64,000 bases of DNA from Sandaracinus amylolyticus. GTDB lineage: Bacteria > Myxococcota_A > Polyangia > Polyangiales > Sandaracinaceae. The stretch spans positions 8,184,001 to 8,248,000 of the forward strand of contig NZ_CP011125.1 of NCBI RefSeq assembly GCF_000737325.1, in the 5' to 3' direction. This document shows, piece by piece, positions 1 to 64,000 of the stretch (the stretch's first letter is position 1; the number at the start of each line of letters is the position of its first letter). The notes under the pieces are model-generated. The model searched no databases, had not been told where the DNA came from, and saw only the letters and a list, made by a program, of their open reading frames with translations. The position numbers and the translations under genes were made by a program.

Positions 1-43
1 CCTGCTCGAAGGAGCGACCGCTCGCCGTGCCGGACGAGATCAC
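1..43 (-). CDS. Possible start of the next gene in the RsbR operon (partial)
   Basis: An open frame begins at a GTG whose last bases overlap the TGA of the STAS gene (GTGA, 4-nt overlap) and stays open to the window edge. It reads about 14 residues, beginning (M)ISSGTASGRSFEQ. Four-base overlaps are the usual coupling in this genome. In rsb loci the gene after rsbR is usually rsbS or rsbT, but the few residues seen do not identify a family. The call rests only on the overlap. Confidence 0.3.
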   Translation of the reverse strand, partial: MISSGTASGRSFEQ

Positions 44-924
44 GACAGCCGCGCGTCGCGCGCCTCGGCGACGCCCTCGCGGCGGCGCAGCTCGAAGCCG
101 ACGAGCGAGAGCGCGAGCCCGAGCCCGGTCTGCAGATCGCTGAGCGTCTCGATGCCGCTCCAGTCGATGCCCATCTCGACGATGGTCTCCGCGGCTGCGT
201 CCGAGAGCCCCGTCACGATCGGACGCGCGCCCTTGAGCCGCGCGGCGCCGATCGCCTTCGTGAGGTGGTTCGCGACGCTGGTGTCGATCACCGCGACGCC
301 GGTGACGTCGAGGATCACGACCTGCGCGCGGTGCTCGCGGATACCGGCGAGGAGCGCGCGCAGGATGTCGCGCGCGCGCCGCGTGTCGACGCTGCCGACG
401 ATGGGCATGACGATGATGCGATCGAGCAGCGGGATGATCGGCGTCGACAGCTCGCGGATCGCGGCCTGCTGCGCGTCGATGACCTCTTGCTGCAGGCGCT
501 CCTGTGCGGCGAGCGCGTCGTTGCGCTCGCGGATGCGCGCGCCGAGGTGCATGTCGAGGCTGAACGCGACGTGCTCGCTCGCGAGGAGCATCTGCTCGCA
601 GACAGCGAGCTTCCACTGCTCGTGCGGCACCTCGGGCGCATCGCGCCACGCGAGCTGGACCGCCTGGTACATCACGCGCGCCGCTTCCGACACGCTCGCC
701 GCTGTCGCCTGCTTCGCCGCGAGCACGCGCGTGACGAGCTCCTCGATGAAGCCGCCCCACTGCGACTCACCGCGCAGCGACGAGACCAGCTGACGGACGG
801 TCGGCTCCATGAGCTTCTTGATCAGCTCGGGCGGTCGCGGATCGGCGTGCTCGGTTCGACGCAGCGTCGCGTAGTGATCGAGCACGACGTCGATGTGCTC
901 CTCGATCCACCGATCCACTTCCAT
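40..924 (-). CDS. RsbR-like stressosome protein with C-terminal STAS domain
   Basis: 294 residues. Residues 1-150 are helical and lack a recognisable Pfam-type signature, as in the variable sensory half of RsbR. A linker (RELSTPIIPLLDRI, about 158-170) leads into a STAS domain (about 162-280). Two threonines fall where RsbR is phosphorylated by the RsbT kinase: T181 in VGSVDTRRAR and T215 in VIDTSVANHL, 34 residues apart as are T171 and T205 of Bacillus RsbR. The family forms the stressosome, a cytoplasmic signalling shell. A clear GGAGGT lies 6 nt upstream of the ATG (931-936). No rsbS/rsbT is visible; they may lie beyond the edge. Family assignment is firm; the signal sensed is unknown. Confidence 0.85.
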   Translation of the reverse strand: MEVDRWIEEHIDVVLDHYATLRRTEHADPRPPELIKKLMEPTVRQLVSSLRGESQWGGFIEELVTRVLAAKQATAASVSEAARVMYQAVQLAWRDAPEVPHEQWKLAVCEQMLLASEHVAFSLDMHLGARIRERNDALAAQERLQQEVIDAQQAAIRELSTPIIPLLDRIIVMPIVGSVDTRRARDILRALLAGIREHRAQVVILDVTGVAVIDTSVANHLTKAIGAARLKGARPIVTGLSDAAAETIVEMGIDWSGIETLSDLQTGLGLALSLVGFELRRREGVAEARDARLS

Positions 925-1104
925 CCACGCACCTCCGCACTGTCGGCTTCTTTCAGCACTGCAAAGCGCGCGTTTCGTATCTGCAGTACGCGCGCTCGAA
1001 TCACGCGCGATCTCGCCGCGCGACTCGACTGCAGCGCTCGAATGGCAAGAGCCTCGCCAGTCCGCCGCGGTGGCGATGGGGTGCGTCGCGCAGGAGGTGC
1101 GTGA

Positions 1105-2046
1105 TCAGCGCGCGACGACGACGTCGAGGCGGCACGCGCTCGCGCCGAGATGACCGTCGCGCACCACGAGCCAGAGCGCCTGCGGGCCCTCTTCGTCGGG
1201 CGCGGTCCACTCGCTCGCGCGCTCGGGCGGTCGCGTCGTGAACTCCGAGATCCCACCCGCGGTGGCGAGCCACGTGTAGTACGCGTTCTCGCGAGCAGTG
1301 GCGAGGCCGCCGGTGAAGTCGAAGATCGGAAAGGTCTCGAGCCAGGGCTCTTCGTCGAGACCGGGCGGCAGCACCGGCACGAGCTCGATCTCTGCGCCCG
1401 GCTCGACCGTGGGCACCACGCCGTCCGCGGCGGCGCACGTGAAGTCGAACGGATCGCCGGTCCCCGTGATCATCGTCGTGCCGAAGAGGAACGTCGGCGG
1501 CGGCGGGTTGGTCGTCGGCGTCTCGCGCGTCGTCATCGCGACGCGCTTGAAGCCCGCGACGACGACCTCGCCGTTCGCATCGAGCACCTGGACGTCGACG
1601 AAGAACGCGAGCCCGGTCGTCGCGAGCAGCGTCTCGAACGTCGTCAGGTCGAACCCGCCCGCGGCCGCGAGCGCGCGCAGCGTGTCGACGAGCTCCGCGG
1701 TGCGCTCGCCGCGCACGACGTAGGGCTCACCCTCGGGCAGCATCTGCTCGTCGCACTCGGGCGTGCCGGGCAGCTCGATCTCGCGGAAGCCGCTCGCGCG
1801 CAGCACCTCTTGGGCGTCGATGCACGAGAGCCAGCGCAGCGCGAGCGGGCGCGCGACGTCCTCGGGGATCGAGATCATCGCGTCGACGAGCAGGTCCTCG
1901 CCCGGCGCGGCCTCGGGCGGCTCGCCGGCGATCGCGAGGATGCGCGGCGTGCGGACGATCGTCGGGGAGTCGAGGCTCTCCGTGCACGCCGTCGCGAGCA
2001 GCGCGAGCGCCAGGATCGAGCATCGGAGTCGGAGACTGGCACGCAT
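1105..2046 (-). CDS. Lipoprotein paired with TonB-dependent receptor
   Basis: 313 residues. The N-terminus is a lipoprotein signal peptide with lipobox LATAC, so Cys21 or nearby is the acylated residue and the protein should sit on the outer membrane. The ATG overlaps the TGA of the upstream TonB-dependent receptor (TGATG), which means translational coupling. The remainder is acidic, with a few Cys, and matches no enzyme family I recognise; an immunoglobulin-like or cadherin-like beta fold is possible but unproven. By position it resembles the lipoprotein partners of outer-membrane receptors (SusD-like in role, not in sequence). A longer frame starting further upstream exists but is the shadow of the receptor gene. 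Confidence 0.75.
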   Translation of the reverse strand: MRASLRLRCSILALALLATACTESLDSPTIVRTPRILAIAGEPPEAAPGEDLLVDAMISIPEDVARPLALRWLSCIDAQEVLRASGFREIELPGTPECDEQMLPEGEPYVVRGERTAELVDTLRALAAAGGFDLTTFETLLATTGLAFFVDVQVLDANGEVVVAGFKRVAMTTRETPTTNPPPPTFLFGTTMITGTGDPFDFTCAAADGVVPTVEPGAEIELVPVLPPGLDEEPWLETFPIFDFTGGLATARENAYYTWLATAGGISEFTTRPPERASEWTAPDEEGPQALWLVVRDGHLGASACRLDVVVAR

Positions 2047-4484
2047 CACGGGTCGTAGGCGGCGCGGATCCCGAGCGTGCCGAGGATCGGAACGCCCGGC
2101 AGCGGGACGCTGCGCTGGTAGTCGTATTGATAGACGAGGCCTTCGGCGTTCTCGGCGTAATAGACGTTCAGGACCTCGAGGAACACAGTGCCGCGGATCA
2201 CGTTGTCGATGTTGAAGTCGCGATCGACGCGCAGATCGAGCTGGTGATAGATCGGCAGTCGGCTCGTCGTGCCGGTGAACGTCGGGTCGTAGTCGTTCGC
2301 GTCCGCGTCGTACACGCCGCCTCGGATGTCCTCGATGGGGCGGCCGCTCGCGAGCACGAATCGACCGCCGAAGCGCCAGCCGTCGACGTAGTAGCTCGCG
2401 ACCAGGTTGAGCACGTGCTCCTGGTCCTGGTTGAAGAGCTCCCAGCCCTCGAGGCGACGCCGCTCGCTGCGCGAGAGCGTGTACGAGACCCACGCGTAGA
2501 AGCCCTCGGTGACGGGCCGGCGGATCAGCACCTCGAGGCCGTACGCGCGGCCCTCCTGATCGGCGCGGAAGAACTCGCGGCGCGGCTGTCCGTCGGGACC
2601 GGTCCCGACCGCCGACGTGAACCGCGCGAGGTCGAACATGTGCGAGTAGAAGCCGTTCACCTCGACGTCGATGTCGAAGGGCAGATCGATCTCGGTGCCG
2701 ACAGAGTTCTGCCACGAGCGCGTCGGGCCGAGCCCGGGATTGCCGCCCGTCGAGATCGTCTGCACCGCGATCGGCGGCTGCGTGAAGAGCCCCGAGCCCG
2801 CCTTGAGCAGCCACTCGGGCAGCACGCGCCAGCGCGCGACGACGCGCGGATCGGGCGCGACCGTCGTGACGCTGCCGTAGCGCAGCACGTCCATGCGCAC
2901 GCCGAGGCTCACCTCGACGGGATCGAAGCGCAGCACGCCCTCGGCGTACGCGCCCGGCGTGCCGCGCGCGGCCGTCGACGTGAGCCGGATGAGCTGCGGA
3001 TCGAAGACCGGTCGCGGGTACTCGCCGAGCCCGGAGGGCGCGGGCGCGGTGACGTCGACCTGCGTGGTCGAGCCCGCGAGATCGAGCCCGGTGTTGAAGC
3101 CGAGCCACGGCGCGACGTTGAGAGCGATGTCGAGGCGCAGGCCGGTGTTGAACGTCTCGAGCTCGAAGCGCTGTCGCGCCTCGCCGACGTTCGCGCTGCC
3201 GAAGAACTGCCCGTCGCGGCCCACGGTGCCGGAGAGCGTGACCGTCGAGCCCTCGCCGATGCGCCAGACGAAGCGCGCGATGATGCGCTGGAAGTTGATG
3301 GTGATCGCGGTGTTCGAGCCCGCCGACGTCGCGCCGCCGCCGATCGCGCCGGTCTGATCGAGCGTGTCCTCGGAGCCGAAGAGGAACACCGACGCGCTGA
3401 AGCCGCGATCGAATCGATACTGCGCGCGCAGCTGGTAGTCGGTGTACTGGAGCGAGAGCCCGTCGATGAAGAGCGGGAGCAGCAGCTCGTAGTACGAGCG
3501 GCGGAACGCGAGCGACACCGAGCCGCGCCCGCCGTCCCACGGCATCGCGAGCACCACCGCGGCGCGCAGCGCGTCGAGCGAGAGCTCCGCGCGGATCTCG
3601 CGCGGCACCGGCTGCGTGGTGTCGACGGCGATGAGGCCACCGCTGAACCGACCGTACGCCACCGGGTAATTGCCGGGATAGAAGCGCAGCCGCTCGACGT
3701 AGTCGTTCGCGATCACCGCGGGGCCGAACCCGAAGTGATAGAGGATCGGCACCGGGAAGCCGTCGATCATGAACCCGGTGTTGTTGAAGTTCGCGCCGCG
3801 CACGACGTAGAAGCCGATGCCGAACGGCGAGCGCGAGACGCCGGGCAGCGACGCGACGACGCGCAGCGGCTCGCCGAACGTGCCGGGCACGGTGCTGAGC
3901 TCCGCGCCTGTCAGCGTGATGCGCGTGGTCGCGCCGGGCTCGGGGCGATCGACGGTCGCGCGCGCGCCGAACGTCGGCGTTTCCTCCGGCGGCGGCACGA
4001 TCTCGGTGTCCTCGCCCTCTGGCGGAGGCGTGGTCTCGCCCTCGGGCGTCGGCGTCTCTTCCGCGGGCGGGGTCGGCGTCTCGACCGGAGCGGGAGGAGG
4101 CGCGGGCTCGGGCACGCTGATGCGATAGCGGAAGCGGATGCGCGCGGGGATGGGCTGACCGTCGCGCGTCGCAGGCTCGAAGCGCATGCCGCGCGCGGCC
4201 TCGAGCACCAGCGCGTCGACGTCCTCGCGGAGCGGCGTCGCGATCTGCGCGTCGCCCACCGATCCGTCGGCGGCGATCGTGATCAGCAGCTCGACCGACG
4301 CCTCCGGGGGCAGCGGCTCCGCGCCCTCGGGGAGCTCGACGGGCGGGGACTCGATCAAGCGCGGTGGCGTCAGCGCGGGGCGCGGCGCCTCCTGCGGTGT
4401 GCCCGGGCCGATCTCCTGAGCGCGCGCGACCGTCGGCGCGATCGCGATCGCCAGCGCGAGGACGATTCCCGAAGCGAAGCGCAC
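2046..4484 (-). CDS. TonB-dependent outer-membrane receptor with N-terminal TonB-type domain
   Basis: 812 residues, GTG start. Signal peptide about 1-22 (cut after ARAQ). Residues about 48-124 resemble the C-terminal domain of TonB (VELLITIAADGSVGDAQ, then a MRFEPATRDGQPIPARIRFRYRI-like strand region). A Pro/Glu/Thr-rich linker follows (about 125-180), then a plug domain (about 190-290, with LPGVSRSPFGIGFYVVRG and YPVAYGRFSGGLI) and a 22-strand-type barrel rich in alternating aromatic strands to the C-terminus. It should import a large or scarce substrate using TonB-ExbBD energy; no substrate can be named. The TGA overlaps the ATG of the next lipoprotein gene. The N-terminal TonB-type domain is not part of the usual plug/barrel architecture. 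Confidence 0.88.
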   Translation of the reverse strand: MRFASGIVLALAIAIAPTVARAQEIGPGTPQEAPRPALTPPRLIESPPVELPEGAEPLPPEASVELLITIAADGSVGDAQIATPLREDVDALVLEAARGMRFEPATRDGQPIPARIRFRYRISVPEPAPPPAPVETPTPPAEETPTPEGETTPPPEGEDTEIVPPPEETPTFGARATVDRPEPGATTRITLTGAELSTVPGTFGEPLRVVASLPGVSRSPFGIGFYVVRGANFNNTGFMIDGFPVPILYHFGFGPAVIANDYVERLRFYPGNYPVAYGRFSGGLIAVDTTQPVPREIRAELSLDALRAAVVLAMPWDGGRGSVSLAFRRSYYELLLPLFIDGLSLQYTDYQLRAQYRFDRGFSASVFLFGSEDTLDQTGAIGGGATSAGSNTAITINFQRIIARFVWRIGEGSTVTLSGTVGRDGQFFGSANVGEARQRFELETFNTGLRLDIALNVAPWLGFNTGLDLAGSTTQVDVTAPAPSGLGEYPRPVFDPQLIRLTSTAARGTPGAYAEGVLRFDPVEVSLGVRMDVLRYGSVTTVAPDPRVVARWRVLPEWLLKAGSGLFTQPPIAVQTISTGGNPGLGPTRSWQNSVGTEIDLPFDIDVEVNGFYSHMFDLARFTSAVGTGPDGQPRREFFRADQEGRAYGLEVLIRRPVTEGFYAWVSYTLSRSERRRLEGWELFNQDQEHVLNLVASYYVDGWRFGGRFVLASGRPIEDIRGGVYDADANDYDPTFTGTTSRLPIYHQLDLRVDRDFNIDNVIRGTVFLEVLNVYYAENAEGLVYQYDYQRSVPLPGVPILGTLGIRAAYDP

Positions 4485-4530
4485 GACCGCTGTCTATCCG
4501 GATGCGAGCACGAGCGCCAGATGCTCGTCG

Positions 4531-6153
4531 TCAGGGATCGACACAATGGGCGATACCGCGGATCTCGCAGTCACCGCCGTTGCGGTCGTGCTCGCGACAC
4601 CCGAAGCCCGCGCTGCTCCCGCCGAGCGTACCGAGGATCGAGAGCTCGCCGCCGGAGGTGCCCTCTTCACCGACCCAGCACCGTCCCTCGAGCCCGACGT
4701 CGGACGTGCGAACGACCTGGATCATGTCGCGCGGCACGGAGGCCAGATGCGCGTCCGTCACCGATCCCCACTCGAGGTTGCACGCCGCGCGCGCCCCCGC
4801 GAGCGTGCCCCCGTCAGGGCAGACGATCTCTCCGCGGCATCCCGCGTTGTGGCTCGATCGGGAGCACGCGAACGCGATCTCACGCGCGGGGCGAAGCGTC
4901 GGCGTCGACGCGTAGTCGAGATCACCGTCGACGCAGGTGACGTCGACGGGCGACTCGAACGGACGTCCGTAGCCATCCGTCGAGAGCCGGACGCTCTCGC
5001 CGTGAGGGACGAACCGCGGCACGTGCGCGTCGCGCACGAAGCAGCCCGATGGCCGCGAGATCGCGCTCGTCACCGTCGTGTTCCCCTCCACGTGGTTCGG
5101 GACGTTCGTGACCGGCCACTCGGTGTGGAGCACCTCACCGGGGGATCGGCTGTAGATCTGGTTCTGCATCACGGCATTCCATCGCGTGTAGTCGCGATCG
5201 TCGGCGCCGCTCCCGTACGGATAGTCGAGATCCTGATGGCAGAAACGATGTGTGGAGAAGCCGTCGTCGGCGCCGAAGAACACGCCCGGGTACGGACCGC
5301 GGTAGCGCTCGTAATAGAAGACGTTGTTGATGATCTCGTTGCGCTGTGAAGGCGTGAATCGAACCATCGAGCGCTCGCCGCAATTGCGATAGAGATAGAT
5401 GCCACCGCGGTCGAGATTCGAGATCCAATTGGCGATGAAGCGGTTCTCCTCCGACGAGTCGAGCGCGATGACCTCGCGTCGCGTCTCGGTGTCGAACACG
5501 CAGTCGCGGATCGTCGCGCCTCTCGACTCCGCATCCATGTAGAGCGCGGTGCTGTTCGAACGGCCGGTGAAGTACGAGCGCACGACCGTCGTGTCCTGCA
5601 CGCCGATCGAGACGTAGAGCGGAATGCCGCCGAGGCCGACGAACGTGACGTCCTCGAACGTGATGCGACGCGGAGCTGCTTCGCGGACACGCGCGACGTG
5701 GCCGAACGGGACGTGCGACGAGCGCGTCGCCTCGTCGGTCCAGCGACCCGTGCCCATCCCTTGGATGCGCACGTTCCCGTGGATCTCGCAGTCGCGGATC
5801 GTCACGTCGGTGACGGGATCCCAGATGCCGAGCCCTTCGATCGACGACGAGCCGATGCGCTCCGACACGATCAAGATCGTCGCCGGCGCATGTGCGCTGC
5901 CGAGCGCTCCGCCGTGGCAATCGAGCGACGTGCCGCTGCTGGCCGCGCCGGAGAAGACGAGCGTGCGCGTGATCGCCGCCGTCATGAGCGGCGTGAGATC
6001 GACGTCGCACTCGACGCGCGCCAGCGAGTCGTCGCCGTCGACCGGCGCGATGATGCGCGTGAGCTCCTCGTCCGTGCACGGCGCCGCCAGCGCAATGGAT
6101 GGCGCCACCACGATCCACGCCGAGATCACTGCTGGGGCGAACGATCGGAGCAT
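4531..6153 (-). CDS. Secreted right-handed parallel beta-helix protein
   Basis: 540 residues. Signal peptide about 1-23 (MLRSFAPAVISAWIVVAPSIALA, cut before APCTDEE). The middle (about 90-350) has the pattern of a right-handed parallel beta-helix: repeated turns such as VTIRDCEIHGNVRI, ITFEDVTFVGLG, ATIRDCVFDTET and NRFIANWISNLDRGGIYLYRN. This fold occurs in pectate lyases, polygalacturonases and other carbohydrate-active or surface proteins. The C-terminal part is Cys-rich (about ten Cys) and probably disulfide-bonded. I do not see a catalytic motif that fixes an activity. It is divergently oriented to the exported protein at 6232 with a 78-bp gap. The frame is open further upstream, but the start chosen gives a proper signal peptide. 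Confidence 0.75.
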   Translation of the reverse strand: MLRSFAPAVISAWIVVAPSIALAAPCTDEELTRIIAPVDGDDSLARVECDVDLTPLMTAAITRTLVFSGAASSGTSLDCHGGALGSAHAPATILIVSERIGSSSIEGLGIWDPVTDVTIRDCEIHGNVRIQGMGTGRWTDEATRSSHVPFGHVARVREAAPRRITFEDVTFVGLGGIPLYVSIGVQDTTVVRSYFTGRSNSTALYMDAESRGATIRDCVFDTETRREVIALDSSEENRFIANWISNLDRGGIYLYRNCGERSMVRFTPSQRNEIINNVFYYERYRGPYPGVFFGADDGFSTHRFCHQDLDYPYGSGADDRDYTRWNAVMQNQIYSRSPGEVLHTEWPVTNVPNHVEGNTTVTSAISRPSGCFVRDAHVPRFVPHGESVRLSTDGYGRPFESPVDVTCVDGDLDYASTPTLRPAREIAFACSRSSHNAGCRGEIVCPDGGTLAGARAACNLEWGSVTDAHLASVPRDMIQVVRTSDVGLEGRCWVGEEGTSGGELSILGTLGGSSAGFGCREHDRNGGDCEIRGIAHCVDP

Positions 6154-6231
6154 GCGGCGCTCAACCGGAAATCGTCTGTCACGCGGATATCGCGCGTGCA
6201 AGAACCGCCCTCGCGCGTCAGAAAGCGCGCC

Positions 6232-7143
6232 GTGAGCCACGCGATCGTCGGCCCTCTCGTGCTCGCGTCGGTGCTGACGGCGTCGGTCGCAACGGCCCAG
6301 ACCAGGACCGGAGAGTCGCTCGATCCCGCGATCGAGCGGCGCATCTCCGGCGAGATCGCGGGCGGTGCGTGGCACCCGATCCTGGGCGGCTACACGCTCT
6401 TCGGCTCGCTCGCGGCGTTCGCGAGCGGTCGCGTCGGTGTGTGGAGCCGCGACGAGCGCGGCCTCGGCACGATCGAGCTCGAAGGCACGCTGCGCGGGTA
6501 TTTCGGACGGACCTACGAGCACGTCGGCACGTTCCTGTGCTGCGCGATCGGCGGCTCGACGATGTCGCTGATGTTCGGCTGGAGTGATGGCGCGAGCATC
6601 CGCCTGCGCGGCGGGCCGGCGGTCGTGTTGCCCTTCGCGATGCTCAACGGCGACAGCCGCCGCGCCGAGCGCATGACTCACTTCGGCCACGCGATCGTCG
6701 GTCTGTGGGATCGCTGGGACGGCTTCGTGCACGGTCCCGGCATGCTCGCTCGCGGCGACGTGGACGCCCGCGCGGGCGCGCTCCTCGCGGGTGGAGATCT
6801 CGCGGTCGGCGCGTCGTTGTGGCTGCTCGACGCGAACGAAGAGACACCAGTCGCGGTCGCGTTCTATCAGGTCGGTGCGTACGTCGGCGCCCAGGCGACC
6901 GATTGGCTCGCGATCGGCGCGCGCGTCCAGCTCGCCGGATGGAGCGACGGTGGTGGCACGCCGAACGTCGTCAGCCGGCCCGCGGACGCGCAGCTCTCGC
7001 TCGTGCCGTTCGTACGATTCCTCGTTCGCCCCGGCTTCGTCGAGGTCCGCGGCACGCTGAACCTCGACGAGCCGGAGGGCCTCGCGACGCGCTCGAAGGT
7101 GTGGGGCGTTCGCATCGCCGGCGGGGTCGAGCTGGGGCCCTGA
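6232..7143 (+). CDS. Exported protein of unknown function
   Basis: 303 residues from a GTG start, chosen because it gives a standard signal peptide (SHAIVGPLVLASVLTASVATAQ, cut after AQ). The mature part has alternating hydrophobic and small residues, many Gly, and ends in a short strand (VWGVRIAGGVELGP). This could be an outer-membrane beta-barrel of 10-12 strands, which would suit the size, but that is inference from residue pattern only. A pair of Cys (FLCCAIG) lies in the middle. No family recognised. It is convergent with the pectinacetylesterase-like gene, with 21 bp between stops. Confidence 0.65.
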   Translation: MSHAIVGPLVLASVLTASVATAQTRTGESLDPAIERRISGEIAGGAWHPILGGYTLFGSLAAFASGRVGVWSRDERGLGTIELEGTLRGYFGRTYEHVGTFLCCAIGGSTMSLMFGWSDGASIRLRGGPAVVLPFAMLNGDSRRAERMTHFGHAIVGLWDRWDGFVHGPGMLARGDVDARAGALLAGGDLAVGASLWLLDANEETPVAVAFYQVGAYVGAQATDWLAIGARVQLAGWSDGGGTPNVVSRPADAQLSLVPFVRFLVRPGFVEVRGTLNLDEPEGLATRSKVWGVRIAGGVELGP

Positions 7144-7173
7144 TCCCGCGGGCGCGCGTTCTCGCTAGGGCCC
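7135..7173. terminator. Candidate bidirectional hairpin between convergent genes
   Basis: A 7-bp perfect inverted repeat (GGGCCCT / AGGGCCC) brackets the stop codons of the two convergent genes, with a 25-nt GC-rich loop. There is no T tract on either strand, so this is only a candidate. Confidence 0.3.
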
Positions 7174-8388
7174 GACGTTCGACCACGCCTCGTCGCCGTC
7201 GATCAGCTGACCGACCCACGCGCCGAGCGTCGTTCCGTCCTGCGACACGCTGCCGAGGCTGCGCCCCACGAACGTGTGGAAGTCGCCCTCTTGATAGAAC
7301 GTGCGGAAGTTGTCGTGCGGCCCGAGGATGCGATCGCGCAGATCGATCACGCCCTCTTCGAACATCGCCGCGGACATCGACTGCGGGAAGTTGCAGCGCG
7401 GGCTCAGCCCGTACCCGAAGAACGTGCGGAACGTGCGATCGGCGGTGCTCGAGAGGAACCCGAAGCGCCGATCCGGATACTTGAGCGCGAGGTAGGTCCA
7501 CACGGCCGAGAGCCCGCCGCCGTCGTCCGCGGTGCACGCGGTGCAGTCCGCGGGCACCGCGAGGCCCCAGTAGTCGCGCGCGATCGACTGCAAGCACGGC
7601 CGCAGGTACTCGTCGTCGAGCACCGGGCCGGAGTCGTCGAGCATGTGCACCGGCGTGCACCCGAACGCCTGCTGCACCTGATCGAAGTTCGCGAACGCGC
7701 CGAGCCCGCCCGCGCTCGCACCGGTGAGCAGCACGAGCTCGCTCTCGCGGAACGTCGGCACGAGTCGACGCAGGTACTCGTGCACGTTGTCGAACCCGAC
7801 CTGCTCGCGGCCCTCGAAGCCGTCGGGGTTCGTGCCCGCGTGCGCGTCGCCCGTGCAGTACGGCACGTAGACGTAGTTCCAGTCGCGCATCGGGTTCGCT
7901 TCGTCGCCGCGGCGGAAGATCCCGTAGTTCGAGATCTGCCCCGACGAGCCCGCGAGATCGTCGCCGTCGAACCCGTTGATCCCGGCGACGCCCGAGCACG
8001 TGATCGAGTCGAAGCACGCGCCGCCGCCCTCGAGATAGATCACGAGGCGATCGCTCCCTCCGGGCGCGAGGTTCACGCCGATGCCGGTCGAGCTGCCGTT
8101 CATGCAGTGCGCGTCGGGGAACGGCACGAACGTCCACGTGCCCTCCTCGAGCCCGGTGATCGCGTCGCCCTCGTCGTCGAGCCCCCAGGTCTCGCACGCG
8201 CCGGGATCCGGCACGACGATCGGGCCCGCGTCGCGGTACGCGCGACCTCCGTCGTCGGCTGGTCCGGTGCCTGCGTCGACGTCTTGCATCGCGGCATCGA
8301 TCACGTCGGAGGGCGCGTCGTCACCTCCGCATGCGAACAGAGAGAGCGAGAGCGAGCTGAGAACGAGCGAAGCGATCCGGCGCGTCAT
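7165..8388 (-). CDS. Pectinacetylesterase/Notum-family lipoprotein
   Basis: 407 residues. Lipobox LFAC places the acylated Cys at residue 20; an Asp/Ala-rich linker follows. The body matches the pectinacetylesterase (Notum-like) alpha/beta-hydrolase family: VIYLEGGGACFD (oxyanion region), YVPYCTGDAHAG, the nucleophile elbow LLTGASAGGLG (Ser), MLDDSGPV (likely acid), and EGDFHTFV (catalytic His). The family removes acetyl or acyl esters from polysaccharides or lipidated proteins. Cys are frequent, as is normal for the extracellular family. It probably acts on the outer surface. The parallel beta-helix protein nearby would fit a polysaccharide-directed role, but this is a guess and the substrate is unknown. 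Confidence 0.82.
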   Translation of the reverse strand: MTRRIASLVLSSLSLSLFACGGDDAPSDVIDAAMQDVDAGTGPADDGGRAYRDAGPIVVPDPGACETWGLDDEGDAITGLEEGTWTFVPFPDAHCMNGSSTGIGVNLAPGGSDRLVIYLEGGGACFDSITCSGVAGINGFDGDDLAGSSGQISNYGIFRRGDEANPMRDWNYVYVPYCTGDAHAGTNPDGFEGREQVGFDNVHEYLRRLVPTFRESELVLLTGASAGGLGAFANFDQVQQAFGCTPVHMLDDSGPVLDDEYLRPCLQSIARDYWGLAVPADCTACTADDGGGLSAVWTYLALKYPDRRFGFLSSTADRTFRTFFGYGLSPRCNFPQSMSAAMFEEGVIDLRDRILGPHDNFRTFYQEGDFHTFVGRSLGSVSQDGTTLGAWVGQLIDGDEAWSNVGP

Positions 8389-8469
8389 CGGTCCACCTCC
8401 GCGGGCGCTGGGTCGCGTGATCGTATCAGCGCGATCAAGCGTCGCTCGCGTCCCGCGTTGGACCCGCCG

Positions 8470-9432
8470 TCACTCCACGCTCGGCTCGCGGCCCTCGAGC
8501 GCGTCCTTCTCCGCGCTCCATCGGTCGTCGAAGAACGCGCGATCGAGCACGAAGCGCGTCGCCGCGGCGGCGCGCGCCTCGGCCTCGACGTGCGCCTCGC
8601 TCGACATCCACTCCGTGAGCTCGGGCGCGAAGGGCCGCACCTGCGCCTCGCCCTTCCAGCGCAGCACGGCGTCGTCGGCGCCGCGCACGCAGCCCCACTC
8701 GGTCGCCCAGCTCGCCTGCGCCAGCGAGAGCTTCTCGGTGCCCATCAGCGCCGACTCGAGCGCGCGCAGCCTGCCGCCGTGCGAGGGATCGAAGAAGGGC
8801 AGCTCGCGCGCGTAGAGCACGGCGTTGTGGAAGTACTCGGCGACCGTCACGAGCGCGTGCAGGCCGAGGCGCTCGACCATGCGATAGAGCAGCTCGAGCA
8901 CGCGCTCGCCGATGCCGAGCCCCGGCGCGTCCTGACCCGGGAGGCGCGGTCGGTGCTCGGTGAAGCGCGCGAGCGGATCCTGCAGCAGCAGCCAGTCGAC
9001 GGTGAGCACGTCGTACGCGGCCTCGAGCTTCGGGAGCCCGGGCACCTCGTGCACGACGAGCCGATCGCGGCGCACGACGAGCTCGATCAATCGATGGCGC
9101 TCGAGCGCGGGATCCGCGCTGGTCTCGCCGTCGCTCGGCGGCTCCTGCGCGGGACGCCCGAACACGAGCAGCGTGTGGCGATCGTCGGCGGCGCGCGTCT
9201 CGATCTCGAAGTGATCGTACCCGCGGCGACGCATCGCGCCCTCGAGCCCGTAGCGCGAGATCGCGAGGCGGATGCCCTCGTCACCGTAGAAGTCGAGGAA
9301 GCGACGCCCGGCGTCCTTGTCGAGGAGATCGCGATGATCGAGCCCGAGCACGTCGTCGAGCGACGATCGCATGAGCTCCACGTGCCCCAGCGAGCGCGCG
9401 ACCGATCGGAACTGTCGCTCGTATCGCGTCAC
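8470..9432 (-). CDS. Conserved-looking cytoplasmic protein, function unknown
   Basis: 320 residues, ATG start, no signal peptide or membrane segment. The protein is acidic to neutral with two segments: an N-terminal part (about 1-120) with a GNAT-like or ligand-binding look (LLVFGRPAQEPP) and a helical C-terminal part. One patch (HRLIELVVRRDRLVVHEV, then YDVLTVDWLLLQDP) reads like a well-formed conserved core. I do not recognise the family. It stands alone, 81 bp from the start of the pectinacetylesterase-like gene and 26 bp from the small lipoprotein gene, which is on the same strand. Confidence 0.6.
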   Translation of the reverse strand: MTRYERQFRSVARSLGHVELMRSSLDDVLGLDHRDLLDKDAGRRFLDFYGDEGIRLAISRYGLEGAMRRRGYDHFEIETRAADDRHTLLVFGRPAQEPPSDGETSADPALERHRLIELVVRRDRLVVHEVPGLPKLEAAYDVLTVDWLLLQDPLARFTEHRPRLPGQDAPGLGIGERVLELLYRMVERLGLHALVTVAEYFHNAVLYARELPFFDPSHGGRLRALESALMGTEKLSLAQASWATEWGCVRGADDAVLRWKGEAQVRPFAPELTEWMSSEAHVEAEARAAAATRFVLDRAFFDDRWSAEKDALEGREPSVE

Positions 9433-9458
9433 GCTCCTCCGATTCTAGTCCCCGCGCG

Positions 9459-9797
9459 TCACTCGACGTACTGGAACACGCGCGAGCTGCACGACGACGG
9501 GAACGAGCTGCTCGGGTCCGCGGGGTTCACCGCGGTGCACTCCACGGACTCCGCCCACGGGATGCACTCGTCGAGGATCGGGTGCGCGTCGGTGACGCGC
9601 TGCACGCCACCGCAGCCACGCCTCCCGTCGGGGCGCACCACGTCGAACTCGAAGCGGATGTCGCAGCGCTCGAACATCGCGTTGATCGCGTCCACGTACT
9701 CCTGACAGATCGACTGCGGCGTGCGCACGCAGCCCGCCTGCGACAGCGCGCACGCGGCGAACAAGACGAACGGCGCGAGTGGGTGGAGACGCTTCAT
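9459..9797 (-). CDS. Small Cys-rich lipoprotein
   Basis: 112 residues. Signal peptide with lipobox SQAGC (Cys22 or so). The mature region has six further Cys (SICQEY, RCDIRF, RGCGG, DECIPW, VECTAV, SSCSSR), enough for three disulfides. The pattern SICQEYVDAINAMFERC resembles the N-terminal helix of other myxobacterial Cys-rich lipoproteins in this window. Function unknown. It may be cotranscribed with the 8470-9432 gene (26 bp gap). The start was chosen for the signal peptide; longer frames upstream overlap the promoter of the divergent gene. Confidence 0.65.
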   Translation of the reverse strand: MKRLHPLAPFVLFAACALSQAGCVRTPQSICQEYVDAINAMFERCDIRFEFDVVRPDGRRGCGGVQRVTDAHPILDECIPWAESVECTAVNPADPSSSFPSSCSSRVFQYVE

Positions 9798-9898
9798 GCC
9801 CGCGACGTTGTCCGAGCGCGAGGGCGGGGGCAAGAACGGTGCGTGAGCTGGGGCGGGTCGGTCTTGTGCAGATCCGGTGACCGCCGTACATCTCGCCC

Positions 9899-11098
9899 GT
9901 GCTCGTCCGCGGCCTGCTCGCGCTCGCGACCGCTTGCGCGCTCCTCGCGGGCGCATCGATCGCGCGCGCCCAAGGTGGCGCGGTGGTGCCCGGCGACGTC
10001 GGCTCGTCGAGCACACCAGTCCCACCGGTGAACCCTCCGACGCCTCCTCCGCCGCCCGACGTCGACGCGTCGCGCGTCGTCGAGGGCGCGGTCGACGACG
10101 CGACGGCGCCCGCCACGAGCGGAGGCGCCACCCTCGATCCCGAGGCGATCGAGCGCGACGACGGCGACGAGGAAGAAGACGCCGAGGGCCCGGACGAAGA
10201 GCGCGGCGAGGACGTCGTCGCGACGCTCGGCACCGTCGTCGGCACCGCGCCCGCGGCGCAGCAGGTCGATCTCGAGCCGCGCCATCGCATCGTGTGGCGC
10301 GAGGACTGGCCGCGTTACTCGTTCGACGAAGCGGTGCTCTCGCTCGGGCTGGGCGCGCTCCTCGTCGCGGCGGAGCTCCTGCCGACCGCGACCACGAGCG
10401 CGAACTGGACGGGTGGGATCCTCTTCGACGATCCGGTCGAGCAGAACCTGCGACTGCAGTCGGCGGAGGCGCGCGAGACCGCGCGCGTCGCGTCCGAGGT
10501 GCTGCAGTGGGTGATGATCGCGTCGCCCTTCGTGATCGACGCGCTGGGCGCGGTGGGCATCGTCGACGGCAACTGGGACGCCGCGTTCCAGATGGGCCTC
10601 ATCGCGCTCGAGTCGTACGTGATCTCGCTCGTCGTCTGGAAGGTCACGGTGCTGCTCGCGCGGCGCGAGCGGCCGGTCGCGACGCGGTGCGCCGACTCGA
10701 GCTCGCCGCCCGATCCCGCGTGCGAGGACGGCGACTTCGAGACGACGAGCTTCTTCTCGAACCAGACGATGAACGCCTTCACCGGCGCGTCGCTCATGTG
10801 CCTGCACCACACGCACATGCCGCTCTTCGACGACGAAGCGGCGGACGCGTCGGCGTGCGTGGTGGGCATGACCGTCGCGAGCGTGGTCGGGCTGCTCCGC
10901 GTGATGAGCAACCAGGAGTACCTGACCGACGTGCTCATGGGCGCGGCCGTCGGGTTCGTGGCGGGCTACATCGTGCCGTGGCTCGTGCACTACCAAGGCG
11001 GCGCGCGCCCCGAGCTGCGTCCGCCGGTCGCGCTGATCCCCGCGCCGATGGTCGGCCCCGGAGACACGTACGGCGCGATGGTCGCCGGTTGGTTCTGA
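9899..11098 (+). CDS. PAP2-fold membrane protein lacking both catalytic histidines
   Basis: 399 residues, GTG start, signal peptide about 1-24 (SIARAQ). A long low-complexity Pro/Asp/Glu region (about 30-110) precedes five to six membrane segments (about 143-365). The membrane part follows the PAP2 phosphatase layout: a K...RP motif (K248, R258-P259), a second motif where PSGH is replaced by FTGA (294-297), and a third where SR-x5-H-x3-D reads LR-x5-E-x3-D (R334, E340, D344) followed by the typical VLMGAAVG. The nucleophilic His is therefore Glu and the second His is Ala. It is probably not a phosphatase. The downstream gene starts 3 nt after the stop. Confidence 0.72.
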   Translation: MLVRGLLALATACALLAGASIARAQGGAVVPGDVGSSSTPVPPVNPPTPPPPPDVDASRVVEGAVDDATAPATSGGATLDPEAIERDDGDEEEDAEGPDEERGEDVVATLGTVVGTAPAAQQVDLEPRHRIVWREDWPRYSFDEAVLSLGLGALLVAAELLPTATTSANWTGGILFDDPVEQNLRLQSAEARETARVASEVLQWVMIASPFVIDALGAVGIVDGNWDAAFQMGLIALESYVISLVVWKVTVLLARRERPVATRCADSSSPPDPACEDGDFETTSFFSNQTMNAFTGASLMCLHHTHMPLFDDEAADASACVVGMTVASVVGLLRVMSNQEYLTDVLMGAAVGFVAGYIVPWLVHYQGGARPELRPPVALIPAPMVGPGDTYGAMVAGWF

Positions 11099-11101
11099 GC
11101 G

Positions 11102-12121
11102 ATGACGAAGGCGTGGCGCATCGAGGGCGGGTTCGGGCTCGAGCGGCTCGCGCTCGCGACGGAAGACGATCCGACGCCGGGGCCCGGCGAGGTGATCGTG
11201 CGGACGCGCGCGGTCTCGCTGAACTATCGCGATTTGTTGGTGGTCAAAGGATCGTACGACCCGCGCCTCGTGCTGCCGCACGTGCCGTGCTCGGACGTGT
11301 GCGGCGACGTGATCGCGGTCGGGCCCGGCGCGACGCGCGTGAAGGTCGGCGATCGTGTGATCGGCGCGTTCGCGCAGACGTGGGTCGCCGGCAAAGCCAC
11401 GCACGCGCGGCTGCGCTCGGCGCTCGGCGGCGCCGTGCGCGGCGTGCTCTCGACCGAGGTGCGGCTGCGCGACGAGGGCGTGGTGCTCGCGCCTCCGCAC
11501 CTCACCGACGTCGAGGCCGCGGCGCTGCCGTGCGCCGCCGTCACCGCGTGGCACGCGCTGGTCGATCACGGACGCGTCGCGGCCGGCGAGACGGTGCTCG
11601 TGCAGGGCACCGGCGGTGTGTCGATCGCCGCGCTGCAGATCGCGAAGCTGTTCGGCGCGCGCGTGATCGCGACGTCGAGCCAGGCGCACAAGCGCGAGCG
11701 GCTGCTCGCGATGGGCGCGTCCGACGTGATCGACTACACGAGCGAACGCGAGTGGGGAAAGACCGTGCGCCAGCGGACCGGCGGCGTCGGTGTCGATCAC
11801 GTCGTCGAAGTGGGCGGCGCGGGCACGATGGCGCAGTCGCTGCGCGCCGTGACCAGCGGTGGCAGCGTGTACGTCATCGGCGTGCTCGCAGGCGGCGCGG
11901 AGAACCTGAGCGTGCTGCCCGTGCTGATGAACGAAGTGCGCCTGCAGGGCGTGATGGTCGGGCCGCGCGAGAGCCTCGAGGCGCTCTGCCGTGCGCTGTC
12001 CGCGCATCCCGACGTGCGCCCGGTGATCGACCGCACGTTCGACTTCCACGATGCGCCCGCTGCGCTGGCGCATCTCGCCTCGGGTGCGCACTTCGGGAAG
12101 GTCTGTCTCGCCGTCTCGTGA
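11102..12121 (+). CDS. Zinc-independent MDR-family oxidoreductase (quinone reductase-like)
   Basis: 339 residues, ATG start 3 nt after the preceding stop, so likely cotranscribed. Medium-chain dehydrogenase/reductase architecture: GroES-like half (about 1-130, with SLNYRDLLVVKGSYD and GDVIAVGPGATRVKVGDRVI) and a Rossmann half with VLVQGTGGVSIAALQIAKLFGARVIATS. The catalytic and structural zinc Cys residues of classical alcohol dehydrogenases are absent, and the NYRDLL motif is typical of the zinc-independent NAD(P)H oxidoreductases. It should reduce quinones, enals or similar with NADPH in the cytoplasm. Substrate unknown. Family assignment is secure. Confidence 0.88.
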   Translation: MTKAWRIEGGFGLERLALATEDDPTPGPGEVIVRTRAVSLNYRDLLVVKGSYDPRLVLPHVPCSDVCGDVIAVGPGATRVKVGDRVIGAFAQTWVAGKATHARLRSALGGAVRGVLSTEVRLRDEGVVLAPPHLTDVEAAALPCAAVTAWHALVDHGRVAAGETVLVQGTGGVSIAALQIAKLFGARVIATSSQAHKRERLLAMGASDVIDYTSEREWGKTVRQRTGGVGVDHVVEVGGAGTMAQSLRAVTSGGSVYVIGVLAGGAENLSVLPVLMNEVRLQGVMVGPRESLEALCRALSAHPDVRPVIDRTFDFHDAPAALAHLASGAHFGKVCLAVS

Positions 12122-12170
12122 CGTGCGAGGATGAGCGCGCTTCGTCCTTGCCTTCCGGGATTGCACGTCC

Positions 12171-13394
12171 GTGTCGGACGTGGAACATCGCGCGCGGTTT
12201 TCGATGGCGGCGATCGTCGAGACGTCGAAGGAGACGAAGAAGGGCGGCCGCTGGCTCGCGCTCGACCTGCTGCGCTTCTGCGCCGTCTTCCTGATGGTGC
12301 AGGGCCACACGTTCACCGAGCTGCTCGACCCCGCGGTGCGCGCCGAGCGCTGGTACCGGCACCACATGTTCGTGCACGGCTACACGGCGCCGATGTTCCT
12401 CTTCGCGTCGGGGCTGGCGTTCGGCTACACGACGTTCCGCACGTGGGACGCGAACCTGCGCCCCGGGCCCGCGCTGTGGAAGCGCTTCCGCCGCTACGGC
12501 TGGCTGCTGATCATCGGCTACGCGCTGCACCTGCCCTCGACGTCGCTCCAGGCGCTCACCAGCCTGAGCCCGGAGCGCCTCAACCGATGGCTGCAGGTCG
12601 ACGTGCTGCAGCACATCGCGATCAGCCTCGCGATCTGTCAGCTGCTCGTGCTCGTGCTGCGCACCCCGCGGCGCTTCGTGATCGCGGTCGGGACGATGTT
12701 CACGTTCGTCGTCCTCGCGGCGCCCATCGTGTGGCGCTGGCAGGCGCACGAGGTCCTGCACCCGGGGATCTCGGGGTTCGTGAACAGCTCGTCGGGATCG
12801 CTCTTCCCGCTCGTGCCGTGGGCGGGCTTCACGTACGCGGGGATCCTCTGCGCGTACTTCGCCCGCAACGTCGCGCAGCCCGCGCGCGCCCTCGCGTGGC
12901 CGTTCGCGATCGTGTCCGCGCTCGTCCTGCTCGTGCCGATCGCGGTCAACCACACGCTCTGGAACCCGTACGGCATCCACGACTTCTGGAAGACGAGCCC
13001 GTACTTCTTCTTCTGGCGGCTCGGCAACGTGCTCGCGGTGCTCACGCTCCTCTGCTTCGCCGAGCGCTGGATGGAGCGCGCCGCGGTCGCGCGCGATCCG
13101 AGCTCGCTCGCCGGACGCGCGCTGAACCAGGTGCGCGTGGTCGGCCAGGAGTCGCTGATCGTCTACGTCGGCCACCTGCTCGTGCTGCACGGCTCGGTGC
13201 TCAACCGCGGCATCCGCGCGTACACCGGCGAGTCGCTCTCGCTCGGCGAGGCGACGTTCGTCGCGCTCGCGCTCTTCGTCTCGATGCTCGTGCTCGCGCG
13301 CGTGTGGCACGAGCTGAAGAAGCGCGAGGTGCGCTTCCAGGCGATGCAGCTGGCGGCCGCGAGCGCGTTCGTGTGGATGCTCGTCACCGGCTGA
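12171..13394 (+). CDS. Multi-spanning acyltransferase-like membrane protein
   Basis: 407 residues with about ten membrane segments. The N-terminal motif GGRWLALDLLRFCAVFLMVQGH is the hallmark of the membrane acyltransferase 3 / DUF1624 (heparan-alpha-glucosaminide acetyltransferase-like) group, whose members transfer acyl groups to sugars or lipids across a membrane; the His of VQGH would be the active-site His. A second short motif, FLFASGLAFG, also fits. The start is uncertain: GTG at 12171 or ATG at 12204, which removes 11 residues; neither has a strong Shine-Dalgarno. It stands alone between the MDR gene and the histidine kinase. Confidence 0.72.
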   Translation: MSDVEHRARFSMAAIVETSKETKKGGRWLALDLLRFCAVFLMVQGHTFTELLDPAVRAERWYRHHMFVHGYTAPMFLFASGLAFGYTTFRTWDANLRPGPALWKRFRRYGWLLIIGYALHLPSTSLQALTSLSPERLNRWLQVDVLQHIAISLAICQLLVLVLRTPRRFVIAVGTMFTFVVLAAPIVWRWQAHEVLHPGISGFVNSSSGSLFPLVPWAGFTYAGILCAYFARNVAQPARALAWPFAIVSALVLLVPIAVNHTLWNPYGIHDFWKTSPYFFFWRLGNVLAVLTLLCFAERWMERAAVARDPSSLAGRALNQVRVVGQESLIVYVGHLLVLHGSVLNRGIRAYTGESLSLGEATFVALALFVSMLVLARVWHELKKREVRFQAMQLAAASAFVWMLVTG

Positions 13395-13449
13395 CCTACA
13401 CGCGCGACGAGCGCGACAGCGCCGCGCGCTGGGTACATCCTCCCAGGCG

Positions 13450-15984
13450 ATGGGAGCTCACGGGCGGAGCGCGATCGCGCTCTCCGGACTCGCCGCGATC
13501 TACATCGCGACCGGTTGGGTCGGGATGGCCCTCGCGAGCACACCGGGCAACGTCTCGGCGGTGTGGCTGCCCTCGGGGATCGCGCTCGCGGCGGTCCTCG
13601 TGCTCGGCGCGCGCGTGGCGCCCGCGATCTTCGCGGGCGGCGCGCTGCTCAACGCGCTCTTCTACGCGCGCGCAGGCGTGCCGAGCGCCGAGCTGATCCT
13701 CGCGAGCACCGCGATCGGCGTGGGCTCGACGGTGCAGGCGCTGGTCGGGCGCACGCTCGTGGTGCGCTTCGCGCGCGGCCTCGATGCGCTCCGCTCGCCG
13801 AGGAGCGTCGGGCTGCTCGTCGCGTGCGCCGGTCTCGCCTGCATCGTCGCCGCGACGATCGGGACCGCCACCGTGCACGCGATGGGCGCGCAGGGCGCGA
13901 TCGCGCGCACGTGGCTCACGTGGTGGCTCGGCGACTTCATGGGCGTGACGCTCGTCGTCCCGATCGTGCTCGCGTTCCGCGCGCGGCTCGTGTTCGACGT
14001 GTCGCTCGTCGAGCGTGCCGCGTACACGATCGTGCTGCTCGTCGCGATCGAGGTGCTCTTCGCGCCCCTCGGGATCGCGCCCGGGACGCGCGCGCCCTAC
14101 GTCCTGCTGCCGATCTTCGTCGCGATCGCGTATCGGCTCGGGCCGCGCGACGCCGGCATCGCGACGATGCTCGCGTGGCTCGGCGCGATCGGCGCGCTCG
14201 CGCGCGGTCGCCGGCCGCTCGGGGACGTGTCGATGGATCTCGCGCTGCTCGAGATCGACGCGCTCGTCTTCGCCCTCGCGATGCCCGCGCTCGTCCTCGC
14301 GAGCGCCGAGTGGGCGCGCCGCCAGAGCGAGCGCGAGCTCGAGGGGATGCGCGACGAGCTCGAGGCGCGAGTCGCCGCGCGCACCGACGAGCTCGAGCGC
14401 GCGAACGCGGAGCTCGGCGCCGAGATCGCCGAGCGCCGCCGCACCGAGGCACGGCTCGTCGAGTCCGAGGCGCGCCTCGAGACCGCGATCGAGAGCCTCC
14501 CCTTCGACTTCTGGATCCTCGATCGCGACGAGCGCTACGTGCTCGTCAACTCGAGCGCGAAGGCGCACTGGGGCGACGCGACGGGCAAGCGCATCGTCGA
14601 TCTCGACGTCGAGCCGAGCGTCCTCGCCCACTGGCGCGAGAACAACGCACGCGCGCTCGCGGGCGAGGTCGTGGTGCGGCCCGTCGAGCACGTGCATGGC
14701 GGCGTGGCGCGCCGCTACGAAGGGATCTCCGCGCCGATCCGCGTCGGCGATCGCGTCGTCGGGATCCTCGGCGCGAACGTCGACGTGACCGAGCGCGTGC
14801 GGCTCACCGAGCAGCTCGTGCGCGCGCAGAAGGTGGAGACCGTCGGTCGCCTCGCGGGTGGGGTCGCGCACGACTTCAACAACCTGCTCACGATCATCGG
14901 CAACGCGTCGGAAGCGCTCGCGCGTCGCGCGCCCGCGGGCTCGGTCGACGCCGAGCTCACGACGAGCATCATCGAGGCGACGCGCCAGGCCGCGGACCTC
15001 ACGCGGCGCCTCTTGCTCTTCGCGGGGCGACACCCGGCCGACGAGCGCGTCGCGCCGCTCGACGATCTCCTCTCGACGTCGCTCGGCCTGCTGCGCCCGC
15101 TCTTCGCGGCGAACGTCGCGGTCCGCTTCGAGCACGGCGCCACGATCGCGGTGCGCTTCGATCCCACGCGCCTCGGGCAGATCCTCGTGAACCTCGCGAT
15201 GAACGCGCGCGACGCGATGCCGGACGGCGGCGCGTTCACGGTGCGCACCTACGACTGCGACGTCGGCGAGGCGTGCTCCGAGCCGTGGATCGACGCGCCG
15301 CCGGCGCCCGGCCGCTACGCGATGCTCGAGGTGAGCGACACCGGCGCGGGCATGAGCGACGACGTGCGGCGCAACGCGTTCGAGCCGTTCTACACGACGA
15401 AGGGCGCCGCGCGCGGCAGCGGGCTCGGCCTCGCGAGCGTGCACGGGATCGTGCGCCAAGCGGGCGGCGCGATCGCCCTCGAGAGCGCGCCGGGACGCGG
15501 CACGACCTTCCGCATCGCGCTGCCTCCCGCGAGCGCGACCACCGCGCGCTCGACGGGGCGCTTCGCACCGGCGATCCGCTCGACGCGCGCGCACGCGGTC
15601 CACAGCACCGTGCTGCTCGTCGAGGACGACCCCGGCGTGCGCCGCACGATCGCCCGGCTCCTCGCAGATCAGGGGCATCGTGTGCTCGGAGCACACGACG
15701 TGGCGAGCGCGCGCGACATCGCATCGCGCGAGGCGTTCGACGTGCTGATCAGCGACGTCGTGATGCCCGGCGAGAGCGGTCCGACGCTGGCGCGCGAGCT
15801 CCGCGCGGCGCGCCCCGATCTGCCGGTGCTCTTCGTCTCGGCGTATGCCGCGAAGGACACCGAGGGCGTGGAGGCGCCGCTGCTCGCGAAGCCGTTCACC
15901 GCGGACGCGCTCGGGCGCGCCGTCGCGTCGGTGCTCTCGACGCTGTCGGGAAATCCCCCGTGCCCCGAGGAGCGCGGGTCGTGA
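13450..15984 (+). CDS. MASE1-PAS hybrid histidine kinase with receiver domain
   Basis: 844 residues. Domains in order: MASE1-type membrane sensor (about 1-285, eight or so helices, with TGWVGMALASTPGNVSAVWLPSG at the start), a coiled coil (about 290-340, MRDELEARVAARTDELERA), a PAS domain (about 345-455), a HisKA dimerisation helix with phospho-acceptor H474 in GGVAHDFNN, a HATPase (about 570-695; N box VNLAMNARDA, G boxes DTGAGMSDD and GSGLGLASVHGI) and a C-terminal receiver (about 715-840) with phospho-acceptor D769 in ISDVVMPGESG and Lys in LLAKPF. It autophosphorylates and passes phosphate to its own receiver; no partner regulator is adjacent. The signal is unknown; MASE1 usually senses small ligands at the membrane. 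Confidence 0.92.
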   Translation: MGAHGRSAIALSGLAAIYIATGWVGMALASTPGNVSAVWLPSGIALAAVLVLGARVAPAIFAGGALLNALFYARAGVPSAELILASTAIGVGSTVQALVGRTLVVRFARGLDALRSPRSVGLLVACAGLACIVAATIGTATVHAMGAQGAIARTWLTWWLGDFMGVTLVVPIVLAFRARLVFDVSLVERAAYTIVLLVAIEVLFAPLGIAPGTRAPYVLLPIFVAIAYRLGPRDAGIATMLAWLGAIGALARGRRPLGDVSMDLALLEIDALVFALAMPALVLASAEWARRQSERELEGMRDELEARVAARTDELERANAELGAEIAERRRTEARLVESEARLETAIESLPFDFWILDRDERYVLVNSSAKAHWGDATGKRIVDLDVEPSVLAHWRENNARALAGEVVVRPVEHVHGGVARRYEGISAPIRVGDRVVGILGANVDVTERVRLTEQLVRAQKVETVGRLAGGVAHDFNNLLTIIGNASEALARRAPAGSVDAELTTSIIEATRQAADLTRRLLLFAGRHPADERVAPLDDLLSTSLGLLRPLFAANVAVRFEHGATIAVRFDPTRLGQILVNLAMNARDAMPDGGAFTVRTYDCDVGEACSEPWIDAPPAPGRYAMLEVSDTGAGMSDDVRRNAFEPFYTTKGAARGSGLGLASVHGIVRQAGGAIALESAPGRGTTFRIALPPASATTARSTGRFAPAIRSTRAHAVHSTVLLVEDDPGVRRTIARLLADQGHRVLGAHDVASARDIASREAFDVLISDVVMPGESGPTLARELRAARPDLPVLFVSAYAAKDTEGVEAPLLAKPFTADALGRAVASVLSTLSGNPPCPEERGS

Positions 15985-16033
15985 GAGGATCGAAACGGGC
16001 GCGCACGTGCGAGCGCGCCGGGAGCATGGTCGG

Positions 16034-17248
16034 ATGCGCAGCGTTGGCTTCACTGGATCCTTTTGCTTCACGGTCGCGGTGCTCGCCGCGACGCTCGCGG
16101 GCTGCGATTGCTCGGGGAACATCACCGGCGGTCAGGCGTGCACCGGCGCCGGCGCGCCCGAGGGATGCGGGCGTCCCTGCAGCGCGAGCTCGCCGTGCGG
16201 CCCCGGTCTCTACTGCGGCGACGACGGCGAGTGCACCGCCGACTGCTCGTCGACCATCACGTGCGGCGCGGGCCGCGTGTGCTCGGGCGATGGCCACTGC
16301 GTCGAGAGCGGCCTCGACGGCGCGGTGGGCGACGCGCAGCGCCCCGACGCGCTGCCCGCCGATCGCACGTGCGCGTCGGTGACGGTCGACGCGACGCGCA
16401 GCACCCCGAACGTGCTCCTGGTGATCGATCGCTCGGGCTCGATGAACGAGGACTTCGACGACGGCGACTCGCGCTGGGACGTGCTCGAGAGCGCGCTGCT
16501 CGACACGCCGGACGGAGTGATCTCGCCGCTCCAGGCGTCGGTGCGCTTCGGGTTCGCGATGTACGACGAGTCGGGCTCGCCCTCGGGCTGTCCCGACCTG
16601 ATCACGGTGCCGACCGCGCTCGACAACTACGACGCGATCGAGACGGAGTACCGGATGCGCAACCCGGCCGGCGGCACGCCGACGGGCGACTCGATCCAGG
16701 CGATCCTCGGGCGGCTCGACTCGCTGATCGACGCGCCCGATCAGCCGACGGTGTTCGTGCTCGCGACCGACGGCGAGCCCGACACCTGCGAGGACGGCGA
16801 CGACGAGGTGAACGGTCGCCGCGAGTCGCTCGAGGCGGTGCAGGCCGCGTACGCGCGCGACATCCGCACGTTCGTCATCAGCGTCGGCGACGACGTGGGC
16901 GCGGATCACCTGCAGCAGATCGCGAACGCGGGCATCGGCAACGCGCCCGACGAGGACATGCCCGCCGCGCCGTTCTGGGTGGCGACCGACACCGCGGGCC
17001 TGCGCACCGCGCTCGAGACGATCGTCGGCAGCGTCGTGAGCTGCGAGCTGACGCTCGAGGGCGAGATCGATCCGACGCGCGCGTGTGACGGCGAGGTGCG
17101 GCTCGGCGGCGACCCGCTGACGTGCGGGACCGACTGGGAAGCGGTCGACGCGGACACGATCCGCCTGTTGGGCGCGGCGTGTGATCGGCTGCAGCGCGGC
17201 GGTGAGGCGCTGACGGCGACGTTCCCGTGTGGGGTGATCATCATCTGA
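16034..17248 (+). CDS. VWA-domain Cys-rich lipoprotein
   Basis: 404 residues. Lipobox LAGC (Cys24). Residues about 25-100 are Cys-rich (CDCSGN, GCGRPCSASSPCG, EGF-like spacing, about fourteen Cys) and are followed by an Asp/Ala linker. A von Willebrand A domain occupies about 125-340, with the MIDAS motif DRSGS, a conserved TPTGDSI (MIDAS Thr/Ser) and VLATDGEPD. Such proteins bind metal-dependent ligands or adhere to surfaces. The C-terminal 70 residues have more Cys pairs. The start ATG has GGAG about 10 nt upstream. The gene is convergent with the GMC oxidoreductase gene across the repeat-rich intergenic region. A second VWA lipoprotein begins at 62534. Confidence 0.82.
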   Translation: MRSVGFTGSFCFTVAVLAATLAGCDCSGNITGGQACTGAGAPEGCGRPCSASSPCGPGLYCGDDGECTADCSSTITCGAGRVCSGDGHCVESGLDGAVGDAQRPDALPADRTCASVTVDATRSTPNVLLVIDRSGSMNEDFDDGDSRWDVLESALLDTPDGVISPLQASVRFGFAMYDESGSPSGCPDLITVPTALDNYDAIETEYRMRNPAGGTPTGDSIQAILGRLDSLIDAPDQPTVFVLATDGEPDTCEDGDDEVNGRRESLEAVQAAYARDIRTFVISVGDDVGADHLQQIANAGIGNAPDEDMPAAPFWVATDTAGLRTALETIVGSVVSCELTLEGEIDPTRACDGEVRLGGDPLTCGTDWEAVDADTIRLLGAACDRLQRGGEALTATFPCGVIII

Positions 17249-17265
17249 GGCGCGCGCGAGGAGCT

Positions 17266-17325
17266 GCCGAGCACGCGCAGGTGGCACGTGGACGAGCACG
17301 CGGGACGAGCACGTGCACGTGCACG
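17266..17325 (+). repeat. Left arm of inverted repeat
   Basis: Begins GCCGAGCACGCGCAGGTGGC and pairs in inverted orientation with 17696-17756. The arm also contains alternating GCACGTGCACGTGCACG, itself partly palindromic. It begins 17 nt after the stop of the VWA lipoprotein. Confidence 0.7.
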
Positions 17326-17416
17326 GGTCTCTCGCGGTGCTCGGTGGCACGAGTCGGCGGGCCCCGCGCGGACGCGCTCGACGGACCTCGGGTCAGCGCT
17401 CTGCTGAGCGAGACTC

Positions 17417-17530
17417 TGCGATCGCCCGAGGTCGAGCCTGCGATCGACTGAGGTCGAGCCTGCGATCGACTGACCCCCTGGTGTGCGATCGACTGACCCC
17501 CTGGTATGCGATCGACTGAGCTCGACTCAG
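17417..17530 (+). repeat. Five tandem degenerate 22-24-nt repeats
   Basis: Units start at 17417, 17439, 17461, 17484 and 17507. Each opens TGCGATCGACTGA (the first has TGCGATCGCCCGA) and then ends GGTCGAGCC (units 1-2), CCCCCTGGTG/A (units 3-4) or a diverged end (unit 5). The TGACCCCCTGGT part of units 3-4 has a near inverted copy at about 17540-17551 (ACCCGGGGGTCA). There are no unique spacers, so this is not a CRISPR array. Confidence 0.75.
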
Positions 17531-17695
17531 CCGAGCGGATACCCGGGGGTCAGCACCCGACTAACCCCGTTTGGCGACATCACGAAGCACGCGAAACCAC
17601 TCTGGATTCTGCGAACGACCCCGCTCGATCCGGGTTCGATGCGCGCGTTCGACGCGTCGCCGCGCATCGATCACCACCGCGCCGCCGCACGCGAC

Positions 17696-17756
17696 CGTGC
17701 TCGTGCACGTGCGCGTCCCGCGTGCCTCGTCCTCGTGCCACCTGCGCGTGCTCGGC
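17696..17756 (-). repeat. Right arm of inverted repeat
   Basis: Read on the minus strand it begins GCCGAGCACGCGCAGGTGGC, identical to the left arm for 23 nt, then matches with scattered substitutions and one or two single-base gaps for about 60 nt. It ends 28 nt before the GMC oxidoreductase stop codon. Confidence 0.7.
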
Positions 17757-17784
17757 CGTCGTCTCTCGAGCGGCCGTTCTCGCT

Positions 17785-19302
17785 TCACGCCGCGAGCGCG
17801 TCCTCCGCGAACACGCTCGCGAGCCCCATGATCGTGTGCTGCGGGTTCACCCCGAGGTTGCTCGGGATCACCGACGCATCCGCGACCATCAAGCCCTGAT
17901 AGCCGTGCACGCGCCCGCTGCCGTCGACCACCGCGCTCGCCGGATCGCGACCCATGATCGCGCCGCCGAACAAGTGGCTGAGGATCGCGATGTACTTCTT
18001 CGGATCGAGCGGCGCGTCGTCGAGCAGTCCGACCTGATCCGCCGTCAGCTTGTACGGCATGCCCTGGATGCCCGGGATGATCGCCTTCGCGCCCGCCGCG
18101 AAGTGCTGCTTCGCGAGCAGGATCATGCCCTGCCGGAAGCGCTCCATGTCCGCGCGATCGAGGCCGTACTTCACCATCGGCTTGTCGCTGAACGGCGCGG
18201 GACGCACGGTGCCCACCGACTCCGCGCGCACCGCGTGGCACCACATCGCGATGTGCCGGTACTCGGCGAGCCGCTTCATCAGCTCGACGCCCGCGCCGGT
18301 CAGACGCGACGCGACGAGCTCGGGCGGGATCGCCAGCGTCTCGAGCTTCAGGCCCGGCTCCTTGCGGAACTGCGTCGACGCCCAGCCCTGCGTCGCACCG
18401 ACGTTCATGTCGACGGGCTCGTCGTAACAGCCGAACACGCCCGTGCCCGGGTGCGCGCGGAACTGCTCTCCGATCATCTTGCTCTTCACGCCCGAGCGCG
18501 CGAGCAGCACCGGCGTGTGCGTGACCGACGCCGCGACGAACACGCCCTTGCGCGCGCGCACGAAGAACACCGCGCCCTTCGCGCGCGTCTGCGGATGCAC
18601 GAAGTGACCGCGCACGCCGATCGCGCGCGTGCCCTCGAGCACGACGCGCGAGACCGGCGCGCACGAGAGCACCGTGCCGCCGCGCGCGATCGTCTCGGGG
18701 ACGTAGTTGAGGTTCGTGCTCTGCTTGCGCAGCTTGCGACAGCCCTGGAGGCACTGGCCCGTGCCCTCGCAGCCCTTCACGTAGCGGCGCATGTAGTGCG
18801 AGTCCCAGCCGAGCCCCTCCGCGCCCTTCATCGCGAGCAGGTTCGACCGACCACGCGCCGCAGGCGGGACCTCCTCGACGCTCAGCTCGCGCTCGATGCG
18901 CTCCTGGTGCGCGAGCACGCGATCACGCAGACCGCCGATGCCGCGCTCCTTCTCCCACTGCGCGAAAATGTCGTCGGGCGTGCGCACGCAGATCGCGCTG
19001 TTGATGACGGTCGTGCCGCCCATCGTGCGCGCCTGCACCACGGGCCAGAACGCGCGGCCCACCGCGACGGTCGAGCCCCAGTCGTCCATCAGGTCGCGCA
19101 TCGAGCCGTACGCGCTGTACGGGTAGTGCTCGCCGTCGCGCCACGCGCCGGCCTCGACGATCGCGACCTCCGCGCCGCCGCGCGCGAGCGTGACCGCCGC
19201 CGCCGCGCCGCCTGCGCCCGAGCCGACGACGACGTAGTCGACCTCGACCTCGATCGTGCCCTTGCTGCGCTCTTCGAACGCGATGTGACGCGCGCCGCTC
19301 AT
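17785..19302 (-). CDS. GMC-family FAD-dependent oxidoreductase
   Basis: 505 residues. The FAD-binding Rossmann motif is near the N-terminus (YVVVGSGAGGAAAAVTLARGG), followed by the AEVAIVEAG strand end. TMGGTTVINSAICVRTP matches the GMC signature region, and the C-terminal part has VADASVIPSNLGVNPQHTIM (the GMC His/Asn active-site pair, with His in PQHT). A CxxxGxCxxGC cluster lies mid-protein (GCEGTGQCLQGCRKL), which occurs in the fatty-alcohol/cholesterol oxidase-like branch. It should oxidise an alcohol, possibly a lipid or sterol. The ATG overlaps the stop of the small membrane-protein gene (ATGA), so the two are translationally coupled and may form a complex. Confidence 0.85.
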   Translation of the reverse strand: MSGARHIAFEERSKGTIEVEVDYVVVGSGAGGAAAAVTLARGGAEVAIVEAGAWRDGEHYPYSAYGSMRDLMDDWGSTVAVGRAFWPVVQARTMGGTTVINSAICVRTPDDIFAQWEKERGIGGLRDRVLAHQERIERELSVEEVPPAARGRSNLLAMKGAEGLGWDSHYMRRYVKGCEGTGQCLQGCRKLRKQSTNLNYVPETIARGGTVLSCAPVSRVVLEGTRAIGVRGHFVHPQTRAKGAVFFVRARKGVFVAASVTHTPVLLARSGVKSKMIGEQFRAHPGTGVFGCYDEPVDMNVGATQGWASTQFRKEPGLKLETLAIPPELVASRLTGAGVELMKRLAEYRHIAMWCHAVRAESVGTVRPAPFSDKPMVKYGLDRADMERFRQGMILLAKQHFAAGAKAIIPGIQGMPYKLTADQVGLLDDAPLDPKKYIAILSHLFGGAIMGRDPASAVVDGSGRVHGYQGLMVADASVIPSNLGVNPQHTIMGLASVFAEDALAA

Positions 19303-19751
19303 GCCGACCTCTGCTGCATCTCGTCGCGCGACGTCGTCAGCGCGCTCGGCGGGACGTCGCCGCTCGTGCGGAACGTGCCGGGATCCGCGGGCTGCACCGG
19401 CAGCGCGAAGCGCTTCCGCACCTCCGGGTGCCCGCCCCAGCAGAGGCCCGCCGCGAGCTTGAGCAGGAAGACCGCCTGGCGGATCAGATAGAGGTTCGTC
19501 GTCGTGATCCGATAGGCGTGCTTGTCGCGCAGCCCCGCGGGCAGGAGGAACGCGGGCAGCGGCAAGAACACCGTGAGGATCGGCGTCCAGTGGAAGACCA
19601 CCGCGCCCGCGACGACGCCGAGCCACATCAAGAACGTGGTCTCGCGGCGGAAGCGACGGAGGAACTCGTCGATGTCGCAGTCCTCGGCGCCGGGGAGCGC
19701 CTCGGTCCGCGGGTACATCGCGATGATCGCGGAGCGCACGAGCCAGGTCAC
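19299..19751 (-). CDS. Small membrane protein coupled to GMC oxidoreductase
   Basis: 150 residues from a GTG start supported by a GAGAGGTG Shine-Dalgarno 4-5 nt upstream. Two or three hydrophobic segments (about 40-76, FLMWLGVVAGAVVFHWTPIL then TVFLPLPAFLLPAG, and about 90-105). The N-terminal part is acidic (GAEDCDIDEFLRRFRRET). No family recognised. A 4-nt overlap with the GMC gene suggests a subunit or membrane anchor. Longer upstream frames exist, but they cross the promoter-like region and lack a ribosome-binding site. Confidence 0.65.
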   Translation of the reverse strand: MTWLVRSAIIAMYPRTEALPGAEDCDIDEFLRRFRRETTFLMWLGVVAGAVVFHWTPILTVFLPLPAFLLPAGLRDKHAYRITTTNLYLIRQAVFLLKLAAGLCWGGHPEVRKRFALPVQPADPGTFRTSGDVPPSALTTSRDEMQQRSA

Positions 19752-19757
19752 GTCGCA

Positions 19758-19808
19758 CCTCTCGTTCGGCGCGCCTTTATACGCGTGTTCGCGGCGCGTA
19801 GCGAGAGG
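19758..19808 (-). promoter_or_regulatory. Dyad and candidate promoter in the GMC/kinase divergent region
   Basis: An interrupted dyad: CCTCTCG at 19758-19764 pairs with CGAGAGG at 19802-19808, and CGCGCC at 19770-19775 with GGCGCG at 19793-19798. The centre holds TATAAA read on the minus strand, about 25 nt before the GTG start of the membrane-protein gene, a plausible -10. The symmetric arms could be an operator for a dimeric regulator. Inferred from sequence symmetry only. Confidence 0.45.
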
Positions 19809-19884
19809 CGATTGCGACGACAACCATCGCGCGAGCCTCGACGGAGCATCGCGCCGGGCCCGGCGCTCCTCTATCATCCCGGCG

Positions 19885-21426
19885 ATGACCGACGGGAGCC
19901 CGCGCGTCGGCGAGGTCGTCGAGAAGTACGAGATCGAAGGCGTCCTCGGTCGAGGCGGCATGGGCGCCGTCTATCGCGCGCGGCACACGCTGACCGGGCG
20001 CGCGGTCGCGCTGAAGTGGATGATCCCCGACCCCGACGCCGATGCGGCGTCGGTGCAGCGCTTCCTGCGCGAGGCGCGCGCGATGGGGCGCATCGATCAC
20101 CCCAACGTCGTCGGCGTGCTCGACGTCGGCGTGAGCTCTTCTTCCGACGCAGACCAGCGCTCCGCGTTCCTCGTGATGGAGCTGCTGCGCGGCGCGTCGC
20201 TCCGCGCGTACGTCGAGCGCGAGACGAAGCTCGCGCCGAGCGAAGCGGTCGCGCTGCTCCTGCCGGCGCTCGAGGGTGTCGCGGCGGCGCATCGCGCGGG
20301 CGTGGTGCACCGCGACCTGAAGCCCGAGAACCTCTTCGTCGTGCAGAGCGAGGACGGGCGCGCGATCACGACGAAGGTGCTCGACTTCGGGATCTCGAAG
20401 CTGCACGAGCACGCCCACGCGAGCGCGCCGCAGCCCTCGATCACCCAGACCGGCACGACGATGGGCACGCCGAGCTACATGTCGCCGGAGCAGGTGCGCG
20501 GCGCGCGCGACGTCGACGCGCGCACCGATGTGTGGGCGCTCGGCGCGATCCTCTACGAGATGGTCACCGGGCGCGTGCCCTTCCGCGCCGAGACGTACGG
20601 CGCGCTGATGGTCGCGATCGTGATGGACCCGCTGGTGCCCGCGGACGTGATCGCGCCCGATCTGCCGCGCGAGCTGGCGCGGGTGATCGATCGCGCGCTC
20701 GAGAAGGATCCCGAGCAGCGCATCGCGAGCGTCGAGGCGCTGCGCGACGCGATCGCGCCGTTCGCGGGAGAGCTCGCGGGCGCGAAGGTGGCGAGCTCGG
20801 CGGAGATCGGGATCAAGCCGACGACGCCGGCACCGAAGGCGCTCGCTCCGCGCGCGAGCGTCACGCCGACGCGACCGGCGCGGCCCGACTCGGCGCGACC
20901 GCCCGAAGGCGCGGCCGAGATCCAGCTCGACAGCGCCGCCATGCGCGCGCCCGCCGCGAACGCGTCGGTGCCGCTCTCGGTGCCCGATCTCCCGGTGCGC
21001 GCGCGAGGGCGGAGCACGTCGCGCGCGATGGTCGTGGGGCTCGCGATCGCGATCGTGGTGCCGCTCGCGGCGGTGGTGCTGCACGCGATGACGCGAACGA
21101 GCGCGCCGACCGAGAGCCCGACCCGCGCCGCGGCGACCACGCCCGCGCCGATCGCGCCGGCACCGCCCGCGCCGAGCATCGAGACCGCCGCGCCCGACGC
21201 AGGCATCGCGGCGCTCGAGCCGCAGGCGGTCGAGCCCGCGCCGGCGAGCGATCCGATCGCGGTCGAGCCGGAGCCGCCCGTGCGCCCCACGCGACATCGC
21301 GGAGGTCACGCGACGCGCAGCACCACCGCGCGCCCCGAGCCTCCTGCCGCCACGACGACCACGCCGCCGACACCGCCGCGCTCGACGTCGGGGCGCACCG
21401 GCTCGCTCTCGAGGGACGAATTCTGA
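19885..21426 (+). CDS. Membrane-anchored Ser/Thr protein kinase
   Basis: 513 residues. Kinase domain about 15-285: Gly loop GVLGRGGMGAVY (19-30), Lys44 in VALKW, catalytic HRDLKPEN (D144), DFG at 167-169, SPEQ at 200-203 and the DVWALGAILYEM segment. All essential residues are present. A Pro/Ala linker follows, then a single membrane segment at about 381-402 (MVVGLAIAIVVPLAAVVLH) and an outside Pro/Ala/Thr tail of about 110 residues. It is a PknB/Hanks-type kinase of the kind abundant in myxobacteria. The following TPR gene starts 1 nt after its stop, so the kinase, TPR protein and lipoprotein form one operon. Confidence 0.93.
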   Translation: MTDGSPRVGEVVEKYEIEGVLGRGGMGAVYRARHTLTGRAVALKWMIPDPDADAASVQRFLREARAMGRIDHPNVVGVLDVGVSSSSDADQRSAFLVMELLRGASLRAYVERETKLAPSEAVALLLPALEGVAAAHRAGVVHRDLKPENLFVVQSEDGRAITTKVLDFGISKLHEHAHASAPQPSITQTGTTMGTPSYMSPEQVRGARDVDARTDVWALGAILYEMVTGRVPFRAETYGALMVAIVMDPLVPADVIAPDLPRELARVIDRALEKDPEQRIASVEALRDAIAPFAGELAGAKVASSAEIGIKPTTPAPKALAPRASVTPTRPARPDSARPPEGAAEIQLDSAAMRAPAANASVPLSVPDLPVRARGRSTSRAMVVGLAIAIVVPLAAVVLHAMTRTSAPTESPTRAAATTPAPIAPAPPAPSIETAAPDAGIAALEPQAVEPAPASDPIAVEPEPPVRPTRHRGGHATRSTTARPEPPAATTTTPPTPPRSTSGRTGSLSRDEF

Positions 21427-21427
21427 C

Positions 21428-22432
21428 ATGACGCACGCGCTCCGCGTCGCCGCCGCATTGATCACAGCCGTCGCTCTCTCGTCGCAGGTCGCGCACGCGC
21501 AGGACGCGACGACCACCGAGCCGCCGGAGCCGACGTCGTACGCGACGTTGATCGAAGCGGCGGTCGCGGAGTTCGGCGCAGGGCGGTTCGCCGAGGCGCG
21601 CGCGCTCTTCCGCAGCGCGCACGACGTGTACCCGAACGCGCGAACGCTGCGCGGCATCGGCATGTCGAGCTTCGAGCTCCGCGACTATCCCGCGGCGGTG
21701 CGCGCGCTGAGCGCGTCGCTCGAGGAGACGCGTCGTGCGCTCACCGACGAGCAGCGCGCGCAGGTGAACGATCTGCTGCTGCGGGCGCGCGCGTTCGTCG
21801 GGCGCTTCGTGGTGCCGATCGCGCCCGCGGGGTCGCGCTTGTACCTCGACGGCACGGGCGTCGAGGTCGCGGGCGAGTGGCCCGAGCAGGAAGGCGAGCT
21901 GCTCGTCGGCGTCGGCGATCACGAGGTCACGATCCGCGCGCCCGAGGGTCGCACCGCGCGCGCACGGCTCGTGGTGCGTGGCCGCGAGGACGAGCCGCTC
22001 GACATCGACACGAGCCCGCTCGCGCCGCCGCGCGAAGAGCCGCCGCGCGTCGAGCCCGAGCCCGCGCCGCTGGTCCCGCCGCCGGCGTACGAGCCGCCGC
22101 GCGAAGAAGGCAGCGACCCCGCGCCGTGGATCGTCGCGGGCGTGGGTGGCGCGGCGATCGTGACCGGCGCGATCCTGCTCGGCGTCGGGCTGCACGACAT
22201 CTCGAGCGTCGAGAACGCGCGCATGCACACCGAGTGGAGCGCGATCAGCGACGCGAACGATCGCGCGCCGGTGCTGACCGGCGTCGGGATCGCGCTGATC
22301 GGGATCGGCACCGCGGGCGCGGTGGCCGGGATCGTGTGGGGCGCGCTCGGGGACGGCACGCGCGGGCGGGAGCGCCAGCGCGTCGAGCTGCGCGTCGGAC
22401 CGACGAGCCTCGCGGTCGGAGGAAGCTTCTGA
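21428..22432 (+). CDS. TPR-type exported membrane protein in kinase operon
   Basis: 334 residues. Signal peptide about 1-25 (SSQVAHAQ). Residues about 38-115 form TPR-like helices (EFGAGRFAEARALFRSAHDVYP, LRDYPAAVRALSASLEE). A PEGA-like beta region follows (VPIAPAGSRLYLDGTGVEV, GDHEVTIRAPEGRTARARLVV), then a Pro/Glu linker and two membrane segments (about 234-255 and 278-305). The layout of TPR, PEGA and membrane segments next to a Ser/Thr kinase is a recurrent arrangement in myxobacteria; its role is not established. The TGA overlaps the next ATG (TGATG). Confidence 0.78.
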   Translation: MTHALRVAAALITAVALSSQVAHAQDATTTEPPEPTSYATLIEAAVAEFGAGRFAEARALFRSAHDVYPNARTLRGIGMSSFELRDYPAAVRALSASLEETRRALTDEQRAQVNDLLLRARAFVGRFVVPIAPAGSRLYLDGTGVEVAGEWPEQEGELLVGVGDHEVTIRAPEGRTARARLVVRGREDEPLDIDTSPLAPPREEPPRVEPEPAPLVPPPAYEPPREEGSDPAPWIVAGVGGAAIVTGAILLGVGLHDISSVENARMHTEWSAISDANDRAPVLTGVGIALIGIGTAGAVAGIVWGALGDGTRGRERQRVELRVGPTSLAVGGSF

Positions 22433-23256
22433 TGAACGTGTCGCGCCGACTGCTCGCGGCGATCGTGCTGTCGATCGCGGGGTGCTCTCCCGACCTCCAG
22501 GGAAGCGGCTTCTATCAGTGCACCGACCGGCGCTGCCCCGACGAGCTCCCGCACTGCTGGTCGGAGGAGCCGGGCGATCCACCGCACTGCCACGACCGGC
22601 CCGAGCCTCCGCGCGACGGCGGCATGGACGCGCAGATGCCGATGACGGACGCGCAGGTGCCCGACGCGCAGACGCCGGTCGACGCGTTCGTGCCGCCCGA
22701 CGCGCCGCCGCCGCGCTTCGACTACCGCGCCTGCGACGACGCGCGCCCGTGCATGGGCGGCGATCTCTGCGTGCGCAACGGCCCCGGGACCAGCGGCTAC
22801 TGCGCGCCGCCCTGCACCGCGGGTCGCTGTCCGTCGTCGATGAGCGGCATGCCCGGATACTGCGGAGGCTCGCACTGTCGCGTCGGCTGCGGGACCGACG
22901 GGGACTGCCCGACCGGCGTCGAGTGCCTCGCGGGTCGCTGGGGCGGCGTCACCGCGAACGCGTGCGTCGAGACCGGCCTCGCGACGGGCGCCGATCAGTA
23001 CACGCGCTGCGCGACGAACGCCGACTGCGACGCGCCCTTCGCGTGCATCAACCAAGTGTGCACGCGACCGTGCTCCGGCAGCGCGACGTGCCTCGACGGC
23101 GAGGCCTGCCAGAACCTCCCGCCGCCGATGATGAGCACGACGACGTGCCTCCAGGTGTGCAACCCCGGCACGTGCCCCGCGGACACCACGTGCAACGAGG
23201 CGGGCATGGGCACCGGGCTCTACCGCTGCATCCCGATGGGCTGGCCGCGCCCCTGA
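22432..23256 (+). CDS. Cys-rich lipoprotein, last gene of kinase operon
   Basis: 274 residues. Lipobox SIAGC (Cys18). An Asp/Ala/Pro linker (about 60-95) follows a Cys/His cluster (QCTDRRCPDELPHCW). The C-terminal 170 residues contain about twenty Cys in EGF-like or Cys-knot spacings (RPCMGGDLCVRN, GRCPSSM, VGCGTDGDCPTGVECLAG, NADCDAPFACINQVC, GTCPADTTCNEAG). Likely a surface-exposed, disulfide-bonded protein. Function unknown. Coupled by TGATG to the TPR gene. A strong hairpin lies directly after the stop. Confidence 0.78.
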   Translation: MNVSRRLLAAIVLSIAGCSPDLQGSGFYQCTDRRCPDELPHCWSEEPGDPPHCHDRPEPPRDGGMDAQMPMTDAQVPDAQTPVDAFVPPDAPPPRFDYRACDDARPCMGGDLCVRNGPGTSGYCAPPCTAGRCPSSMSGMPGYCGGSHCRVGCGTDGDCPTGVECLAGRWGGVTANACVETGLATGADQYTRCATNADCDAPFACINQVCTRPCSGSATCLDGEACQNLPPPMMSTTTCLQVCNPGTCPADTTCNEAGMGTGLYRCIPMGWPRP

Positions 23257-23261
23257 GCCAT

Positions 23262-23301
23262 CCACGGAACGGATGACGAGCGGCTCGCGTCATCCGCGTG
23301 G
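23262..23301. terminator. Long hairpin after the lipoprotein operon
   Basis: Arms CCACG / CGTGG (23262-23266 and 23297-23301) enclose a perfect 9-bp stem CGGATGACG / CGTCATCCG (23270-23278 and 23288-23296) with a 9-nt loop. It lies 5 nt after the stop codon. There is no T tract, so termination is presumed rather than shown. Confidence 0.55.
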
Positions 23302-23319
23302 TGAATGACGCCGAAACAC

Positions 23320-23354
23320 GACCGCCGCACCGAGCTGGGCTCGATGCGGCGGTC
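23320..23354. terminator. Hairpin terminator between convergent genes
   Basis: A perfect 10-bp stem GACCGCCGCA / TGCGGCGGTC with a 15-nt loop, followed on the plus strand by TTCTCGT and on the minus strand by GTGTTTC. It suits bidirectional termination for the lipoprotein operon and the dctQM gene. Confidence 0.6.
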
Positions 23355-23380
23355 TTCTCGTCGGTGTCGTCGTCGAGCGG

Positions 23381-26161
23381 CTACATCGCGCCGCAGCGCG
23401 CCTGGAACGCCTCGAACGACTCGTCGGGCCGCGGGAGATCGCAGTCGGGCGGGGTCGCGCCTTCGGCCGGCGCCGCGCCCTCGCCTTCCGCCGGCGCGGC
23501 TGCGCCTTCCGCCGCGTTGCAGCGCGCCTCGAACTCCTCGAACGACTCGTTCTCGCGCGGCAGATCGCAGTCCGCCTGCTCGGCCGGCGCGCCCTCGCCG
23601 CCTGCGCCCGCGCCCGAGCAGCGCGCGTCGAAATCTTCGAACGACTCGCCCTCGCGCGGGACCTCGCAGTCCTCTCCGCCGCCCGCCGGCGCTTCGCCGC
23701 CCGCAGGCTCGCCGCCGCCGCCGCCGTCGTCGGTCGTCGGCGCGACCTCGGGCGTCGCCGGGTGCATCTCGGCTTCCTCGCCGAGCATCGCGAGCGAGAG
23801 CGACGGCACGTACGTCGTGATCATCAGCGCCGCCGCGAACACGCCGATGAAGGGCAGCACGACCGGATAGAGATCCGGCACCGGACGCCCGAACCGGAAG
23901 CCCGCGATGAACAGGTTCAGGCCCATCGGCGGCATCAGGTAGCCGATCTCGAGATTGATCAGGAACACGATGCCGAGGTGGTACGGGTTGATCCCGAAGT
24001 GCATCGCGATGCCCATGATCAACGGCACGATCACGACGATCGCCGAGAAGATGTCCATCAGCATGCCGACGATCAGCAGGAACACGTTCAGCGCGATCAG
24101 GAACGTGAGCGGCGAGTCGATCAGACCGCCCGCGCTCTGGCCCTGACGCGCGAGCGCGTCGACCGCCTCGCGGCACTGGAACATCACGTCGCTGTGCTCG
24201 GCGAGGTACGCCTGCGCCGGCTCACCGCACGTCAGCGCCTCGAAGAGCGCGTCCGCGGTCTGCGCCTGCACGAAGTAGAACGTCAGGACCGTCGCCGCGC
24301 AGAGCTTCACGAAGATGGCGCCGACGAGCACCATCGAGTCCGGGATGATCCGCGGGATGTCCTTGCCGAGCGAGAGGTCCTTGTAGACGAAGACCTCGAT
24401 GACGAAGACGTAGAACGCGGTGAACGCCGCCGCGCCGAGCGGGCCCGCCGCGACCAGGCCGACGATCACGACGATCGGCAGCGCGAGCTCCCACTTCGCC
24501 TCCCAGAGGGCGGCGCCCGCTTCCTTCGCGTCGAAGCTCGAGCGCGGCACCTTGCGGATGACGCCGACCACCATCGAGTAGGCCATCATCAGGACCAGCA
24601 CGAGCACGCCCGGGAGGATGCCCGCGAGGATCATCTTGTTGAGCTGGACGCGCTCGACGCCCGGCGGCATCTCCTGCAGGCCCGCGACGATGCCGTAGAC
24701 GAGCAGCGGCAAGCACGGGAAGAACGTGATGCCGAGCGCGCCGCCGCTCGTCACGAGACCGAGCGAGAACTTCTCGGGGTAGCGGTCCTTGAGCAGCGCG
24801 GGGAAGAGCAGGCCGCCGATCGCGACGATCGTGATGCCGCTCGCGCCGCTGAACACGGTGAAGCCCGCGCTCGCGAGCACGCACACCACCGCGAGGCCGC
24901 CGGGCAGCGAGCCGAGGAGCGCGCGCGCCACGCGCACGAGGCGCTGCGGCGTCTTGCTCTCGCTCATCAGGTAGCCGGCGACAGTGAAGATCGGGATCGT
25001 CGGCAGGACGCTCATGCGCGCGAAGTGGTTGCCGAGCACGTCCTCGACGGCGTTCGCGAGCGGCGTGACCGGCACGGTCTCCGAGCCGTGGAGCCAGAGG
25101 AAGAGCGCGAGGCCGCCGAGGAACGTGAAGAGCGGCGCGCCCATCAGCGCGACCACCGCGAAGAACGCGACACCCATCGTGATCGAGACGTTCTCGATGT
25201 TGAGGATGCCGAAGTACGACAGGGCGAGCGTCGCGAGCACGCCCGCGGCCGCGACCAGCGGCGGCACCGGACCGTCGATCGTCGCGTACTCCTCGGGCAG
25301 CGGCGCGGTCGCCTTCGCCGAGCCGGTCTTGCGCACCCGCAGCGCGAGCGGGATGCCGAGCATCGCGGCCGACGCGAGCGATCCGAGGAGCACGGGCACG
25401 AACGTCGAGGTGCCGAGCGAGAGCACGATCGGGACGAGGAGGATCGCGATCGCGATCCCGATCTCGATCGGGCCCGCCTGCGCGATCGGCGACACGCGCA
25501 GCGGATCGCCCGCTTCACTCGGCGTTCCGTCGGGCTCTTCGTGGGGGACGCTCTCGTCCGCCGCGGGCGCGGGCGGCACCGGCTGGCTCGGCGCGACCTT
25601 GCCGCTCGCCGCCGCGAGGAGCTCGTGGAAGCCGTGCAGCAGCAGGCGGATCGCGATGAGCGCGAAGCCCGCCGGGATCATGAACTGGAACTCGTAGCTG
25701 CGGTCGACCGCCGCATCGAGGATGCCGCTCGACGCGAAGCTGCGGACCTGCTCGTCGGTCGTGTGGGCCTGCTCGACGAGCGACTCGTACACGCCGAGCC
25801 CGAGGCCGAACGCGACGACCGCACCGAACGTGCTCGCGATCGCGACGACCACGCGGCGCGCGCGATCGGGCAGCAGTCGACCGAGCGCGTCGATCGCGAG
25901 GTGCTTGCGCCCGCGCGTCGCGAAGCTCGCGCCGAGGAACGCGGCCCACACCGTGCCGTGCATCAGCACGTCGCCCGCGGCGCGGAGGATCGGGTGCTGG
26001 ATCCCGAAGATGCTACCGATGGCGCTCGCGACGCCGAGCGTGACCATCACGAGGACGATCACGACCGATAGCGAGCTCTCGGCGAGCAGGATGCCGCGAT
26101 CGATGAGGTCGAGCGGCTTGAGGAACGGAGCGGGCTTCGCGGAAGGGGCGGCACCGGCCAT
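23381..26161 (-). CDS. TRAP transporter fused DctQ-DctM membrane subunit with Cys-repeat tail
   Basis: 926 residues. Residues about 15-185 are the small DctQ-type four-helix subunit (WAAFLGASFATRGRKHLAID). A short Pro/Glu linker follows, then the large DctM subunit (about 225-800, twelve or so helices, with SGASGITIVAIGGLLFPALL and PPMGLNLFIAGFRFGRP). DctQM fusions are known. The unusual part is the last 100 residues: a Gly/Ala/Pro/Glu low-complexity tail with three 18-residue Cys-bounded repeats. The protein imports a carboxylate-type or other small solute using a sodium or proton gradient and the periplasmic DctP protein. The dctP and tatT genes lie 3 kb away on the same strand. Confidence 0.9.
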   Translation of the reverse strand: MAGAAPSAKPAPFLKPLDLIDRGILLAESSLSVVIVLVMVTLGVASAIGSIFGIQHPILRAAGDVLMHGTVWAAFLGASFATRGRKHLAIDALGRLLPDRARRVVVAIASTFGAVVAFGLGLGVYESLVEQAHTTDEQVRSFASSGILDAAVDRSYEFQFMIPAGFALIAIRLLLHGFHELLAAASGKVAPSQPVPPAPAADESVPHEEPDGTPSEAGDPLRVSPIAQAGPIEIGIAIAILLVPIVLSLGTSTFVPVLLGSLASAAMLGIPLALRVRKTGSAKATAPLPEEYATIDGPVPPLVAAAGVLATLALSYFGILNIENVSITMGVAFFAVVALMGAPLFTFLGGLALFLWLHGSETVPVTPLANAVEDVLGNHFARMSVLPTIPIFTVAGYLMSESKTPQRLVRVARALLGSLPGGLAVVCVLASAGFTVFSGASGITIVAIGGLLFPALLKDRYPEKFSLGLVTSGGALGITFFPCLPLLVYGIVAGLQEMPPGVERVQLNKMILAGILPGVLVLVLMMAYSMVVGVIRKVPRSSFDAKEAGAALWEAKWELALPIVVIVGLVAAGPLGAAAFTAFYVFVIEVFVYKDLSLGKDIPRIIPDSMVLVGAIFVKLCAATVLTFYFVQAQTADALFEALTCGEPAQAYLAEHSDVMFQCREAVDALARQGQSAGGLIDSPLTFLIALNVFLLIVGMLMDIFSAIVVIVPLIMGIAMHFGINPYHLGIVFLINLEIGYLMPPMGLNLFIAGFRFGRPVPDLYPVVLPFIGVFAAALMITTYVPSLSLAMLGEEAEMHPATPEVAPTTDDGGGGGEPAGGEAPAGGGEDCEVPREGESFEDFDARCSGAGAGGEGAPAEQADCDLPRENESFEEFEARCNAAEGAAAPAEGEGAAPAEGATPPDCDLPRPDESFEAFQARCGAM
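23393..23671 (-). repeat. Three-copy Cys-bounded motif in the TRAP permease tail
   Basis: Copies at residues 831-848 (23618-23671), 864-881 (23519-23572) and 906-923 (23393-23446). Consensus DC[ED][VL]PR-x2-ESFE-x-F-x-ARC, with Cys at positions 2 and 18 of each copy; one copy reads DESF in place of the xESF form. The spacers are low-complexity Gly/Ala/Glu/Pro, unrelated to each other in length (15 and 24 residues). The last copy ends three residues before the C-terminus. Confidence 0.9.
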
Positions 26162-26314
26162 CGCGGGGGGGATCCTCTCGGTCGCAGAGCAGGTAGGACG
26201 CGCACTCCGGGCCGTGGGCAGCCCCGAGGGCGGGGCGAATCTACCGGGATCCCCTCGGTCAGGGAAGCGTGATGAAACGCAGAAGTTGCAGTTCGTTCAT
26301 GTCCCCGTATCAGG

Positions 26315-26350
26315 ACGCGCCTGCCCGCTGACGCGCGCGGGCAGGCGCGT
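26315..26350. terminator. Strong hairpin after the ABM gene
   Basis: A perfect 14-bp stem, ACGCGCCTGCCCGC pairing with GCGGGCAGGCGCGT, with an 8-nt loop. It lies 6 nt beyond the stop of the ABM-domain gene on the minus strand and is followed on the plus strand by TTTCG. It probably ends the ABM transcript upstream of dctQM. Confidence 0.6.
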
Positions 26351-26356
26351 TTCGTA

Positions 26357-26656
26357 TCAGCCGAGCTTCGCGGCCAGCACGTCGTGCTTCTCGATCACCG
26401 GGGGCGCGGCGAGGAGGCGCGGTGCCTGCGCCATCAGCGCCTCCGCGATCCGCCCCGCGAGGTGGGCCTCGCGGCCGCGCTCGTCCGCGAACACGTCGAA
26501 GATCGCGAACGTCGTCGGGCCGAGCTTCACCGCGAACCACGCCACCGTGCCCGGCTCCTGCTGCGCGAGCGGGAGCGCGCCCTTCACGAACGCCTCGAGC
26601 TCCTCCGCCTTCCCCGCCGCCGCCTCGAGACGCACCCACAGACCGAGCTTCACCAT
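26357..26656 (-). CDS. Antibiotic biosynthesis monooxygenase (ABM)-domain protein
   Basis: 99 residues, full length for the ABM ferredoxin-like dimeric fold. It starts MVKLGLWVRLEAAAGKAEELE; the strand pattern GTVAWFAVKLGPTTFAIFDVFADE followed by the helix REAHLAGRIAEALM is typical. Start supported by a GGAGGTGA Shine-Dalgarno (6-7 nt upstream). Family members are heme-degrading enzymes, small quinone-forming monooxygenases, or unassigned; no specific reaction can be given. Divergent from the AraC/GlxA regulator gene, which may control it. Confidence 0.82.
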   Translation of the reverse strand: MVKLGLWVRLEAAAGKAEELEAFVKGALPLAQQEPGTVAWFAVKLGPTTFAIFDVFADERGREAHLAGRIAEALMAQAPRLLAAPPVIEKHDVLAAKLG

Positions 26657-26721
26657 CGAATCACCTCCGGACGAGCACGCGCCATGTCGCGTGTGGCCAG
26701 CACGTTGGCTTCGCCGCGCCG

Positions 26722-26740
26722 ATCTCGGTATTGGCGAGAT
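26722..26740. promoter_or_regulatory. Candidate operator between ABM and GlxA-type regulator
   Basis: ATCTCG (26722-26727) and CGAGAT (26735-26740) form a 6-bp inverted repeat with a 7-nt AT-rich spacer, in the 111-bp divergent region. It is a plausible site for the adjacent AraC-type regulator or another dimer. Seen as symmetry only. Confidence 0.4.
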
Positions 26741-26767
26741 GGACAACGTTGATATCGTTCCCGCCAG

Positions 26768-27724
26768 ATGCAGATCGCCGTCCTCGCGCTGGAGGGAGCC
26801 TTCGACGTCGGGCTCGCGTCGCTCCTCGACACGCTGAGCATCGCGTCCGATCTGTCGCGCGCGCGCGGCGCGGACGGGCCGCGCTTCGACGCGCGCATCG
26901 TCGGGGTGCGCCGTCGCGTGACGACGCATCAGGGCCTGCGCGTCCCGGTGTCGTCGCCGCCGCGCTCGGCGCCCGACGTGGTGGTCGTGCCCGGGCTCGG
27001 ATGCACCGTGCCCGATGCGCTGCGCGAGCGGCTCGAGCGTCGCGACGTCGCGGATGCGGCCGCGCTGATCCGGCGGTGGAGCGAGCAGGGGACGCGCGTG
27101 TCCGCGGCGTGCACCGGCACGTTCGTGCTCGCGCGCAGCGGGCTGCTCGACGGGCAGCGCGCGACCACGACGTGGTGGATGGCGCCGCTCTTCCGCGAGC
27201 TCTTTCCGCGCGTGGAGCTCGACGAGTCGCAGATGGTCGTCGACTCGCGCGGGCGCGTGACCGCGGGCGCCGCGTTCGCGCACGTCGACCTCGCGCTGTG
27301 GTGGATCCGCAGGAAGAGCCCGACGCTCGCCGCGCAGGCCGCGCGTCATCTGGTGGTCGACGCGCGGCCCTCGCAGGCGCCCTTCGTGATCCCCGATCAG
27401 CTCACGCACGAAGATCCGCTGGTCGAGCGCTTCGAAGGGTGGGCGCGACGTCGCCTCGCGGATCGCTTCTCGCTCGCCGCGGCGGCGCGCGCGGCGGGGA
27501 CGAGCGAGCGCACGCTCTCGCGGCGGGTTCGCACGGTGCTGGGCCGGACGCCGCTCGGCTACGTGCAGGACCTGCGCATCGAGCGCGCGGTGCACCTGCT
27601 CAAGACGACCTCGCAGGACGTCGAGGCGATCGCGCGCGCCGTCGGGTACGGCGACGGAGTGACGCTGCGGACGCTGCTACGACGAAAGCTCGGCCGCGGG
27701 GTGCGCGAGCTGCGCGCGCGCTGA
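26768..27724 (+). CDS. GlxA-family AraC-type transcriptional regulator
   Basis: 318 residues. Residues about 1-190 are a DJ-1/PfpI-like amidase fold (IAVLALEGAFDVGLASLLDTL, DVVVVPGLGC, and VSAACTGTFVLARSGLLDG, where the Cys occupies the nucleophile-elbow position). Residues about 215-318 hold two helix-turn-helix motifs of the AraC type (LAAAARAAGTSERTLSRRV and VEAIARAVGYGDGVTLRTLLRR). GlxA-type regulators respond to small ligands and often act on neighbouring genes. The divergent ABM gene is the most likely target. The convergent LysR gene ends 3 nt away. Confidence 0.9.
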   Translation: MQIAVLALEGAFDVGLASLLDTLSIASDLSRARGADGPRFDARIVGVRRRVTTHQGLRVPVSSPPRSAPDVVVVPGLGCTVPDALRERLERRDVADAAALIRRWSEQGTRVSAACTGTFVLARSGLLDGQRATTTWWMAPLFRELFPRVELDESQMVVDSRGRVTAGAAFAHVDLALWWIRRKSPTLAAQAARHLVVDARPSQAPFVIPDQLTHEDPLVERFEGWARRRLADRFSLAAAARAAGTSERTLSRRVRTVLGRTPLGYVQDLRIERAVHLLKTTSQDVEAIARAVGYGDGVTLRTLLRRKLGRGVRELRAR

Positions 27725-27727
27725 GCC

Positions 27728-28588
27728 TCAGCACGCGTCGAGGAACGCCTGCGCCCGCGCCGATCGATCAGGGCGCGACACCACGCCGATCCGCAGCCGC
27801 ACGCCGACGCCCGCGACCGGCCGCATCACCACGCCGCGTCGCTCGAGCACACGCATGCTGCTCGACACCACCGACACGCCGACGCCCGCGGCGACGAGCC
27901 CGAGCATCGCGATCTTCGTGTCGGTCTCCTGCACGACGTCGCCGCCGACGCCGTGCTTCGCGAGCGCGCGCGCCACCGCGCCGGCCCACGCGGGCTCGAC
28001 GTCGGGGCGCACGATCACGAACGGCTCGCCCTTCAGCTCGCTCACGTCGACGCGCGTCTTCTTCGCGAGGCGATGCCGCGACGGGAGCGCCGCGACGAGC
28101 GACTCGGTCGCGAGCACGCGCGTCTCGAGATCACCTTCGAGCGGCAGGCACGCGATCCCGAGCTCGACGCGCCCTTCGTCGATCGCCGCGACCTGATCGG
28201 GGCTGCGCATCTCACGCAGCTCGAGCGCGATGTCGGGATGCGCGCGCCGGAACGCAGCGATGACGCGCGGCAGGATCTCGTAGGTCGCGGTCGGGGTGTA
28301 CGCGACCGAGAGCACGCCCGCTTCGCCGCGCGCGACGCGCCTCGCTTCGTCGGTCGCGCGTGCGCTCTCGGCGACGAGGTGCCGCGCACGGCCGAGCAGC
28401 GCCTTACCCGCCTCGGTGAGCGCGACGTTCCGCGAGTCGCGCTCGAAGAGCCGCACCTCGAGCTCGTCCTCGAGCTTGCGGATCGCGATGCTGAGCGGCG
28501 GCTGCGAGACGTGCAGGCGACGCGCGGCGCGACCGAAGTGGAGCTCCTCGGCGAGCACCACGAACGCATGGAGGCGACGGATATCCAT
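27728..28588 (-). CDS. LysR-family transcriptional regulator
   Basis: 286 residues. N-terminal winged helix (MDIRRLHAFVVLAEELHFGRAARRLHVSQPPLS, with a normal recognition helix), a linker helix (about 60-90), and a substrate-binding-like effector domain (about 92-286, with LSVAYTPTATYEILPRVI and GLVAAGVGVSVVSSSM). It resembles the BenM/CatM-like subgroup in the HFGRAARRLHVSQPPLS motif, which controls aromatic or other catabolic genes, but the effector is unknown. Divergent from the SnoaL-like gene, with a perfect dyad in the shared upstream region. Confidence 0.93.
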   Translation of the reverse strand: MDIRRLHAFVVLAEELHFGRAARRLHVSQPPLSIAIRKLEDELEVRLFERDSRNVALTEAGKALLGRARHLVAESARATDEARRVARGEAGVLSVAYTPTATYEILPRVIAAFRRAHPDIALELREMRSPDQVAAIDEGRVELGIACLPLEGDLETRVLATESLVAALPSRHRLAKKTRVDVSELKGEPFVIVRPDVEPAWAGAVARALAKHGVGGDVVQETDTKIAMLGLVAAGVGVSVVSSSMRVLERRGVVMRPVAGVGVRLRIGVVSRPDRSARAQAFLDAC

Positions 28589-28598
28589 CGGCGGGAAT

Positions 28599-28615
28599 GA
28601 TATCGAATCGATATC
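28599..28615. promoter_or_regulatory. Perfect dyad, candidate LysR operator
   Basis: GATATCGA and TCGATATC form a perfect 8-bp inverted repeat around a single A. It contains a T-N11-A pattern, as LysR-type sites do. It lies 11 nt before the LysR start and about 57 nt before the SnoaL-like start. Confidence 0.6.
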
Positions 28616-28671
28616 GATCGCTCCCGAAACGATCTTGGACCTCGCGCGCGCTCGCTCGCAGCTTGGCGTCC

Positions 28672-29079
28672 ATGACCAAGACCGACGTCATCCGCCGCTA
28701 CTACGACGAGCTCTTCAACGCGGGGCGCACCGAGCTGGTGCACGAGCTGCTCGCCGAGGACTACGTGAACCACTCGACCGGCTCACCCGATCAGCCGCGT
28801 GATCGCGAGGGGGTCGCGCAGGTCGTGCGCGCGCTGCGCGTCGCGTTCCCGGATCTGCGCTACACGATCGACGATCTCGTCGCGTCGGACGACGCCGTCG
28901 TGGCGCGCACCACGATGACCGGGACACATCGCGGCGACTTCTTCGGCATCGCGGCCACCGGACGCGCGATCCGCGTCTCGCAGATCACGATCGAGCGCTT
29001 CCGCGGCGAGCGCATCGTCGCGCACTGGCGCCTGACCGACGAGCTCGCGCTGATGCGTCAGCTCGGTGTGATCGCCTGA
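28672..29079 (+). CDS. SnoaL-like polyketide cyclase-family protein (ester cyclase-like)
   Basis: 135 residues, a typical length for the SnoaL/nuclear transport factor 2-like fold. Helix DVIRRYYDELFNAGRTELVHELLAEDYVNH then YTIDDLVASDDAVVARTTMTGTHRGDFFGI match the family. Most bacterial members near LysR genes are of unknown function; in polyketide pathways the fold catalyses ring closure. The divergent LysR gene probably regulates it. The ATG is at 28672; no clear Shine-Dalgarno is visible. Confidence 0.8.
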   Translation: MTKTDVIRRYYDELFNAGRTELVHELLAEDYVNHSTGSPDQPRDREGVAQVVRALRVAFPDLRYTIDDLVASDDAVVARTTMTGTHRGDFFGIAATGRAIRVSQITIERFRGERIVAHWRLTDELALMRQLGVIA

Positions 29080-29085
29080 AAGGAA

Positions 29086-29119
29086 AACGCCGGGCCTCGC
29101 TCGTGCGAGGTCCGGCGTT
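29086..29119. terminator. Bidirectional terminator between SnoaL-like gene and dctP
   Basis: AACGCCGG-CCTCG pairs with CGAGG-CCGGCGTT as a 13-14-bp stem with one mismatch and a 6-nt loop. It is followed by CTTCG on the plus strand and preceded by AGGAAA (TTTCCT on the minus strand). It sits between the convergent stops at 29079 and 29140. Confidence 0.75.
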
Positions 29120-29139
29120 CTTCGTGGGTGCGCTGCGGA

Positions 29140-30159
29140 TCAGCGACCGAAAGCGGCCACGCGATCCACGAGCGCCTGGTCGGCGATCTGGCCCACGAGG
29201 CGGGTGCGGATCTGCGCGCCCGCGTTGAGCCACTCCTGCTGCTGCGCCTGCGTCACCTCGATGACCGTCGCGCCGCGCGAGCGGATCTCGGTGAGCGCCT
29301 GCTGCTCGTCGCGGCGCAGGTTGCGGCGCGCGAGCTGGTGGAACTGCGTCGCGGTCTCGCTGAGGATCGTCTGCTGATCCGGCGTGAGCTCCGCCCACTG
29401 GCGTCCACCGATGACCGTGCCGCCGAGGACGATCGTCATCGGCATGTCGGTCATGTGCGTGAGGCGCGAGCACCACTGCAGCGCGACGCACGGGACCGGC
29501 GGCGTGATCGCGGTGTCGACGCGGCCCGTCTGGATCGCACCGAGCACCTCCGGCACCTGGAGCGGCACCGGGTTGCTGCGCACGACCTGGTAGAAGGTCG
29601 GGAGCACGAGGTCGTCACGCCAGACCCACGGATGACGCGTCGCCATGTCCGCGGGCACGCGCACCGGCGCCGTCGAGAAGACGCGCGACTGACCGACGTC
29701 GGCCCAGCCCAGCATCTTGAAGCCCGCGCTGGTGAAGCCCGCGTCCATGTCGGGCGCGAGCGCCTCGCGGGCGCGGTCGAGCTGCTCGTAGTTGCGCAGG
29801 ATGCCGGGCATCTGGAACACGAGCGCCGGACGATGGATCTGCGCGAGACCGACCGCGGTCACCGACGCCGCGTCGAGGCGGCCCGAGCGGATCTTGCGGA
29901 TGACCTCGGCCTCGTCGCCCTGCACGCCGCCGCCGTAGATGCGGAACTGCAGGCCGCGCTCGCTGCGGCGCCGCAGCTCGCGGTTCCACGCGTCGAACAC
30001 GCGCATCCAGGTCGAGCCCGGGGGCGCGAGCGTGGCGAGCGAGATCGTGCGCGTCGTCGCCGCGGCCTCGGCCTCTTGCGCGCTCATCGGGCTCGCGTCG
30101 ATCGCGAAGAGCGCGAACGCCGCGAGCAGGATGAGCGCGAGCTTCTGATGGATCTTCAT
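29140..30159 (-). CDS. TRAP transporter periplasmic solute-binding protein DctP
   Basis: 339 residues. Signal peptide about 1-28 (LALILLAAFALFAIDASPMSAQ). The family pattern is clear: ISLATLAPPGSTWMRVFDAWN, then VIRKIRSGRLDAASVTAVGLAQIHRP, the Arg-containing FTSAGFKMLGWAD, and LTPDQQTILSETATQ. It binds the transported solute in the periplasm and docks on the DctQM membrane part. It is co-oriented with the tatT-like gene (15-bp gap) and 3 kb from dctQM. Lacks any extra domain. Substrate unknown. Confidence 0.9.
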   Translation of the reverse strand: MKIHQKLALILLAAFALFAIDASPMSAQEAEAAATTRTISLATLAPPGSTWMRVFDAWNRELRRRSERGLQFRIYGGGVQGDEAEVIRKIRSGRLDAASVTAVGLAQIHRPALVFQMPGILRNYEQLDRAREALAPDMDAGFTSAGFKMLGWADVGQSRVFSTAPVRVPADMATRHPWVWRDDLVLPTFYQVVRSNPVPLQVPEVLGAIQTGRVDTAITPPVPCVALQWCSRLTHMTDMPMTIVLGGTVIGGRQWAELTPDQQTILSETATQFHQLARRNLRRDEQQALTEIRSRGATVIEVTQAQQQEWLNAGAQIRTRLVGQIADQALVDRVAAFGR

Positions 30160-30174
30160 GGTTCGTCCGGCTCC

Positions 30175-31242
30175 TCAGGTGGAAGAAGGAGACGCAGCGC
30201 CGTCGACGGACGCGCTCGGCTCCGAAGCCTCGCCCTCCGCTTCGCCCTCATCTTCGATCGGCGGGGGCACGAGGTCGTCGATCTGCGCGAGCAGACGACG
30301 GGCGCGGCGCTGCGCGAGCAGGTTCGGGATTCGCTGGTCGGGGAACGAGTCGACGTCGAACGCGACCACTTCGTTCAACATCGACTCGAAGAGCGCGCGA
30401 TCCTGGAGCGGGATCGCGACGAGCTGCGCCATCGTCACGAGGTAGAGCAGGTTCTTGCGCTCGGTGAGCTCGATCGCGCGCTCGAGCTCGACGCGCGCGT
30501 CCTGCGGGCGACCACCGAGCTGCGGGGGCGCCGCCGCCATGAGGCCGGCGCGCAGCGCGATCGGGCCGTAGTCCATGTACGTCTGGTCGAGCTCGTACGC
30601 GCGCTCGGCGAGCGCCGTCACGTACGCGAGATCCGCGATCGCGCCCATGTCGTCGCGGTGCAGGCTGATCCAGCGCACCCAGTTGTACGCGGCCCAGAAG
30701 AGCAGCGGCGCGTGGTTCTCGCGGCTGTCGAAGCGGTTGACGTGCGCGGTGAACGCCTCGAGGCCCTGGCTCTGCACTGCGAGCAGACCGCCGCCCTCGG
30801 GGCGCGCCATGTCGAGCCCGCCGATCGCGACCTCGCGACCGCGCAGGTACGCCTGCGACGCGCGCTCGCGGAGGTGCTCGATCTGCTCTTCCGTCGCGTC
30901 GTCGCTGAGCTGCGCGACCTCGTAGTCGTCCTCGATGAACCCGTACCCGAAGCTCGCGTAGCTCCGGCCGAGCATCGCGCGGAGCACGTTGTCGTCGGGC
31001 TTGATCTCGAGCAGGCCCTCCATCTGCTGGATCGACGCGGGGAACGCGATCTCGAGGATCTCGGGGTCGCGCATGCGCTGCACGCCCGGCGACGCGCGGC
31101 GCATCACGCCGATCGTCGTGTTCGCCGCGAACACTCCCGTGTCGCATCCGAAGAGAGGAAGGCTCGCGGGCACCGCGACCAGCGCGATGACGATCCCGAG
31201 CGAGCGAGCGAGGCGCGGTTGAGAAGAGCTGCGTTGGTTCAT
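30175..31242 (-). CDS. TatT-like TPR lipoprotein of TRAP transporter
   Basis: 355 residues from an ATG at 31242 that gives a lipoprotein signal peptide (lipobox LFGC, Cys about 32). The mature protein is helical with a TRAP-transporter T-component layout: LEIAFPASIQQMEGLLEIKPDDNVLRAMLGRSYASFGYGFIE, VRWISLHRDDMGAIADLAYV and a long ELERAIELTERKNLL TPR stretch. TatT of Treponema forms trimeric complexes with the P protein at the periplasm. A Glu/Ala/Pro-rich tail (about 330-355) is disordered. The dctP gene follows at 15 bp. Confidence 0.82.
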   Translation of the reverse strand: MNQRSSSQPRLARSLGIVIALVAVPASLPLFGCDTGVFAANTTIGVMRRASPGVQRMRDPEILEIAFPASIQQMEGLLEIKPDDNVLRAMLGRSYASFGYGFIEDDYEVAQLSDDATEEQIEHLRERASQAYLRGREVAIGGLDMARPEGGGLLAVQSQGLEAFTAHVNRFDSRENHAPLLFWAAYNWVRWISLHRDDMGAIADLAYVTALAERAYELDQTYMDYGPIALRAGLMAAAPPQLGGRPQDARVELERAIELTERKNLLYLVTMAQLVAIPLQDRALFESMLNEVVAFDVDSFPDQRIPNLLAQRRARRLLAQIDDLVPPPIEDEGEAEGEASEPSASVDGAASPSST

Positions 31243-31512
31243 CGGGTCTCCGGTCGGTCTGCGAAGCTCTCCGTCCGGAACGAGGCGCCCCTCGCGCAGT
31301 GCGCGGCCGAGTGACTGCGATGCGTGCGATCGCATTCAATCGCCGAGCACGTACGTCCGAGACCCCCCGGGTCGGAGGCGCCCGAGGATGCACCTGATCG
31401 GGTGGGTGCTGCCAGGTGGTTTCGGTAGGTTCTCGTGACGCATCGCGTCAAGAGATTCCCGACCAAAGCCGCGGGAATGCAGCGTGGGTGCGGGGACTAC
31501 GTACCCGGACGG

Positions 31513-32835
31513 ATGTCCGAGAGCACGACCGCGCTGGACCTGCTCGACGCATGGGCCTTGTTGACGCCGGAGGAGCGCGCCGAGGGCTTCCGCGCGATGT
31601 CGCGCGACGAGCAGGACGACTTCTTCCTCTCGCTGCAGACCGACGATCAGGCGGAGCTCTTCCGCGCGGTGCGGCCCGGCGAGCGGCGCTTGTGGGCGCG
31701 CTTGCTCGCGCCCGACGACGTCGCCGATCTCGCGCAGTACCTCGAGGGCGATCCGCTGCGCGACGAGCTGCTCTCGCTGCTCGACGAGGCGACGCGCAAC
31801 GAGGTGAGCGCGCTGCTCGCGTACGAAGAGGACGAGGCCGGTGGTCTCATGAGCCCGCGCTTCGCGCGGCTGCGCCCCGACTCGACGATCGATCAGGCGC
31901 TCTTCTACCTGCGCAGGCAGGCGCGCTCGAAGGAGCACGCGCTCGAGACGCTGCACTACGCGTACGTGCTCGACGGAGAGCAGCGGCTGCTCGGTGTGCT
32001 CTCCTTCCGCGACGTGTTCGCGGCGCGCGAGAACGCGACGATCGAGTCGGTGATGACGCGCGACGTCGTGACGGTGCACGAGTCGATGGATCAGGAAGAG
32101 GTCGCGCGGATCATCGCGGAGCACGATCTGAGCGCGGTGCCGGTCGTCGACGACGAAGGCCGGATGAAGGGCATCATCACGGTCGACGACATCGTCGACG
32201 TCGTGCAGCAGGAGGCGACCGAGGACATCCAGAAGATCGGTGGCCAGGAAGCGCTCGAGCAGCGCTACATGCAGACGAGCCTGCCCGCGCTGGTGAAGAA
32301 GCGCGCGGGATGGCTCGCGCTGCTCTTCCTGGGCGAGACGCTCACGACGACCGCGATGGGCGCGTACGAGGAGGAGATCGCGAGCGCGGTCGTGCTCGCG
32401 CTCTTCGTGCCGCTGATCATCTCGAGCGGCGGCAATTCGGGATCGCAGGCGAGCACGCTGATCATCCGCGCGATGGCGCTCGGCGAGGTCGGCATGCGCG
32501 ACTGGTGGCGCATCGCGCATCGCGAGCTGCTCGCGGGGATCGCGCTCGGCGGGATCCTCGCGGTGATCGGCGTCGCGCGCGTGGCGCTCGGAGAGGCGCT
32601 CTTCGGGACGTACGGCGAGCACTGGCTGCGCATCGGGATGACGGTCGGGATCAGCCTGCTCGGCGTCGTCGTGTGCGGGACCATCGCGGGCTCGATGTTG
32701 CCCTTCGTGATCCGTCTGCTGCGCGCCGATCCCGCGAGCGCTTCGGCGCCGTTCGTCGCGACGCTCGTCGACCTCGCGGGGCTCGTCGTCTACTTCAACG
32801 TCGCGCAGTGGCTGCTGCGTGGGACGCTGCTCTGA
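31513..32835 (+). CDS. mgtE: MgtE-family magnesium transporter
   Basis: 440 residues. N-terminal helical superhelix (about 1-130), two CBS domains (about 130-260; VMTRDVVTVHESMDQEEVARIIAEHDLSAVPVVDDEG and GIITVDDIVDVVQQE), then five membrane helices (about 275-440) with the family signature FVPLIISSGGNSGSQASTLIIRA. Magnesium binding between CBS domains gates the pore in characterised MgtE. The ATG at 31513 gives the normal length; a GTG at 31435 would add 26 residues with no family match. The 270-bp upstream region contains a 10-bp palindrome (TGCGATCGCA at 31325) but no riboswitch I can recognise. Confidence 0.93.
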   Translation: MSESTTALDLLDAWALLTPEERAEGFRAMSRDEQDDFFLSLQTDDQAELFRAVRPGERRLWARLLAPDDVADLAQYLEGDPLRDELLSLLDEATRNEVSALLAYEEDEAGGLMSPRFARLRPDSTIDQALFYLRRQARSKEHALETLHYAYVLDGEQRLLGVLSFRDVFAARENATIESVMTRDVVTVHESMDQEEVARIIAEHDLSAVPVVDDEGRMKGIITVDDIVDVVQQEATEDIQKIGGQEALEQRYMQTSLPALVKKRAGWLALLFLGETLTTTAMGAYEEEIASAVVLALFVPLIISSGGNSGSQASTLIIRAMALGEVGMRDWWRIAHRELLAGIALGGILAVIGVARVALGEALFGTYGEHWLRIGMTVGISLLGVVVCGTIAGSMLPFVIRLLRADPASASAPFVATLVDLAGLVVYFNVAQWLLRGTLL

Positions 32836-32836
32836 C

Positions 32837-33433
32837 CTAGCGACGGGGCGCGGGCGGACGACGCACGTCGCGGTGACGCGCGACGAAGGTGTCGAGCACC
32901 TCGAGCAGGCGCGCCTCGATCTGCGGTGACTCGACGACGCCGAGTGCGCGGGCGATCGCCTCGATCGTGCAGAGACCTCCTTCGCGCGGATTGCGGCGCA
33001 GGCCGTAGCGGCTCGCGTCGCTCGGCGGGAGCACGACGGGCTCCGCGCCCTCGGCGAGCGGATCACGACGCAGGACCTTGCGCGCCTGGGCCCAGCTGCC
33101 GTCCGGCACGATCAGCGTGCAGCCGCGATCCGACGCGTCGAGCACGCGCGCCTCGGGCGCGGGGAAGAGGACGCGGCGACGTCCTTCGAGCGCGAGCGGC
33201 GCGCGCTCGGCGTCGCGATCACCGCGCACGACGAGCGACGCGCCCTCGAGGAGACGCACCGCGAGACGACCGGTGTTGGTCGGCTTGAGGACCTCCTTGC
33301 GGTGCACGACGAGGACGACGCGCGTGGCGACCTCGAGCGGCGGCGGGAGCTCCGCGCAGAAGCAGAGCGCGTCGGGCAGGCCGCACGTCGTGCACCGCGG
33401 GATGCGGCGGCTGCGCATCGGGCGCTCGGTCAT
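32837..33433 (-). CDS. DTW-domain tRNA-uridine aminocarboxypropyltransferase (TapT-like)
   Basis: 198 residues. N-terminal Cys cluster (CTTCGLPDALCFCAE, a zinc-like CxxC...CxC) and the DTW-domain core, here PDGSWAQARKVLRR, followed by the conserved RYGLRRNPREGGLCTIEAIA motif. TapT/TuaA enzymes transfer the 3-amino-3-carboxypropyl group of S-adenosylmethionine to uridine 47 (acp3U47) in tRNA. The ATG overlaps the TGA of the homocysteine methyltransferase gene (ATGA). The canonical D-T-W is D-G-S-W here. The pairing with a methionine-forming enzyme is noteworthy because the reaction consumes S-adenosylmethionine. Confidence 0.85.
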   Translation of the reverse strand: MTERPMRSRRIPRCTTCGLPDALCFCAELPPPLEVATRVVLVVHRKEVLKPTNTGRLAVRLLEGASLVVRGDRDAERAPLALEGRRRVLFPAPEARVLDASDRGCTLIVPDGSWAQARKVLRRDPLAEGAEPVVLPPSDASRYGLRRNPREGGLCTIEAIARALGVVESPQIEARLLEVLDTFVARHRDVRRPPAPRR

Positions 33434-34263
33434 CGATCGCGCTCCGCCCTGAGCGCCGCGACGTGCGCGACGCTCGTGCCGCAGCACCCGCCGACGATCG
33501 TCGCGCCCGCCTCGATCCAGCGTCGCGCGTGCGCGAGGTAGCGCTGCGCGCCGCGCTCGGGATCGTTGGACCTCCAACCAATTCCGTCCGCCTCGCGTCC
33601 CGCGTTCGCGTAGGCGCCGAGCGGGACGCCGAGATCGAGCCGCGCGATCGCTTCGACGTACGGGAGCGTGCGATCGGCGGGCACGCAGTCGACGAGCACC
33701 GCGCGCGCGCCGCGACGCACCGCCTCGCGAGCGCCCTCCGCGATCTGCGCGGGCGTGAGCAGATCCGCGTCGGGCCCGGCAGTGAGCGCGAGCCAGGTGG
33801 GCACGCCCGTCGCGACCGCCTCTTCGACGGCGACCAGCGCCTCGGCGACGTGCGGGAACGTCTCGCAGAGCAGGAGATCGACGCCGGCGCTCGCGAGCGC
33901 ACGCGCGAGCATGCGGTGCTCGGGGCGCGGATCGGAGGGGCTGCGATCGGGGCGATAGCAGTCCTCGAGCGGCGCGATCGATCCCGCGACGCGATGCGCG
34001 GGATCGATCGATGCGCGCGCGATGTCGACGGCGCGACGCGCGAGGCGCTCCCACGCCGCGCCCGAGGCGCGAGGCGTGGTCCGGAACGTCGCGGCGGTGT
34101 GGACCGTCGCGCCCGCCTGCGCGTAATCGTGATGCACCGCGGCGAGCACGTCGGGCGCGGCGTCGATCGCGCTCGCGCTCCACATCGGCGCAGGCGTCGC
34201 GACGCCCCGGCGCGCGAGCTCGGTCCCGACCGGACCGTCGAGCAGGAGGAACGACACGCGCAC
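33430..34263 (-). CDS. Homocysteine S-methyltransferase
   Basis: 277 residues, GTG start, slightly short for the family (about 300). The signature is present: LLLDGPVGTELARRGV at the N-terminus, GSIAPLEDCYRPD (family GS[IV]GP-like), LLLCETFPHVAEA, and the zinc ligands VLVDCVP and IVGGCCGT (three Cys). The enzyme methylates homocysteine from S-methylmethionine or S-adenosylmethionine and so returns methionine to the pool. It overlaps the TapT-like gene by 4 nt. The start at the third codon (also GTG) is equally plausible. Confidence 0.88.
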   Translation of the reverse strand: MRVSFLLLDGPVGTELARRGVATPAPMWSASAIDAAPDVLAAVHHDYAQAGATVHTAATFRTTPRASGAAWERLARRAVDIARASIDPAHRVAGSIAPLEDCYRPDRSPSDPRPEHRMLARALASAGVDLLLCETFPHVAEALVAVEEAVATGVPTWLALTAGPDADLLTPAQIAEGAREAVRRGARAVLVDCVPADRTLPYVEAIARLDLGVPLGAYANAGREADGIGWRSNDPERGAQRYLAHARRWIEAGATIVGGCCGTSVAHVAALRAERDR

Positions 34264-34272
34264 AAACCTAGC

Positions 34273-35346
34273 TCACGAGCAGAACGCGTCCTCGCCGAGC
34301 GCGCAGACCTGGTCCTCGCACACGCCCGAGTGGCAGTCCTCGCCGAGCTCGCAGCGCTCGCCGAGCGCGCGCACCGGCTCGCATCGTCCGGTCGAGTACG
34401 AGCACCAGAGCCCCACGTCGCACGGGTCGGCGCGGCCCGCTCCGATGCACTCCTCGCCGCGCGCGAGCGGCGGCGAGCAGCGCGCCTCGCCAGCGATGCC
34501 GTGACAGACGGTGCCCTCGGGGCAGAGGCTGATCTCGAGCATGTCGTCGCACGCGGCGCCGGCCTCGAGCGGGCCCACGCAGACGCTGCCGTGGTCGAAG
34601 TCACACTCGAGGCCGAGCCCGCAGAGCAGGTTCTCGGCGTCACACGGCTCTCCGCGCGCTTGCGTCCTGCGCTCGCGACCATCGCGACACACGCCATCGA
34701 CGCAGCGCAGGAGACCGCTGCACGCGTGGAAGTCCTCGCATGCATCGCCGCGACGCAGGGCCGCCGCGACCGGCTCGCAGGTGAGGCTCTCGCTCGCGCA
34801 CTGCAGCCCGGGCGCGCACGGCCCGTCCTCGCACGCGCCGCCGCGCGCGACGTACGCCTCGCACGTGCCGCACACGCACGCGCCGGTGTCGCACTCGACG
34901 CTCGCGTCGCATGCGGCGTTCGGCGCGATCGTGCCCGCGATCACGGCGCGACACTCCGCTGGCCACGCTTCCCACGCGACGGGGGTGGCGAGCTCACACA
35001 CCGCGGCGTCGATCGCGGCGAGGCACGCGGCGACGCGCGCTCGATCGAAGCGCGCGCGGCCGTCGTCCACCGCGCGCGCGACGTGCGCGATCGACGCCGC
35101 GACGTGCGCGCGGCAGCGCGTGTCGCTCCCGAGCCGCTGCTCGAACGAGACCTCGGTCTCGAGGCACGCGTGCGCGGACTCGCATGCTTCAGCAGCGATG
35201 GCGGCGACGAATTGCGCGGCCTCGTTCGCCGCGCCGGCGTCGCTCGGTTGCATCGCACCGCCGTCGAGCTGCGGCGCGCCCGCACCGTCGTCACCGCAGC
35301 CCGCGAGCACGAGCGCGAGCCATCCCACGATCATCGTCCTGTTCAT
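34273..35346 (-). CDS. Cys-rich lipoprotein
   Basis: 357 residues. The ATG is preceded by GGAGG at 7-8 nt, which decides the start over an ATG four codons upstream. Lipobox VLAGC (Cys17 or so). Residues about 45-135 are helical with six Cys; residues about 140-357 carry more than thirty Cys in EGF-like tandem units (CDASVECDTGACVCGTCEAY, DACEDFHACSGLLRCVDGVC, GERCELGEDCHSGVCED). A large surface protein of unknown function. Similar modules occur in the other lipoproteins of this window. Confidence 0.82.
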   Translation of the reverse strand: MNRTMIVGWLALVLAGCGDDGAGAPQLDGGAMQPSDAGAANEAAQFVAAIAAEACESAHACLETEVSFEQRLGSDTRCRAHVAASIAHVARAVDDGRARFDRARVAACLAAIDAAVCELATPVAWEAWPAECRAVIAGTIAPNAACDASVECDTGACVCGTCEAYVARGGACEDGPCAPGLQCASESLTCEPVAAALRRGDACEDFHACSGLLRCVDGVCRDGRERRTQARGEPCDAENLLCGLGLECDFDHGSVCVGPLEAGAACDDMLEISLCPEGTVCHGIAGEARCSPPLARGEECIGAGRADPCDVGLWCSYSTGRCEPVRALGERCELGEDCHSGVCEDQVCALGEDAFCS

Positions 35347-35462
35347 CGCGACCTCCACGAGGCCGCGCGCTCTTCATCCAGCGTGCCGCGCCGTTTGCGC
35401 GCGATCTCGCGGCCGCGCGTGCAACCCCGTGCACACGCCCGGGCGGTGCTGCGCAGATCCCG

Positions 35463-35990
35463 TCAGCGCGAGCCGCGGTGGCCGAAGCTCGGGTGCAGGA
35501 ACGCGCTCGTCACGTCGTCCCACGCGCCCTGCTGCTCCATCACGACGCTGGTCACGCGGATGTGGAGCACGACGCGCTCGACCTTCGACGTCACGCCCGC
35601 GGGCGTGCGCTTGCCGTCGCGCTCGAACACCGCCTCGGTGCCCGGCACCGGGAACGGCCGCGCGACGTGCAGCGTCTTGCCGTACTTGCGCTGTCCACCG
35701 ACGAGACGCGCGCCGAGCACCGAGTGCTTCTTGTCCTCGACGCCGGTGTGGCGGTCGCGGACCTCGCAGCACGTCATCGTGGAGTCGACCATGTACACGC
35801 GGTTCTGCGTCCAGATCTCGAGCGCGCGGTAGGGCACGTCGGCCGAGATCACGCCCGCTTGGTGCATCTCGCGGTCGAACACGACCTCGAGCGGTGCGAC
35901 CGGCGGCGCGTCGGGGATCAGATCCTTGAGCGTGTCGCGGCTCTCCTCGACCAGCGTCTTCTCTTCGTCGAGGTCGTCGAATTCACCCAC
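35463..35990 (-). CDS. Protein of unknown function with Cys pair
   Basis: 175 residues, GTG start (MGEFDDLDEEKTLVEESRD). No signal peptide or membrane segment. The N-terminal 30 residues are acidic and helical, the middle (about 48-110) is beta-rich with VYMVDSTMTCCEVRD, and the C-terminus is His/Arg-rich (FLHPSFGHRGSR). Not recognised. It lies alone between the lipoprotein and a cluster of small membrane-anchored proteins with a shared orientation. Confidence 0.5.
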   Translation of the reverse strand: MGEFDDLDEEKTLVEESRDTLKDLIPDAPPVAPLEVVFDREMHQAGVISADVPYRALEIWTQNRVYMVDSTMTCCEVRDRHTGVEDKKHSVLGARLVGGQRKYGKTLHVARPFPVPGTEAVFERDGKRTPAGVTSKVERVVLHIRVTSVVMEQQGAWDDVTSAFLHPSFGHRGSR

Positions 35991-36005
35991 GTGGAGAACG
36001 TATCA

Positions 36006-36040
36006 CGGGCATGCGCTACGGAATCCGTAGCGCACGCCCG
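36006..36040. terminator. Long near-perfect hairpin with GCTACGGA core
   Basis: Two 17-nt arms (36006-36022 and 36024-36040) pair with one mismatch around a single base, with core GCGCTACGGA / TCCGTAGCGC. It lies between the stop of the 36050 gene and the start of the 35463 gene. The core GCTACG...CGTAGC recurs after dapF at 47837-47857. Confidence 0.6.
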
Positions 36041-36049
36041 CCGAGGCGA

Positions 36050-36742
36050 TCACGGCTGCTCGAGGCGATCGGCGATCTGCTCGAGCGCCGGGATGATCTG
36101 CTCGATGAAGTAGAAGTTGCCGCTCGTGTGCTTGCCGTCCGCGCGGAAGCGCAGCCATCCGCCGTGCGACTCGAGGTGGATGCCGTACGCGCGCAGCGCG
36201 GGATCGAAGCGCGAGAGGAACGGCGCGATCTTCGCGCCGACGCTCGGATCGTTCGCGGCGAGCGTGAACTCGCGATCGACGTTCGGATCGCCCGAGCGCT
36301 GCATCGGCCACGGGTGGCGCCGCGCGATCGGGCCGAGGCTGCTCTGGTTCGAGACGAGCTCGAACTCGGGCGCGCCGGGGCGCAGCTGCACCGCGATGAA
36401 CGCGTCGTCGTAGTACGTGTACTTGATCTCGACGAAGCCGGTCTGGCGCTCGCGGCGGTGGTAGTAGAGGAAGTCGACGGGACGCCCGCGCGGCGAGCCC
36501 TGCAGGCGCACGTTCCACTCGTACGGCTTGTCGTCGGAGATGCGCGTCCCGACCGTGTTGTGCGGCGCGAGCATGATGTTCGCGCTGGGATCGCCGTTGA
36601 CGATCGAGAGGCCCAGACGCGGGGCGAGCTTGCTCAGCTCGAACGGCGCGTAGGTCTGGCCCGCCTGCGCGAGGCGTTGGCGCTGCATGAACATGAACGC
36701 GACGACGACGACGATCGCGACGAGGGGGATGAGGTAGGTCAT
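36050..36742 (-). CDS. Membrane-anchored protein of unknown function
   Basis: 230 residues. One N-terminal membrane segment (about 3-20, YLIPLVAIVVVVAFMFM) then a soluble beta-rich domain (about 35-225). Motifs such as YEWNVRLQGSPRGRPVDFLYYHRRERQTGFVEIKYTYYDD and LSRFDPALRAYGIHLESHGGWLRFRADGK suggest a compact alpha/beta or beta-barrel fold, but I do not recognise the family. The downstream (36767) membrane protein is divergent in sequence but same in orientation, 24 bp away, and may be cotranscribed. Confidence 0.65.
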   Translation of the reverse strand: MTYLIPLVAIVVVVAFMFMQRQRLAQAGQTYAPFELSKLAPRLGLSIVNGDPSANIMLAPHNTVGTRISDDKPYEWNVRLQGSPRGRPVDFLYYHRRERQTGFVEIKYTYYDDAFIAVQLRPGAPEFELVSNQSSLGPIARRHPWPMQRSGDPNVDREFTLAANDPSVGAKIAPFLSRFDPALRAYGIHLESHGGWLRFRADGKHTSGNFYFIEQIIPALEQIADRLEQP

Positions 36743-36766
36743 CGGACTGTCTCTCTCCGAAGCGGT

Positions 36767-37225
36767 TCAGGGCGCGTGCCGGATCATCCCGGCGAGCTGC
36801 TCGATGTTCGTGACGCTGCCGATCGAGACCTCGCGGCCGTCGCGCAGCGCGATGTGGATCGTCTCGTCGGTGCCCATCCGTGAGTGCTCGCGGACGAGCT
36901 CCACGCGCGAGACGTCGGAAAACGCGACCTCCTGCCGGCCGAGCAGCTTCGTGTGCACGAGCCCGCGCTCGTACACGACGACCTGCTGCCGCCACTTCAT
37001 CGCGGCGGCGAGCACGATCGCGGCGCCGATCGCGCCCGCGACGAGGCCCGTGGCGATCTTCGTGAAGGCGTCGGGCGCGCCGGAGAACAACGCGAGCGCG
37101 CCCTGACCAGTGTTCATCACACCGGCGGCGACGAGGATGCCGCCGACGTACCAGAGCCAGCCACCGGCGCCGAAGCGCCCTGCGTGCTCACCGACCGGTC
37201 GACCGTAGAGAGGATGTTCGTTCAT
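36767..37225 (-). CDS. Two-helix membrane protein with PH-like C-terminal domain
   Basis: 152 residues. Two membrane segments (about 25-50, WLWYVGGILVAAGVMNTGQGALALF, and 61-82, IATGLVAGAIGAAIVLAAAMKW). The C-terminal 70 residues have the strand pattern of a bacterial PH-like domain (VVVYERGLVHTKLLGRQEVAFSDVSRVELVRE, then IHIALRDGREVSIGSV), reminiscent of DUF6585-type proteins. The ATG at 37225 is preferred because it begins at MNEHPLYGRP. Function unknown. Transcribed toward the 36050 gene. Confidence 0.6.
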   Translation of the reverse strand: MNEHPLYGRPVGEHAGRFGAGGWLWYVGGILVAAGVMNTGQGALALFSGAPDAFTKIATGLVAGAIGAAIVLAAAMKWRQQVVVYERGLVHTKLLGRQEVAFSDVSRVELVREHSRMGTDETIHIALRDGREVSIGSVTNIEQLAGMIRHAP

Positions 37226-37389
37226 GGCGGCAACGATTGGGGATCTCACGACTGGAGCAAGTCGCGCCGACGATTCGTGGCGGAACGGAGGAGATTCGAT
37301 GGCTTCCGACGACCATTCGCCCGATCGCGGAACGAGACGTGGAACGTCGTGCGTACGGAGATCTCGAAGCCGACACCAGGAGGTCCGAC

Positions 37390-38175
37390 GTGCACCCCGA
37401 GACGCCCCACCCGACGAGCCCCGATCACGATCCGCATGCGATGACTGCTTGGGAGGCGACGCCGCCGCCCGTCACCAACCCGCCCGTCGTCGCGCCGCGC
37501 CCACCGGCCGCGTCGATCGAGACGCTGCGCGGCGACGCGACCCCGATCGCGGGGCACGGCCCGTTCGCGATCGTCGAGGCGCTGCTCAAAGCGCCGGCGA
37601 GCGTGCTCCACGACGTGCGCGAAGGACGCGGCGCGTCGTTCAAGCTCGCGGCGGTGATCGTCGCGACGATGGCGATCACCGGGCTCGTGATGGCGGTGTT
37701 CGGCGGAGGCTGGCAGCTGCTGCTCGTGCCGCTGAAGCTGAGCCTCGGCATCTTCTTCTGCGCGCTGATCTGCTTCCCGAGCCTGCACATCTTCTCGTGC
37801 CTCTCGGGCGCGGAGCAGAGCGCGCGCGAGACGTGGGGCGCGCTGCTCATGGCGATCGCGCTGATGGGCGTGCTGCTCGTCGGGTTCGCGCCGGTCGCGT
37901 GGGTGTTCTCGCAGGCGACGTCGTCGCCGATCTTCATGGGCGCGCTGCACCTGATGTTCCTCGGGATCAGCAGCACGTTCGCGATCGGGCTGCTGCGCCG
38001 GGTGCTCGCGGCGATGAACCAGCGCCCGGTGCGCGGCATCGGCACGTGGGGCTTCCTCTTCGTGCTCGTCGTGCTGCAGATGACCACGACGCTGCGCCCG
38101 CTCGTCGGTCCGTACGACGGGCAGCTCTTCCACGATCGTCTCTTCTTCCTCGCGCACTGGGTCTCGGGGTCGTGA
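37390..38175 (+). CDS. Multi-spanning membrane protein (first of a paralogous pair)
   Basis: 261 residues. GTG start chosen for its AGGAGG Shine-Dalgarno 6 nt upstream. A Pro/Thr/Asp-rich cytoplasmic tail (about 1-80) precedes five membrane segments. The sequence around LLLVPLKLSLGIFFCALICFPSLHIF, MAIALMGVLLVGFAPVAWVF and TTTLRPLVGPYDG aligns with the next gene. The membrane part is reminiscent of the Yip1 family, but I would not call it. The stop overlaps the next GTG (GTGA). Confidence 0.65.
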   Translation: MHPETPHPTSPDHDPHAMTAWEATPPPVTNPPVVAPRPPAASIETLRGDATPIAGHGPFAIVEALLKAPASVLHDVREGRGASFKLAAVIVATMAITGLVMAVFGGGWQLLLVPLKLSLGIFFCALICFPSLHIFSCLSGAEQSARETWGALLMAIALMGVLLVGFAPVAWVFSQATSSPIFMGALHLMFLGISSTFAIGLLRRVLAAMNQRPVRGIGTWGFLFVLVVLQMTTTLRPLVGPYDGQLFHDRLFFLAHWVSGS

Positions 38176-39230
38176 GCGTGCTGTCGCGGCTCGAGGCGCT
38201 CTGCCGCCTCGACGACGCGCTCGTCGCGCGGGTGCGCCGCGGCGACGATCTGCGCGGGCTCGCGACGTCGTGCGCGATCACGATCGCGATCGGCGCGGGC
38301 GCGTACGGCGCGGCGTTCGGCATGTGGCGCGCGCCCGAGATGGCGCTCTACGTCGCGCTCAAGCTGCCGCTGCTCCTCGCGGCGATCGCGCTCTGCACGA
38401 TCGGCACGAGCGCGCTCCTCGCGACGGTGCTGCGCTCGAAGCTCACGCTGCGGCAGACCGCGATCTGCATCCTGATCTCGCTCGCGGTGAGCGCCGCGCT
38501 GCTGGGCGCGCTCGCGCCGATCTCGATGCTCGTGGTCGCGATCGCGCCGCCGCCCGATCCCATCGCGAGCGGCCTCGCGATCGACGATCCGCGCGTCGCG
38601 CCGTCGATGGCGGTCGCGCGCGCGCTGCTGCTCTTCCACGTCGCGGTCGTCGCGTGCGCGGGCAGCGCGGGCGTGCTGCGGCTCCGCGGGCTGCTCACGC
38701 GGCTCGTCGACGACGAGGACGCCGCGCGGCGCGTGCTCGTGAGCTGGCTCGTGGTGCAGCTCGCGGTCGGCGCGGAGCTCTCGTGGCTGCTGCGTCCGTT
38801 CTTCGGCAAGCCGCACCTCCCGCCGAGCTTCCTGCGCGTCGAGGCGCTGCACGGGAACTTCGTCGAGGAGGTCGGCTCGCTGATGGTCACGACGTTCGGG
38901 CACGACGCGCCGATCGCGAGCGCGACGCTCGTGCTCGTCGCGCTCGTGGTGCTCGCGTGGGCGCTGCGCGGCGGGCCGCGCGAGGTCGTGTTCGAGGTCG
39001 TGCCCGCGGGCCTCCGCGCGGCGGGCAGCGTGATCGCATGGACCAGCGTCGTCGCGGTGCGCGCGGCGTACGACGAGGTCCACGTCGAGATCCGCGACGC
39101 CGCGACGCTGACGCGCGACACCTGGACGATGCGCTGTCGCGATCGCCACGAAGCGCGCGCGCTGGTGGAGCGCATCGAGCGAGCGCGCGGGAGCATCGGG
39201 CCGTTCCGCGACGCGCCCGCGAGCGGATGA
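38172..39230 (+). CDS. Multi-spanning membrane protein (second of a paralogous pair)
   Basis: 352 residues, GTG start overlapping the preceding stop by 4 nt. Six to seven membrane segments in about 25-275; MALYVALKLPLLLAAIALCTIG and LSWLLRPFFGKPHLP align with the matching segments of the preceding protein, so the two are paralogues. A C-terminal soluble region (about 278-352) has the motif GGPREVVFEVVPAGLRAAGSVI then WTSVVAVRAAYDEVHVEI, a short beta domain. Not recognised. It ends exactly where the convergent gene ends (no gap). Confidence 0.65.
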   Translation: MSVLSRLEALCRLDDALVARVRRGDDLRGLATSCAITIAIGAGAYGAAFGMWRAPEMALYVALKLPLLLAAIALCTIGTSALLATVLRSKLTLRQTAICILISLAVSAALLGALAPISMLVVAIAPPPDPIASGLAIDDPRVAPSMAVARALLLFHVAVVACAGSAGVLRLRGLLTRLVDDEDAARRVLVSWLVVQLAVGAELSWLLRPFFGKPHLPPSFLRVEALHGNFVEEVGSLMVTTFGHDAPIASATLVLVALVVLAWALRGGPREVVFEVVPAGLRAAGSVIAWTSVVAVRAAYDEVHVEIRDAATLTRDTWTMRCRDRHEARALVERIERARGSIGPFRDAPASG

Positions 39231-39788
39231 TCACTTCGCCGCGCCGGGCTCCACGAACTCGCACGCGCCGGGGACGACGCGCTCGGCCGAGACGAGCGCG
39301 CCGCGCAGCTCGTAGAACACTTCCTCGCAGTACGCCCGATCCTCGGCGCTCGCCGTCTCGTTCGGCGTGCCCTGGATCTGCCCGGCGCGGCTCGCGAGCG
39401 GCTGGCACTGCGCGGCGCCCTGCCCGTGCACCGCCGCGCAGCACGCCTCGGCGACGACGCAAGGATCGCCCACGATCCCGACCGCGCCGCTCTGCTCCTC
39501 GTGCCGCGTGAAGCTCGACGCCGCGTCGATCACGAGCACCAGCGCGGCGACCTGCGCGACGAGCGCGAGCGCCGAGAGGCCGATCGCGAACCGATGGAAG
39601 AACGGCGGCTCGGGCGCGCGCGTGCCGCGGCTCATCTCGCGACGATCGTTCGCCGCGACGACGAGCACGCCCACCGGGATCAGGAACGGGACGAACACGC
39701 CGAGCGTCGCGGCCGCGGCGAGGAGCGGACCGCGCGCGGGCCGCTTGCCGGGGGTTTTCGTTTCGTCACCCATCATCCCGGGATCCAT
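39231..39788 (-). CDS. Membrane protein with Cys-containing outer domain
   Basis: 185 residues. Two membrane segments (about 20-45 and 67-90), then an outside domain with CVVAEACCAAVHGQGAAQC and two further Cys (EDRAYCEEVFYELRG, VPGACEFVEP). The first 18 residues are charged and cytoplasmic. Function unknown. Convergent with zero gap to the second paralogue. Several in-frame ATGs near the start make the exact N-terminus uncertain. Confidence 0.65.
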   Translation of the reverse strand: MDPGMMGDETKTPGKRPARGPLLAAAATLGVFVPFLIPVGVLVVAANDRREMSRGTRAPEPPFFHRFAIGLSALALVAQVAALVLVIDAASSFTRHEEQSGAVGIVGDPCVVAEACCAAVHGQGAAQCQPLASRAGQIQGTPNETASAEDRAYCEEVFYELRGALVSAERVVPGACEFVEPGAAK

Positions 39789-39813
39789 GCGCCCGTCGTG
39801 AGCACGTCGAACG

Positions 39814-40410
39814 TCACTCCGCGGGCGTCGCGCCGTCGACGTCGCGCGCGGGCGATGCGGCGCGTCGCCGCCGCACGATGCGCGTCGCCACGGCGATCAC
39901 GAGGGCGACCACCGCCGCCACGGCGATCAGCTCCTCGATGCGCGCGAGGCGACCGAGGAGCGCCTGGATCGCGCTGCCGAGCGACCAGCCGAGCGCGGTG
40001 ATCGCGACCGACCAGAGCGCGGCGCCGATCGCGTTGAGCGGCACGAAGCGACGCGCGGGGAATTCCGCCGCGCCGAGCAGCACCGGCGAGACCACGCGCA
40101 GGCCGTAGAGGAACCGGAACGCGACGACGTACGCGTCGCCGCACCGGCGCATGCGCGCCTGCGCGCGCGATGCGCGGTCGGCCCAGCGCGGGCGCGACGC
40201 GATCAGGCGCGCGCCCGATCGCCGCCCGAGCCAGTACCAGGCCTGGTCCCCCGCGAAGCTGCCGGCGAACGCGGTGATCGCGACGGCGCGCGCGTCGAGC
40301 ATGCCGTGGTGCGCGAGCGCCGCGCCCACGATCACGGCGGTCTCGCCTTCGAGGACCGCGCCGATCGCGATCGCGACGTAGCCCCAGCGTGCGACGAGCT
40401 CCTCGAGCAC
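39814..40410 (-). CDS. DedA-family membrane protein
   Basis: 198 residues, GTG start. Family pattern: FLEGETAVIVGAALA-like (GAVLEGETAVIVGA), AITAFAGSFAGDQAWYWLGRRSG, RFLYGLRVVSPVLLGAAEFPARRFVPLNAIGAALWS (the RxxxGxR motif region), then a C-terminal helix. DedA proteins are SNARE-associated-fold membrane proteins linked to lipid flipping and membrane potential. The Arg/Gly pattern is intact. Upstream of it the M23 gene ends 64 bp away. Confidence 0.88.
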   Translation of the reverse strand: MLEELVARWGYVAIAIGAVLEGETAVIVGAALAHHGMLDARAVAITAFAGSFAGDQAWYWLGRRSGARLIASRPRWADRASRAQARMRRCGDAYVVAFRFLYGLRVVSPVLLGAAEFPARRFVPLNAIGAALWSVAITALGWSLGSAIQALLGRLARIEELIAVAAVVALVIAVATRIVRRRRAASPARDVDGATPAE

Positions 40411-40474
40411 GATCCGGACATGCGCACCTCGCGAGGCGCGCGCATGGACGATTCGGCTGTCCGGAGCGCGCTTC

Positions 40475-42757
40475 TCAGACGATTCGTCTACGCAGGAGCC
40501 CGATCATGGCGAGAAGCACCAGCGCCGCGATCGGCGCGCGCCCGATCGGCGACGCCGCGCAGCCGAACGTGCCGCGCAGCGCATCGTGGCCCACGCCCAC
40601 GCGGCGCCCGCCCGCGACGCGGATCGTGACGTCGCTCGGCGTGCTCTCGTCGGACCAGTCGGGCGCGATCCACGTGTGGTCGAAGCCGTGCCCGTTCGAG
40701 AGCGAGCAGCGCAATCCGTCGGCGTGGCGTGCGCAGAGATCCGCGCGGCCGTCGCCGTCGACGTCGGCGAGGCGGATCGAGCGGTGGCGCTCGGGCGCGG
40801 TCCACCCCGCGGCGTCGCTCAGCGCGGGACCGACGATCGCGCGATCGAAGCCACGACCGCCGAAGAGCCAGCACCGCACGCCTTCGGGCTCGCGCACGCA
40901 GACGTCGGCGCGACCGTCGCCGTCGACGTCGCCGAGGCGCAGCGTCGCGTAGACGTCGGCGCGCTCGTACGCCGCGCCGTCCATCGCGGGGCCGAGCACC
41001 TCGCGCTCGAAGCCGTGCGTGCCCGCGAGCGCGCAGCGGAAGCCCGAAGGCCCGCGCGCGCAGAGATCGTCGCGGCCGTCGCCGTCGACGTCGGCGAGGC
41101 GCAGCGTGCTCCAGCGCGAGAGCAGCGCCCATCCGCCTTCGTCGCTCCAGCGCGGACCGCGCACGCGCTCGCCGAATCGATCGCCCTCGCCGAGCCAGCA
41201 GTCGACGCCCGCGGCGTCGCGCGCGCAGACGTCGGCGCGGCCGTCACCGTCGACGTCGCCGAAGCGGATCGATCCGTGGTGGATGACGTCGGCGAACCCC
41301 GCCGCGTCGGCGAGCGCGGGCAGCACCACCACGCTCTCGAAGCGGTATCCGTCGCCGCGATGGCACGCGAGGCCGCGCGCGTCGCGCACGCACGCGTCGA
41401 GCAGCGCGTCTCCGTCGACGTCGGCGAGCTCGATCGCGGTCGCGCCCGCCACGCTCGGCCCGTCGATGCGATCGACGAACCCGACGCCGCTCGAGCGCCA
41501 GCACACGAGCCGATCACCCTCGCGCGCGCACACGTCCGCGCGACCGTCGCCGTCGAGATCGCCCATGCGGATCGCGGACGCGGTCCAGAAGTCGGCATCG
41601 CCGAGCGCGGTGCCGGTGAGGCGCACGGTGAAGCCCTGCCCTGCGCCGCTCGCGAGGCACGCGAAGCCGCTCGAGGTGCGCGCGCACGCGTCGGCGCGCC
41701 CGTCGCCGCTCGCGTCGCTGTCGCTCGTCGGCGCGTGCAGCGGCCCGCTCCACGCGACCTCCTCGCGCTCGCAGATGCGCTCGTCGTCGTTCGTGCCGTC
41801 GCAGTCGTTGTCGAGCGTGTCGCAGCGCTCGGGCACCGGATCGATCGCGCCCTCGCACGCGCTCCAGCTCGCCGCGCGACAGGTCTCGGTGCCCGCGACG
41901 CACTCGCCGACGTCGGTGCCGCAGCTGCGCACGAGCGCTTCGTCGGTCGCGCCGTCGCAGTCCTGATCGCGACCGTCGCACTCCTCGCCGCGCGGTCCGA
42001 CCGAGCCGTGGCACGCGCCCCAGCCGCCGCCCTCGCACGCCTGCCATCCCGCGACGCACTCGCCGACGTCGGTGCCGCAGCCGCGCGAGAGCGCTTCGTC
42101 GCTGCGTCCGTCGCAGTCGTCGTCGCGGCCGTTGCACCACTCGCCGCTCGGCACGCATCCGCCGCCCTGGCATCCGGTGCCGGGCAGCCCGCGATAGCCG
42201 CCCTGATCGGTCCACAGCGTGTTCGCGCGGCTGCATCCGCCCGCGTAGGGATCGCTCGCGCCGCCGGCGCCCGGCGAGCGATGGCCGAAGTGCAGGTGCG
42301 GCCCGGTGCTGCTCCCGCTCGACGCCGAGCCGCCGAGCACCTGACCGCAGCCGACGTGCTGGCCGACGCCGACGCGGATCGAGCCGAGCTGCATGTGGCA
42401 GTACGTCGAGCGCGATCCGTCGTCGTGCGCGATCGAGACGTAGTTGCCGCAGCGACCGCCGCACGTGTTGCCGAACGAGCCGTAGTTCGCGCAGCCGTTG
42501 AACGTCGCGACCACGCGGCCCGCGGCCGCGGCGAGCACCGGCGTGCCGACCGGCATCGCGTAGTCGTTGCCGGAGTGACCGTTGTAGCAAGTGCCGCCGC
42601 ACGCCCAGTCGGTGCACCCGCCGCCGCCGTTGTGATCGAAGTACGCGCTGACGCGGTGCCCGCCGTCGAACGGGCGCCGGTAGCGCACGCTCTGCGCGCG
42701 CGCGATCGACGACGACGCGATCACGGACGCGATCGCGATCACGAGCGCGCCGCGCAT
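40475..42757 (-). CDS. Secreted M23-like metallopeptidase with MopE and FG-GAP repeats
   Basis: 760 residues. Signal peptide 1-22 (SSSIARAQ). LytM/M23 domain about 30-165: Zn ligands H61 and D65 in HSGND and the HLH motif at 154-156 in GPHLHFG. Next come MopE-type Cys/Asp units (about 205-320: CNGRDDDCDGRSDE, CDGRDQDCDGATDE, CDTLDNDCDGTNDDE), then about seven FG-GAP/VCBS repeats (DVDGDGRADVCAR). The C-terminus has GCAASPIGRAPIAALVLLA, a membrane segment and RRR, a MYXO-CTERM-like sorting tail. It may cut peptidoglycan cross-links of prey or self and be held on the surface. Translationally coupled (TGATG) to the LamG lipoprotein. Confidence 0.85.
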   Translation of the reverse strand: MRGALVIAIASVIASSSIARAQSVRYRRPFDGGHRVSAYFDHNGGGGCTDWACGGTCYNGHSGNDYAMPVGTPVLAAAAGRVVATFNGCANYGSFGNTCGGRCGNYVSIAHDDGSRSTYCHMQLGSIRVGVGQHVGCGQVLGGSASSGSSTGPHLHFGHRSPGAGGASDPYAGGCSRANTLWTDQGGYRGLPGTGCQGGGCVPSGEWCNGRDDDCDGRSDEALSRGCGTDVGECVAGWQACEGGGWGACHGSVGPRGEECDGRDQDCDGATDEALVRSCGTDVGECVAGTETCRAASWSACEGAIDPVPERCDTLDNDCDGTNDDERICEREEVAWSGPLHAPTSDSDASGDGRADACARTSSGFACLASGAGQGFTVRLTGTALGDADFWTASAIRMGDLDGDGRADVCAREGDRLVCWRSSGVGFVDRIDGPSVAGATAIELADVDGDALLDACVRDARGLACHRGDGYRFESVVVLPALADAAGFADVIHHGSIRFGDVDGDGRADVCARDAAGVDCWLGEGDRFGERVRGPRWSDEGGWALLSRWSTLRLADVDGDGRDDLCARGPSGFRCALAGTHGFEREVLGPAMDGAAYERADVYATLRLGDVDGDGRADVCVREPEGVRCWLFGGRGFDRAIVGPALSDAAGWTAPERHRSIRLADVDGDGRADLCARHADGLRCSLSNGHGFDHTWIAPDWSDESTPSDVTIRVAGGRRVGVGHDALRGTFGCAASPIGRAPIAALVLLAMIGLLRRRIV

Positions 42758-44187
42758 CAGGGCGCCAGCCAGGTGTAGAGCGGGAGCTCGTTCTCGATCG
42801 CGCCCGCGACACCGGCGTCGTGGTGGCGACGGATCGTGGGCTCGTCGAGCGCGTGGTCGTACACCGCGACCTCGTCGATGACACCGGCGAACGAGCGCGC
42901 GGCCTGCTCGCCCATCGCGACGCGGTGCCCGACGTAGAGCGTGTCGGTCACGTGCAGCACGGGGTCGCCCTCTTCGGCGGGCGCGGGGAGCATCACCTCT
43001 CCGACGCGAGCGCCGTCGAGGTAGAGGCGGCCCATCGCGCCGTCGAAGGTCGCGACGACGTGGTGCCACGTCGACGCCGTGATCGCGCCTTCGCCCGACA
43101 TGATCGGGTGCTGCGCGTCCGCGCCGTCGACGAAGTTGGCGAAGACCTTGTCGCCGCGATCGTGGTTCCACACGTGCGGCCCGAAGCCCATCGCGTCGGA
43201 CAGATCGAGCAGCGGGCGCGATTCGGTCACGTCGTCGCGGCGGAACCAGCACTCGAGCGAGAGCCCCTCGGCGTCCTCGAGCTCGTCGAGCCCCGCGACG
43301 CGCACGAACTGACCCTCGCCGCCGAGCTGGAGCGCGCCGCTCGTGTCGTCCTCGATCGCGCCCTGGCTCGCGCGCATCGCGCCCCCCATTACCTCGCCCG
43401 CGTGGCCGTGCCCGCTCGAGTCGGTGAAGCGTGCGCCGCTCTCGGCGAAGCGGAGGTACGCGATCGGCTCGGCCCCCAGCACGAGCTCCGAGTACGGGAC
43501 CTCGAGCGGCCGCGCGAGCGCGGGACGCGCCGTGCACGTGCCCTCGCAGTGGCGGCTCGCGCACTCGAGGTCGCTCGCGCAGCTCCATCCATCGGCGCGC
43601 AGCGGGCGGCACTCGCCCCACACGCCGGGCTGCCAGCGCGCGGGCAGGCTGCAGAACTCGTCGGCCTCGCAGTCGAGCGCGTGCGAGCACGCGTCGTCGC
43701 GGCGCGCCTCGCACACGCCGACCGTGCTGCCGTCGGCGCGGAGGTGGAGCCGGCACGCGGCGCGATCGGCGCACGAGAGCGACGAGACGCGCAGCGAGAT
43801 CGCGTCGAGGCGCGCGGGCGTGCAGTCCGCGCCGAGCGCGCCGGTGCCCGCGAACACGTCGAGGAACGACGCGTAGTCGAACGGCGCCTCCCAGCACGCG
43901 TCGCCCTGCGCACGCAGCGACTCGACGAACGCGCCGGCGCGCAGCGGGTCGTACGCGAGGCGCGGATCGTCGACCAGCGGCTGCACGATCTCGTCGCACC
44001 GCGCGGCCTGGGTCTCGACGCAGTCGTCGGGCGTCGAGCCGGGGAAACACGCGGTGTCGGAGCCGCAGACGATCGCGGCGATCTCGCCGCAGAGCGCGTC
44101 GGCGGCGACCGGTGTGCCGGGGTCTTCGGGCTCGCACGCGGCGAGCGCGAGGGCGGTGAGGAGGAACGCGGCGGTGCGAGCGGACAT
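42757..44187 (-). CDS. LamG-domain Cys-rich lipoprotein
   Basis: 476 residues. Lipobox ALAAC (Cys18). Residues about 20-240 are Cys-rich with EGF-like spacing (CGEIAAIVCGSDTACF, CSHALDCEADEFCS, CASDLECASRHCEGTC). A LamG/concanavalin-like lectin domain follows (about 255-470): LGAEPIAYLRFAES, GHAGEVMGGAM, SLECWFRRDDVT, STWHHVVATFDGAMGRLYLDGARVG, FAGVIDEVAVYDHALDEPTI. Such domains bind glycans or protein partners. The TGA overlaps the ATG of the M23 gene (TGATG), so the pair is made together and may work together at the surface. Confidence 0.85.
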   Translation of the reverse strand: MSARTAAFLLTALALAACEPEDPGTPVAADALCGEIAAIVCGSDTACFPGSTPDDCVETQAARCDEIVQPLVDDPRLAYDPLRAGAFVESLRAQGDACWEAPFDYASFLDVFAGTGALGADCTPARLDAISLRVSSLSCADRAACRLHLRADGSTVGVCEARRDDACSHALDCEADEFCSLPARWQPGVWGECRPLRADGWSCASDLECASRHCEGTCTARPALARPLEVPYSELVLGAEPIAYLRFAESGARFTDSSGHGHAGEVMGGAMRASQGAIEDDTSGALQLGGEGQFVRVAGLDELEDAEGLSLECWFRRDDVTESRPLLDLSDAMGFGPHVWNHDRGDKVFANFVDGADAQHPIMSGEGAITASTWHHVVATFDGAMGRLYLDGARVGEVMLPAPAEEGDPVLHVTDTLYVGHRVAMGEQAARSFAGVIDEVAVYDHALDEPTIRRHHDAGVAGAIENELPLYTWLAP

Positions 44188-44324
44188 CGTGCGGTGCGCA
44201 CAGCAACACACGTGCCCTCGCACCACGCGTCGCGAGGCGCCCGCGTGCGGGCTCGATGCGGCAGCGACGAGCCAAGCTGACGCGCTCGAACGCGCGCGGT
44301 GACCAGGCGTTGGTCGCTCGCGGT

Positions 44325-44368
44325 GGTCGAATCGACTCCGAGACGCGCGCTCGGCAGCCGATTCGACC
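44325..44368. terminator. Interrupted 10-bp inverted repeat in the gap before the LamG gene
   Basis: GGTCGAATCG (44325-44334) and CGATTCGACC (44359-44368) are perfectly complementary, with a 24-nt loop. The surrounding GTTGG/CCAAC bases extend the symmetry on one side. It lies beyond the stop of the 44417 lipoprotein gene and could end that transcript, or be an operator for the LamG/M23 pair. Undecided. Confidence 0.4.
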
Positions 44369-44416
44369 AACGCCGAGCGCCGCCACCGGTCGGTTCGTCT
44401 GTGCGGCTCGGTCCGG

Positions 44417-45076
44417 TCAGAGCTGGCAGAACGGCGCAGGCTCGCGATCACACGCGATCGCGCCTACCTCGAATACGCCGGCGCTGAACACGACGCCGAA
44501 CGACGCGGAGCCCGGCGGGATGTCGAGCGCGCCGGTCTGCAGCACCGCGCCGTTCTCGGTGCGCCGGATCTCGTACGGCACGCCGGTCCCGCTCGGAACG
44601 GGCTGACACGGCGAGCAGCTGTCGGGACCCCACGGGCCGACCAGCTGCGTCCCGATCTCCATCTCGACCTGCACCGGATTCAACGACGGCGTCGTGTAGA
44701 TGCAGTGGCAGAGCCGCGCCTGGACCGCGGGCCGGCACGCCGTGCCGTCGCACGCGAGGCCGTCATCGCACGCGCCGCCGAGATCGCAGGGCTGGCCCTC
44801 GGCGCCGACCTCGGCGCACGTCCCGCCGACGCACGCGAGGCCCGGCTCGCACCCCTCGTCGGCCGCGCACGGCTCACCGACGCCGACAGGCTCGACGCAC
44901 TCGTGGAGCACGCACTCCAGACCGGCGTGGCAGTCGGTCACGTTCACGCACGACGAGCCCGGCCCGCCGGTGCCCGCATCGAGGAAGACGAACGGACCGC
45001 CGTCGTCGTCGTCGCCGCACGCGACGAGAGTGAGCGCCAACAGGAGCGCGAGCGAGGATGGGGATGGGCGAGTCAT
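44417..45076 (-). CDS. Cys-rich lipoprotein
   Basis: 219 residues. Lipobox LVAC (Cys20), then an Asp-rich stretch (GDDDDGG). Residues about 42-120 have three EGF-like Cys units (DCHAGLECVLHEC, GCEPGLACVGGTC, CDDGLACDGTAC). The C-terminal 90 residues are a beta-rich domain with three further Cys (LCHCIY, CSPC) and no family I recognise. The gene lies 34 bp downstream of the kinase gene on the same strand and may be the last member of the XRE-kinase operon. A GGAGG lies about 11 nt upstream of the ATG. Confidence 0.75.
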   Translation of the reverse strand: MTRPSPSSLALLLALTLVACGDDDDGGPFVFLDAGTGGPGSSCVNVTDCHAGLECVLHECVEPVGVGEPCAADEGCEPGLACVGGTCAEVGAEGQPCDLGGACDDGLACDGTACRPAVQARLCHCIYTTPSLNPVQVEMEIGTQLVGPWGPDSCSPCQPVPSGTGVPYEIRRTENGAVLQTGALDIPPGSASFGVVFSAGVFEVGAIACDREPAPFCQL

Positions 45077-45110
45077 GGCGCGCGAGCCTCCACGGAAGTC
45101 GTGACCTGGG

Positions 45111-46652
45111 TCAATCGTGATCTCGCGCTGCCGTCAGCGCGGCGATCGTCAGCGGAATCTGCTCTCGGAGGCACGCGTAGCAGTCGAATCGGCCACGGCG
45201 GCCGCATCCCGTGGTCGATTCGGCTGCGAGCCGCTCGACGGCCGGGAGCGCGCGCGGGTCGCCGAGCGTGCGGATCGCTTCGAGGTGCTGGGCGCGCTGC
45301 GGGCAGCGGTTCGCGATCGTCAGGCTCGCGACGAGGCGCGCGTACGCGGGCACCGTCGCAGGGTCGGCGTCGAGCAGGGCCTGCGCGGAGCGCTCGCGCT
45401 CGCGGTGCTGGCGGCTGTGCAGCATGCGCTCGATCGTCGCGTCGTGCGGGCCGGGCGGCTCGGGCGCGGCAGGGATCGCGACCGCGGGCGCGACGACCGC
45501 CGCGGGCGCGTGCGCCGCCGGCGTGGTGCTCGCTGCGGGCGCGTCGCCCGCGAGCAGCGCGTACGCGCCGATCATCATCGCCATCGCGGGCACCGCGCCG
45601 ACGCCGAGGCCGATCGCGAGCCCGCGCGCGCCGTCACGCGTGCGCATCGCGGCGCGGATGCGATCGCCGAGCGCCGACGCGGTGCGCGCGAGGTCCTCGA
45701 GCGGATCGGGCGGCGGCGCAGGGAGCTCGACGCGCGCAGTGGGCTCGCGCGCGAGCGAGCCGTGGATGCGCAGGAGCTCGGTCCGCACGTCGCTCGCGGT
45801 CGCAGGGCGTCGGTCGGGCTCGACGCTCAGCAGGTCGCGCAGGAGGCGCTCGAGATCGAACGGCACCGTCGTGTCGAACGGCGCGGGCGCGCCGGGCGGC
45901 TCCGACGAGAGCTGCGAGGCGACGATCGCGGTGAGCCCTCCGTCGCGCGCGAAGAGCGGACGCCCCGCGATCATCTCCCAGAGCAGCACGCCGACGACGT
46001 AGAGATCGGCGCGCGCGTCGACGACGCGTCCGAGCGCCTGCTCCGGCGCCATGTAGCCCGCGGTGCCGACGATCGTGCCCATCACGGTGAGCGTGCCGGG
46101 CGTCGGCTGCGGAGGCGGTGCGCTCGCGGCGAGCAGCGCGGCGACGCCGAGATCGAGCACGTAGACGTGCGAGGTGCCGTCGTCGCGATCCGCGACGAGC
46201 ACGTTCTCCGGCGTGAGATCGCGATGCACGTAGCCGGCGCGATGGATCGCGGTGAGCGCGTCGGCGATCTGCGCGGCGATCGCGCACGCCTCGCGCCACG
46301 GCGTCGGACCCCGGCCGAGGCGCTCGCGCAGGCTGGTCCCGCGCACGAGCTGCGCGACGAGGTACGCGCCGCCCTCGGGCAGCAGGCCGTAGTCGAACCC
46401 CGCCGCGATGTGCGGGTGCTCGATCTGCGCGGTCGCCATCGCCTCGCGCGTGAAGCGCGCGGCGATCTCCGCGTCGCCGATGCGCTCGGGCGCGATCGCC
46501 TTGAGCGCGACGCGCTTGCCGAGCTTGAGGTGCTCGGCCTCGAACACCACGCCCATGCCGCCCTCGCCCAGACGACGGAGGATCCGGTAGCGGCCGTCGA
46601 TGACGCGGCCGATCCACGTGTCCTCCGGGTGCGAGGGCAGCGGTGCGCTCAT
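45111..46652 (-). CDS. Membrane-anchored Ser/Thr protein kinase with HRDLTPEN motif
   Basis: 513 residues. Kinase domain about 22-290: Gly loop LGEGGMGVVF (28-37), Lys51 in VALKAI, catalytic loop HRDLTPEN (143-150, D145), DLG at 167-169, MAPEQ at 201-205. The Lys normally two residues after the Asp in Ser/Thr kinases (HRDLK) is Thr here, and DFG reads DLG; both are tolerated variants but unusual together. A membrane segment (about 343-368) follows, then a Pro/Ala linker and a Cys-containing helical outer domain (about 430-513, including CYACLREQ). Coupled by ATGA overlap to the receiver-like gene. Confidence 0.9.
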   Translation of the reverse strand: MSAPLPSHPEDTWIGRVIDGRYRILRRLGEGGMGVVFEAEHLKLGKRVALKAIAPERIGDAEIAARFTREAMATAQIEHPHIAAGFDYGLLPEGGAYLVAQLVRGTSLRERLGRGPTPWREACAIAAQIADALTAIHRAGYVHRDLTPENVLVADRDDGTSHVYVLDLGVAALLAASAPPPQPTPGTLTVMGTIVGTAGYMAPEQALGRVVDARADLYVVGVLLWEMIAGRPLFARDGGLTAIVASQLSSEPPGAPAPFDTTVPFDLERLLRDLLSVEPDRRPATASDVRTELLRIHGSLAREPTARVELPAPPPDPLEDLARTASALGDRIRAAMRTRDGARGLAIGLGVGAVPAMAMMIGAYALLAGDAPAASTTPAAHAPAAVVAPAVAIPAAPEPPGPHDATIERMLHSRQHRERERSAQALLDADPATVPAYARLVASLTIANRCPQRAQHLEAIRTLGDPRALPAVERLAAESTTGCGRRGRFDCYACLREQIPLTIAALTAARDHD

Positions 46653-47077
46653 GCGGGCCCGATGCGTCGCAGCGCGCGCGGCGCTTCCTTGCCGCGGAGC
46701 GACCACACGCCGCTCGCGCGCACGAGGCGCTTGGCGCGCGCGACCAGCTCCTCGGCGCGATACGGACGACGCACGACGTCGTCGACGTGACGGAGATCGA
46801 CGCGGCGCACCGCGGAGCCGCTGACCAGCAGGATGCGCGGCGCGCGATGCCCGAGGCGCTCGCGCACCACGCGCGCGAGATCGATCGCGGAGAGCGAAGG
46901 ACGATCGCCGGCGAGCACGACGAGGAGCGGCGGGCCCGCGAGGATCGCGGCGAGCGCGGACGCGGCGTCGCGCGCGCCGCGCACCGGACGTCCGAGGGGA
47001 GCGAGCACGGCCGCGACGCTGCCGAGCGAGCCTTCGTCGGAGTCGACGACGAGCACGTACGAGGGGTCGTCGCTCAT
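46649..47077 (-). CDS. Pseudo-receiver domain protein in kinase operon
   Basis: 142 residues. The CheY fold is recognisable: SYVLVVDSDEGSLGSVAAVLAPLG (acidic pocket D12/D14), PPLLVVLAGDRPS (strand 3), RILLVSGSAV (strand 4) and VVRRPYRAEELVAR (strand 5 end). At the phospho-acceptor position there is Ala56 in place of Asp, and the conserved Lys before Pro is Arg104. It therefore cannot be phosphorylated in the usual way. ATGA overlaps with both the XRE gene upstream and the kinase gene downstream place it in one operon. It may act as a protein-protein or kinase-adaptor module. Confidence 0.8.
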   Translation of the reverse strand: MSDDPSYVLVVDSDEGSLGSVAAVLAPLGRPVRGARDAASALAAILAGPPLLVVLAGDRPSLSAIDLARVVRERLGHRAPRILLVSGSAVRRVDLRHVDDVVRRPYRAEELVARAKRLVRASGVWSLRGKEAPRALRRIGPA

Positions 47078-47574
47078 CGGCGGCCCTTCACGCGCGCGAG
47101 CACGTCTTCCATGCGCACCTTCTCGCGGCGTCCGGTCTTGTTGCGCGACGGCTCTTCGTCGTCGGTCGCGGTCGCGGGCGGCGGGACGTTGCTCGCGGGC
47201 CGCGGCATGCGGATGCGGTGCAGCAGATCGAGGTACGTGCCGGGCGTCGCGAGGCCCGGATCGATCGGCGCCGCGCGCAGCCACGCGATCTCCTGCGGCG
47301 TGAGGTCGGGTGGCGCGTAGCTGCGCAGGAAGGTCTCGAGCCCTTCCTGGAGCGGCGGGACGACCGGCTCTTCTTCGCCGAGGAGATACGCGAGCGTCAC
47401 GCCGAGGACCGACGCGAGCCGCGAGAGCGAGGTGGGGCTCGGCTGGGTGCGATCGCGCTCCCAGTGATCGACGTGTTGCCACGACGTGCCGACGGCGCGC
47501 GCGAGCTGGTTCTTGTTGAGCCCGGCGAGCTCTCTGGCGCGCTCGATGCGCACGCCCATCGTGGATCCCGGCAT
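47074..47574 (-). CDS. XRE-family regulator opening the pseudo-receiver/kinase operon
   Basis: 166 residues from ATG at 47574; an ATG at 47559 is as good. Helix-turn-helix of the Cro/CI type (about 7-65): LAGLNKNQLARAVGTSWQHVDHWERDRTQPSPTSLSRLASVLGV. The C-terminal half has a short conserved-looking patch (GLETFLRSYAPPDLTPQEIAWLRAAPIDPG) and a basic tail. It probably regulates its own operon. A perfect 14-bp palindrome lies about 42-55 nt upstream of the start. Its stop overlaps the receiver start (ATGA). Confidence 0.85.
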   Translation of the reverse strand: MPGSTMGVRIERARELAGLNKNQLARAVGTSWQHVDHWERDRTQPSPTSLSRLASVLGVTLAYLLGEEEPVVPPLQEGLETFLRSYAPPDLTPQEIAWLRAAPIDPGLATPGTYLDLLHRIRMPRPASNVPPPATATDDEEPSRNKTGRREKVRMEDVLARVKGRR

Positions 47575-47615
47575 GGCGACCAGTCTGGCGATCGTCACGC
47601 GCGAGATGCAACGAG

Positions 47616-47629
47616 CGAATTGCAATTCG
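47616..47629. promoter_or_regulatory. Perfect 14-bp palindrome upstream of XRE operon
   Basis: CGAATTGCAATTCG equals its own reverse complement. It lies 42-55 nt upstream of the XRE start, in an unusually AT-rich stretch for this genome. An autoregulatory operator for the XRE protein is the simplest reading. Confidence 0.6.
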
Positions 47630-47762
47630 ATATAAAGCTCGACGCGCGTTCAGGTGCGCCGATCGGAGCTTCCGAGGAGAGCAGGAGGAGAAGGAAGACC
47701 ACGGAGATCGGCGCTGCCGTGACGCGCGAATTGCGCGTATTTCCTTGGGAGGAAGCGTTGGA

Positions 47763-47826
47763 CCACAGAGGACGCAGAGGGCCGCAGAGAGGTGAATCCT
47801 CCGCGGCCCTCCGTGGCTCTCCGTGG
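47763..47826. repeat. Imperfect inverted repeat of the CCACGGAG type
   Basis: Left arm 47763-47789 (CCACAGAGGACGCAGAGGGC and on) pairs with the right arm 47799-47826; most mismatches are transitions and one base is extra. The core GAGGGCCGC / GCGGCCCTC pairs perfectly. GTGAATCCTCC recurs twice (47792 and 47826 region). Such CCACAGAGG / CCACGGAGG intergenic runs are common in environmental genomes (from memory, not checked). Confidence 0.55.
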
Positions 47827-47836
47827 TGAATCCTCC

Positions 47837-47857
47837 CCGCTACGAATTCCGTAGCGG
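47837..47857. terminator. Hairpin with GCTACG core, downstream of dapF
   Basis: CCGCTACG pairs with CGTAGCGG as a perfect 8-bp stem with a 5-nt loop (AATTC). It is 20 nt beyond the dapF stop on the minus strand. The GCTACG...CGTAGC core is also at 36006-36040. Confidence 0.55.
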
Positions 47858-47876
47858 TCGCGTCAGAGCGGCCGGC

Positions 47877-48710
47877 TCAGAGCGGCAGCGTGAGGCGGCC
47901 CGAGAACACGTGGCGCGCCGGGCCGGTCATGCGCACTCGCTCGCCCGCCTCGCCCACGACGATCTCGAGCGGGCCGCCCGGGAGCACGACCTCGATCGGC
48001 GCGCCGCGCGATGCACGACCGGTCTCGACCGCCGCGACCGCCGCCGCGCACGCGCCGGTGCCGCACGCCTGCGTCCATCCCGACCCGCGCTCGTACACGT
48101 GGAGCTGCATCGCGCCGCGGCCCTTCATCGTCGCGAAGCCGACGTTCACCTTCTCGGGGAAGCGTCGATCGTCCTGCAGCATCGGGCCGAGGCGCAGCCG
48201 CGCGGCGTCGGGCGCGTCGAACGTGACGAGGTGCGGGTTGCCCATCGACACTGCGGTCCCGTGGAGCACGACGCCGTCGGCGCGCAGCTCACCGTCGATC
48301 AGCGGCGCGTCGAAGCGCGCGGGCACGTCGCGCGGGGCGAGGCTCGGCGCGCGCATCGAGACCTCGACGCGACCCGGCGCCGCGACCTCGAGCACGCGCA
48401 CCGCGTGCGGGCCCGCGTCGGTGTCGACGTCGAACGTGCGCCCGTCGACCAGGCCACGACGCACGAGGTGCAGCGCGACGCAGCGCAGGCCGTTGCCGCA
48501 CATCTCCGCGGTGCTGCCGTCTGCGTTGATCACCGACATGAACGGGCGGCCCGCGCTCACGCCGGTGAAGAGCACTCCGTCGGCGCCGATGCCGCGGTGA
48601 CGATCGCAGATGCGCATCACGTCGTCGGTCGAGAGCATCGACGACGTGCCCTCGACGACGACGAAGTCGTTGCCGAGGCCTTCGTATTTCTCGAAGAGCA
48701 GCGGGCGCAT
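47877..48710 (-). CDS. dapF: Diaminopimelate epimerase
   Basis: 277 residues, full length. The two catalytic Cys are present: Cys71 in AEMCGNGLRC and Cys216 in TQACGTGAC. The substrate-binding GLGNDFVV near the N-terminus and DGVLF motif are normal. The enzyme interconverts LL- and meso-diaminopimelate in lysine and peptidoglycan synthesis (cytoplasm). One oddity: the usual ERGxGET before the second Cys reads ERGSGWT here, with Trp212 where Glu is typical; the preceding Glu-Arg is kept. The start codon is ATG. Confidence 0.93.
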   Translation of the reverse strand: MRPLLFEKYEGLGNDFVVVEGTSSMLSTDDVMRICDRHRGIGADGVLFTGVSAGRPFMSVINADGSTAEMCGNGLRCVALHLVRRGLVDGRTFDVDTDAGPHAVRVLEVAAPGRVEVSMRAPSLAPRDVPARFDAPLIDGELRADGVVLHGTAVSMGNPHLVTFDAPDAARLRLGPMLQDDRRFPEKVNVGFATMKGRGAMQLHVYERGSGWTQACGTGACAAAVAAVETGRASRGAPIEVVLPGGPLEIVVGEAGERVRMTGPARHVFSGRLTLPL

Positions 48711-48800
48711 GGCGATGCAGGCGTTTCTGCATCTCCGATGCCGCGATGTCGAGGGGTGGACCCGGTCCGGGGCGCGCCGCGGTCGGCCGCGCCGAGGGAC

Positions 48801-48812
48801 TGATCCAGATCA
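48801..48812. promoter_or_regulatory. FNR/CRP-type half-site pair upstream of multicopper oxidase
   Basis: TGAT-CCAG-ATCA is the core of an FNR/DNR-type box (TTGAT-N4-ATCAA); the outermost bases are C rather than T and A. It is 46 nt upstream of the oxidase ATG and about 90 nt from the divergent dapF start. No FNR-type gene is in the window. Confidence 0.45.
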
Positions 48813-48858
48813 CGCGCCCGTGGCGCTCCGGGGGGTCGCGCGTACTCTCTCGCGTCCA

Positions 48859-50280
48859 ATGCGTCGGATCGCCGTTCCGATGGGGCTCGCGCTGCTCGCG
48901 CTCTCGTGCGCGCCGCAGGGCGACGACCTCGCACAACCGATGGGCTGGGACGAGGAGGTGCGGCTCGAGACGCCCACCGATCTCGAGCCCGATCCGCGCG
49001 TGATCGAGATCGAGCTGGTCGCGCGCGAGACCGAGCTCGCGCTCGTCGGCGCGGGCGCGACGCGGATGTGGTCGTACGGCGGGACCGTGCCCGGGCCGCG
49101 CATCGACGCGCGCGTCGGCGATCGATTGATCGTGCACTTCCGCAACGAGCTGCCCGAGCCGACCACGATCCACTGGCACGGCGTGCGGGTGCCGAACGAG
49201 ATGGACGGCGCGCCCGATCATCCGAGCCCGCCGATCGCGCCGGGCGAGACGTTCGACTACGACTTCGAGCTGCCCGACGAAGGGCTCTTCTGGTTCCATC
49301 CGCACCATCGCAGCGCGGCGCAGGTCGCGGCGGGGCTCTACGGGACGATCGTCGTGCGCGCGGACGACGAGCCCGAGATGGACGAGCTCGTGCTGGTGCT
49401 GAGCGACGTCGCGATCGACGACGACGACGGACAGCTGCTCGAGCCCGACGTGGGCGGGACGCTCGCGACGCTCTTCGGGCGCGAGGGCAACCACGTGCTC
49501 GCGAATGGCCGCGAGCGCCCGACCATCCGCGCGCGCAACGGCGTCCCGCTGCGGCTGCGCATGGTGAACGCGGCGATCAGCCGGTACTTCCAGCTCGCGA
49601 TCGAGGGGCATCGCTTCACGGTGATCGGCGGTGACGCAGGGCTCTCGCCGCGAGGTCCGCACGAGGTCGCGCGCCCGGTGATCATGCCGGGGCAGCGCGT
49701 CGACGCGATCGTCGTGCCGCGAGGTCGCGACGGCGAGACCCTGACGATGCGCTGGGTGCCGTACGATCGCGGGTACGGATCGACCGAGTTCCGCGACGAG
49801 GTCGACGTGCTCGCGATCGAGCTCGTGGGCGCGCCCGAGAACGTCGCGATCCCGGAGATCCCGGCGCGTCAGGTCGAGGCGCTCTCGACGGCGGGCGCGA
49901 CCCGCTTCGACGTGGATCTCACGCAGCGCACGGTCGACGGTCAGCTCGTGATGGGCTTCGACGGAGTGCCGCACTGGGAGGCGACGCCGGTCGCGGCGCA
50001 CGTGGGCGAGACGCAGGTCTGGACGTTCCGCAACACGATGGACTGGTCGCACCCGATCCACCTGCACGGGTTCTTCTTCCAGGCGCTCGACGCGCACGGG
50101 AACGTGGTGCCCGAGTGGATCGACACGATCGACGTGCCCGTCGACGGCGAGGCGAGCTTCGTCGTGCGCTACGACGACCGGCCCGGCATGTGGATGGTGC
50201 ACTGCCACATCCTCGACCACGCCGACGCGGGGATGATGGGGATGATCGATCTGAGCGACGGCCACGACCACGAGCACTGA
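48859..50280 (+). CDS. Multicopper oxidase lipoprotein
   Basis: 473 residues. Lipobox ALSC (Cys17). Three cupredoxin domains. Copper motifs: HWHG (105-108), WFHPHH (H147, H149), HPIHLHGFFF near the C-terminus and HCHILDHADAGMM (type 1/3 Cys-His and the axial Met). All four motifs are intact, so type 1 and trinuclear copper sites can form. The enzyme oxidises phenols, metal ions or similar with oxygen, on the periplasmic or outer side. The C-terminus is His-rich (SDGHDHEH), perhaps metal binding. Closest relatives by layout are copper efflux-type and laccase-type oxidases; which one cannot be told. Not a nitrite reductase. Confidence 0.9.
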   Translation: MRRIAVPMGLALLALSCAPQGDDLAQPMGWDEEVRLETPTDLEPDPRVIEIELVARETELALVGAGATRMWSYGGTVPGPRIDARVGDRLIVHFRNELPEPTTIHWHGVRVPNEMDGAPDHPSPPIAPGETFDYDFELPDEGLFWFHPHHRSAAQVAAGLYGTIVVRADDEPEMDELVLVLSDVAIDDDDGQLLEPDVGGTLATLFGREGNHVLANGRERPTIRARNGVPLRLRMVNAAISRYFQLAIEGHRFTVIGGDAGLSPRGPHEVARPVIMPGQRVDAIVVPRGRDGETLTMRWVPYDRGYGSTEFRDEVDVLAIELVGAPENVAIPEIPARQVEALSTAGATRFDVDLTQRTVDGQLVMGFDGVPHWEATPVAAHVGETQVWTFRNTMDWSHPIHLHGFFFQALDAHGNVVPEWIDTIDVPVDGEASFVVRYDDRPGMWMVHCHILDHADAGMMGMIDLSDGHDHEH

Positions 50281-50309
50281 GACGGAAATGAGTCGGGCTC
50301 ATTTTCGTC
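50281..50309. terminator. Hairpin at the oxidase/FRG convergent junction
   Basis: GACGGAAATGAG (50281-50292) pairs with CTCATTTTCGTC (50298-50309) with one mismatch and a 5-nt loop. It begins right after the oxidase stop and overlaps the last codons of the FRG-domain gene. The arms include four T or A in a row on each strand, so it can serve as a bidirectional terminator. Confidence 0.65.
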
Positions 50310-51330
50310 CGCGGCCGCGCAGCACCCGCTTGCGCGGGTGCGACGTGGGGCGCGATCCGTGCGGCGATCCCGGCTGGTGCATGCCGAGCGGCGCGTCGAG
50401 CTCGCTGGGCGAGAGCACCTCGGGCGCGGCCGCGAGATCGCCCAGCGAGCGCACGAAGCCCTCGAGCCCGGGGTACATCGTCGCGAGCGAGATGCCGCTG
50501 CGATAGGCGCGCTGCAGCACCGGGAGCGCGAGGCGCTTCGGGAACACGAGCTTGCGGATGTGCTTGCCGACGTCCTCGGGGCGGACGAGCGCGGCGAGGT
50601 TCTCCTCGAAGTCGCGCTCGACGTCGCCAGGGCAGAGGAACACGCCCTGCTGCGCGACGAGGCGCTCGTTGAGACGCCAGCAGTTCTGTCGCAGCACGAA
50701 GGGCACCGCGGGCCGGCGGTTGTAGACGGTGCCGAACGTGTCGTAGCGGCGCACGTAGAGGTCGTCGCGGTACGCGGCGGCGACGTCCTCCGCGCCCTGG
50801 TGACGAAGGTGATCGAGCGCGCGCGCGTCGAGCCACTCCGCGTCGATCGCCCACACCGCGGCGCATCGCTCGCCGAGCGGGCGATCCTCTTCGTCGTCGT
50901 GGGGATCGGCCGAGCGCGCCGCGAAGAAGAGCGCCACGTGGAACGAGTACGTCCAATCGACGAGCCGCGTGGGCGCGCCGAAGTGACGGATGAGCGCGAG
51001 CCACTCGATCACGTCGTCGTCGCTCGGCAGCGGCGACACGAACAGGTGCGCGTGGCGCTGGAAGCGGCGGTAGATCCCGATCTCGAGCGAGCGACGCGGC
51101 CTCTCCCACTGCATCCGGCGCGCGCAGCGCTCGAGCGACGAGCGCACCGGCCAGTCGGCGTCGCGCTGTCCGCGGAACATCCAGCCGCGCGCGCCGCATC
51201 GCTCGGCCCAGTTCCAGATCGCGTCCTCGTCGTCGACGAGCTCCATCGCGCGCGACGCGACGTCGGAGAGATCGGCGAGACGAGGAGCCACGTCGACACG
51301 AAGTAGGCCCGGGCGCGCTCGGGCCAACAC
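50299..51330 (-). CDS. FRG-domain protein
   Basis: 343 residues, GTG start. FRG domain about 46-270: the defining WMFRGQRDADWPVRSSLERC, then LIRHFGAPTRLVDWTYSFHVALFFAA. Basic C-terminus (RPTSHPRKRVLRGRGRK). FRG proteins are found in phage-defence islands and in prophages as well as elsewhere; the fold's activity is not settled, so I infer only a possible defence or nucleic-acid role. No defence partners are visible nearby. The exact start is uncertain (GTG at 51330 or nearby codons). Confidence 0.82.
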   Translation of the reverse strand: MLARARPGLLRVDVAPRLADLSDVASRAMELVDDEDAIWNWAERCGARGWMFRGQRDADWPVRSSLERCARRMQWERPRRSLEIGIYRRFQRHAHLFVSPLPSDDDVIEWLALIRHFGAPTRLVDWTYSFHVALFFAARSADPHDDEEDRPLGERCAAVWAIDAEWLDARALDHLRHQGAEDVAAAYRDDLYVRRYDTFGTVYNRRPAVPFVLRQNCWRLNERLVAQQGVFLCPGDVERDFEENLAALVRPEDVGKHIRKLVFPKRLALPVLQRAYRSGISLATMYPGLEGFVRSLGDLAAAPEVLSPSELDAPLGMHQPGSPHGSRPTSHPRKRVLRGRGRK

Positions 51331-51339
51331 GTGCGCGGA

Positions 51340-52554
51340 TCACTCGACGGGCGTGAGCACCCCGATCGCGCGCGGGAGATCCGCCTGCGCGCCGTCGAGC
51401 AGCACCTCGACCGCGATCCGACCGCTCGTGTCGATCGCCGCGGCGCTCACGATCGCGCGCACGCCGGCAGGGCGCGTCGTGACGTGCGCGTCGAGATCGA
51501 TCGCCTCGCCGGCCGCCCACAGCATCGCGTGCACGACGCCGGGCGCGACGCGCGCGGTGCCGACGACGACGCCGCGCTCGTCGACGTCGTGCGCTTCGGC
51601 GTAGCCGCTCTCCGTCGCGCCTTCGGGCGCGCCGAGCACCGCCGGCTCGTCGCTCGCGCGCCAGTAGGCGTAGGCCTCGACACGATTGCCCTCGAAGAGC
51701 GCGCGCCCGACGACGTCGCCGCGCTCGTTCGCGCCGAACGCCTCGGTGCCGAGCGCGCCCTCGGGACGCGGCAGCGGCGTGGGCTCGGACGCGAGCGAGT
51801 CCCACACGACCGCGAACATGCCGTCGCGCGACGTGAGCGACCCGACGATGCGCCCGCCTGCGATCGCGACCGCCTGACCGACCGGCTCCTCGCGATCGAG
51901 CAGCAGGAACTCGACCGGCGTCGCGCTCGCGCTCGCCCACGCGACCGGGCGCGGGCCCACCGGCGGCGGCGGGTCGTCGTGATCCGCGTAGCTGCCCGCG
52001 ATGATCCCGCTCTCCCCGATCGCGCGCGCCGCGCCGGAGAAGAAGCCTTCGGGCACCTGCAGCGGCACGCGACGCCCGTCGGCCTCCCAGAGGTGCGGCT
52101 GGCGATCGTGCTCGCCGACGACGCGCCCGCCGTCGTCGGCGTCATGCGCGTACGCGAGCAGGCCGCGCTCGGTCTCGAGCGGATCGATCGCAGCGTCGTC
52201 GACCCCGACCGCGATCGGGATCGAGTCGGGCGACCACGGCTCGGGCCCGGCGTTGCCGACGATCATGCCCTCGTCGTTCATGCCGTACGGGGTCGCGACC
52301 GGCATGCCCGACGGGCTCGTGAACACGCGCAGCGTGTAGTCCGGCACCTCCCACGGGCCCGCGTCGGGCGCGCCGGCGTCGTGGTCGGCGTCGTCGCCCG
52401 CATCGCGCGCAGCGTCGATGGAGCCTCCATCGGTGGGCGATGGACCCGCGTCGCGCGTCGACGCGTCGGCCTCGTCGCCCGAGGACGAGCCGCAGCCGGC
52501 GAGCGCGAGGACGAGCGTGCAGACGAGCACCGGGCGCGAGGACGAGGTGTGCAC
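51340..52554 (-). CDS. HAF-repeat lipoprotein
   Basis: 404 residues from a GTG start that yields a lipoprotein signal peptide (lipobox ALAGC, Cys21). An Asp/Ala/Gly linker (about 25-70) precedes about seven HAF-type repeats (YGMNDEGMIVGNAG, DADDGGRVVGEH, GESGIIAGSY, ANERGDVVGRAL, VDERGVVVGTAR) in a beta-propeller-like pattern. HAF repeats occur in extracellular proteins of unknown role. Divergent from the DUF2254-like gene. The signal peptide fixes the start. Confidence 0.75.
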   Translation of the reverse strand: MHTSSSRPVLVCTLVLALAGCGSSSGDEADASTRDAGPSPTDGGSIDAARDAGDDADHDAGAPDAGPWEVPDYTLRVFTSPSGMPVATPYGMNDEGMIVGNAGPEPWSPDSIPIAVGVDDAAIDPLETERGLLAYAHDADDGGRVVGEHDRQPHLWEADGRRVPLQVPEGFFSGAARAIGESGIIAGSYADHDDPPPPVGPRPVAWASASATPVEFLLLDREEPVGQAVAIAGGRIVGSLTSRDGMFAVVWDSLASEPTPLPRPEGALGTEAFGANERGDVVGRALFEGNRVEAYAYWRASDEPAVLGAPEGATESGYAEAHDVDERGVVVGTARVAPGVVHAMLWAAGEAIDLDAHVTTRPAGVRAIVSAAAIDTSGRIAVEVLLDGAQADLPRAIGVLTPVE

Positions 52555-52659
52555 GTGCTCTGATTGGCCGCGGATCGTCGCGCCCGTCACACGCGCCCTT
52601 CTCGCTTCCCAGCGCGGGACGCGCTTGCGATACTGCTCGCCCTTCTCGACGGGAGCAGC

Positions 52660-54291
52660 GTGGTGGGGAGCGACACGAACGGCGCGCGTCCGGCGCACGA
52701 GAGGCCGAACGGTCTGCGCCGCGGCGCGGTGAGCTGGGCGATGCCCTTCGTGGTGCTCACCGCCGCTGCGATCTTCGTGTTCGCGACGTTCTACTACCTC
52801 GACCACGTGCTCTTCGGGCACGTCGATCCCGAGGCGCGCAACGCGCTCGATCGCTTCGTCGACTTCGATCCCCACACGATCACCGACGCGATCAGCTCGC
52901 TCGCGGGCAACATCGCGACGGTCTTCGGCATCGTCGTCACGGTCGTCTCGATCATCGTGCAGCTCTCCGCCGAGCGGTACACGGGCGTCGCGCGGATGTT
53001 CCTCCGCGATCGCGTGAACCTCGCCGTGATGGGCTTCTACGTGATCGTGTGCGTGATGGGCGTGTGGACCGCGTTCACGCTCAAGAGCGAGTTCGTCCCC
53101 CGCGGCACGCTGCTCGCGATGATGGGGATGACGACCATCGGCCTCGTCCTGATGGCGCCGTACTTCGGCTACGTGTTCTGGTTCCTCGAGCCGATGAACA
53201 TCATCCGGCGCATCCGACGCGACGCGATCCGCACCGCGACCGAGGGCTCGGAGTCGGCGGACGCCGAGCTCTCCTCGCGGCTGCAGAGCTCGACGCTGAA
53301 CGCGATGGAGGAGCTCACCGACATCACGTCGAACTCGATCAGCGGCAAGGACAAGATCATCGCGAGCGGCGCGGTCGACGCGCTGAAGGACTTCACGCTC
53401 GCGTACCTGAAGCTGAAGTCGCGCGCGTCGGACGCGTGGTTCGCGCTGGGCTCGGGGCTCAAGCAGAACCCCGACTTCGTCGCGATGGATCCCGAGTCGC
53501 TCGGCGACCTCGAGACGCGCCGCACCTGGGTCGAGTGGAAGGTGATGCGCCAGTACCTCGGCATCTACAACGAGGCGCTGGGCTCGATGCGCGACATCAA
53601 CTACCTCGTCGCGATCGACACGCGGTACATCGGCGAGGCCGCGAGCCAGGCGAAGGACGAGGAGCTCATCCGGCTCGTCCATCGCTTCATGAACAGCTAC
53701 CTGCGCGCGACGCTCAACGCGCGCGACGTCCGCACCGCGTACAACGTGCTCAACCAGTACCGGAAGCTCGTCGAGGCGCTGCTGCGCGACGGCAACGGCG
53801 AGGCCGCGCGCGAGGGCGTGCGGCACATGACGTACTACGGGCACGTCAGCTTCGACATGAAGCTGCCGTTCGTGACCGAGACGGTCGCGTACGACGTGTC
53901 GGCGATCTGCCAGATGGCGCACGAGCAGGAAGCGCCGGAGCAGGACGCGATGCTCGAGCAATTCCTCGAGCTCGATCGCCCGCTGCGCTCGCAGGCGCAG
54001 GAGTCGGCGCTGCTCGGCGTGCGCAAGGCGCAGGTGAAGCTCGCGGCGTACTACCTGTGGAAGGGCCAGCGCGACAAGGCGCACCTGATCGCCGACGACA
54101 TGCGGAACGAGCCGCGCGCGCGGCTCGATCAGATCCGCAGCTCGCTCGAGGGCGTCACGACGAAGGACTTCTGGGAGATCATCGATCGCGGAAGGAACTT
54201 CGAGTACATGCCGCCCGAGCAGCGCTCGCAGATGTCGACGTTCTTCGGCTGGCTCGAGGAAGAGCGCAAGACGATGGTCGGCGGCGCCTAA
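52660..54291 (+). CDS. Membrane protein resembling DUF2254
   Basis: 543 residues from GTG at 52660 (GTG at 52663 is equally possible), chosen for a GGGAG upstream; a TTG at 52564 would add 32 residues without match. Four membrane segments in the first 190 residues (FVVLTAAAIFVFATFYYL, then VVTVVSIIVQLSAERYTGVARMFLRDRVNLAVMGF) match the DUF2254 pattern. The C-terminal 350 residues are soluble and helical (YLGIYNEALGSMRDINYLVAI, LEQFLELDRPLRSQAQESALLG). Function unknown. The stop overlaps the convergent lectin-like gene stop by 4 nt. Confidence 0.65.
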   Translation: MVGSDTNGARPAHERPNGLRRGAVSWAMPFVVLTAAAIFVFATFYYLDHVLFGHVDPEARNALDRFVDFDPHTITDAISSLAGNIATVFGIVVTVVSIIVQLSAERYTGVARMFLRDRVNLAVMGFYVIVCVMGVWTAFTLKSEFVPRGTLLAMMGMTTIGLVLMAPYFGYVFWFLEPMNIIRRIRRDAIRTATEGSESADAELSSRLQSSTLNAMEELTDITSNSISGKDKIIASGAVDALKDFTLAYLKLKSRASDAWFALGSGLKQNPDFVAMDPESLGDLETRRTWVEWKVMRQYLGIYNEALGSMRDINYLVAIDTRYIGEAASQAKDEELIRLVHRFMNSYLRATLNARDVRTAYNVLNQYRKLVEALLRDGNGEAAREGVRHMTYYGHVSFDMKLPFVTETVAYDVSAICQMAHEQEAPEQDAMLEQFLELDRPLRSQAQESALLGVRKAQVKLAAYYLWKGQRDKAHLIADDMRNEPRARLDQIRSSLEGVTTKDFWEIIDRGRNFEYMPPEQRSQMSTFFGWLEEERKTMVGGA

Positions 54292-54944
54292 CGAGCGCAC
54301 ACCGCGCGGGCGCAGAGCGCGGGGCACGTCGCGTCGCTCGGAGAGTCGGCCCAGCCTTCGCCCTCCACGAGAGCGAGCCAGTCCTCGCTCTCTGCGCTCG
54401 CGTCGGGGTCGCCCGCGCGCCAGCCGCTGAACACGCCCGACGGCGCGATCCCGTCCGCGACGCCCGTCCAGAAGAGCGTGCCGTCGGCGCGGCGCCACGT
54501 GCCCTCCTCGCTCGCGTCGGATCCGTCGATCCACGCGCACGTCTCCGCGGCGTCGGCGAGCGCGTCGAGCGCGGCCTGGTGCGTCGCGTGGTCGGTGATC
54601 GGCACCAGCGCACCGCCGTGCTGCGCGCACGCGAGCTCGGCCGCGTCGCGCGCCGACGCCCCGCAGAGCAACGAGAGGTCGACGCCGCTCCGGCGCACGC
54701 GCGCGCAGATGCCGTCGCACACCGCGCCCTCGTCTGCCGCGCCGTCGCAGTCGTCGTCGCGATCGTTGCACCACTCGGAGCACGCGACGCACCCGGCGTC
54801 GGCCGTGGGTGCGTCGACCGTCGCGTCGTCGCGCGGCGCCGCGTCGGCGACGAACCCGACGCGACCGCAGCCGAGCGCGAGCGCGCCGAGCTGCGCGAGC
54901 AAGAGCAGACGGACTGGTACCGACAGCGCGTGCGTGGCGTGCAT
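54288..54944 (-). CDS. MopE-type/C-type-lectin-like lipoprotein
   Basis: 218 residues. Lipobox ALGC (Cys26). A MopE-like Cys/Asp unit lies at about 52-76 (CNDRDDDCDGAADE). A C-type lectin-like domain follows (about 83-218): CAQHGGALVPITDHATHQAALDAL, WIDGSDASEEGTWRRADGTLFW, WLALVEGEGWADSPSDATCPALC. These domains bind sugars or other ligands. The start at ATG 54944 gives a normal signal peptide. A companion lipoprotein of similar type is the MopE-repeat M23 protein. Confidence 0.8.
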   Translation of the reverse strand: MHATHALSVPVRLLLLAQLGALALGCGRVGFVADAAPRDDATVDAPTADAGCVACSEWCNDRDDDCDGAADEGAVCDGICARVRRSGVDLSLLCGASARDAAELACAQHGGALVPITDHATHQAALDALADAAETCAWIDGSDASEEGTWRRADGTLFWTGVADGIAPSGVFSGWRAGDPDASAESEDWLALVEGEGWADSPSDATCPALCARAVCAR

Positions 54945-54993
54945 CGCTCGCGTCCCCCCGAGCCGATCGTATACGCGGACGCTCGACAGCGCG

Positions 54994-55194
54994 ATGCATC
55001 GGCACCATCACCACGAGATGGTGCTCCCGTACGCGGTCGTGCAGCGCGTCATGCTCACCTGCACCCATTGCGGCGCCGAGCAGACGCGGCTCGCCGCGGC
55101 CGTGAAGAAGGGCATGAAGCTGCGCTGCGAGCGCTGCCACAAGCTCTTCGACGTGCGCGAGATCAAGCCCGTGATCGGCAGCGCGAAGCGCTGA
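54994..55194 (+). CDS. His-rich N-terminus zinc-ribbon mini-protein
   Basis: 66 residues, starting MHRHHHHEM. Zinc ribbon CTHCG-x15-CERCH, with the two CxxC pairs 18 residues apart (LTCTHCGAEQ and LRCERCHKLF), like the zinc-ribbon domain of MJ0042-type proteins. The five His near the start give a second metal site in principle. Short genes like this usually serve as regulators or protein adaptors. An ATG at 55018 would remove the His stretch. Convergent with the giant kinase. Confidence 0.7.
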   Translation: MHRHHHHEMVLPYAVVQRVMLTCTHCGAEQTRLAAAVKKGMKLRCERCHKLFDVREIKPVIGSAKR

Positions 55195-55202
55195 GCCGTC
55201 GT

Positions 55203-58200
55203 TCAGCACGTCGTCGGGAGCTCGACCGTGAACGTCGTGCCCTGGTCGACCTCGCTCGCGACGGTGATGCGCCCGCCGTGCTCCTCGATGATCGTCTTCG
55301 TGATGAAGAGCCCGAGCCCGAGCCCACCGTAGTGGCGCGACGACACCCCGCGACGGAACGGCTCGAACACGTGGTCGCGCACCTCGCGCGGGATGCCGAT
55401 CCCGTGGTCCTCCACCACGACGCGCGCGAGCTCGCCGTCGAGCGAGACGCTCACGTGGATGCGGCCGCCGCGACCGAACTTGATCGCGTTGCCGAGCAGG
55501 TTGATCAGTACCTGCTCGAGCCGCGCGCCGTCCCAGCACCCGACGACGGGCGCCTCGGCGCGCACGACGAGCTCACTGCCCGAGCGCGAGAGATCCTGCG
55601 CGAGCAGCGACATCGCCTCGCGCGCGATCTCGCGTAGGTCGACCCGCTGGCGATCGAGCTGCAGGCGCCCGCGACGGATCCGCGAGACGTCGAGGAGCAA
55701 GCCGATCAGCGAGTCGAGACGGTGGACCTGACGCGTCACGAGCGCGGTCACGCGGCGCGCGTCCTCGATGCAGGTCGGGGGGAGCATGCGCGGCAGGCCC
55801 TGCACCGCGAGCTGCAGGCTCGCGAGCGGCGTTCGCAGCTCGTGCGACGCGATCGAGAGGAACTCGTCGCGCAGGCGCACCGCGTCCTCGGCCTCGCGAT
55901 ACAGGCGTGCGTTCTCGAGCGAGTTGGCGGCGCGGTGCGCGAGCTCCTGCGCGAGCGAGAGATCCGCCTCGTCGTGCATTCGCGCGGCGGACGATGATCC
56001 GATCGTGAGCACGCCGACGACTCGATCGCGCGCGCGGAGCGGCACGGCGACGACGCTCTCCGCGTCACCGAGCTCGACCGACTCGAGGTCCGCCGCGCCG
56101 GCGTCCTCGCGGCGACGGATCAGCGGCTCGCCGGTGCGCAGCGCGACCGCGGCGATCGGGCGCGACTCGCGCTCGTGATCGTGGTGCGCGCCGAGCCGCG
56201 CCTCGCGTCGCTCGTCCGCGTGCGCCTCGGCGACGCGGGAGGTCGAGCCGCCGTCGCGCACGACGTCGAGGGTCGACCAGTCGCCGAGGAACGGCACGGC
56301 GAGCTTCGCGACGCACGCCGCGGTCGCGTCCCAGTCGAGCGAGCGCGCGAGCGCGACGCTCGCCTCCGACAAGAAGCGCAGCCTCCGCTCGGCGCGCGCG
56401 CGCTCGCCCACCTCGAGCCGGAGATCCTCGAAGAGCCGGCTGTTCTCGAGCGAGATCGCGATCTGGGACGAGAGCAGTCGCAGCACCTGCACGCGCTCCG
56501 CGGTGAACGCGCGCGTGACGAGATCGTTCTCGAGGTAGAGCACGCCGATCGTGCGTCCCTGTCGCTGGATCGGCATCGCGAGCGCGGACTTGGTCTGGCG
56601 CGACGCGACGTACGCGTCGGCGCCGAAGCGGACGTGGTGCGCGGCGTGCGCGAGCACGAGCACCTCGCCGCTGCGGAACGCGTGCTCGACGAGCGACGTC
56701 GGCGCGCGGTCCGACGTGCGCAGCGGCTCGACCTCGAGGTTCGGCGGCTCGCCGACCGCGCCCGCCGCGCGCACCTCGAGCGCGCCCTCGCGCTCGAGCA
56801 CGAGCACGCCGCGCTGGGCGCCCGCGGTCGCGAGGCAGACGCGCATCAGCTTCTCGACGACGCCCTCGAACGAGACCTCGCTCGAGATGGTCTCGGCGGC
56901 TTCGAAGAGCCCGAGCCGGTCGAGCGCGGCGCGCGCGACCTGATCGCTCGGCGGCGTGATGACGACGTTGAGCGGGATCGTCCCGGTCACGCCGAGCTCG
57001 CGCGTCTCCTCCTCGAGCGCCTCGACCTTCGCGGTCGCGCCCCATCGCGCGTACGCGTCCATCGCCGCCTCGAGGTAGAACGACGCGATGCGGCGCTGGC
57101 CGAGGCCGCGGTAGTACCGGGCCGCGAGCTCGCTCGCGAGCGCTTCGTCCTGCTCGAACCCTTCGCGGCGCGCGCCGGAGATCGCGGCCTCGTAGCGCGA
57201 CGTCGCCTCGACGTGCTGCTCGCGGAGGCGCGCCGCCTCGGCGGCGACGAGGTCGTGCTTGTGCGCGAAGTTCGGAGGGCAGTTCTCGGCCCATCGTCGC
57301 AGTCGCTCGCGCCCACGATCGATCGCGACGAGCAGCGCCTCGCGCTCCTCGGGCGCGACGTCCGCGAGCGCGGCGCGCGTGAGGCACGCGACGTAGACGT
57401 ACTGCGCCGCGAGGAAGAGCCCGCTCACGGCGCGCCATCGCTCTCCGGCTGCGTGCATCCGCGCGCGCGCGTCGCGGAGATCGCCGAGCAGGTACGAGGT
57501 CTCGAGGCGCATCACGTGATAGGCGCACTCGTGGTGCGGCGACTCGGCGAACGCGCCCGCGAAGCGCACCTCGTCGAACTCGTCGTCCTCCCATCCGCCG
57601 CGCTCGCGCGTGCGCCCCTGCAGGCAGCGGATCATCTGGCGCTGCAGCGTGAGCTGCTCGGTGCCGGCCTGCTGCTTCAGGCGCCGGCAGAACGCGGCCG
57701 CGCGCTCGACCTCGCTCAGCACCTGACCGAGCGGCGTGCCCTGCAGGTACAGCAGGCTCGTGAGCGCAGCGCGCGTGCGCGCCGCGTATCCCGAGTCGCC
57801 CACCTCGGAGCTCGCCGCGATCGCGCGGCGCGCGAGCGGCACGCTGCTGCGCAGCGGCGCGCGCCAGTGGTTCATGAACACCGCGAAGAGCGTGAGCGCG
57901 CGCGACTTCTGCGTCCTCCATCGCTGCGAGAGCACGGCCCCGAGCCGGATGTACGAGTGCGCGGCCTGCGCGTCCCCGCGATCCTCCATGACCTTGCCGT
58001 ACGTCGCGTACGCGATGCCCGCGGGCGGCACGTTGCCGTGGTCGAGCACGAGACGGACGGTGCGCGCGCGGATCCACACGTGCAGGCGCCAGCTCGAGTA
58101 GAACGTCGGTGCCGCGAGATCGTCGAGGAGCTGCACGCAGGCGAGCGCATCGCGATCACGCATCGGCGGCGCGGCGATCAGCTCCTCTTCGGAGCGCTCC

Positions 58201-60851
58201 CGCCGCGACGCCGCGACGGCGGCGACCTCCTCGTCGACCGCGTGGACGAGCGCGCCATCCTCGGGCAGCTCGACACCGAGGATCCGCAGGCCCTCGCGGC
58301 CCCAGCGCGTCGCCTCTCGATACGCGCCGCGCGCGTCGGCAGCGAGCAGTCGCAGCGAGTAGAGCGCGGCCTTCTCGAAGCGCGAAGGGGCGTGGCGGAT
58401 CGCGGCCTCCACGAGCGCCTCGGCGCGCTCGTGATCGCCGACGACGTACGCCGCCTCGGCGGCGTCGCGGTGGAGCGCGAAGCAGAGCTCGGGGTGCGTC
58501 CGCCACGGGTCGGCGGCGAGCAACGCGACGCCGCGCTCGTGGTACGCGAGCGCCGGCCCGAACGCCGACGCGGCCTTCGCCGCGCGTCCTGCCGCGAGGT
58601 TCAGCGCGGCGAGCTCGATGCGCTCGTCGTCGCTCATGAGCGCCGCGCCGCGGTTCAGGTGATCGACGCGATCGAACAGCCGCTGATCGCGCGCGTCGGG
58701 ATCTTCGCCGAGGAGCCGACCGAGCCGGAGGTGCAGCCTCTGGCGCTCCGCGTCGTCGAGGAGCGAGCCCATCGCCTGCTGCACGCGATCGTGCGCGAAG
58801 CGGTACGTCGCGTCCCGCGCGTGCATGGGCGCGTCGGGCGCGTCACCCGCGAGCGGGGCACGCGGCTCGGCGACGAGGAGGCTCTGCTCGACCGCGGTCC
58901 ACAGCGCCTCGGCGATCTCGGCCTCGGGGCGCTCGACGAGCCGCGCGAGCAGATCGACGTCGATCGCGCGCTTGAAGCACGACGCCGCGCCGAGCACGCG
59001 CTGCACGCTCGTGGGAAGACGGCGCACCGCGTCGAGCATCAGCTCGACGACGTTCTCGCTCATCGGCGCCGCGGCGATCTGCTCGGCGCTCCAGCTCCAC
59101 TCGGCGCGCTCCACGTCGAGCGCCAGCAGACCGCGCTGGTGCAGGTCGCGCAGGAAGCGCTCGACGTAGAACGGATTGCCCGCCGTCTTGCGGTGCACCA
59201 CCGCCGCGAGCGCATCCGCGCGATCCGGGCTGGCGTGGAGCGCGTCGGCGCAGAGCGCTGCGACCGCGTCGCGCTCGATCGGCCCGAGCAGCACGATGCG
59301 CAGCGGCGCGTGGTGCTCGCGGATCGCGGCGAACGTATCGCCGAGCGGCGGGTCGGCGGTGCCGTCCTCGCTGCGGTACGCGCCGACGAGCATCACGTGC
59401 CGCAGCGTGGTGCTCGTCGCGAGCAGCTCGATCACGCGCAGCGACGCGGCGTCGGCCCAGTGCAGATCGTCGACGAACAGCACGAGCGGCGACTCGGGCG
59501 TCGCGAGCGCCTGGACGAAGGCCTCGAACGTGAGGTCGAAGCGCGTCTCCGCGTCCGCCGGCGCGACCGGCTCGAGCGCGGGCGGCTCGCCGAGCAGCGC
59601 GCGCGCGCCGGGCACGAGATCGGTGATCACACGCGCGTTCGCGCCGACCGCGTCGGCGATGCGCGCGCGCCACTCGCTCGGCGTGCCGTCGGGCGACGTG
59701 ACCAGCTCGCGCACGATCGCGTCGATCGCCTCGATCACCGGCGCATACGGCGCGTTGCCGCGCACGGGATCGAGCTTCCCTGCGCCGAAGTGGCCGCCGA
59801 CCGCGCGCGCGCGGGCGCGGAGCGCGTGCACGAGCGCCGTCTTCCCGATGCCGGGCGGGCCCGTGATCATCACGGTCTCTCGCGCGCCCTGGCGTGCCCG
59901 CTCGAACGCGCCCTCGAGCAGCGAGATCTCGTGCTCGCGCCCGTAGATGCGACCCTCCGGGACGATCGTGCGCGCGACGTCGAGACGTGCGAGCTCGAAC
60001 GGCTCGATCGCGCGCGACACGTCCCACCGCGCGCGCGCCTCGCGCAGATCCGCGAGCAGCGAGTCGGCGCTCTGGTACCGCTGCTCCGGCACCTTCGCGA
60101 GCAGCTTCAGCACGACGTCGGAGAGCACCCGCGGGATCTCGGCGCGGAGCTCGCTCGGCGGCAGCGGTGCGCGCGCGAGGTGCGCGTGGACGAGCTCGAC
60201 GGGATCGCGCAGCGCGAACGGCGGGCCGCCGGTGAGCATCTCGTAGAACGTCGCGCCGAGCGCGTAGAGATCGGCGCGCTGATCCACCACGCGATCGAGC
60301 CGCCCGGTCTGCTCCGGCGCGACGTAGAGGAGCGTCCCCTCGACGTCGACCTCGAGCGCGTCGCGCGGTGCGGGCCCGGGCACGTCGGTCGCCAGGTCGA
60401 AGTCGACGAGCGTGATGCGGCGCGCGTCGGCCGAGACGACGACGTTCGTCGGGTTGATGTCGCGATGGAGGACGTGCGCGCGATGCAGCAGCGCGACGAT
60501 CTCCGTGAGGTCGACGGCGATCCGCAGCGCGTCGTCGATCGCGAGAGGACCACGCCGGAGCAGCGACTTGAGGTCTCGCGGACCCGCGTCCTCGAGCCAG
60601 AGCCGCGGCCGCTCGCCCTCGGCGTCCTCGATCGCGATCACGCGCGAGATCCCGGGGATCGCGCTCACGCGCACGAGCATCGCGTGCTCGCGGACCAGCA
60701 GCTCCGCCCCGCGCCGTGCGCGCGAGCCGCGCCGCACCGTCTTCAGCACGCGCGAGCGGCCGCTCGCGTCGCGCACGCGGAACACCGAGTAGCGAGGCCC
60801 GTGGTGGATCTGCTCCCTCGTCGACCAGCTCCGCTCTTCGCGCTCGACCAT
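55203..60851 (-). CDS. Ser/Thr kinase-AAA ATPase-GAF-GAF-histidine kinase fusion
   Basis: 1,882 residues (ATG at 60851; a start at 60899 would add 16). Domains: protein kinase-like (about 15-290; K37, HRD at 129-131, but DFD at 150-152 for DFG), a signalling ATPase (Walker A GPPGIGKT at 331-338, Walker B LVLFVDDLHWAD near 458-466), a long TPR-like helical region (about 720-1300), GAF1 (about 1310-1470), GAF2 (about 1500-1655), HisKA with H1670 in SHELRTPL, and HATPase (about 1775-1880; GIGIPREV, GGLGLGLFITKTI). This is the PknK/sensor hybrid layout found in myxobacteria, linking Ser/Thr and histidine phosphorylation in one cytoplasmic protein. No receiver is present or adjacent. Confidence 0.9.
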   Translation of the reverse strand: MVEREERSWSTREQIHHGPRYSVFRVRDASGRSRVLKTVRRGSRARRGAELLVREHAMLVRVSAIPGISRVIAIEDAEGERPRLWLEDAGPRDLKSLLRRGPLAIDDALRIAVDLTEIVALLHRAHVLHRDINPTNVVVSADARRITLVDFDLATDVPGPAPRDALEVDVEGTLLYVAPEQTGRLDRVVDQRADLYALGATFYEMLTGGPPFALRDPVELVHAHLARAPLPPSELRAEIPRVLSDVVLKLLAKVPEQRYQSADSLLADLREARARWDVSRAIEPFELARLDVARTIVPEGRIYGREHEISLLEGAFERARQGARETVMITGPPGIGKTALVHALRARARAVGGHFGAGKLDPVRGNAPYAPVIEAIDAIVRELVTSPDGTPSEWRARIADAVGANARVITDLVPGARALLGEPPALEPVAPADAETRFDLTFEAFVQALATPESPLVLFVDDLHWADAASLRVIELLATSTTLRHVMLVGAYRSEDGTADPPLGDTFAAIREHHAPLRIVLLGPIERDAVAALCADALHASPDRADALAAVVHRKTAGNPFYVERFLRDLHQRGLLALDVERAEWSWSAEQIAAAPMSENVVELMLDAVRRLPTSVQRVLGAASCFKRAIDVDLLARLVERPEAEIAEALWTAVEQSLLVAEPRAPLAGDAPDAPMHARDATYRFAHDRVQQAMGSLLDDAERQRLHLRLGRLLGEDPDARDQRLFDRVDHLNRGAALMSDDERIELAALNLAAGRAAKAASAFGPALAYHERGVALLAADPWRTHPELCFALHRDAAEAAYVVGDHERAEALVEAAIRHAPSRFEKAALYSLRLLAADARGAYREATRWGREGLRILGVELPEDGALVHAVDEEVAAVAASRRERSEEELIAAPPMRDRDALACVQLLDDLAAPTFYSSWRLHVWIRARTVRLVLDHGNVPPAGIAYATYGKVMEDRGDAQAAHSYIRLGAVLSQRWRTQKSRALTLFAVFMNHWRAPLRSSVPLARRAIAASSEVGDSGYAARTRAALTSLLYLQGTPLGQVLSEVERAAAFCRRLKQQAGTEQLTLQRQMIRCLQGRTRERGGWEDDEFDEVRFAGAFAESPHHECAYHVMRLETSYLLGDLRDARARMHAAGERWRAVSGLFLAAQYVYVACLTRAALADVAPEEREALLVAIDRGRERLRRWAENCPPNFAHKHDLVAAEAARLREQHVEATSRYEAAISGARREGFEQDEALASELAARYYRGLGQRRIASFYLEAAMDAYARWGATAKVEALEEETRELGVTGTIPLNVVITPPSDQVARAALDRLGLFEAAETISSEVSFEGVVEKLMRVCLATAGAQRGVLVLEREGALEVRAAGAVGEPPNLEVEPLRTSDRAPTSLVEHAFRSGEVLVLAHAAHHVRFGADAYVASRQTKSALAMPIQRQGRTIGVLYLENDLVTRAFTAERVQVLRLLSSQIAISLENSRLFEDLRLEVGERARAERRLRFLSEASVALARSLDWDATAACVAKLAVPFLGDWSTLDVVRDGGSTSRVAEAHADERREARLGAHHDHERESRPIAAVALRTGEPLIRRREDAGAADLESVELGDAESVVAVPLRARDRVVGVLTIGSSSAARMHDEADLSLAQELAHRAANSLENARLYREAEDAVRLRDEFLSIASHELRTPLASLQLAVQGLPRMLPPTCIEDARRVTALVTRQVHRLDSLIGLLLDVSRIRRGRLQLDRQRVDLREIAREAMSLLAQDLSRSGSELVVRAEAPVVGCWDGARLEQVLINLLGNAIKFGRGGRIHVSVSLDGELARVVVEDHGIGIPREVRDHVFEPFRRGVSSRHYGGLGLGLFITKTIIEEHGGRITVASEVDQGTTFTVELPTTC

Positions 60852-61026
60852 GCGCCGACGCTCGCACCGCGACGTCGAGGGTCGCATCGGCCGTGCCATG
60901 ACCGGCGCACGCGCGAATCCACGCGCACGAAGGCCGTCGCGCGGGGGCACGCGTCACACGGAAGGCAATCCGCGCCAGACGACGGCGAAGAAGGTGCAGC
61001 GCGCCTCGCGCTCCAGCCGCTCGCGC

Positions 61027-62451
61027 TCAGACCAGCAGGCCGGCGACACACGCCGTCATGAAGCACGCGAGCATGCCCGCGACCATCGCGCGCGGGCCGA
61101 TGCGCGCGAGGTCGGCCCGACGCTCGGGCGCCATCGCGCTGATCCCGCCGATCTGGATCGCGATCGATCCGATGTTCGCGAACCCGCAGAGCGCGTAGCT
61201 CGCGATCACCGCGGCGCGACGGCCGAGGAACGGCGTCTCCTGCGCGAGCCCGTCCGCGAGCCGCATGTACGCGACGAACTCGTTGAGCACGAGGCGCTCG
61301 CCGAGCAGCGCCCCGACCGTCGCGCACTCGTCGGGCGGCACCCCCATCACGAACGCGAACGGCCAGAACAACCAGCCCAGGATCGTCTGCATCGAGAGCG
61401 GGTCCCACGCGACGAGCGGCGACTGCGTCACGCCGAGCTCGTTCGCGGCGCGGATGCACTGCGCGAGCGCGGCCGCACCGCTCGGAGCGTCGCAGCCCGT
61501 CGGGATCGCGAGCTCCGCGCGCCGGAGCGCGTCCAGCGCCTCCGCCCACTCCATGCGGTTGTGCAGCAGCGCAGGCAGCGCGAAGCCCCAGTTCACCATC
61601 GCGACCAGCGCGAGGAACGCGAGCAGCATCGCGCCCACGTTCAGCGCGAGCTTGAGCCCGTCCGCCGCGCCGCTCGCGGCCGCGTCGATCACGTTCGCGT
61701 AGGGCGCTTCGTCCTCCGTCTCGAGCGAGCCCACGGACACCGGCGTCTCGCGCTCCGGCATCATCACCTTCGCGATCAGCAGCGACGCGGGGGCGCTCAT
61801 CACGCTCGCGGCGAGCAGATGCCCCGCGATGTCGGGGAAGCGAGCGCGTAGCATCCCGACGTACGCGGCGAGCACGCCGCCCGCGATGCTCGCGAAGCCG
61901 CCGGTCATGACGGCCATGAGCTCCGACTTCGTCATGCGCGCGACGTACGGCTTCACGACGAGCGGCGCCTCGGTCTGTCCCACGAAGATGTTCGCGGCGG
62001 CGCTCAGCGTCTCCGCGCCGCTGGTGCGCAGCGTGCGCTGCATCGCCCAGGCGAACGCCTTCACGACGCGCTGCATCACGCCGAGGTGGTAGAGCACGGT
62101 CATCAGCGCGCTGAAGAAGATGATCGTCGGCAGCACGTTGAGCGCGACCGTGAAGCGCTGATCGAGGTAGTCGCCGAAGAGGAAACGGCTGCCCTCCGCG
62201 GTGAAGTCGAGCAGCGCCGCGACCGCGTCGTTGAGCACCGCGAAGAGCGCGAGGCCGGTGTCGGTCTTCAGCACCAGCAACGCGAACACGAGCTGCAACG
62301 CGACCCCGGCGCTCACGACGCGCCAGGGGAACGCCTTGCGGTCGGTGGAGAGCGCCCACGCGATCACGATCATGACCACGAGGCCGAGCAGCGACAGCGC
62401 GCGCTGCCAGATCGGCACCGGCGCGTCGACGAGCGTTGCGAACGAGCCCAC
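61027..62451 (-). CDS. CNT-family nucleoside transporter (NupC-like)
   Basis: 474 residues from GTG at 62451; GTG at 62529 would add 26 residues. Concentrative nucleoside transporter pattern: TALNVLPTIIFFSALMTVLYHLGVMQRVVKAFAWAMQ (reads VALNVLPTIIFFSALMT), SAAANIFVGQTEAPLVVKPYVARMTKSELMAVMTGGFASIAGGVLAAYVG, and a C-terminal GFANIGSIAIQIGG. The core motif GQTEAP, which binds the nucleobase/ribose, is present. It moves nucleosides inward with sodium or protons. Longer than NupC (about 400), as in sodium-type homologues. Divergent from the VWA lipoprotein. Confidence 0.9.
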   Translation of the reverse strand: MGSFATLVDAPVPIWQRALSLLGLVVMIVIAWALSTDRKAFPWRVVSAGVALQLVFALLVLKTDTGLALFAVLNDAVAALLDFTAEGSRFLFGDYLDQRFTVALNVLPTIIFFSALMTVLYHLGVMQRVVKAFAWAMQRTLRTSGAETLSAAANIFVGQTEAPLVVKPYVARMTKSELMAVMTGGFASIAGGVLAAYVGMLRARFPDIAGHLLAASVMSAPASLLIAKVMMPERETPVSVGSLETEDEAPYANVIDAAASGAADGLKLALNVGAMLLAFLALVAMVNWGFALPALLHNRMEWAEALDALRRAELAIPTGCDAPSGAAALAQCIRAANELGVTQSPLVAWDPLSMQTILGWLFWPFAFVMGVPPDECATVGALLGERLVLNEFVAYMRLADGLAQETPFLGRRAAVIASYALCGFANIGSIAIQIGGISAMAPERRADLARIGPRAMVAGMLACFMTACVAGLLV

Positions 62452-62533
62452 CAGCGCGCGAGGAGACCACGGATTCGGGGAGAACTGCCAGCGCGAGCGC
62501 GCGTATGCTCGTCTCGCGCGGAGGAGCACGGCA

Positions 62534-64000
62534 GTGAGAACACGATGGCGCGCAGCGCTCTACGGAATGATGGTCGCGGCGATGGTGGGATGCGGCGACG
62601 ACGACGGCGCGTCGACGCCGGACGCGGGTGAGGGCATCGACGCCCAGGTGACGGGGGACGACGACGCGGGCGAGGCACCGCTCGACGCGCCGGCGCCCGA
62701 GCCCTGCGAGTCGCCCGGCAGCACCGAGACGGTCGCGTGTGGCTTCTGCGGCAGCGTCACGCGCTTCTGCACGGTGGATCGCACGTGGGCCTACGGGGAA
62801 TGCGAGCAGGACGGGAGCGCGTGCGAGCCCGGCACGACGCGCACGATGCCCTGCGGCAACTGCGGCGCGCAGACCCAGCGATGCACCGCGAGCTGCACGT
62901 GGGAGGACGACGGTGCGTGCGCCGACCAGGGCGAGTGCGAGCCCGGCACGATGACCCGCGAGCGCGCCGACTGCGCGGCGAACGAGACGCGCGAGCTGAC
63001 GTGCAGCGAGGCGTGCACGTTCGAGCCGAGCTCGGAGTGCATGGCGGACGCGTGCCCGACGCCGGGCGCGATCGAGACCGTCACGTGCGGGCGGTGTGGG
63101 ACGCAGGACCGCTTCTGCAACGCGTCGCGCGTGTGGGAGTACGACCCCTGCTCGAACGAGGGCGAGTGCACGCCGGGCACGACCGGCACCGATTCGTGCG
63201 GCATGTGCGGCACGCAGACGACGCGCTGCGACACGTCGTGCAACTGGGTCGCGAGCGGCGCGTGCGGCGGCGAGGGTGAGTGCGCGCCCGGAGAGGTCAT
63301 GCGCACGTCGATCGGGTGCACGACGGCGGGGCACACGCGCCTCGTCCGGTGCAGCGCCGCGTGCGGCTACACCGAGGAGCTCGAGGCGTGCAGGGCGTCG
63401 ATCCCGGTCGACGTGCTCTTCCTCGTGGACGCGACGGGCTCGCATCACTCGGGGTTCCAGGCCGAGCGCGCCGAGTTCGTCGCGCGCTGCGTCGACCCGC
63501 TGCTCGCGCTGACCGACGCGCACGTGGGGCTCGCGTATTACGGCGATCACGGCACGTCGCCCCGCACGTTCATCGGCGCGGTCGAGCTCGGAGCGTCGAC
63601 ACGCACCGCGATCGACACGAGCATCTCGACGCAGGTCTCGTTCGGTGGCGCCGACGACGCGACGATGGAGGCGCTGCACATCGTGACCGGCGGCGCGCCG
63701 CAGACGGGCGCGACCCCGTTCACGTGCTTGAGCGGGCGCGTCGCGGGCGGATGCTGGCGGAGCGGCGCGGAGCGCGTGGTCGTCATGATCACCGACGAGA
63801 ACGCGCGCGGCGGGCCCGATCCCGCGTCCACCGGGCTCTGGAACGCGTGGCCCACCGGCCCGACCTGGACGACCGTTCGGCCGCGTCTCACGACCGACGG
63901 CACGACGCTCCTCGTGGTGCTCGACGACAGCTTCTTCCCGGCGGACGCGCGCTCCCAGTACGAGGAGATGGTGCGCGACCTCGGTCAGGCCGTGACCGAC
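62534..64000 (+). CDS. Cys-rich VWA-type lipoprotein (partial, 3' end outside)
   Basis: At least 489 residues, open to the window edge. GTG start with GGAGG about 9 nt upstream; lipobox AMVGC (Cys20). Asp/Ala linker, then about six repeats of a Cys-rich unit (CGFCGSVTRFC, CGNCGAQTQRC, CGRCGTQDRFC, CGMCGTQTTRC) in which CGxCG(T/A)Q recurs. A von Willebrand A-like domain starts at about residue 292 with DVLFLVDATGSHHSG (MIDAS DATGS). A VVVMITDENARGGPDP stretch lies near the end. A large cell-surface adhesin or ligand-binding protein. The rest is outside the window. Confidence 0.8.
   Translation, partial: MRTRWRAALYGMMVAAMVGCGDDDGASTPDAGEGIDAQVTGDDDAGEAPLDAPAPEPCESPGSTETVACGFCGSVTRFCTVDRTWAYGECEQDGSACEPGTTRTMPCGNCGAQTQRCTASCTWEDDGACADQGECEPGTMTRERADCAANETRELTCSEACTFEPSSECMADACPTPGAIETVTCGRCGTQDRFCNASRVWEYDPCSNEGECTPGTTGTDSCGMCGTQTTRCDTSCNWVASGACGGEGECAPGEVMRTSIGCTTAGHTRLVRCSAACGYTEELEACRASIPVDVLFLVDATGSHHSGFQAERAEFVARCVDPLLALTDAHVGLAYYGDHGTSPRTFIGAVELGASTRTAIDTSISTQVSFGGADDATMEALHIVTGGAPQTGATPFTCLSGRVAGGCWRSGAERVVVMITDENARGGPDPASTGLWNAWPTGPTWTTVRPRLTTDGTTLLVVLDDSFFPADARSQYEEMVRDLGQAVTD

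Follow-up and report, generated by a model that had tools for sequence, protein, structure and literature searches.

TRAP transport requires the binding protein DctP, though DctP is a molecule of its own, distinct from the permease. Among the described systems closest to the one analysed here is the TPAT of Treponema pallidum (TatT-TatP-TatQM), in which, as here, a TatT lipoprotein, a DctP and a fused DctQM with the DctM fold are encoded together. To our knowledge, the TPAT relay has been modelled and its permease end has not been observed. DctP here is soluble, whereas its T. pallidum counterpart, TatP, is a lipoprotein (PMC5812351). In addition, many myxobacterial DctMs bear a long tail of repeated units in the periplasm, of which we found no description in the TPAT literature searched. 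The SiaQM and IseQM structures (8thj, 7qha and 9pym) share the whole membrane fold with our permease, but their chains stop where the DctQM tail starts. Natural M-P fusion TRAP transporters exist, e.g., G4Q5D7 of Acidaminococcus intestini (PMC9352664), and likewise have an extra periplasmic part on the M subunit; in these a whole binding protein is covalently attached, whereas DctQM here bears small repeated units. Dockerin and EF-hand repeats likewise form tandem arrays of small units at a flexible C-terminal end, but the units described below differ from them in sequence, and the DxNxDG calcium loop is absent from all three units in the window.

The window, i.e., the whole stretch of 64,000 nucleotides of the Sandaracinus amylolyticus genome that we analysed, encodes the following components of this system:

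23381..26161, minus strand: fused TRAP permease DctQM, 926 aa (Pfam DctQ 4.1e-11, DctM 2.8e-63; AlphaFold model compared with SiaQM/IseQM)
25634..25996, minus strand: DctQ part, residues 56-176 (Pfam PF04290)
23801..25168, minus strand: DctM part, residues 332-787 (Pfam PF06808)
29140..30159, minus strand: DctP, solute-binding protein; Sec-type signal present, lipobox absent (Pfam PF03480, 1.2e-29; N-terminus read by eye)
30175..31335, minus strand: TatT, TRAP T-component lipoprotein with the lipobox ...LFGC (Pfam PF16811, 8e-60; lipobox read by eye)

Both PF04290 and PF06808 score above their cut-offs in DctQM, and TatT (PF16811) and DctP lie beside the permease, upstream of it and on the same strand. 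Since TatT and DctP accompany DctQM, we assign the system to the TPAT type (TatT-DctP-DctQM). The gene order TatT-DctP-DctQM is kept as one cluster in relatives; DctP and DctQM are separated by about 3 kb in S. amylolyticus and by about 2.3 kb in a close relative (L073), and are nearly adjacent in most relatives. The intervening region of the window (26162-29139) holds other ORFs, some of which resemble AraC- or LysR-type regulators by eye. The whole genome contains three TatT matches and two full-length DctQM genes. Besides the pair in the window, TatT-DctP pairs are found at genome positions 575373-576155 and 5287900-5288481, with no DctM in the 15 kb examined. DctP is soluble and TatT is a lipoprotein in tailed and tailless systems alike, and we therefore rejected the idea that the tail substitutes for a lipid anchor on DctP.

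Modelled with AlphaFold (mean pLDDT 64, pTM 0.65), DctQM superposes on the SiaQM/IseQM structures with VIA Z scores of 24.3-32.1 over up to 586 residues, and on 8thi_A with a VIA Z of 29.4 and an rmsd of 4.1 over 585 residues, indicating a SiaQM-type fold. The chain ends of the SiaM and IseQM structures map to residues 793-797 of the model, at the start of the tail. The tail itself lies outside the aligned chains, and was not counted as evidence for a new fold. Its best 19-residue hydrophobic mean is 0.02, compared with 2.2 for the last helix, and it contains no hydrophobic segment. SiaM is reported to have an N-out/C-out topology (PMC9971032). Because SiaM is C-out, its chain and that of IseQM end at residues 793-797, and no further membrane segment follows the last helix, the tail is placed by homology on the periplasmic side, where the initial annotation had also put it; a cytoplasmic tail, named there as a counter-case, was rejected on the C-out topology together with the lack of a further membrane segment. 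The tail and its parts are as follows, together with a pair of cysteines in a DctM loop that is discussed below:

23384..23776, minus strand: tail of DctQM, periplasmic by homology, residues 796-926, 131 residues, acidic and mostly disordered (structure alignment, hydrophobicity, low linker pLDDT)
23618..23671, minus strand: unit 1, DCEVPREGESFEDFDARC, residues 831-848 (sequence, family model, AlphaFold helix)
23519..23572, minus strand: unit 2, DCDLPRENESFEEFEARC, residues 864-881 (sequence, family model, AlphaFold helix)
23393..23446, minus strand: unit 3, DCDLPRPDESFEAFQARC, residues 906-923 (sequence, family model, AlphaFold helix)
24173..24229, minus strand: loop cysteine pair C645/C663 of DctM (LTCG...CREAV), invariant in the alignment of permeases with a Cys-framed tail

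The three units follow the consensus DC[DE][VL]PRxxESFExFxARC and are identical in 12 of 18 columns, and the units of this genome and of its orthologues match the family model with E values of about 1e-8 to 1e-10 per genome. The initial annotation had described three Cys-bounded copies at 23393-23671; we confirmed the copies, and these coordinates are exact. It had also placed cysteines at positions 2 and 18 of each copy, and both are kept in all orthologue tails aligned. A search of the tail against the curated models of Pfam and NCBIfam returned nothing above cut-off, so that the second counter-case of the initial annotation, a repeat already described as a domain, finds no support. The best match, His_Phos_1 (14.6 bits, cut-off 21.7; E 0.027), was read as a common helix-start pattern rather than homology, and the idea that the tail is a known domain was rejected.

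Comparison with relatives shows that evolution protects the units while the linkers drift. The tails of 14 orthologues are 78-171 residues long and contain 1-3 units with two cysteines per unit and none elsewhere, and a further relative known from a partial sequence (G008) has four. In each of the 14 orthologues, 40-50 residues separate the first unit from the last membrane helix, and the later linkers vary more. Against three relatives, identity is 94, 70 and 70% in the units, 72, 38 and 38% in the tail linkers, and 92, 79 and 76% in the membrane core; relative to the closest of them, non-synonymous changes affect 3 of 54 unit codons versus 21 of 75 linker codons (Fisher p = 0.001). Among 31 copies of the unit from relatives, C2, P5, E9, R17 and C18 never vary, and D3 and F14 hardly do. 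Furthermore, position 8 is G, N and D/E in copies 1, 2 and 3, respectively, across the family of the window, each copy having its own signature by eye, and the retention of these signatures indicates that the triplication predates those species. These data bear on the possibility that the tail is a passive acidic spacer or a mucin-like extension with no specific partner. The low-complexity, drifting linkers would suit such a role, but the constraint on the units is about equal to that on the membrane core and five of their positions do not change at all, so we regard this explanation as very unlikely.

The tail-only AlphaFold model contains one helix per unit, at tail positions 46-59, 79-90 and 121-128. 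The best 10-residue blocks, with pLDDT of 78-87, fall in the units, and most linker blocks are at about 48-63; the pTM of 0.24 indicates that the units have no fixed mutual packing. The strict pairing of cysteines within units in the 14 tails, the C-out topology and the presence of a VKOR-type oxidase gene in the genome are all consistent with a disulfide within each unit. We infer that a C2-C18 bond would pin the CDxPR loop to an amphipathic, N-capped helix, ESFxxFxxR, and that the unit so closed would expose a small hydrophobic-acidic face.

Two further cysteine pairs accompany these tails. The C645/C663 pair of DctM is missing from the other TPAT DctMs checked, i.e., those lacking a Cys-framed tail; by homology its loop sits before HPout and is probably periplasmic. 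An additional pair, PPVPCxxLQWC, occurs in the DctP proteins of the window's family and of genome G014, and is absent from the other tail-bearing families. The loop pair and the DctP pair may be independent structural disulfides. In one rival reading of the tail, a unit would fold back onto the periplasmic face of DctQM, compete with DctP and thereby gate uptake. The presence of the loop pair in the very permeases with such tails and the constant spacer before the first unit would fit such autoregulation, but a copy number ranging from 1 to 4, linkers free to vary and the lack of packing between units in the tail-alone model argue against it, making it a poor candidate.

When 84,980 prokaryotic species were scanned for the exact pattern, the 20 stretches that matched all came from Myxococcota, and a family-model search of 377 genomes of the phylum and 317 of the class located the unit almost solely in these DctQM tails, matches elsewhere with E above about 0.005 being counted as chance. 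This restriction to Myxococcota, the E values of the family model and the deficit of non-synonymous changes relative to the linkers indicate that the units did not arise by chance. In S. amylolyticus itself no unit was found outside the DctQM gene at E 0.01. The initial annotation described the repeat as a feature of one permease tail, and proposed a check for fusion to other proteins; this check shows that it is not confined there, as the unit also occurs on a TatT, a Ser/Thr kinase and another membrane protein. The TatT of genome G014 bears a unit in its tail, as does the DctQM of the same genome; the unit-bearing TatTs of G014 and G085 are near-identical until the last tail residues, and were scored as one occurrence. 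The Ser/Thr kinase (PF00069; L070 814-2418, plus strand) carries CDAPRDDESFATFRARC just beyond an apparent membrane helix, and CDVPREKESSADFQRRC is found in a multi-span protein of 808 residues that has no Pfam family (L069 4194-6617, plus strand). The part of the latter C-terminal to the unit looks repeat-like. By eye, the copies on TatT, kinase and multi-span protein all read as extracytoplasmic, which fits a disulfide. The unit is a new periplasmic module of myxobacteria, small, portable and probably closed by a disulfide. One could imagine a general myxobacterial docking peptide of the periplasm whose partner lies outside the TRAP system, such as a scaffold, chaperone, protease or envelope component, as the kinase and the 808-residue protein might suggest. 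We consider this unlikely, since almost every copy sits on a TPAT DctQM or TatT, and the genome of S. amylolyticus has none beyond the DctQM gene.

Tails of other kinds are found on related permeases. Among 30 TatT-adjacent DctMs, 19 have a tail of about 40 residues or more (some of these delimited by eye within a longer stretch) and 11 have none, whereas none of the classical DctMs has one (0 of 9 surveyed, and 0 of 5 in a held-out set). Many of the tails on myxobacterial TPAT DctMs are acidic, periplasmic and marked by a [ST]-phi-x-x-phi motif, often in tandem, with short repeats such as ETLDDLE, ESLEDLE, LDLDALEE, TLEELMQQLE and SMEEMMKKAQ. The pattern [STDN][LMFY][DEQN][DEQNA][LMFY], which was chosen on 22 tails (16 of 22, versus 1.4 in shuffles), recurred in 13 of 25 held-out tails, versus 0.86 +/- 0.90 in 2000 shuffles (maximum 5), although the tails are not fully independent, as some of the genomes come from the same families. 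The resemblance between the Cys-framed unit and this wider motif may reflect convergence on a helix start, given the equally weak similarity of the tail to histidine phosphatases (E 0.027), and this is a point against the docking reading given below. The second DctQM of S. amylolyticus (about 10.007-10.011 Mb; L156 6361-10383, minus strand) ends in two tandem EF-hand/dockerin-like repeats, CxPPEDLNCDGNVT(I/M)(D/E)EMTRY, which show the DxNxDG loop but are below the Pfam cut-off. Another DctM tail (L142 1102-3276, minus strand) has a Cys-rich stretch of a different kind and, after it, three DDALMREMMGAG / DEDLFREMMGAG repeats. The Cys-framed, [ST]-phi-x-x-phi and EF-hand-like tails point to one site on the permease that carries different small tandem units depending on lineage.

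The association of tails with TatT raises the question of whether the units bind TatT itself, or the outer-membrane side through it, bridging the periplasm in a TatT-DctP-DctQM assembly. Proteins with a TPR fold often bind peptides. TatT is such a TPR protein (PMC5812351), tails are frequent on TatT-associated DctMs with none on classical ones, and a tail of about 140 residues is long enough to extend far into the periplasm. The C-terminus of many TatTs is a conserved -D[DE][LY]F, and a mimicry of this end by the tail units is suggestive only. But the unit-bearing TatT of G014 would then bind its own tail, and more than a third of the TatT-adjacent DctMs (11 of 30) have no tail; such an assembly seems improbable to us. 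The same 11 tailless permeases indicate that the tail is not essential to the system.

We tentatively favour, as a real possibility short of a firm expectation, a docking role for the tail, which would be flexible and multivalent and would keep a periplasmic partner, with DctP as the best guess, near the permease. The initial annotation had already suggested a possible tether for DctP or the TatT-like lipoprotein. Several weak docking sites along a flexible line would catch the soluble partner at the permease entrance, and ligand-loaded DctP arriving from TatT would be held close and rebind fast. The tail would thereby do without a covalent bond what the natural M-P fusions do by linking the binding protein to DctM. 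We prefer this reading because the tail combines a flexible line, conserved units in variable number and a constant first spacer, and because the transporter depends on a binding protein and has a known covalent counterpart. The frequency of [ST]-phi-x-x-phi tails on TPAT-type DctMs, and their absence from classical ones, speaks for it as well. DctP is the first candidate for the partner since it has to meet TatT as well as DctQM, which in G014 both carry the unit. Against DctP as the sole partner, the copies on the Ser/Thr kinase and on the unrelated membrane protein are left unexplained.

It is conceivable, though somewhat unlikely, that binding-protein-dependent secondary transporters of Myxococcota in general capture their binding protein by multivalent permease tails, and that lineages have swapped the unit (Cys-framed helix, acidic [ST]-phi-x-x-phi helix or EF-hand/dockerin-like repeat) while keeping the architecture, giving an exchangeable, non-covalent form of the rare M-P fusions. 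If the docking tail of DctQM is real, it would be a concrete and removable device by which a TRAP permease could locate and retain its soluble binding protein, and it would give a handle on the last transfer of the TPAT relay, which leads from TatT through DctP to the permease.
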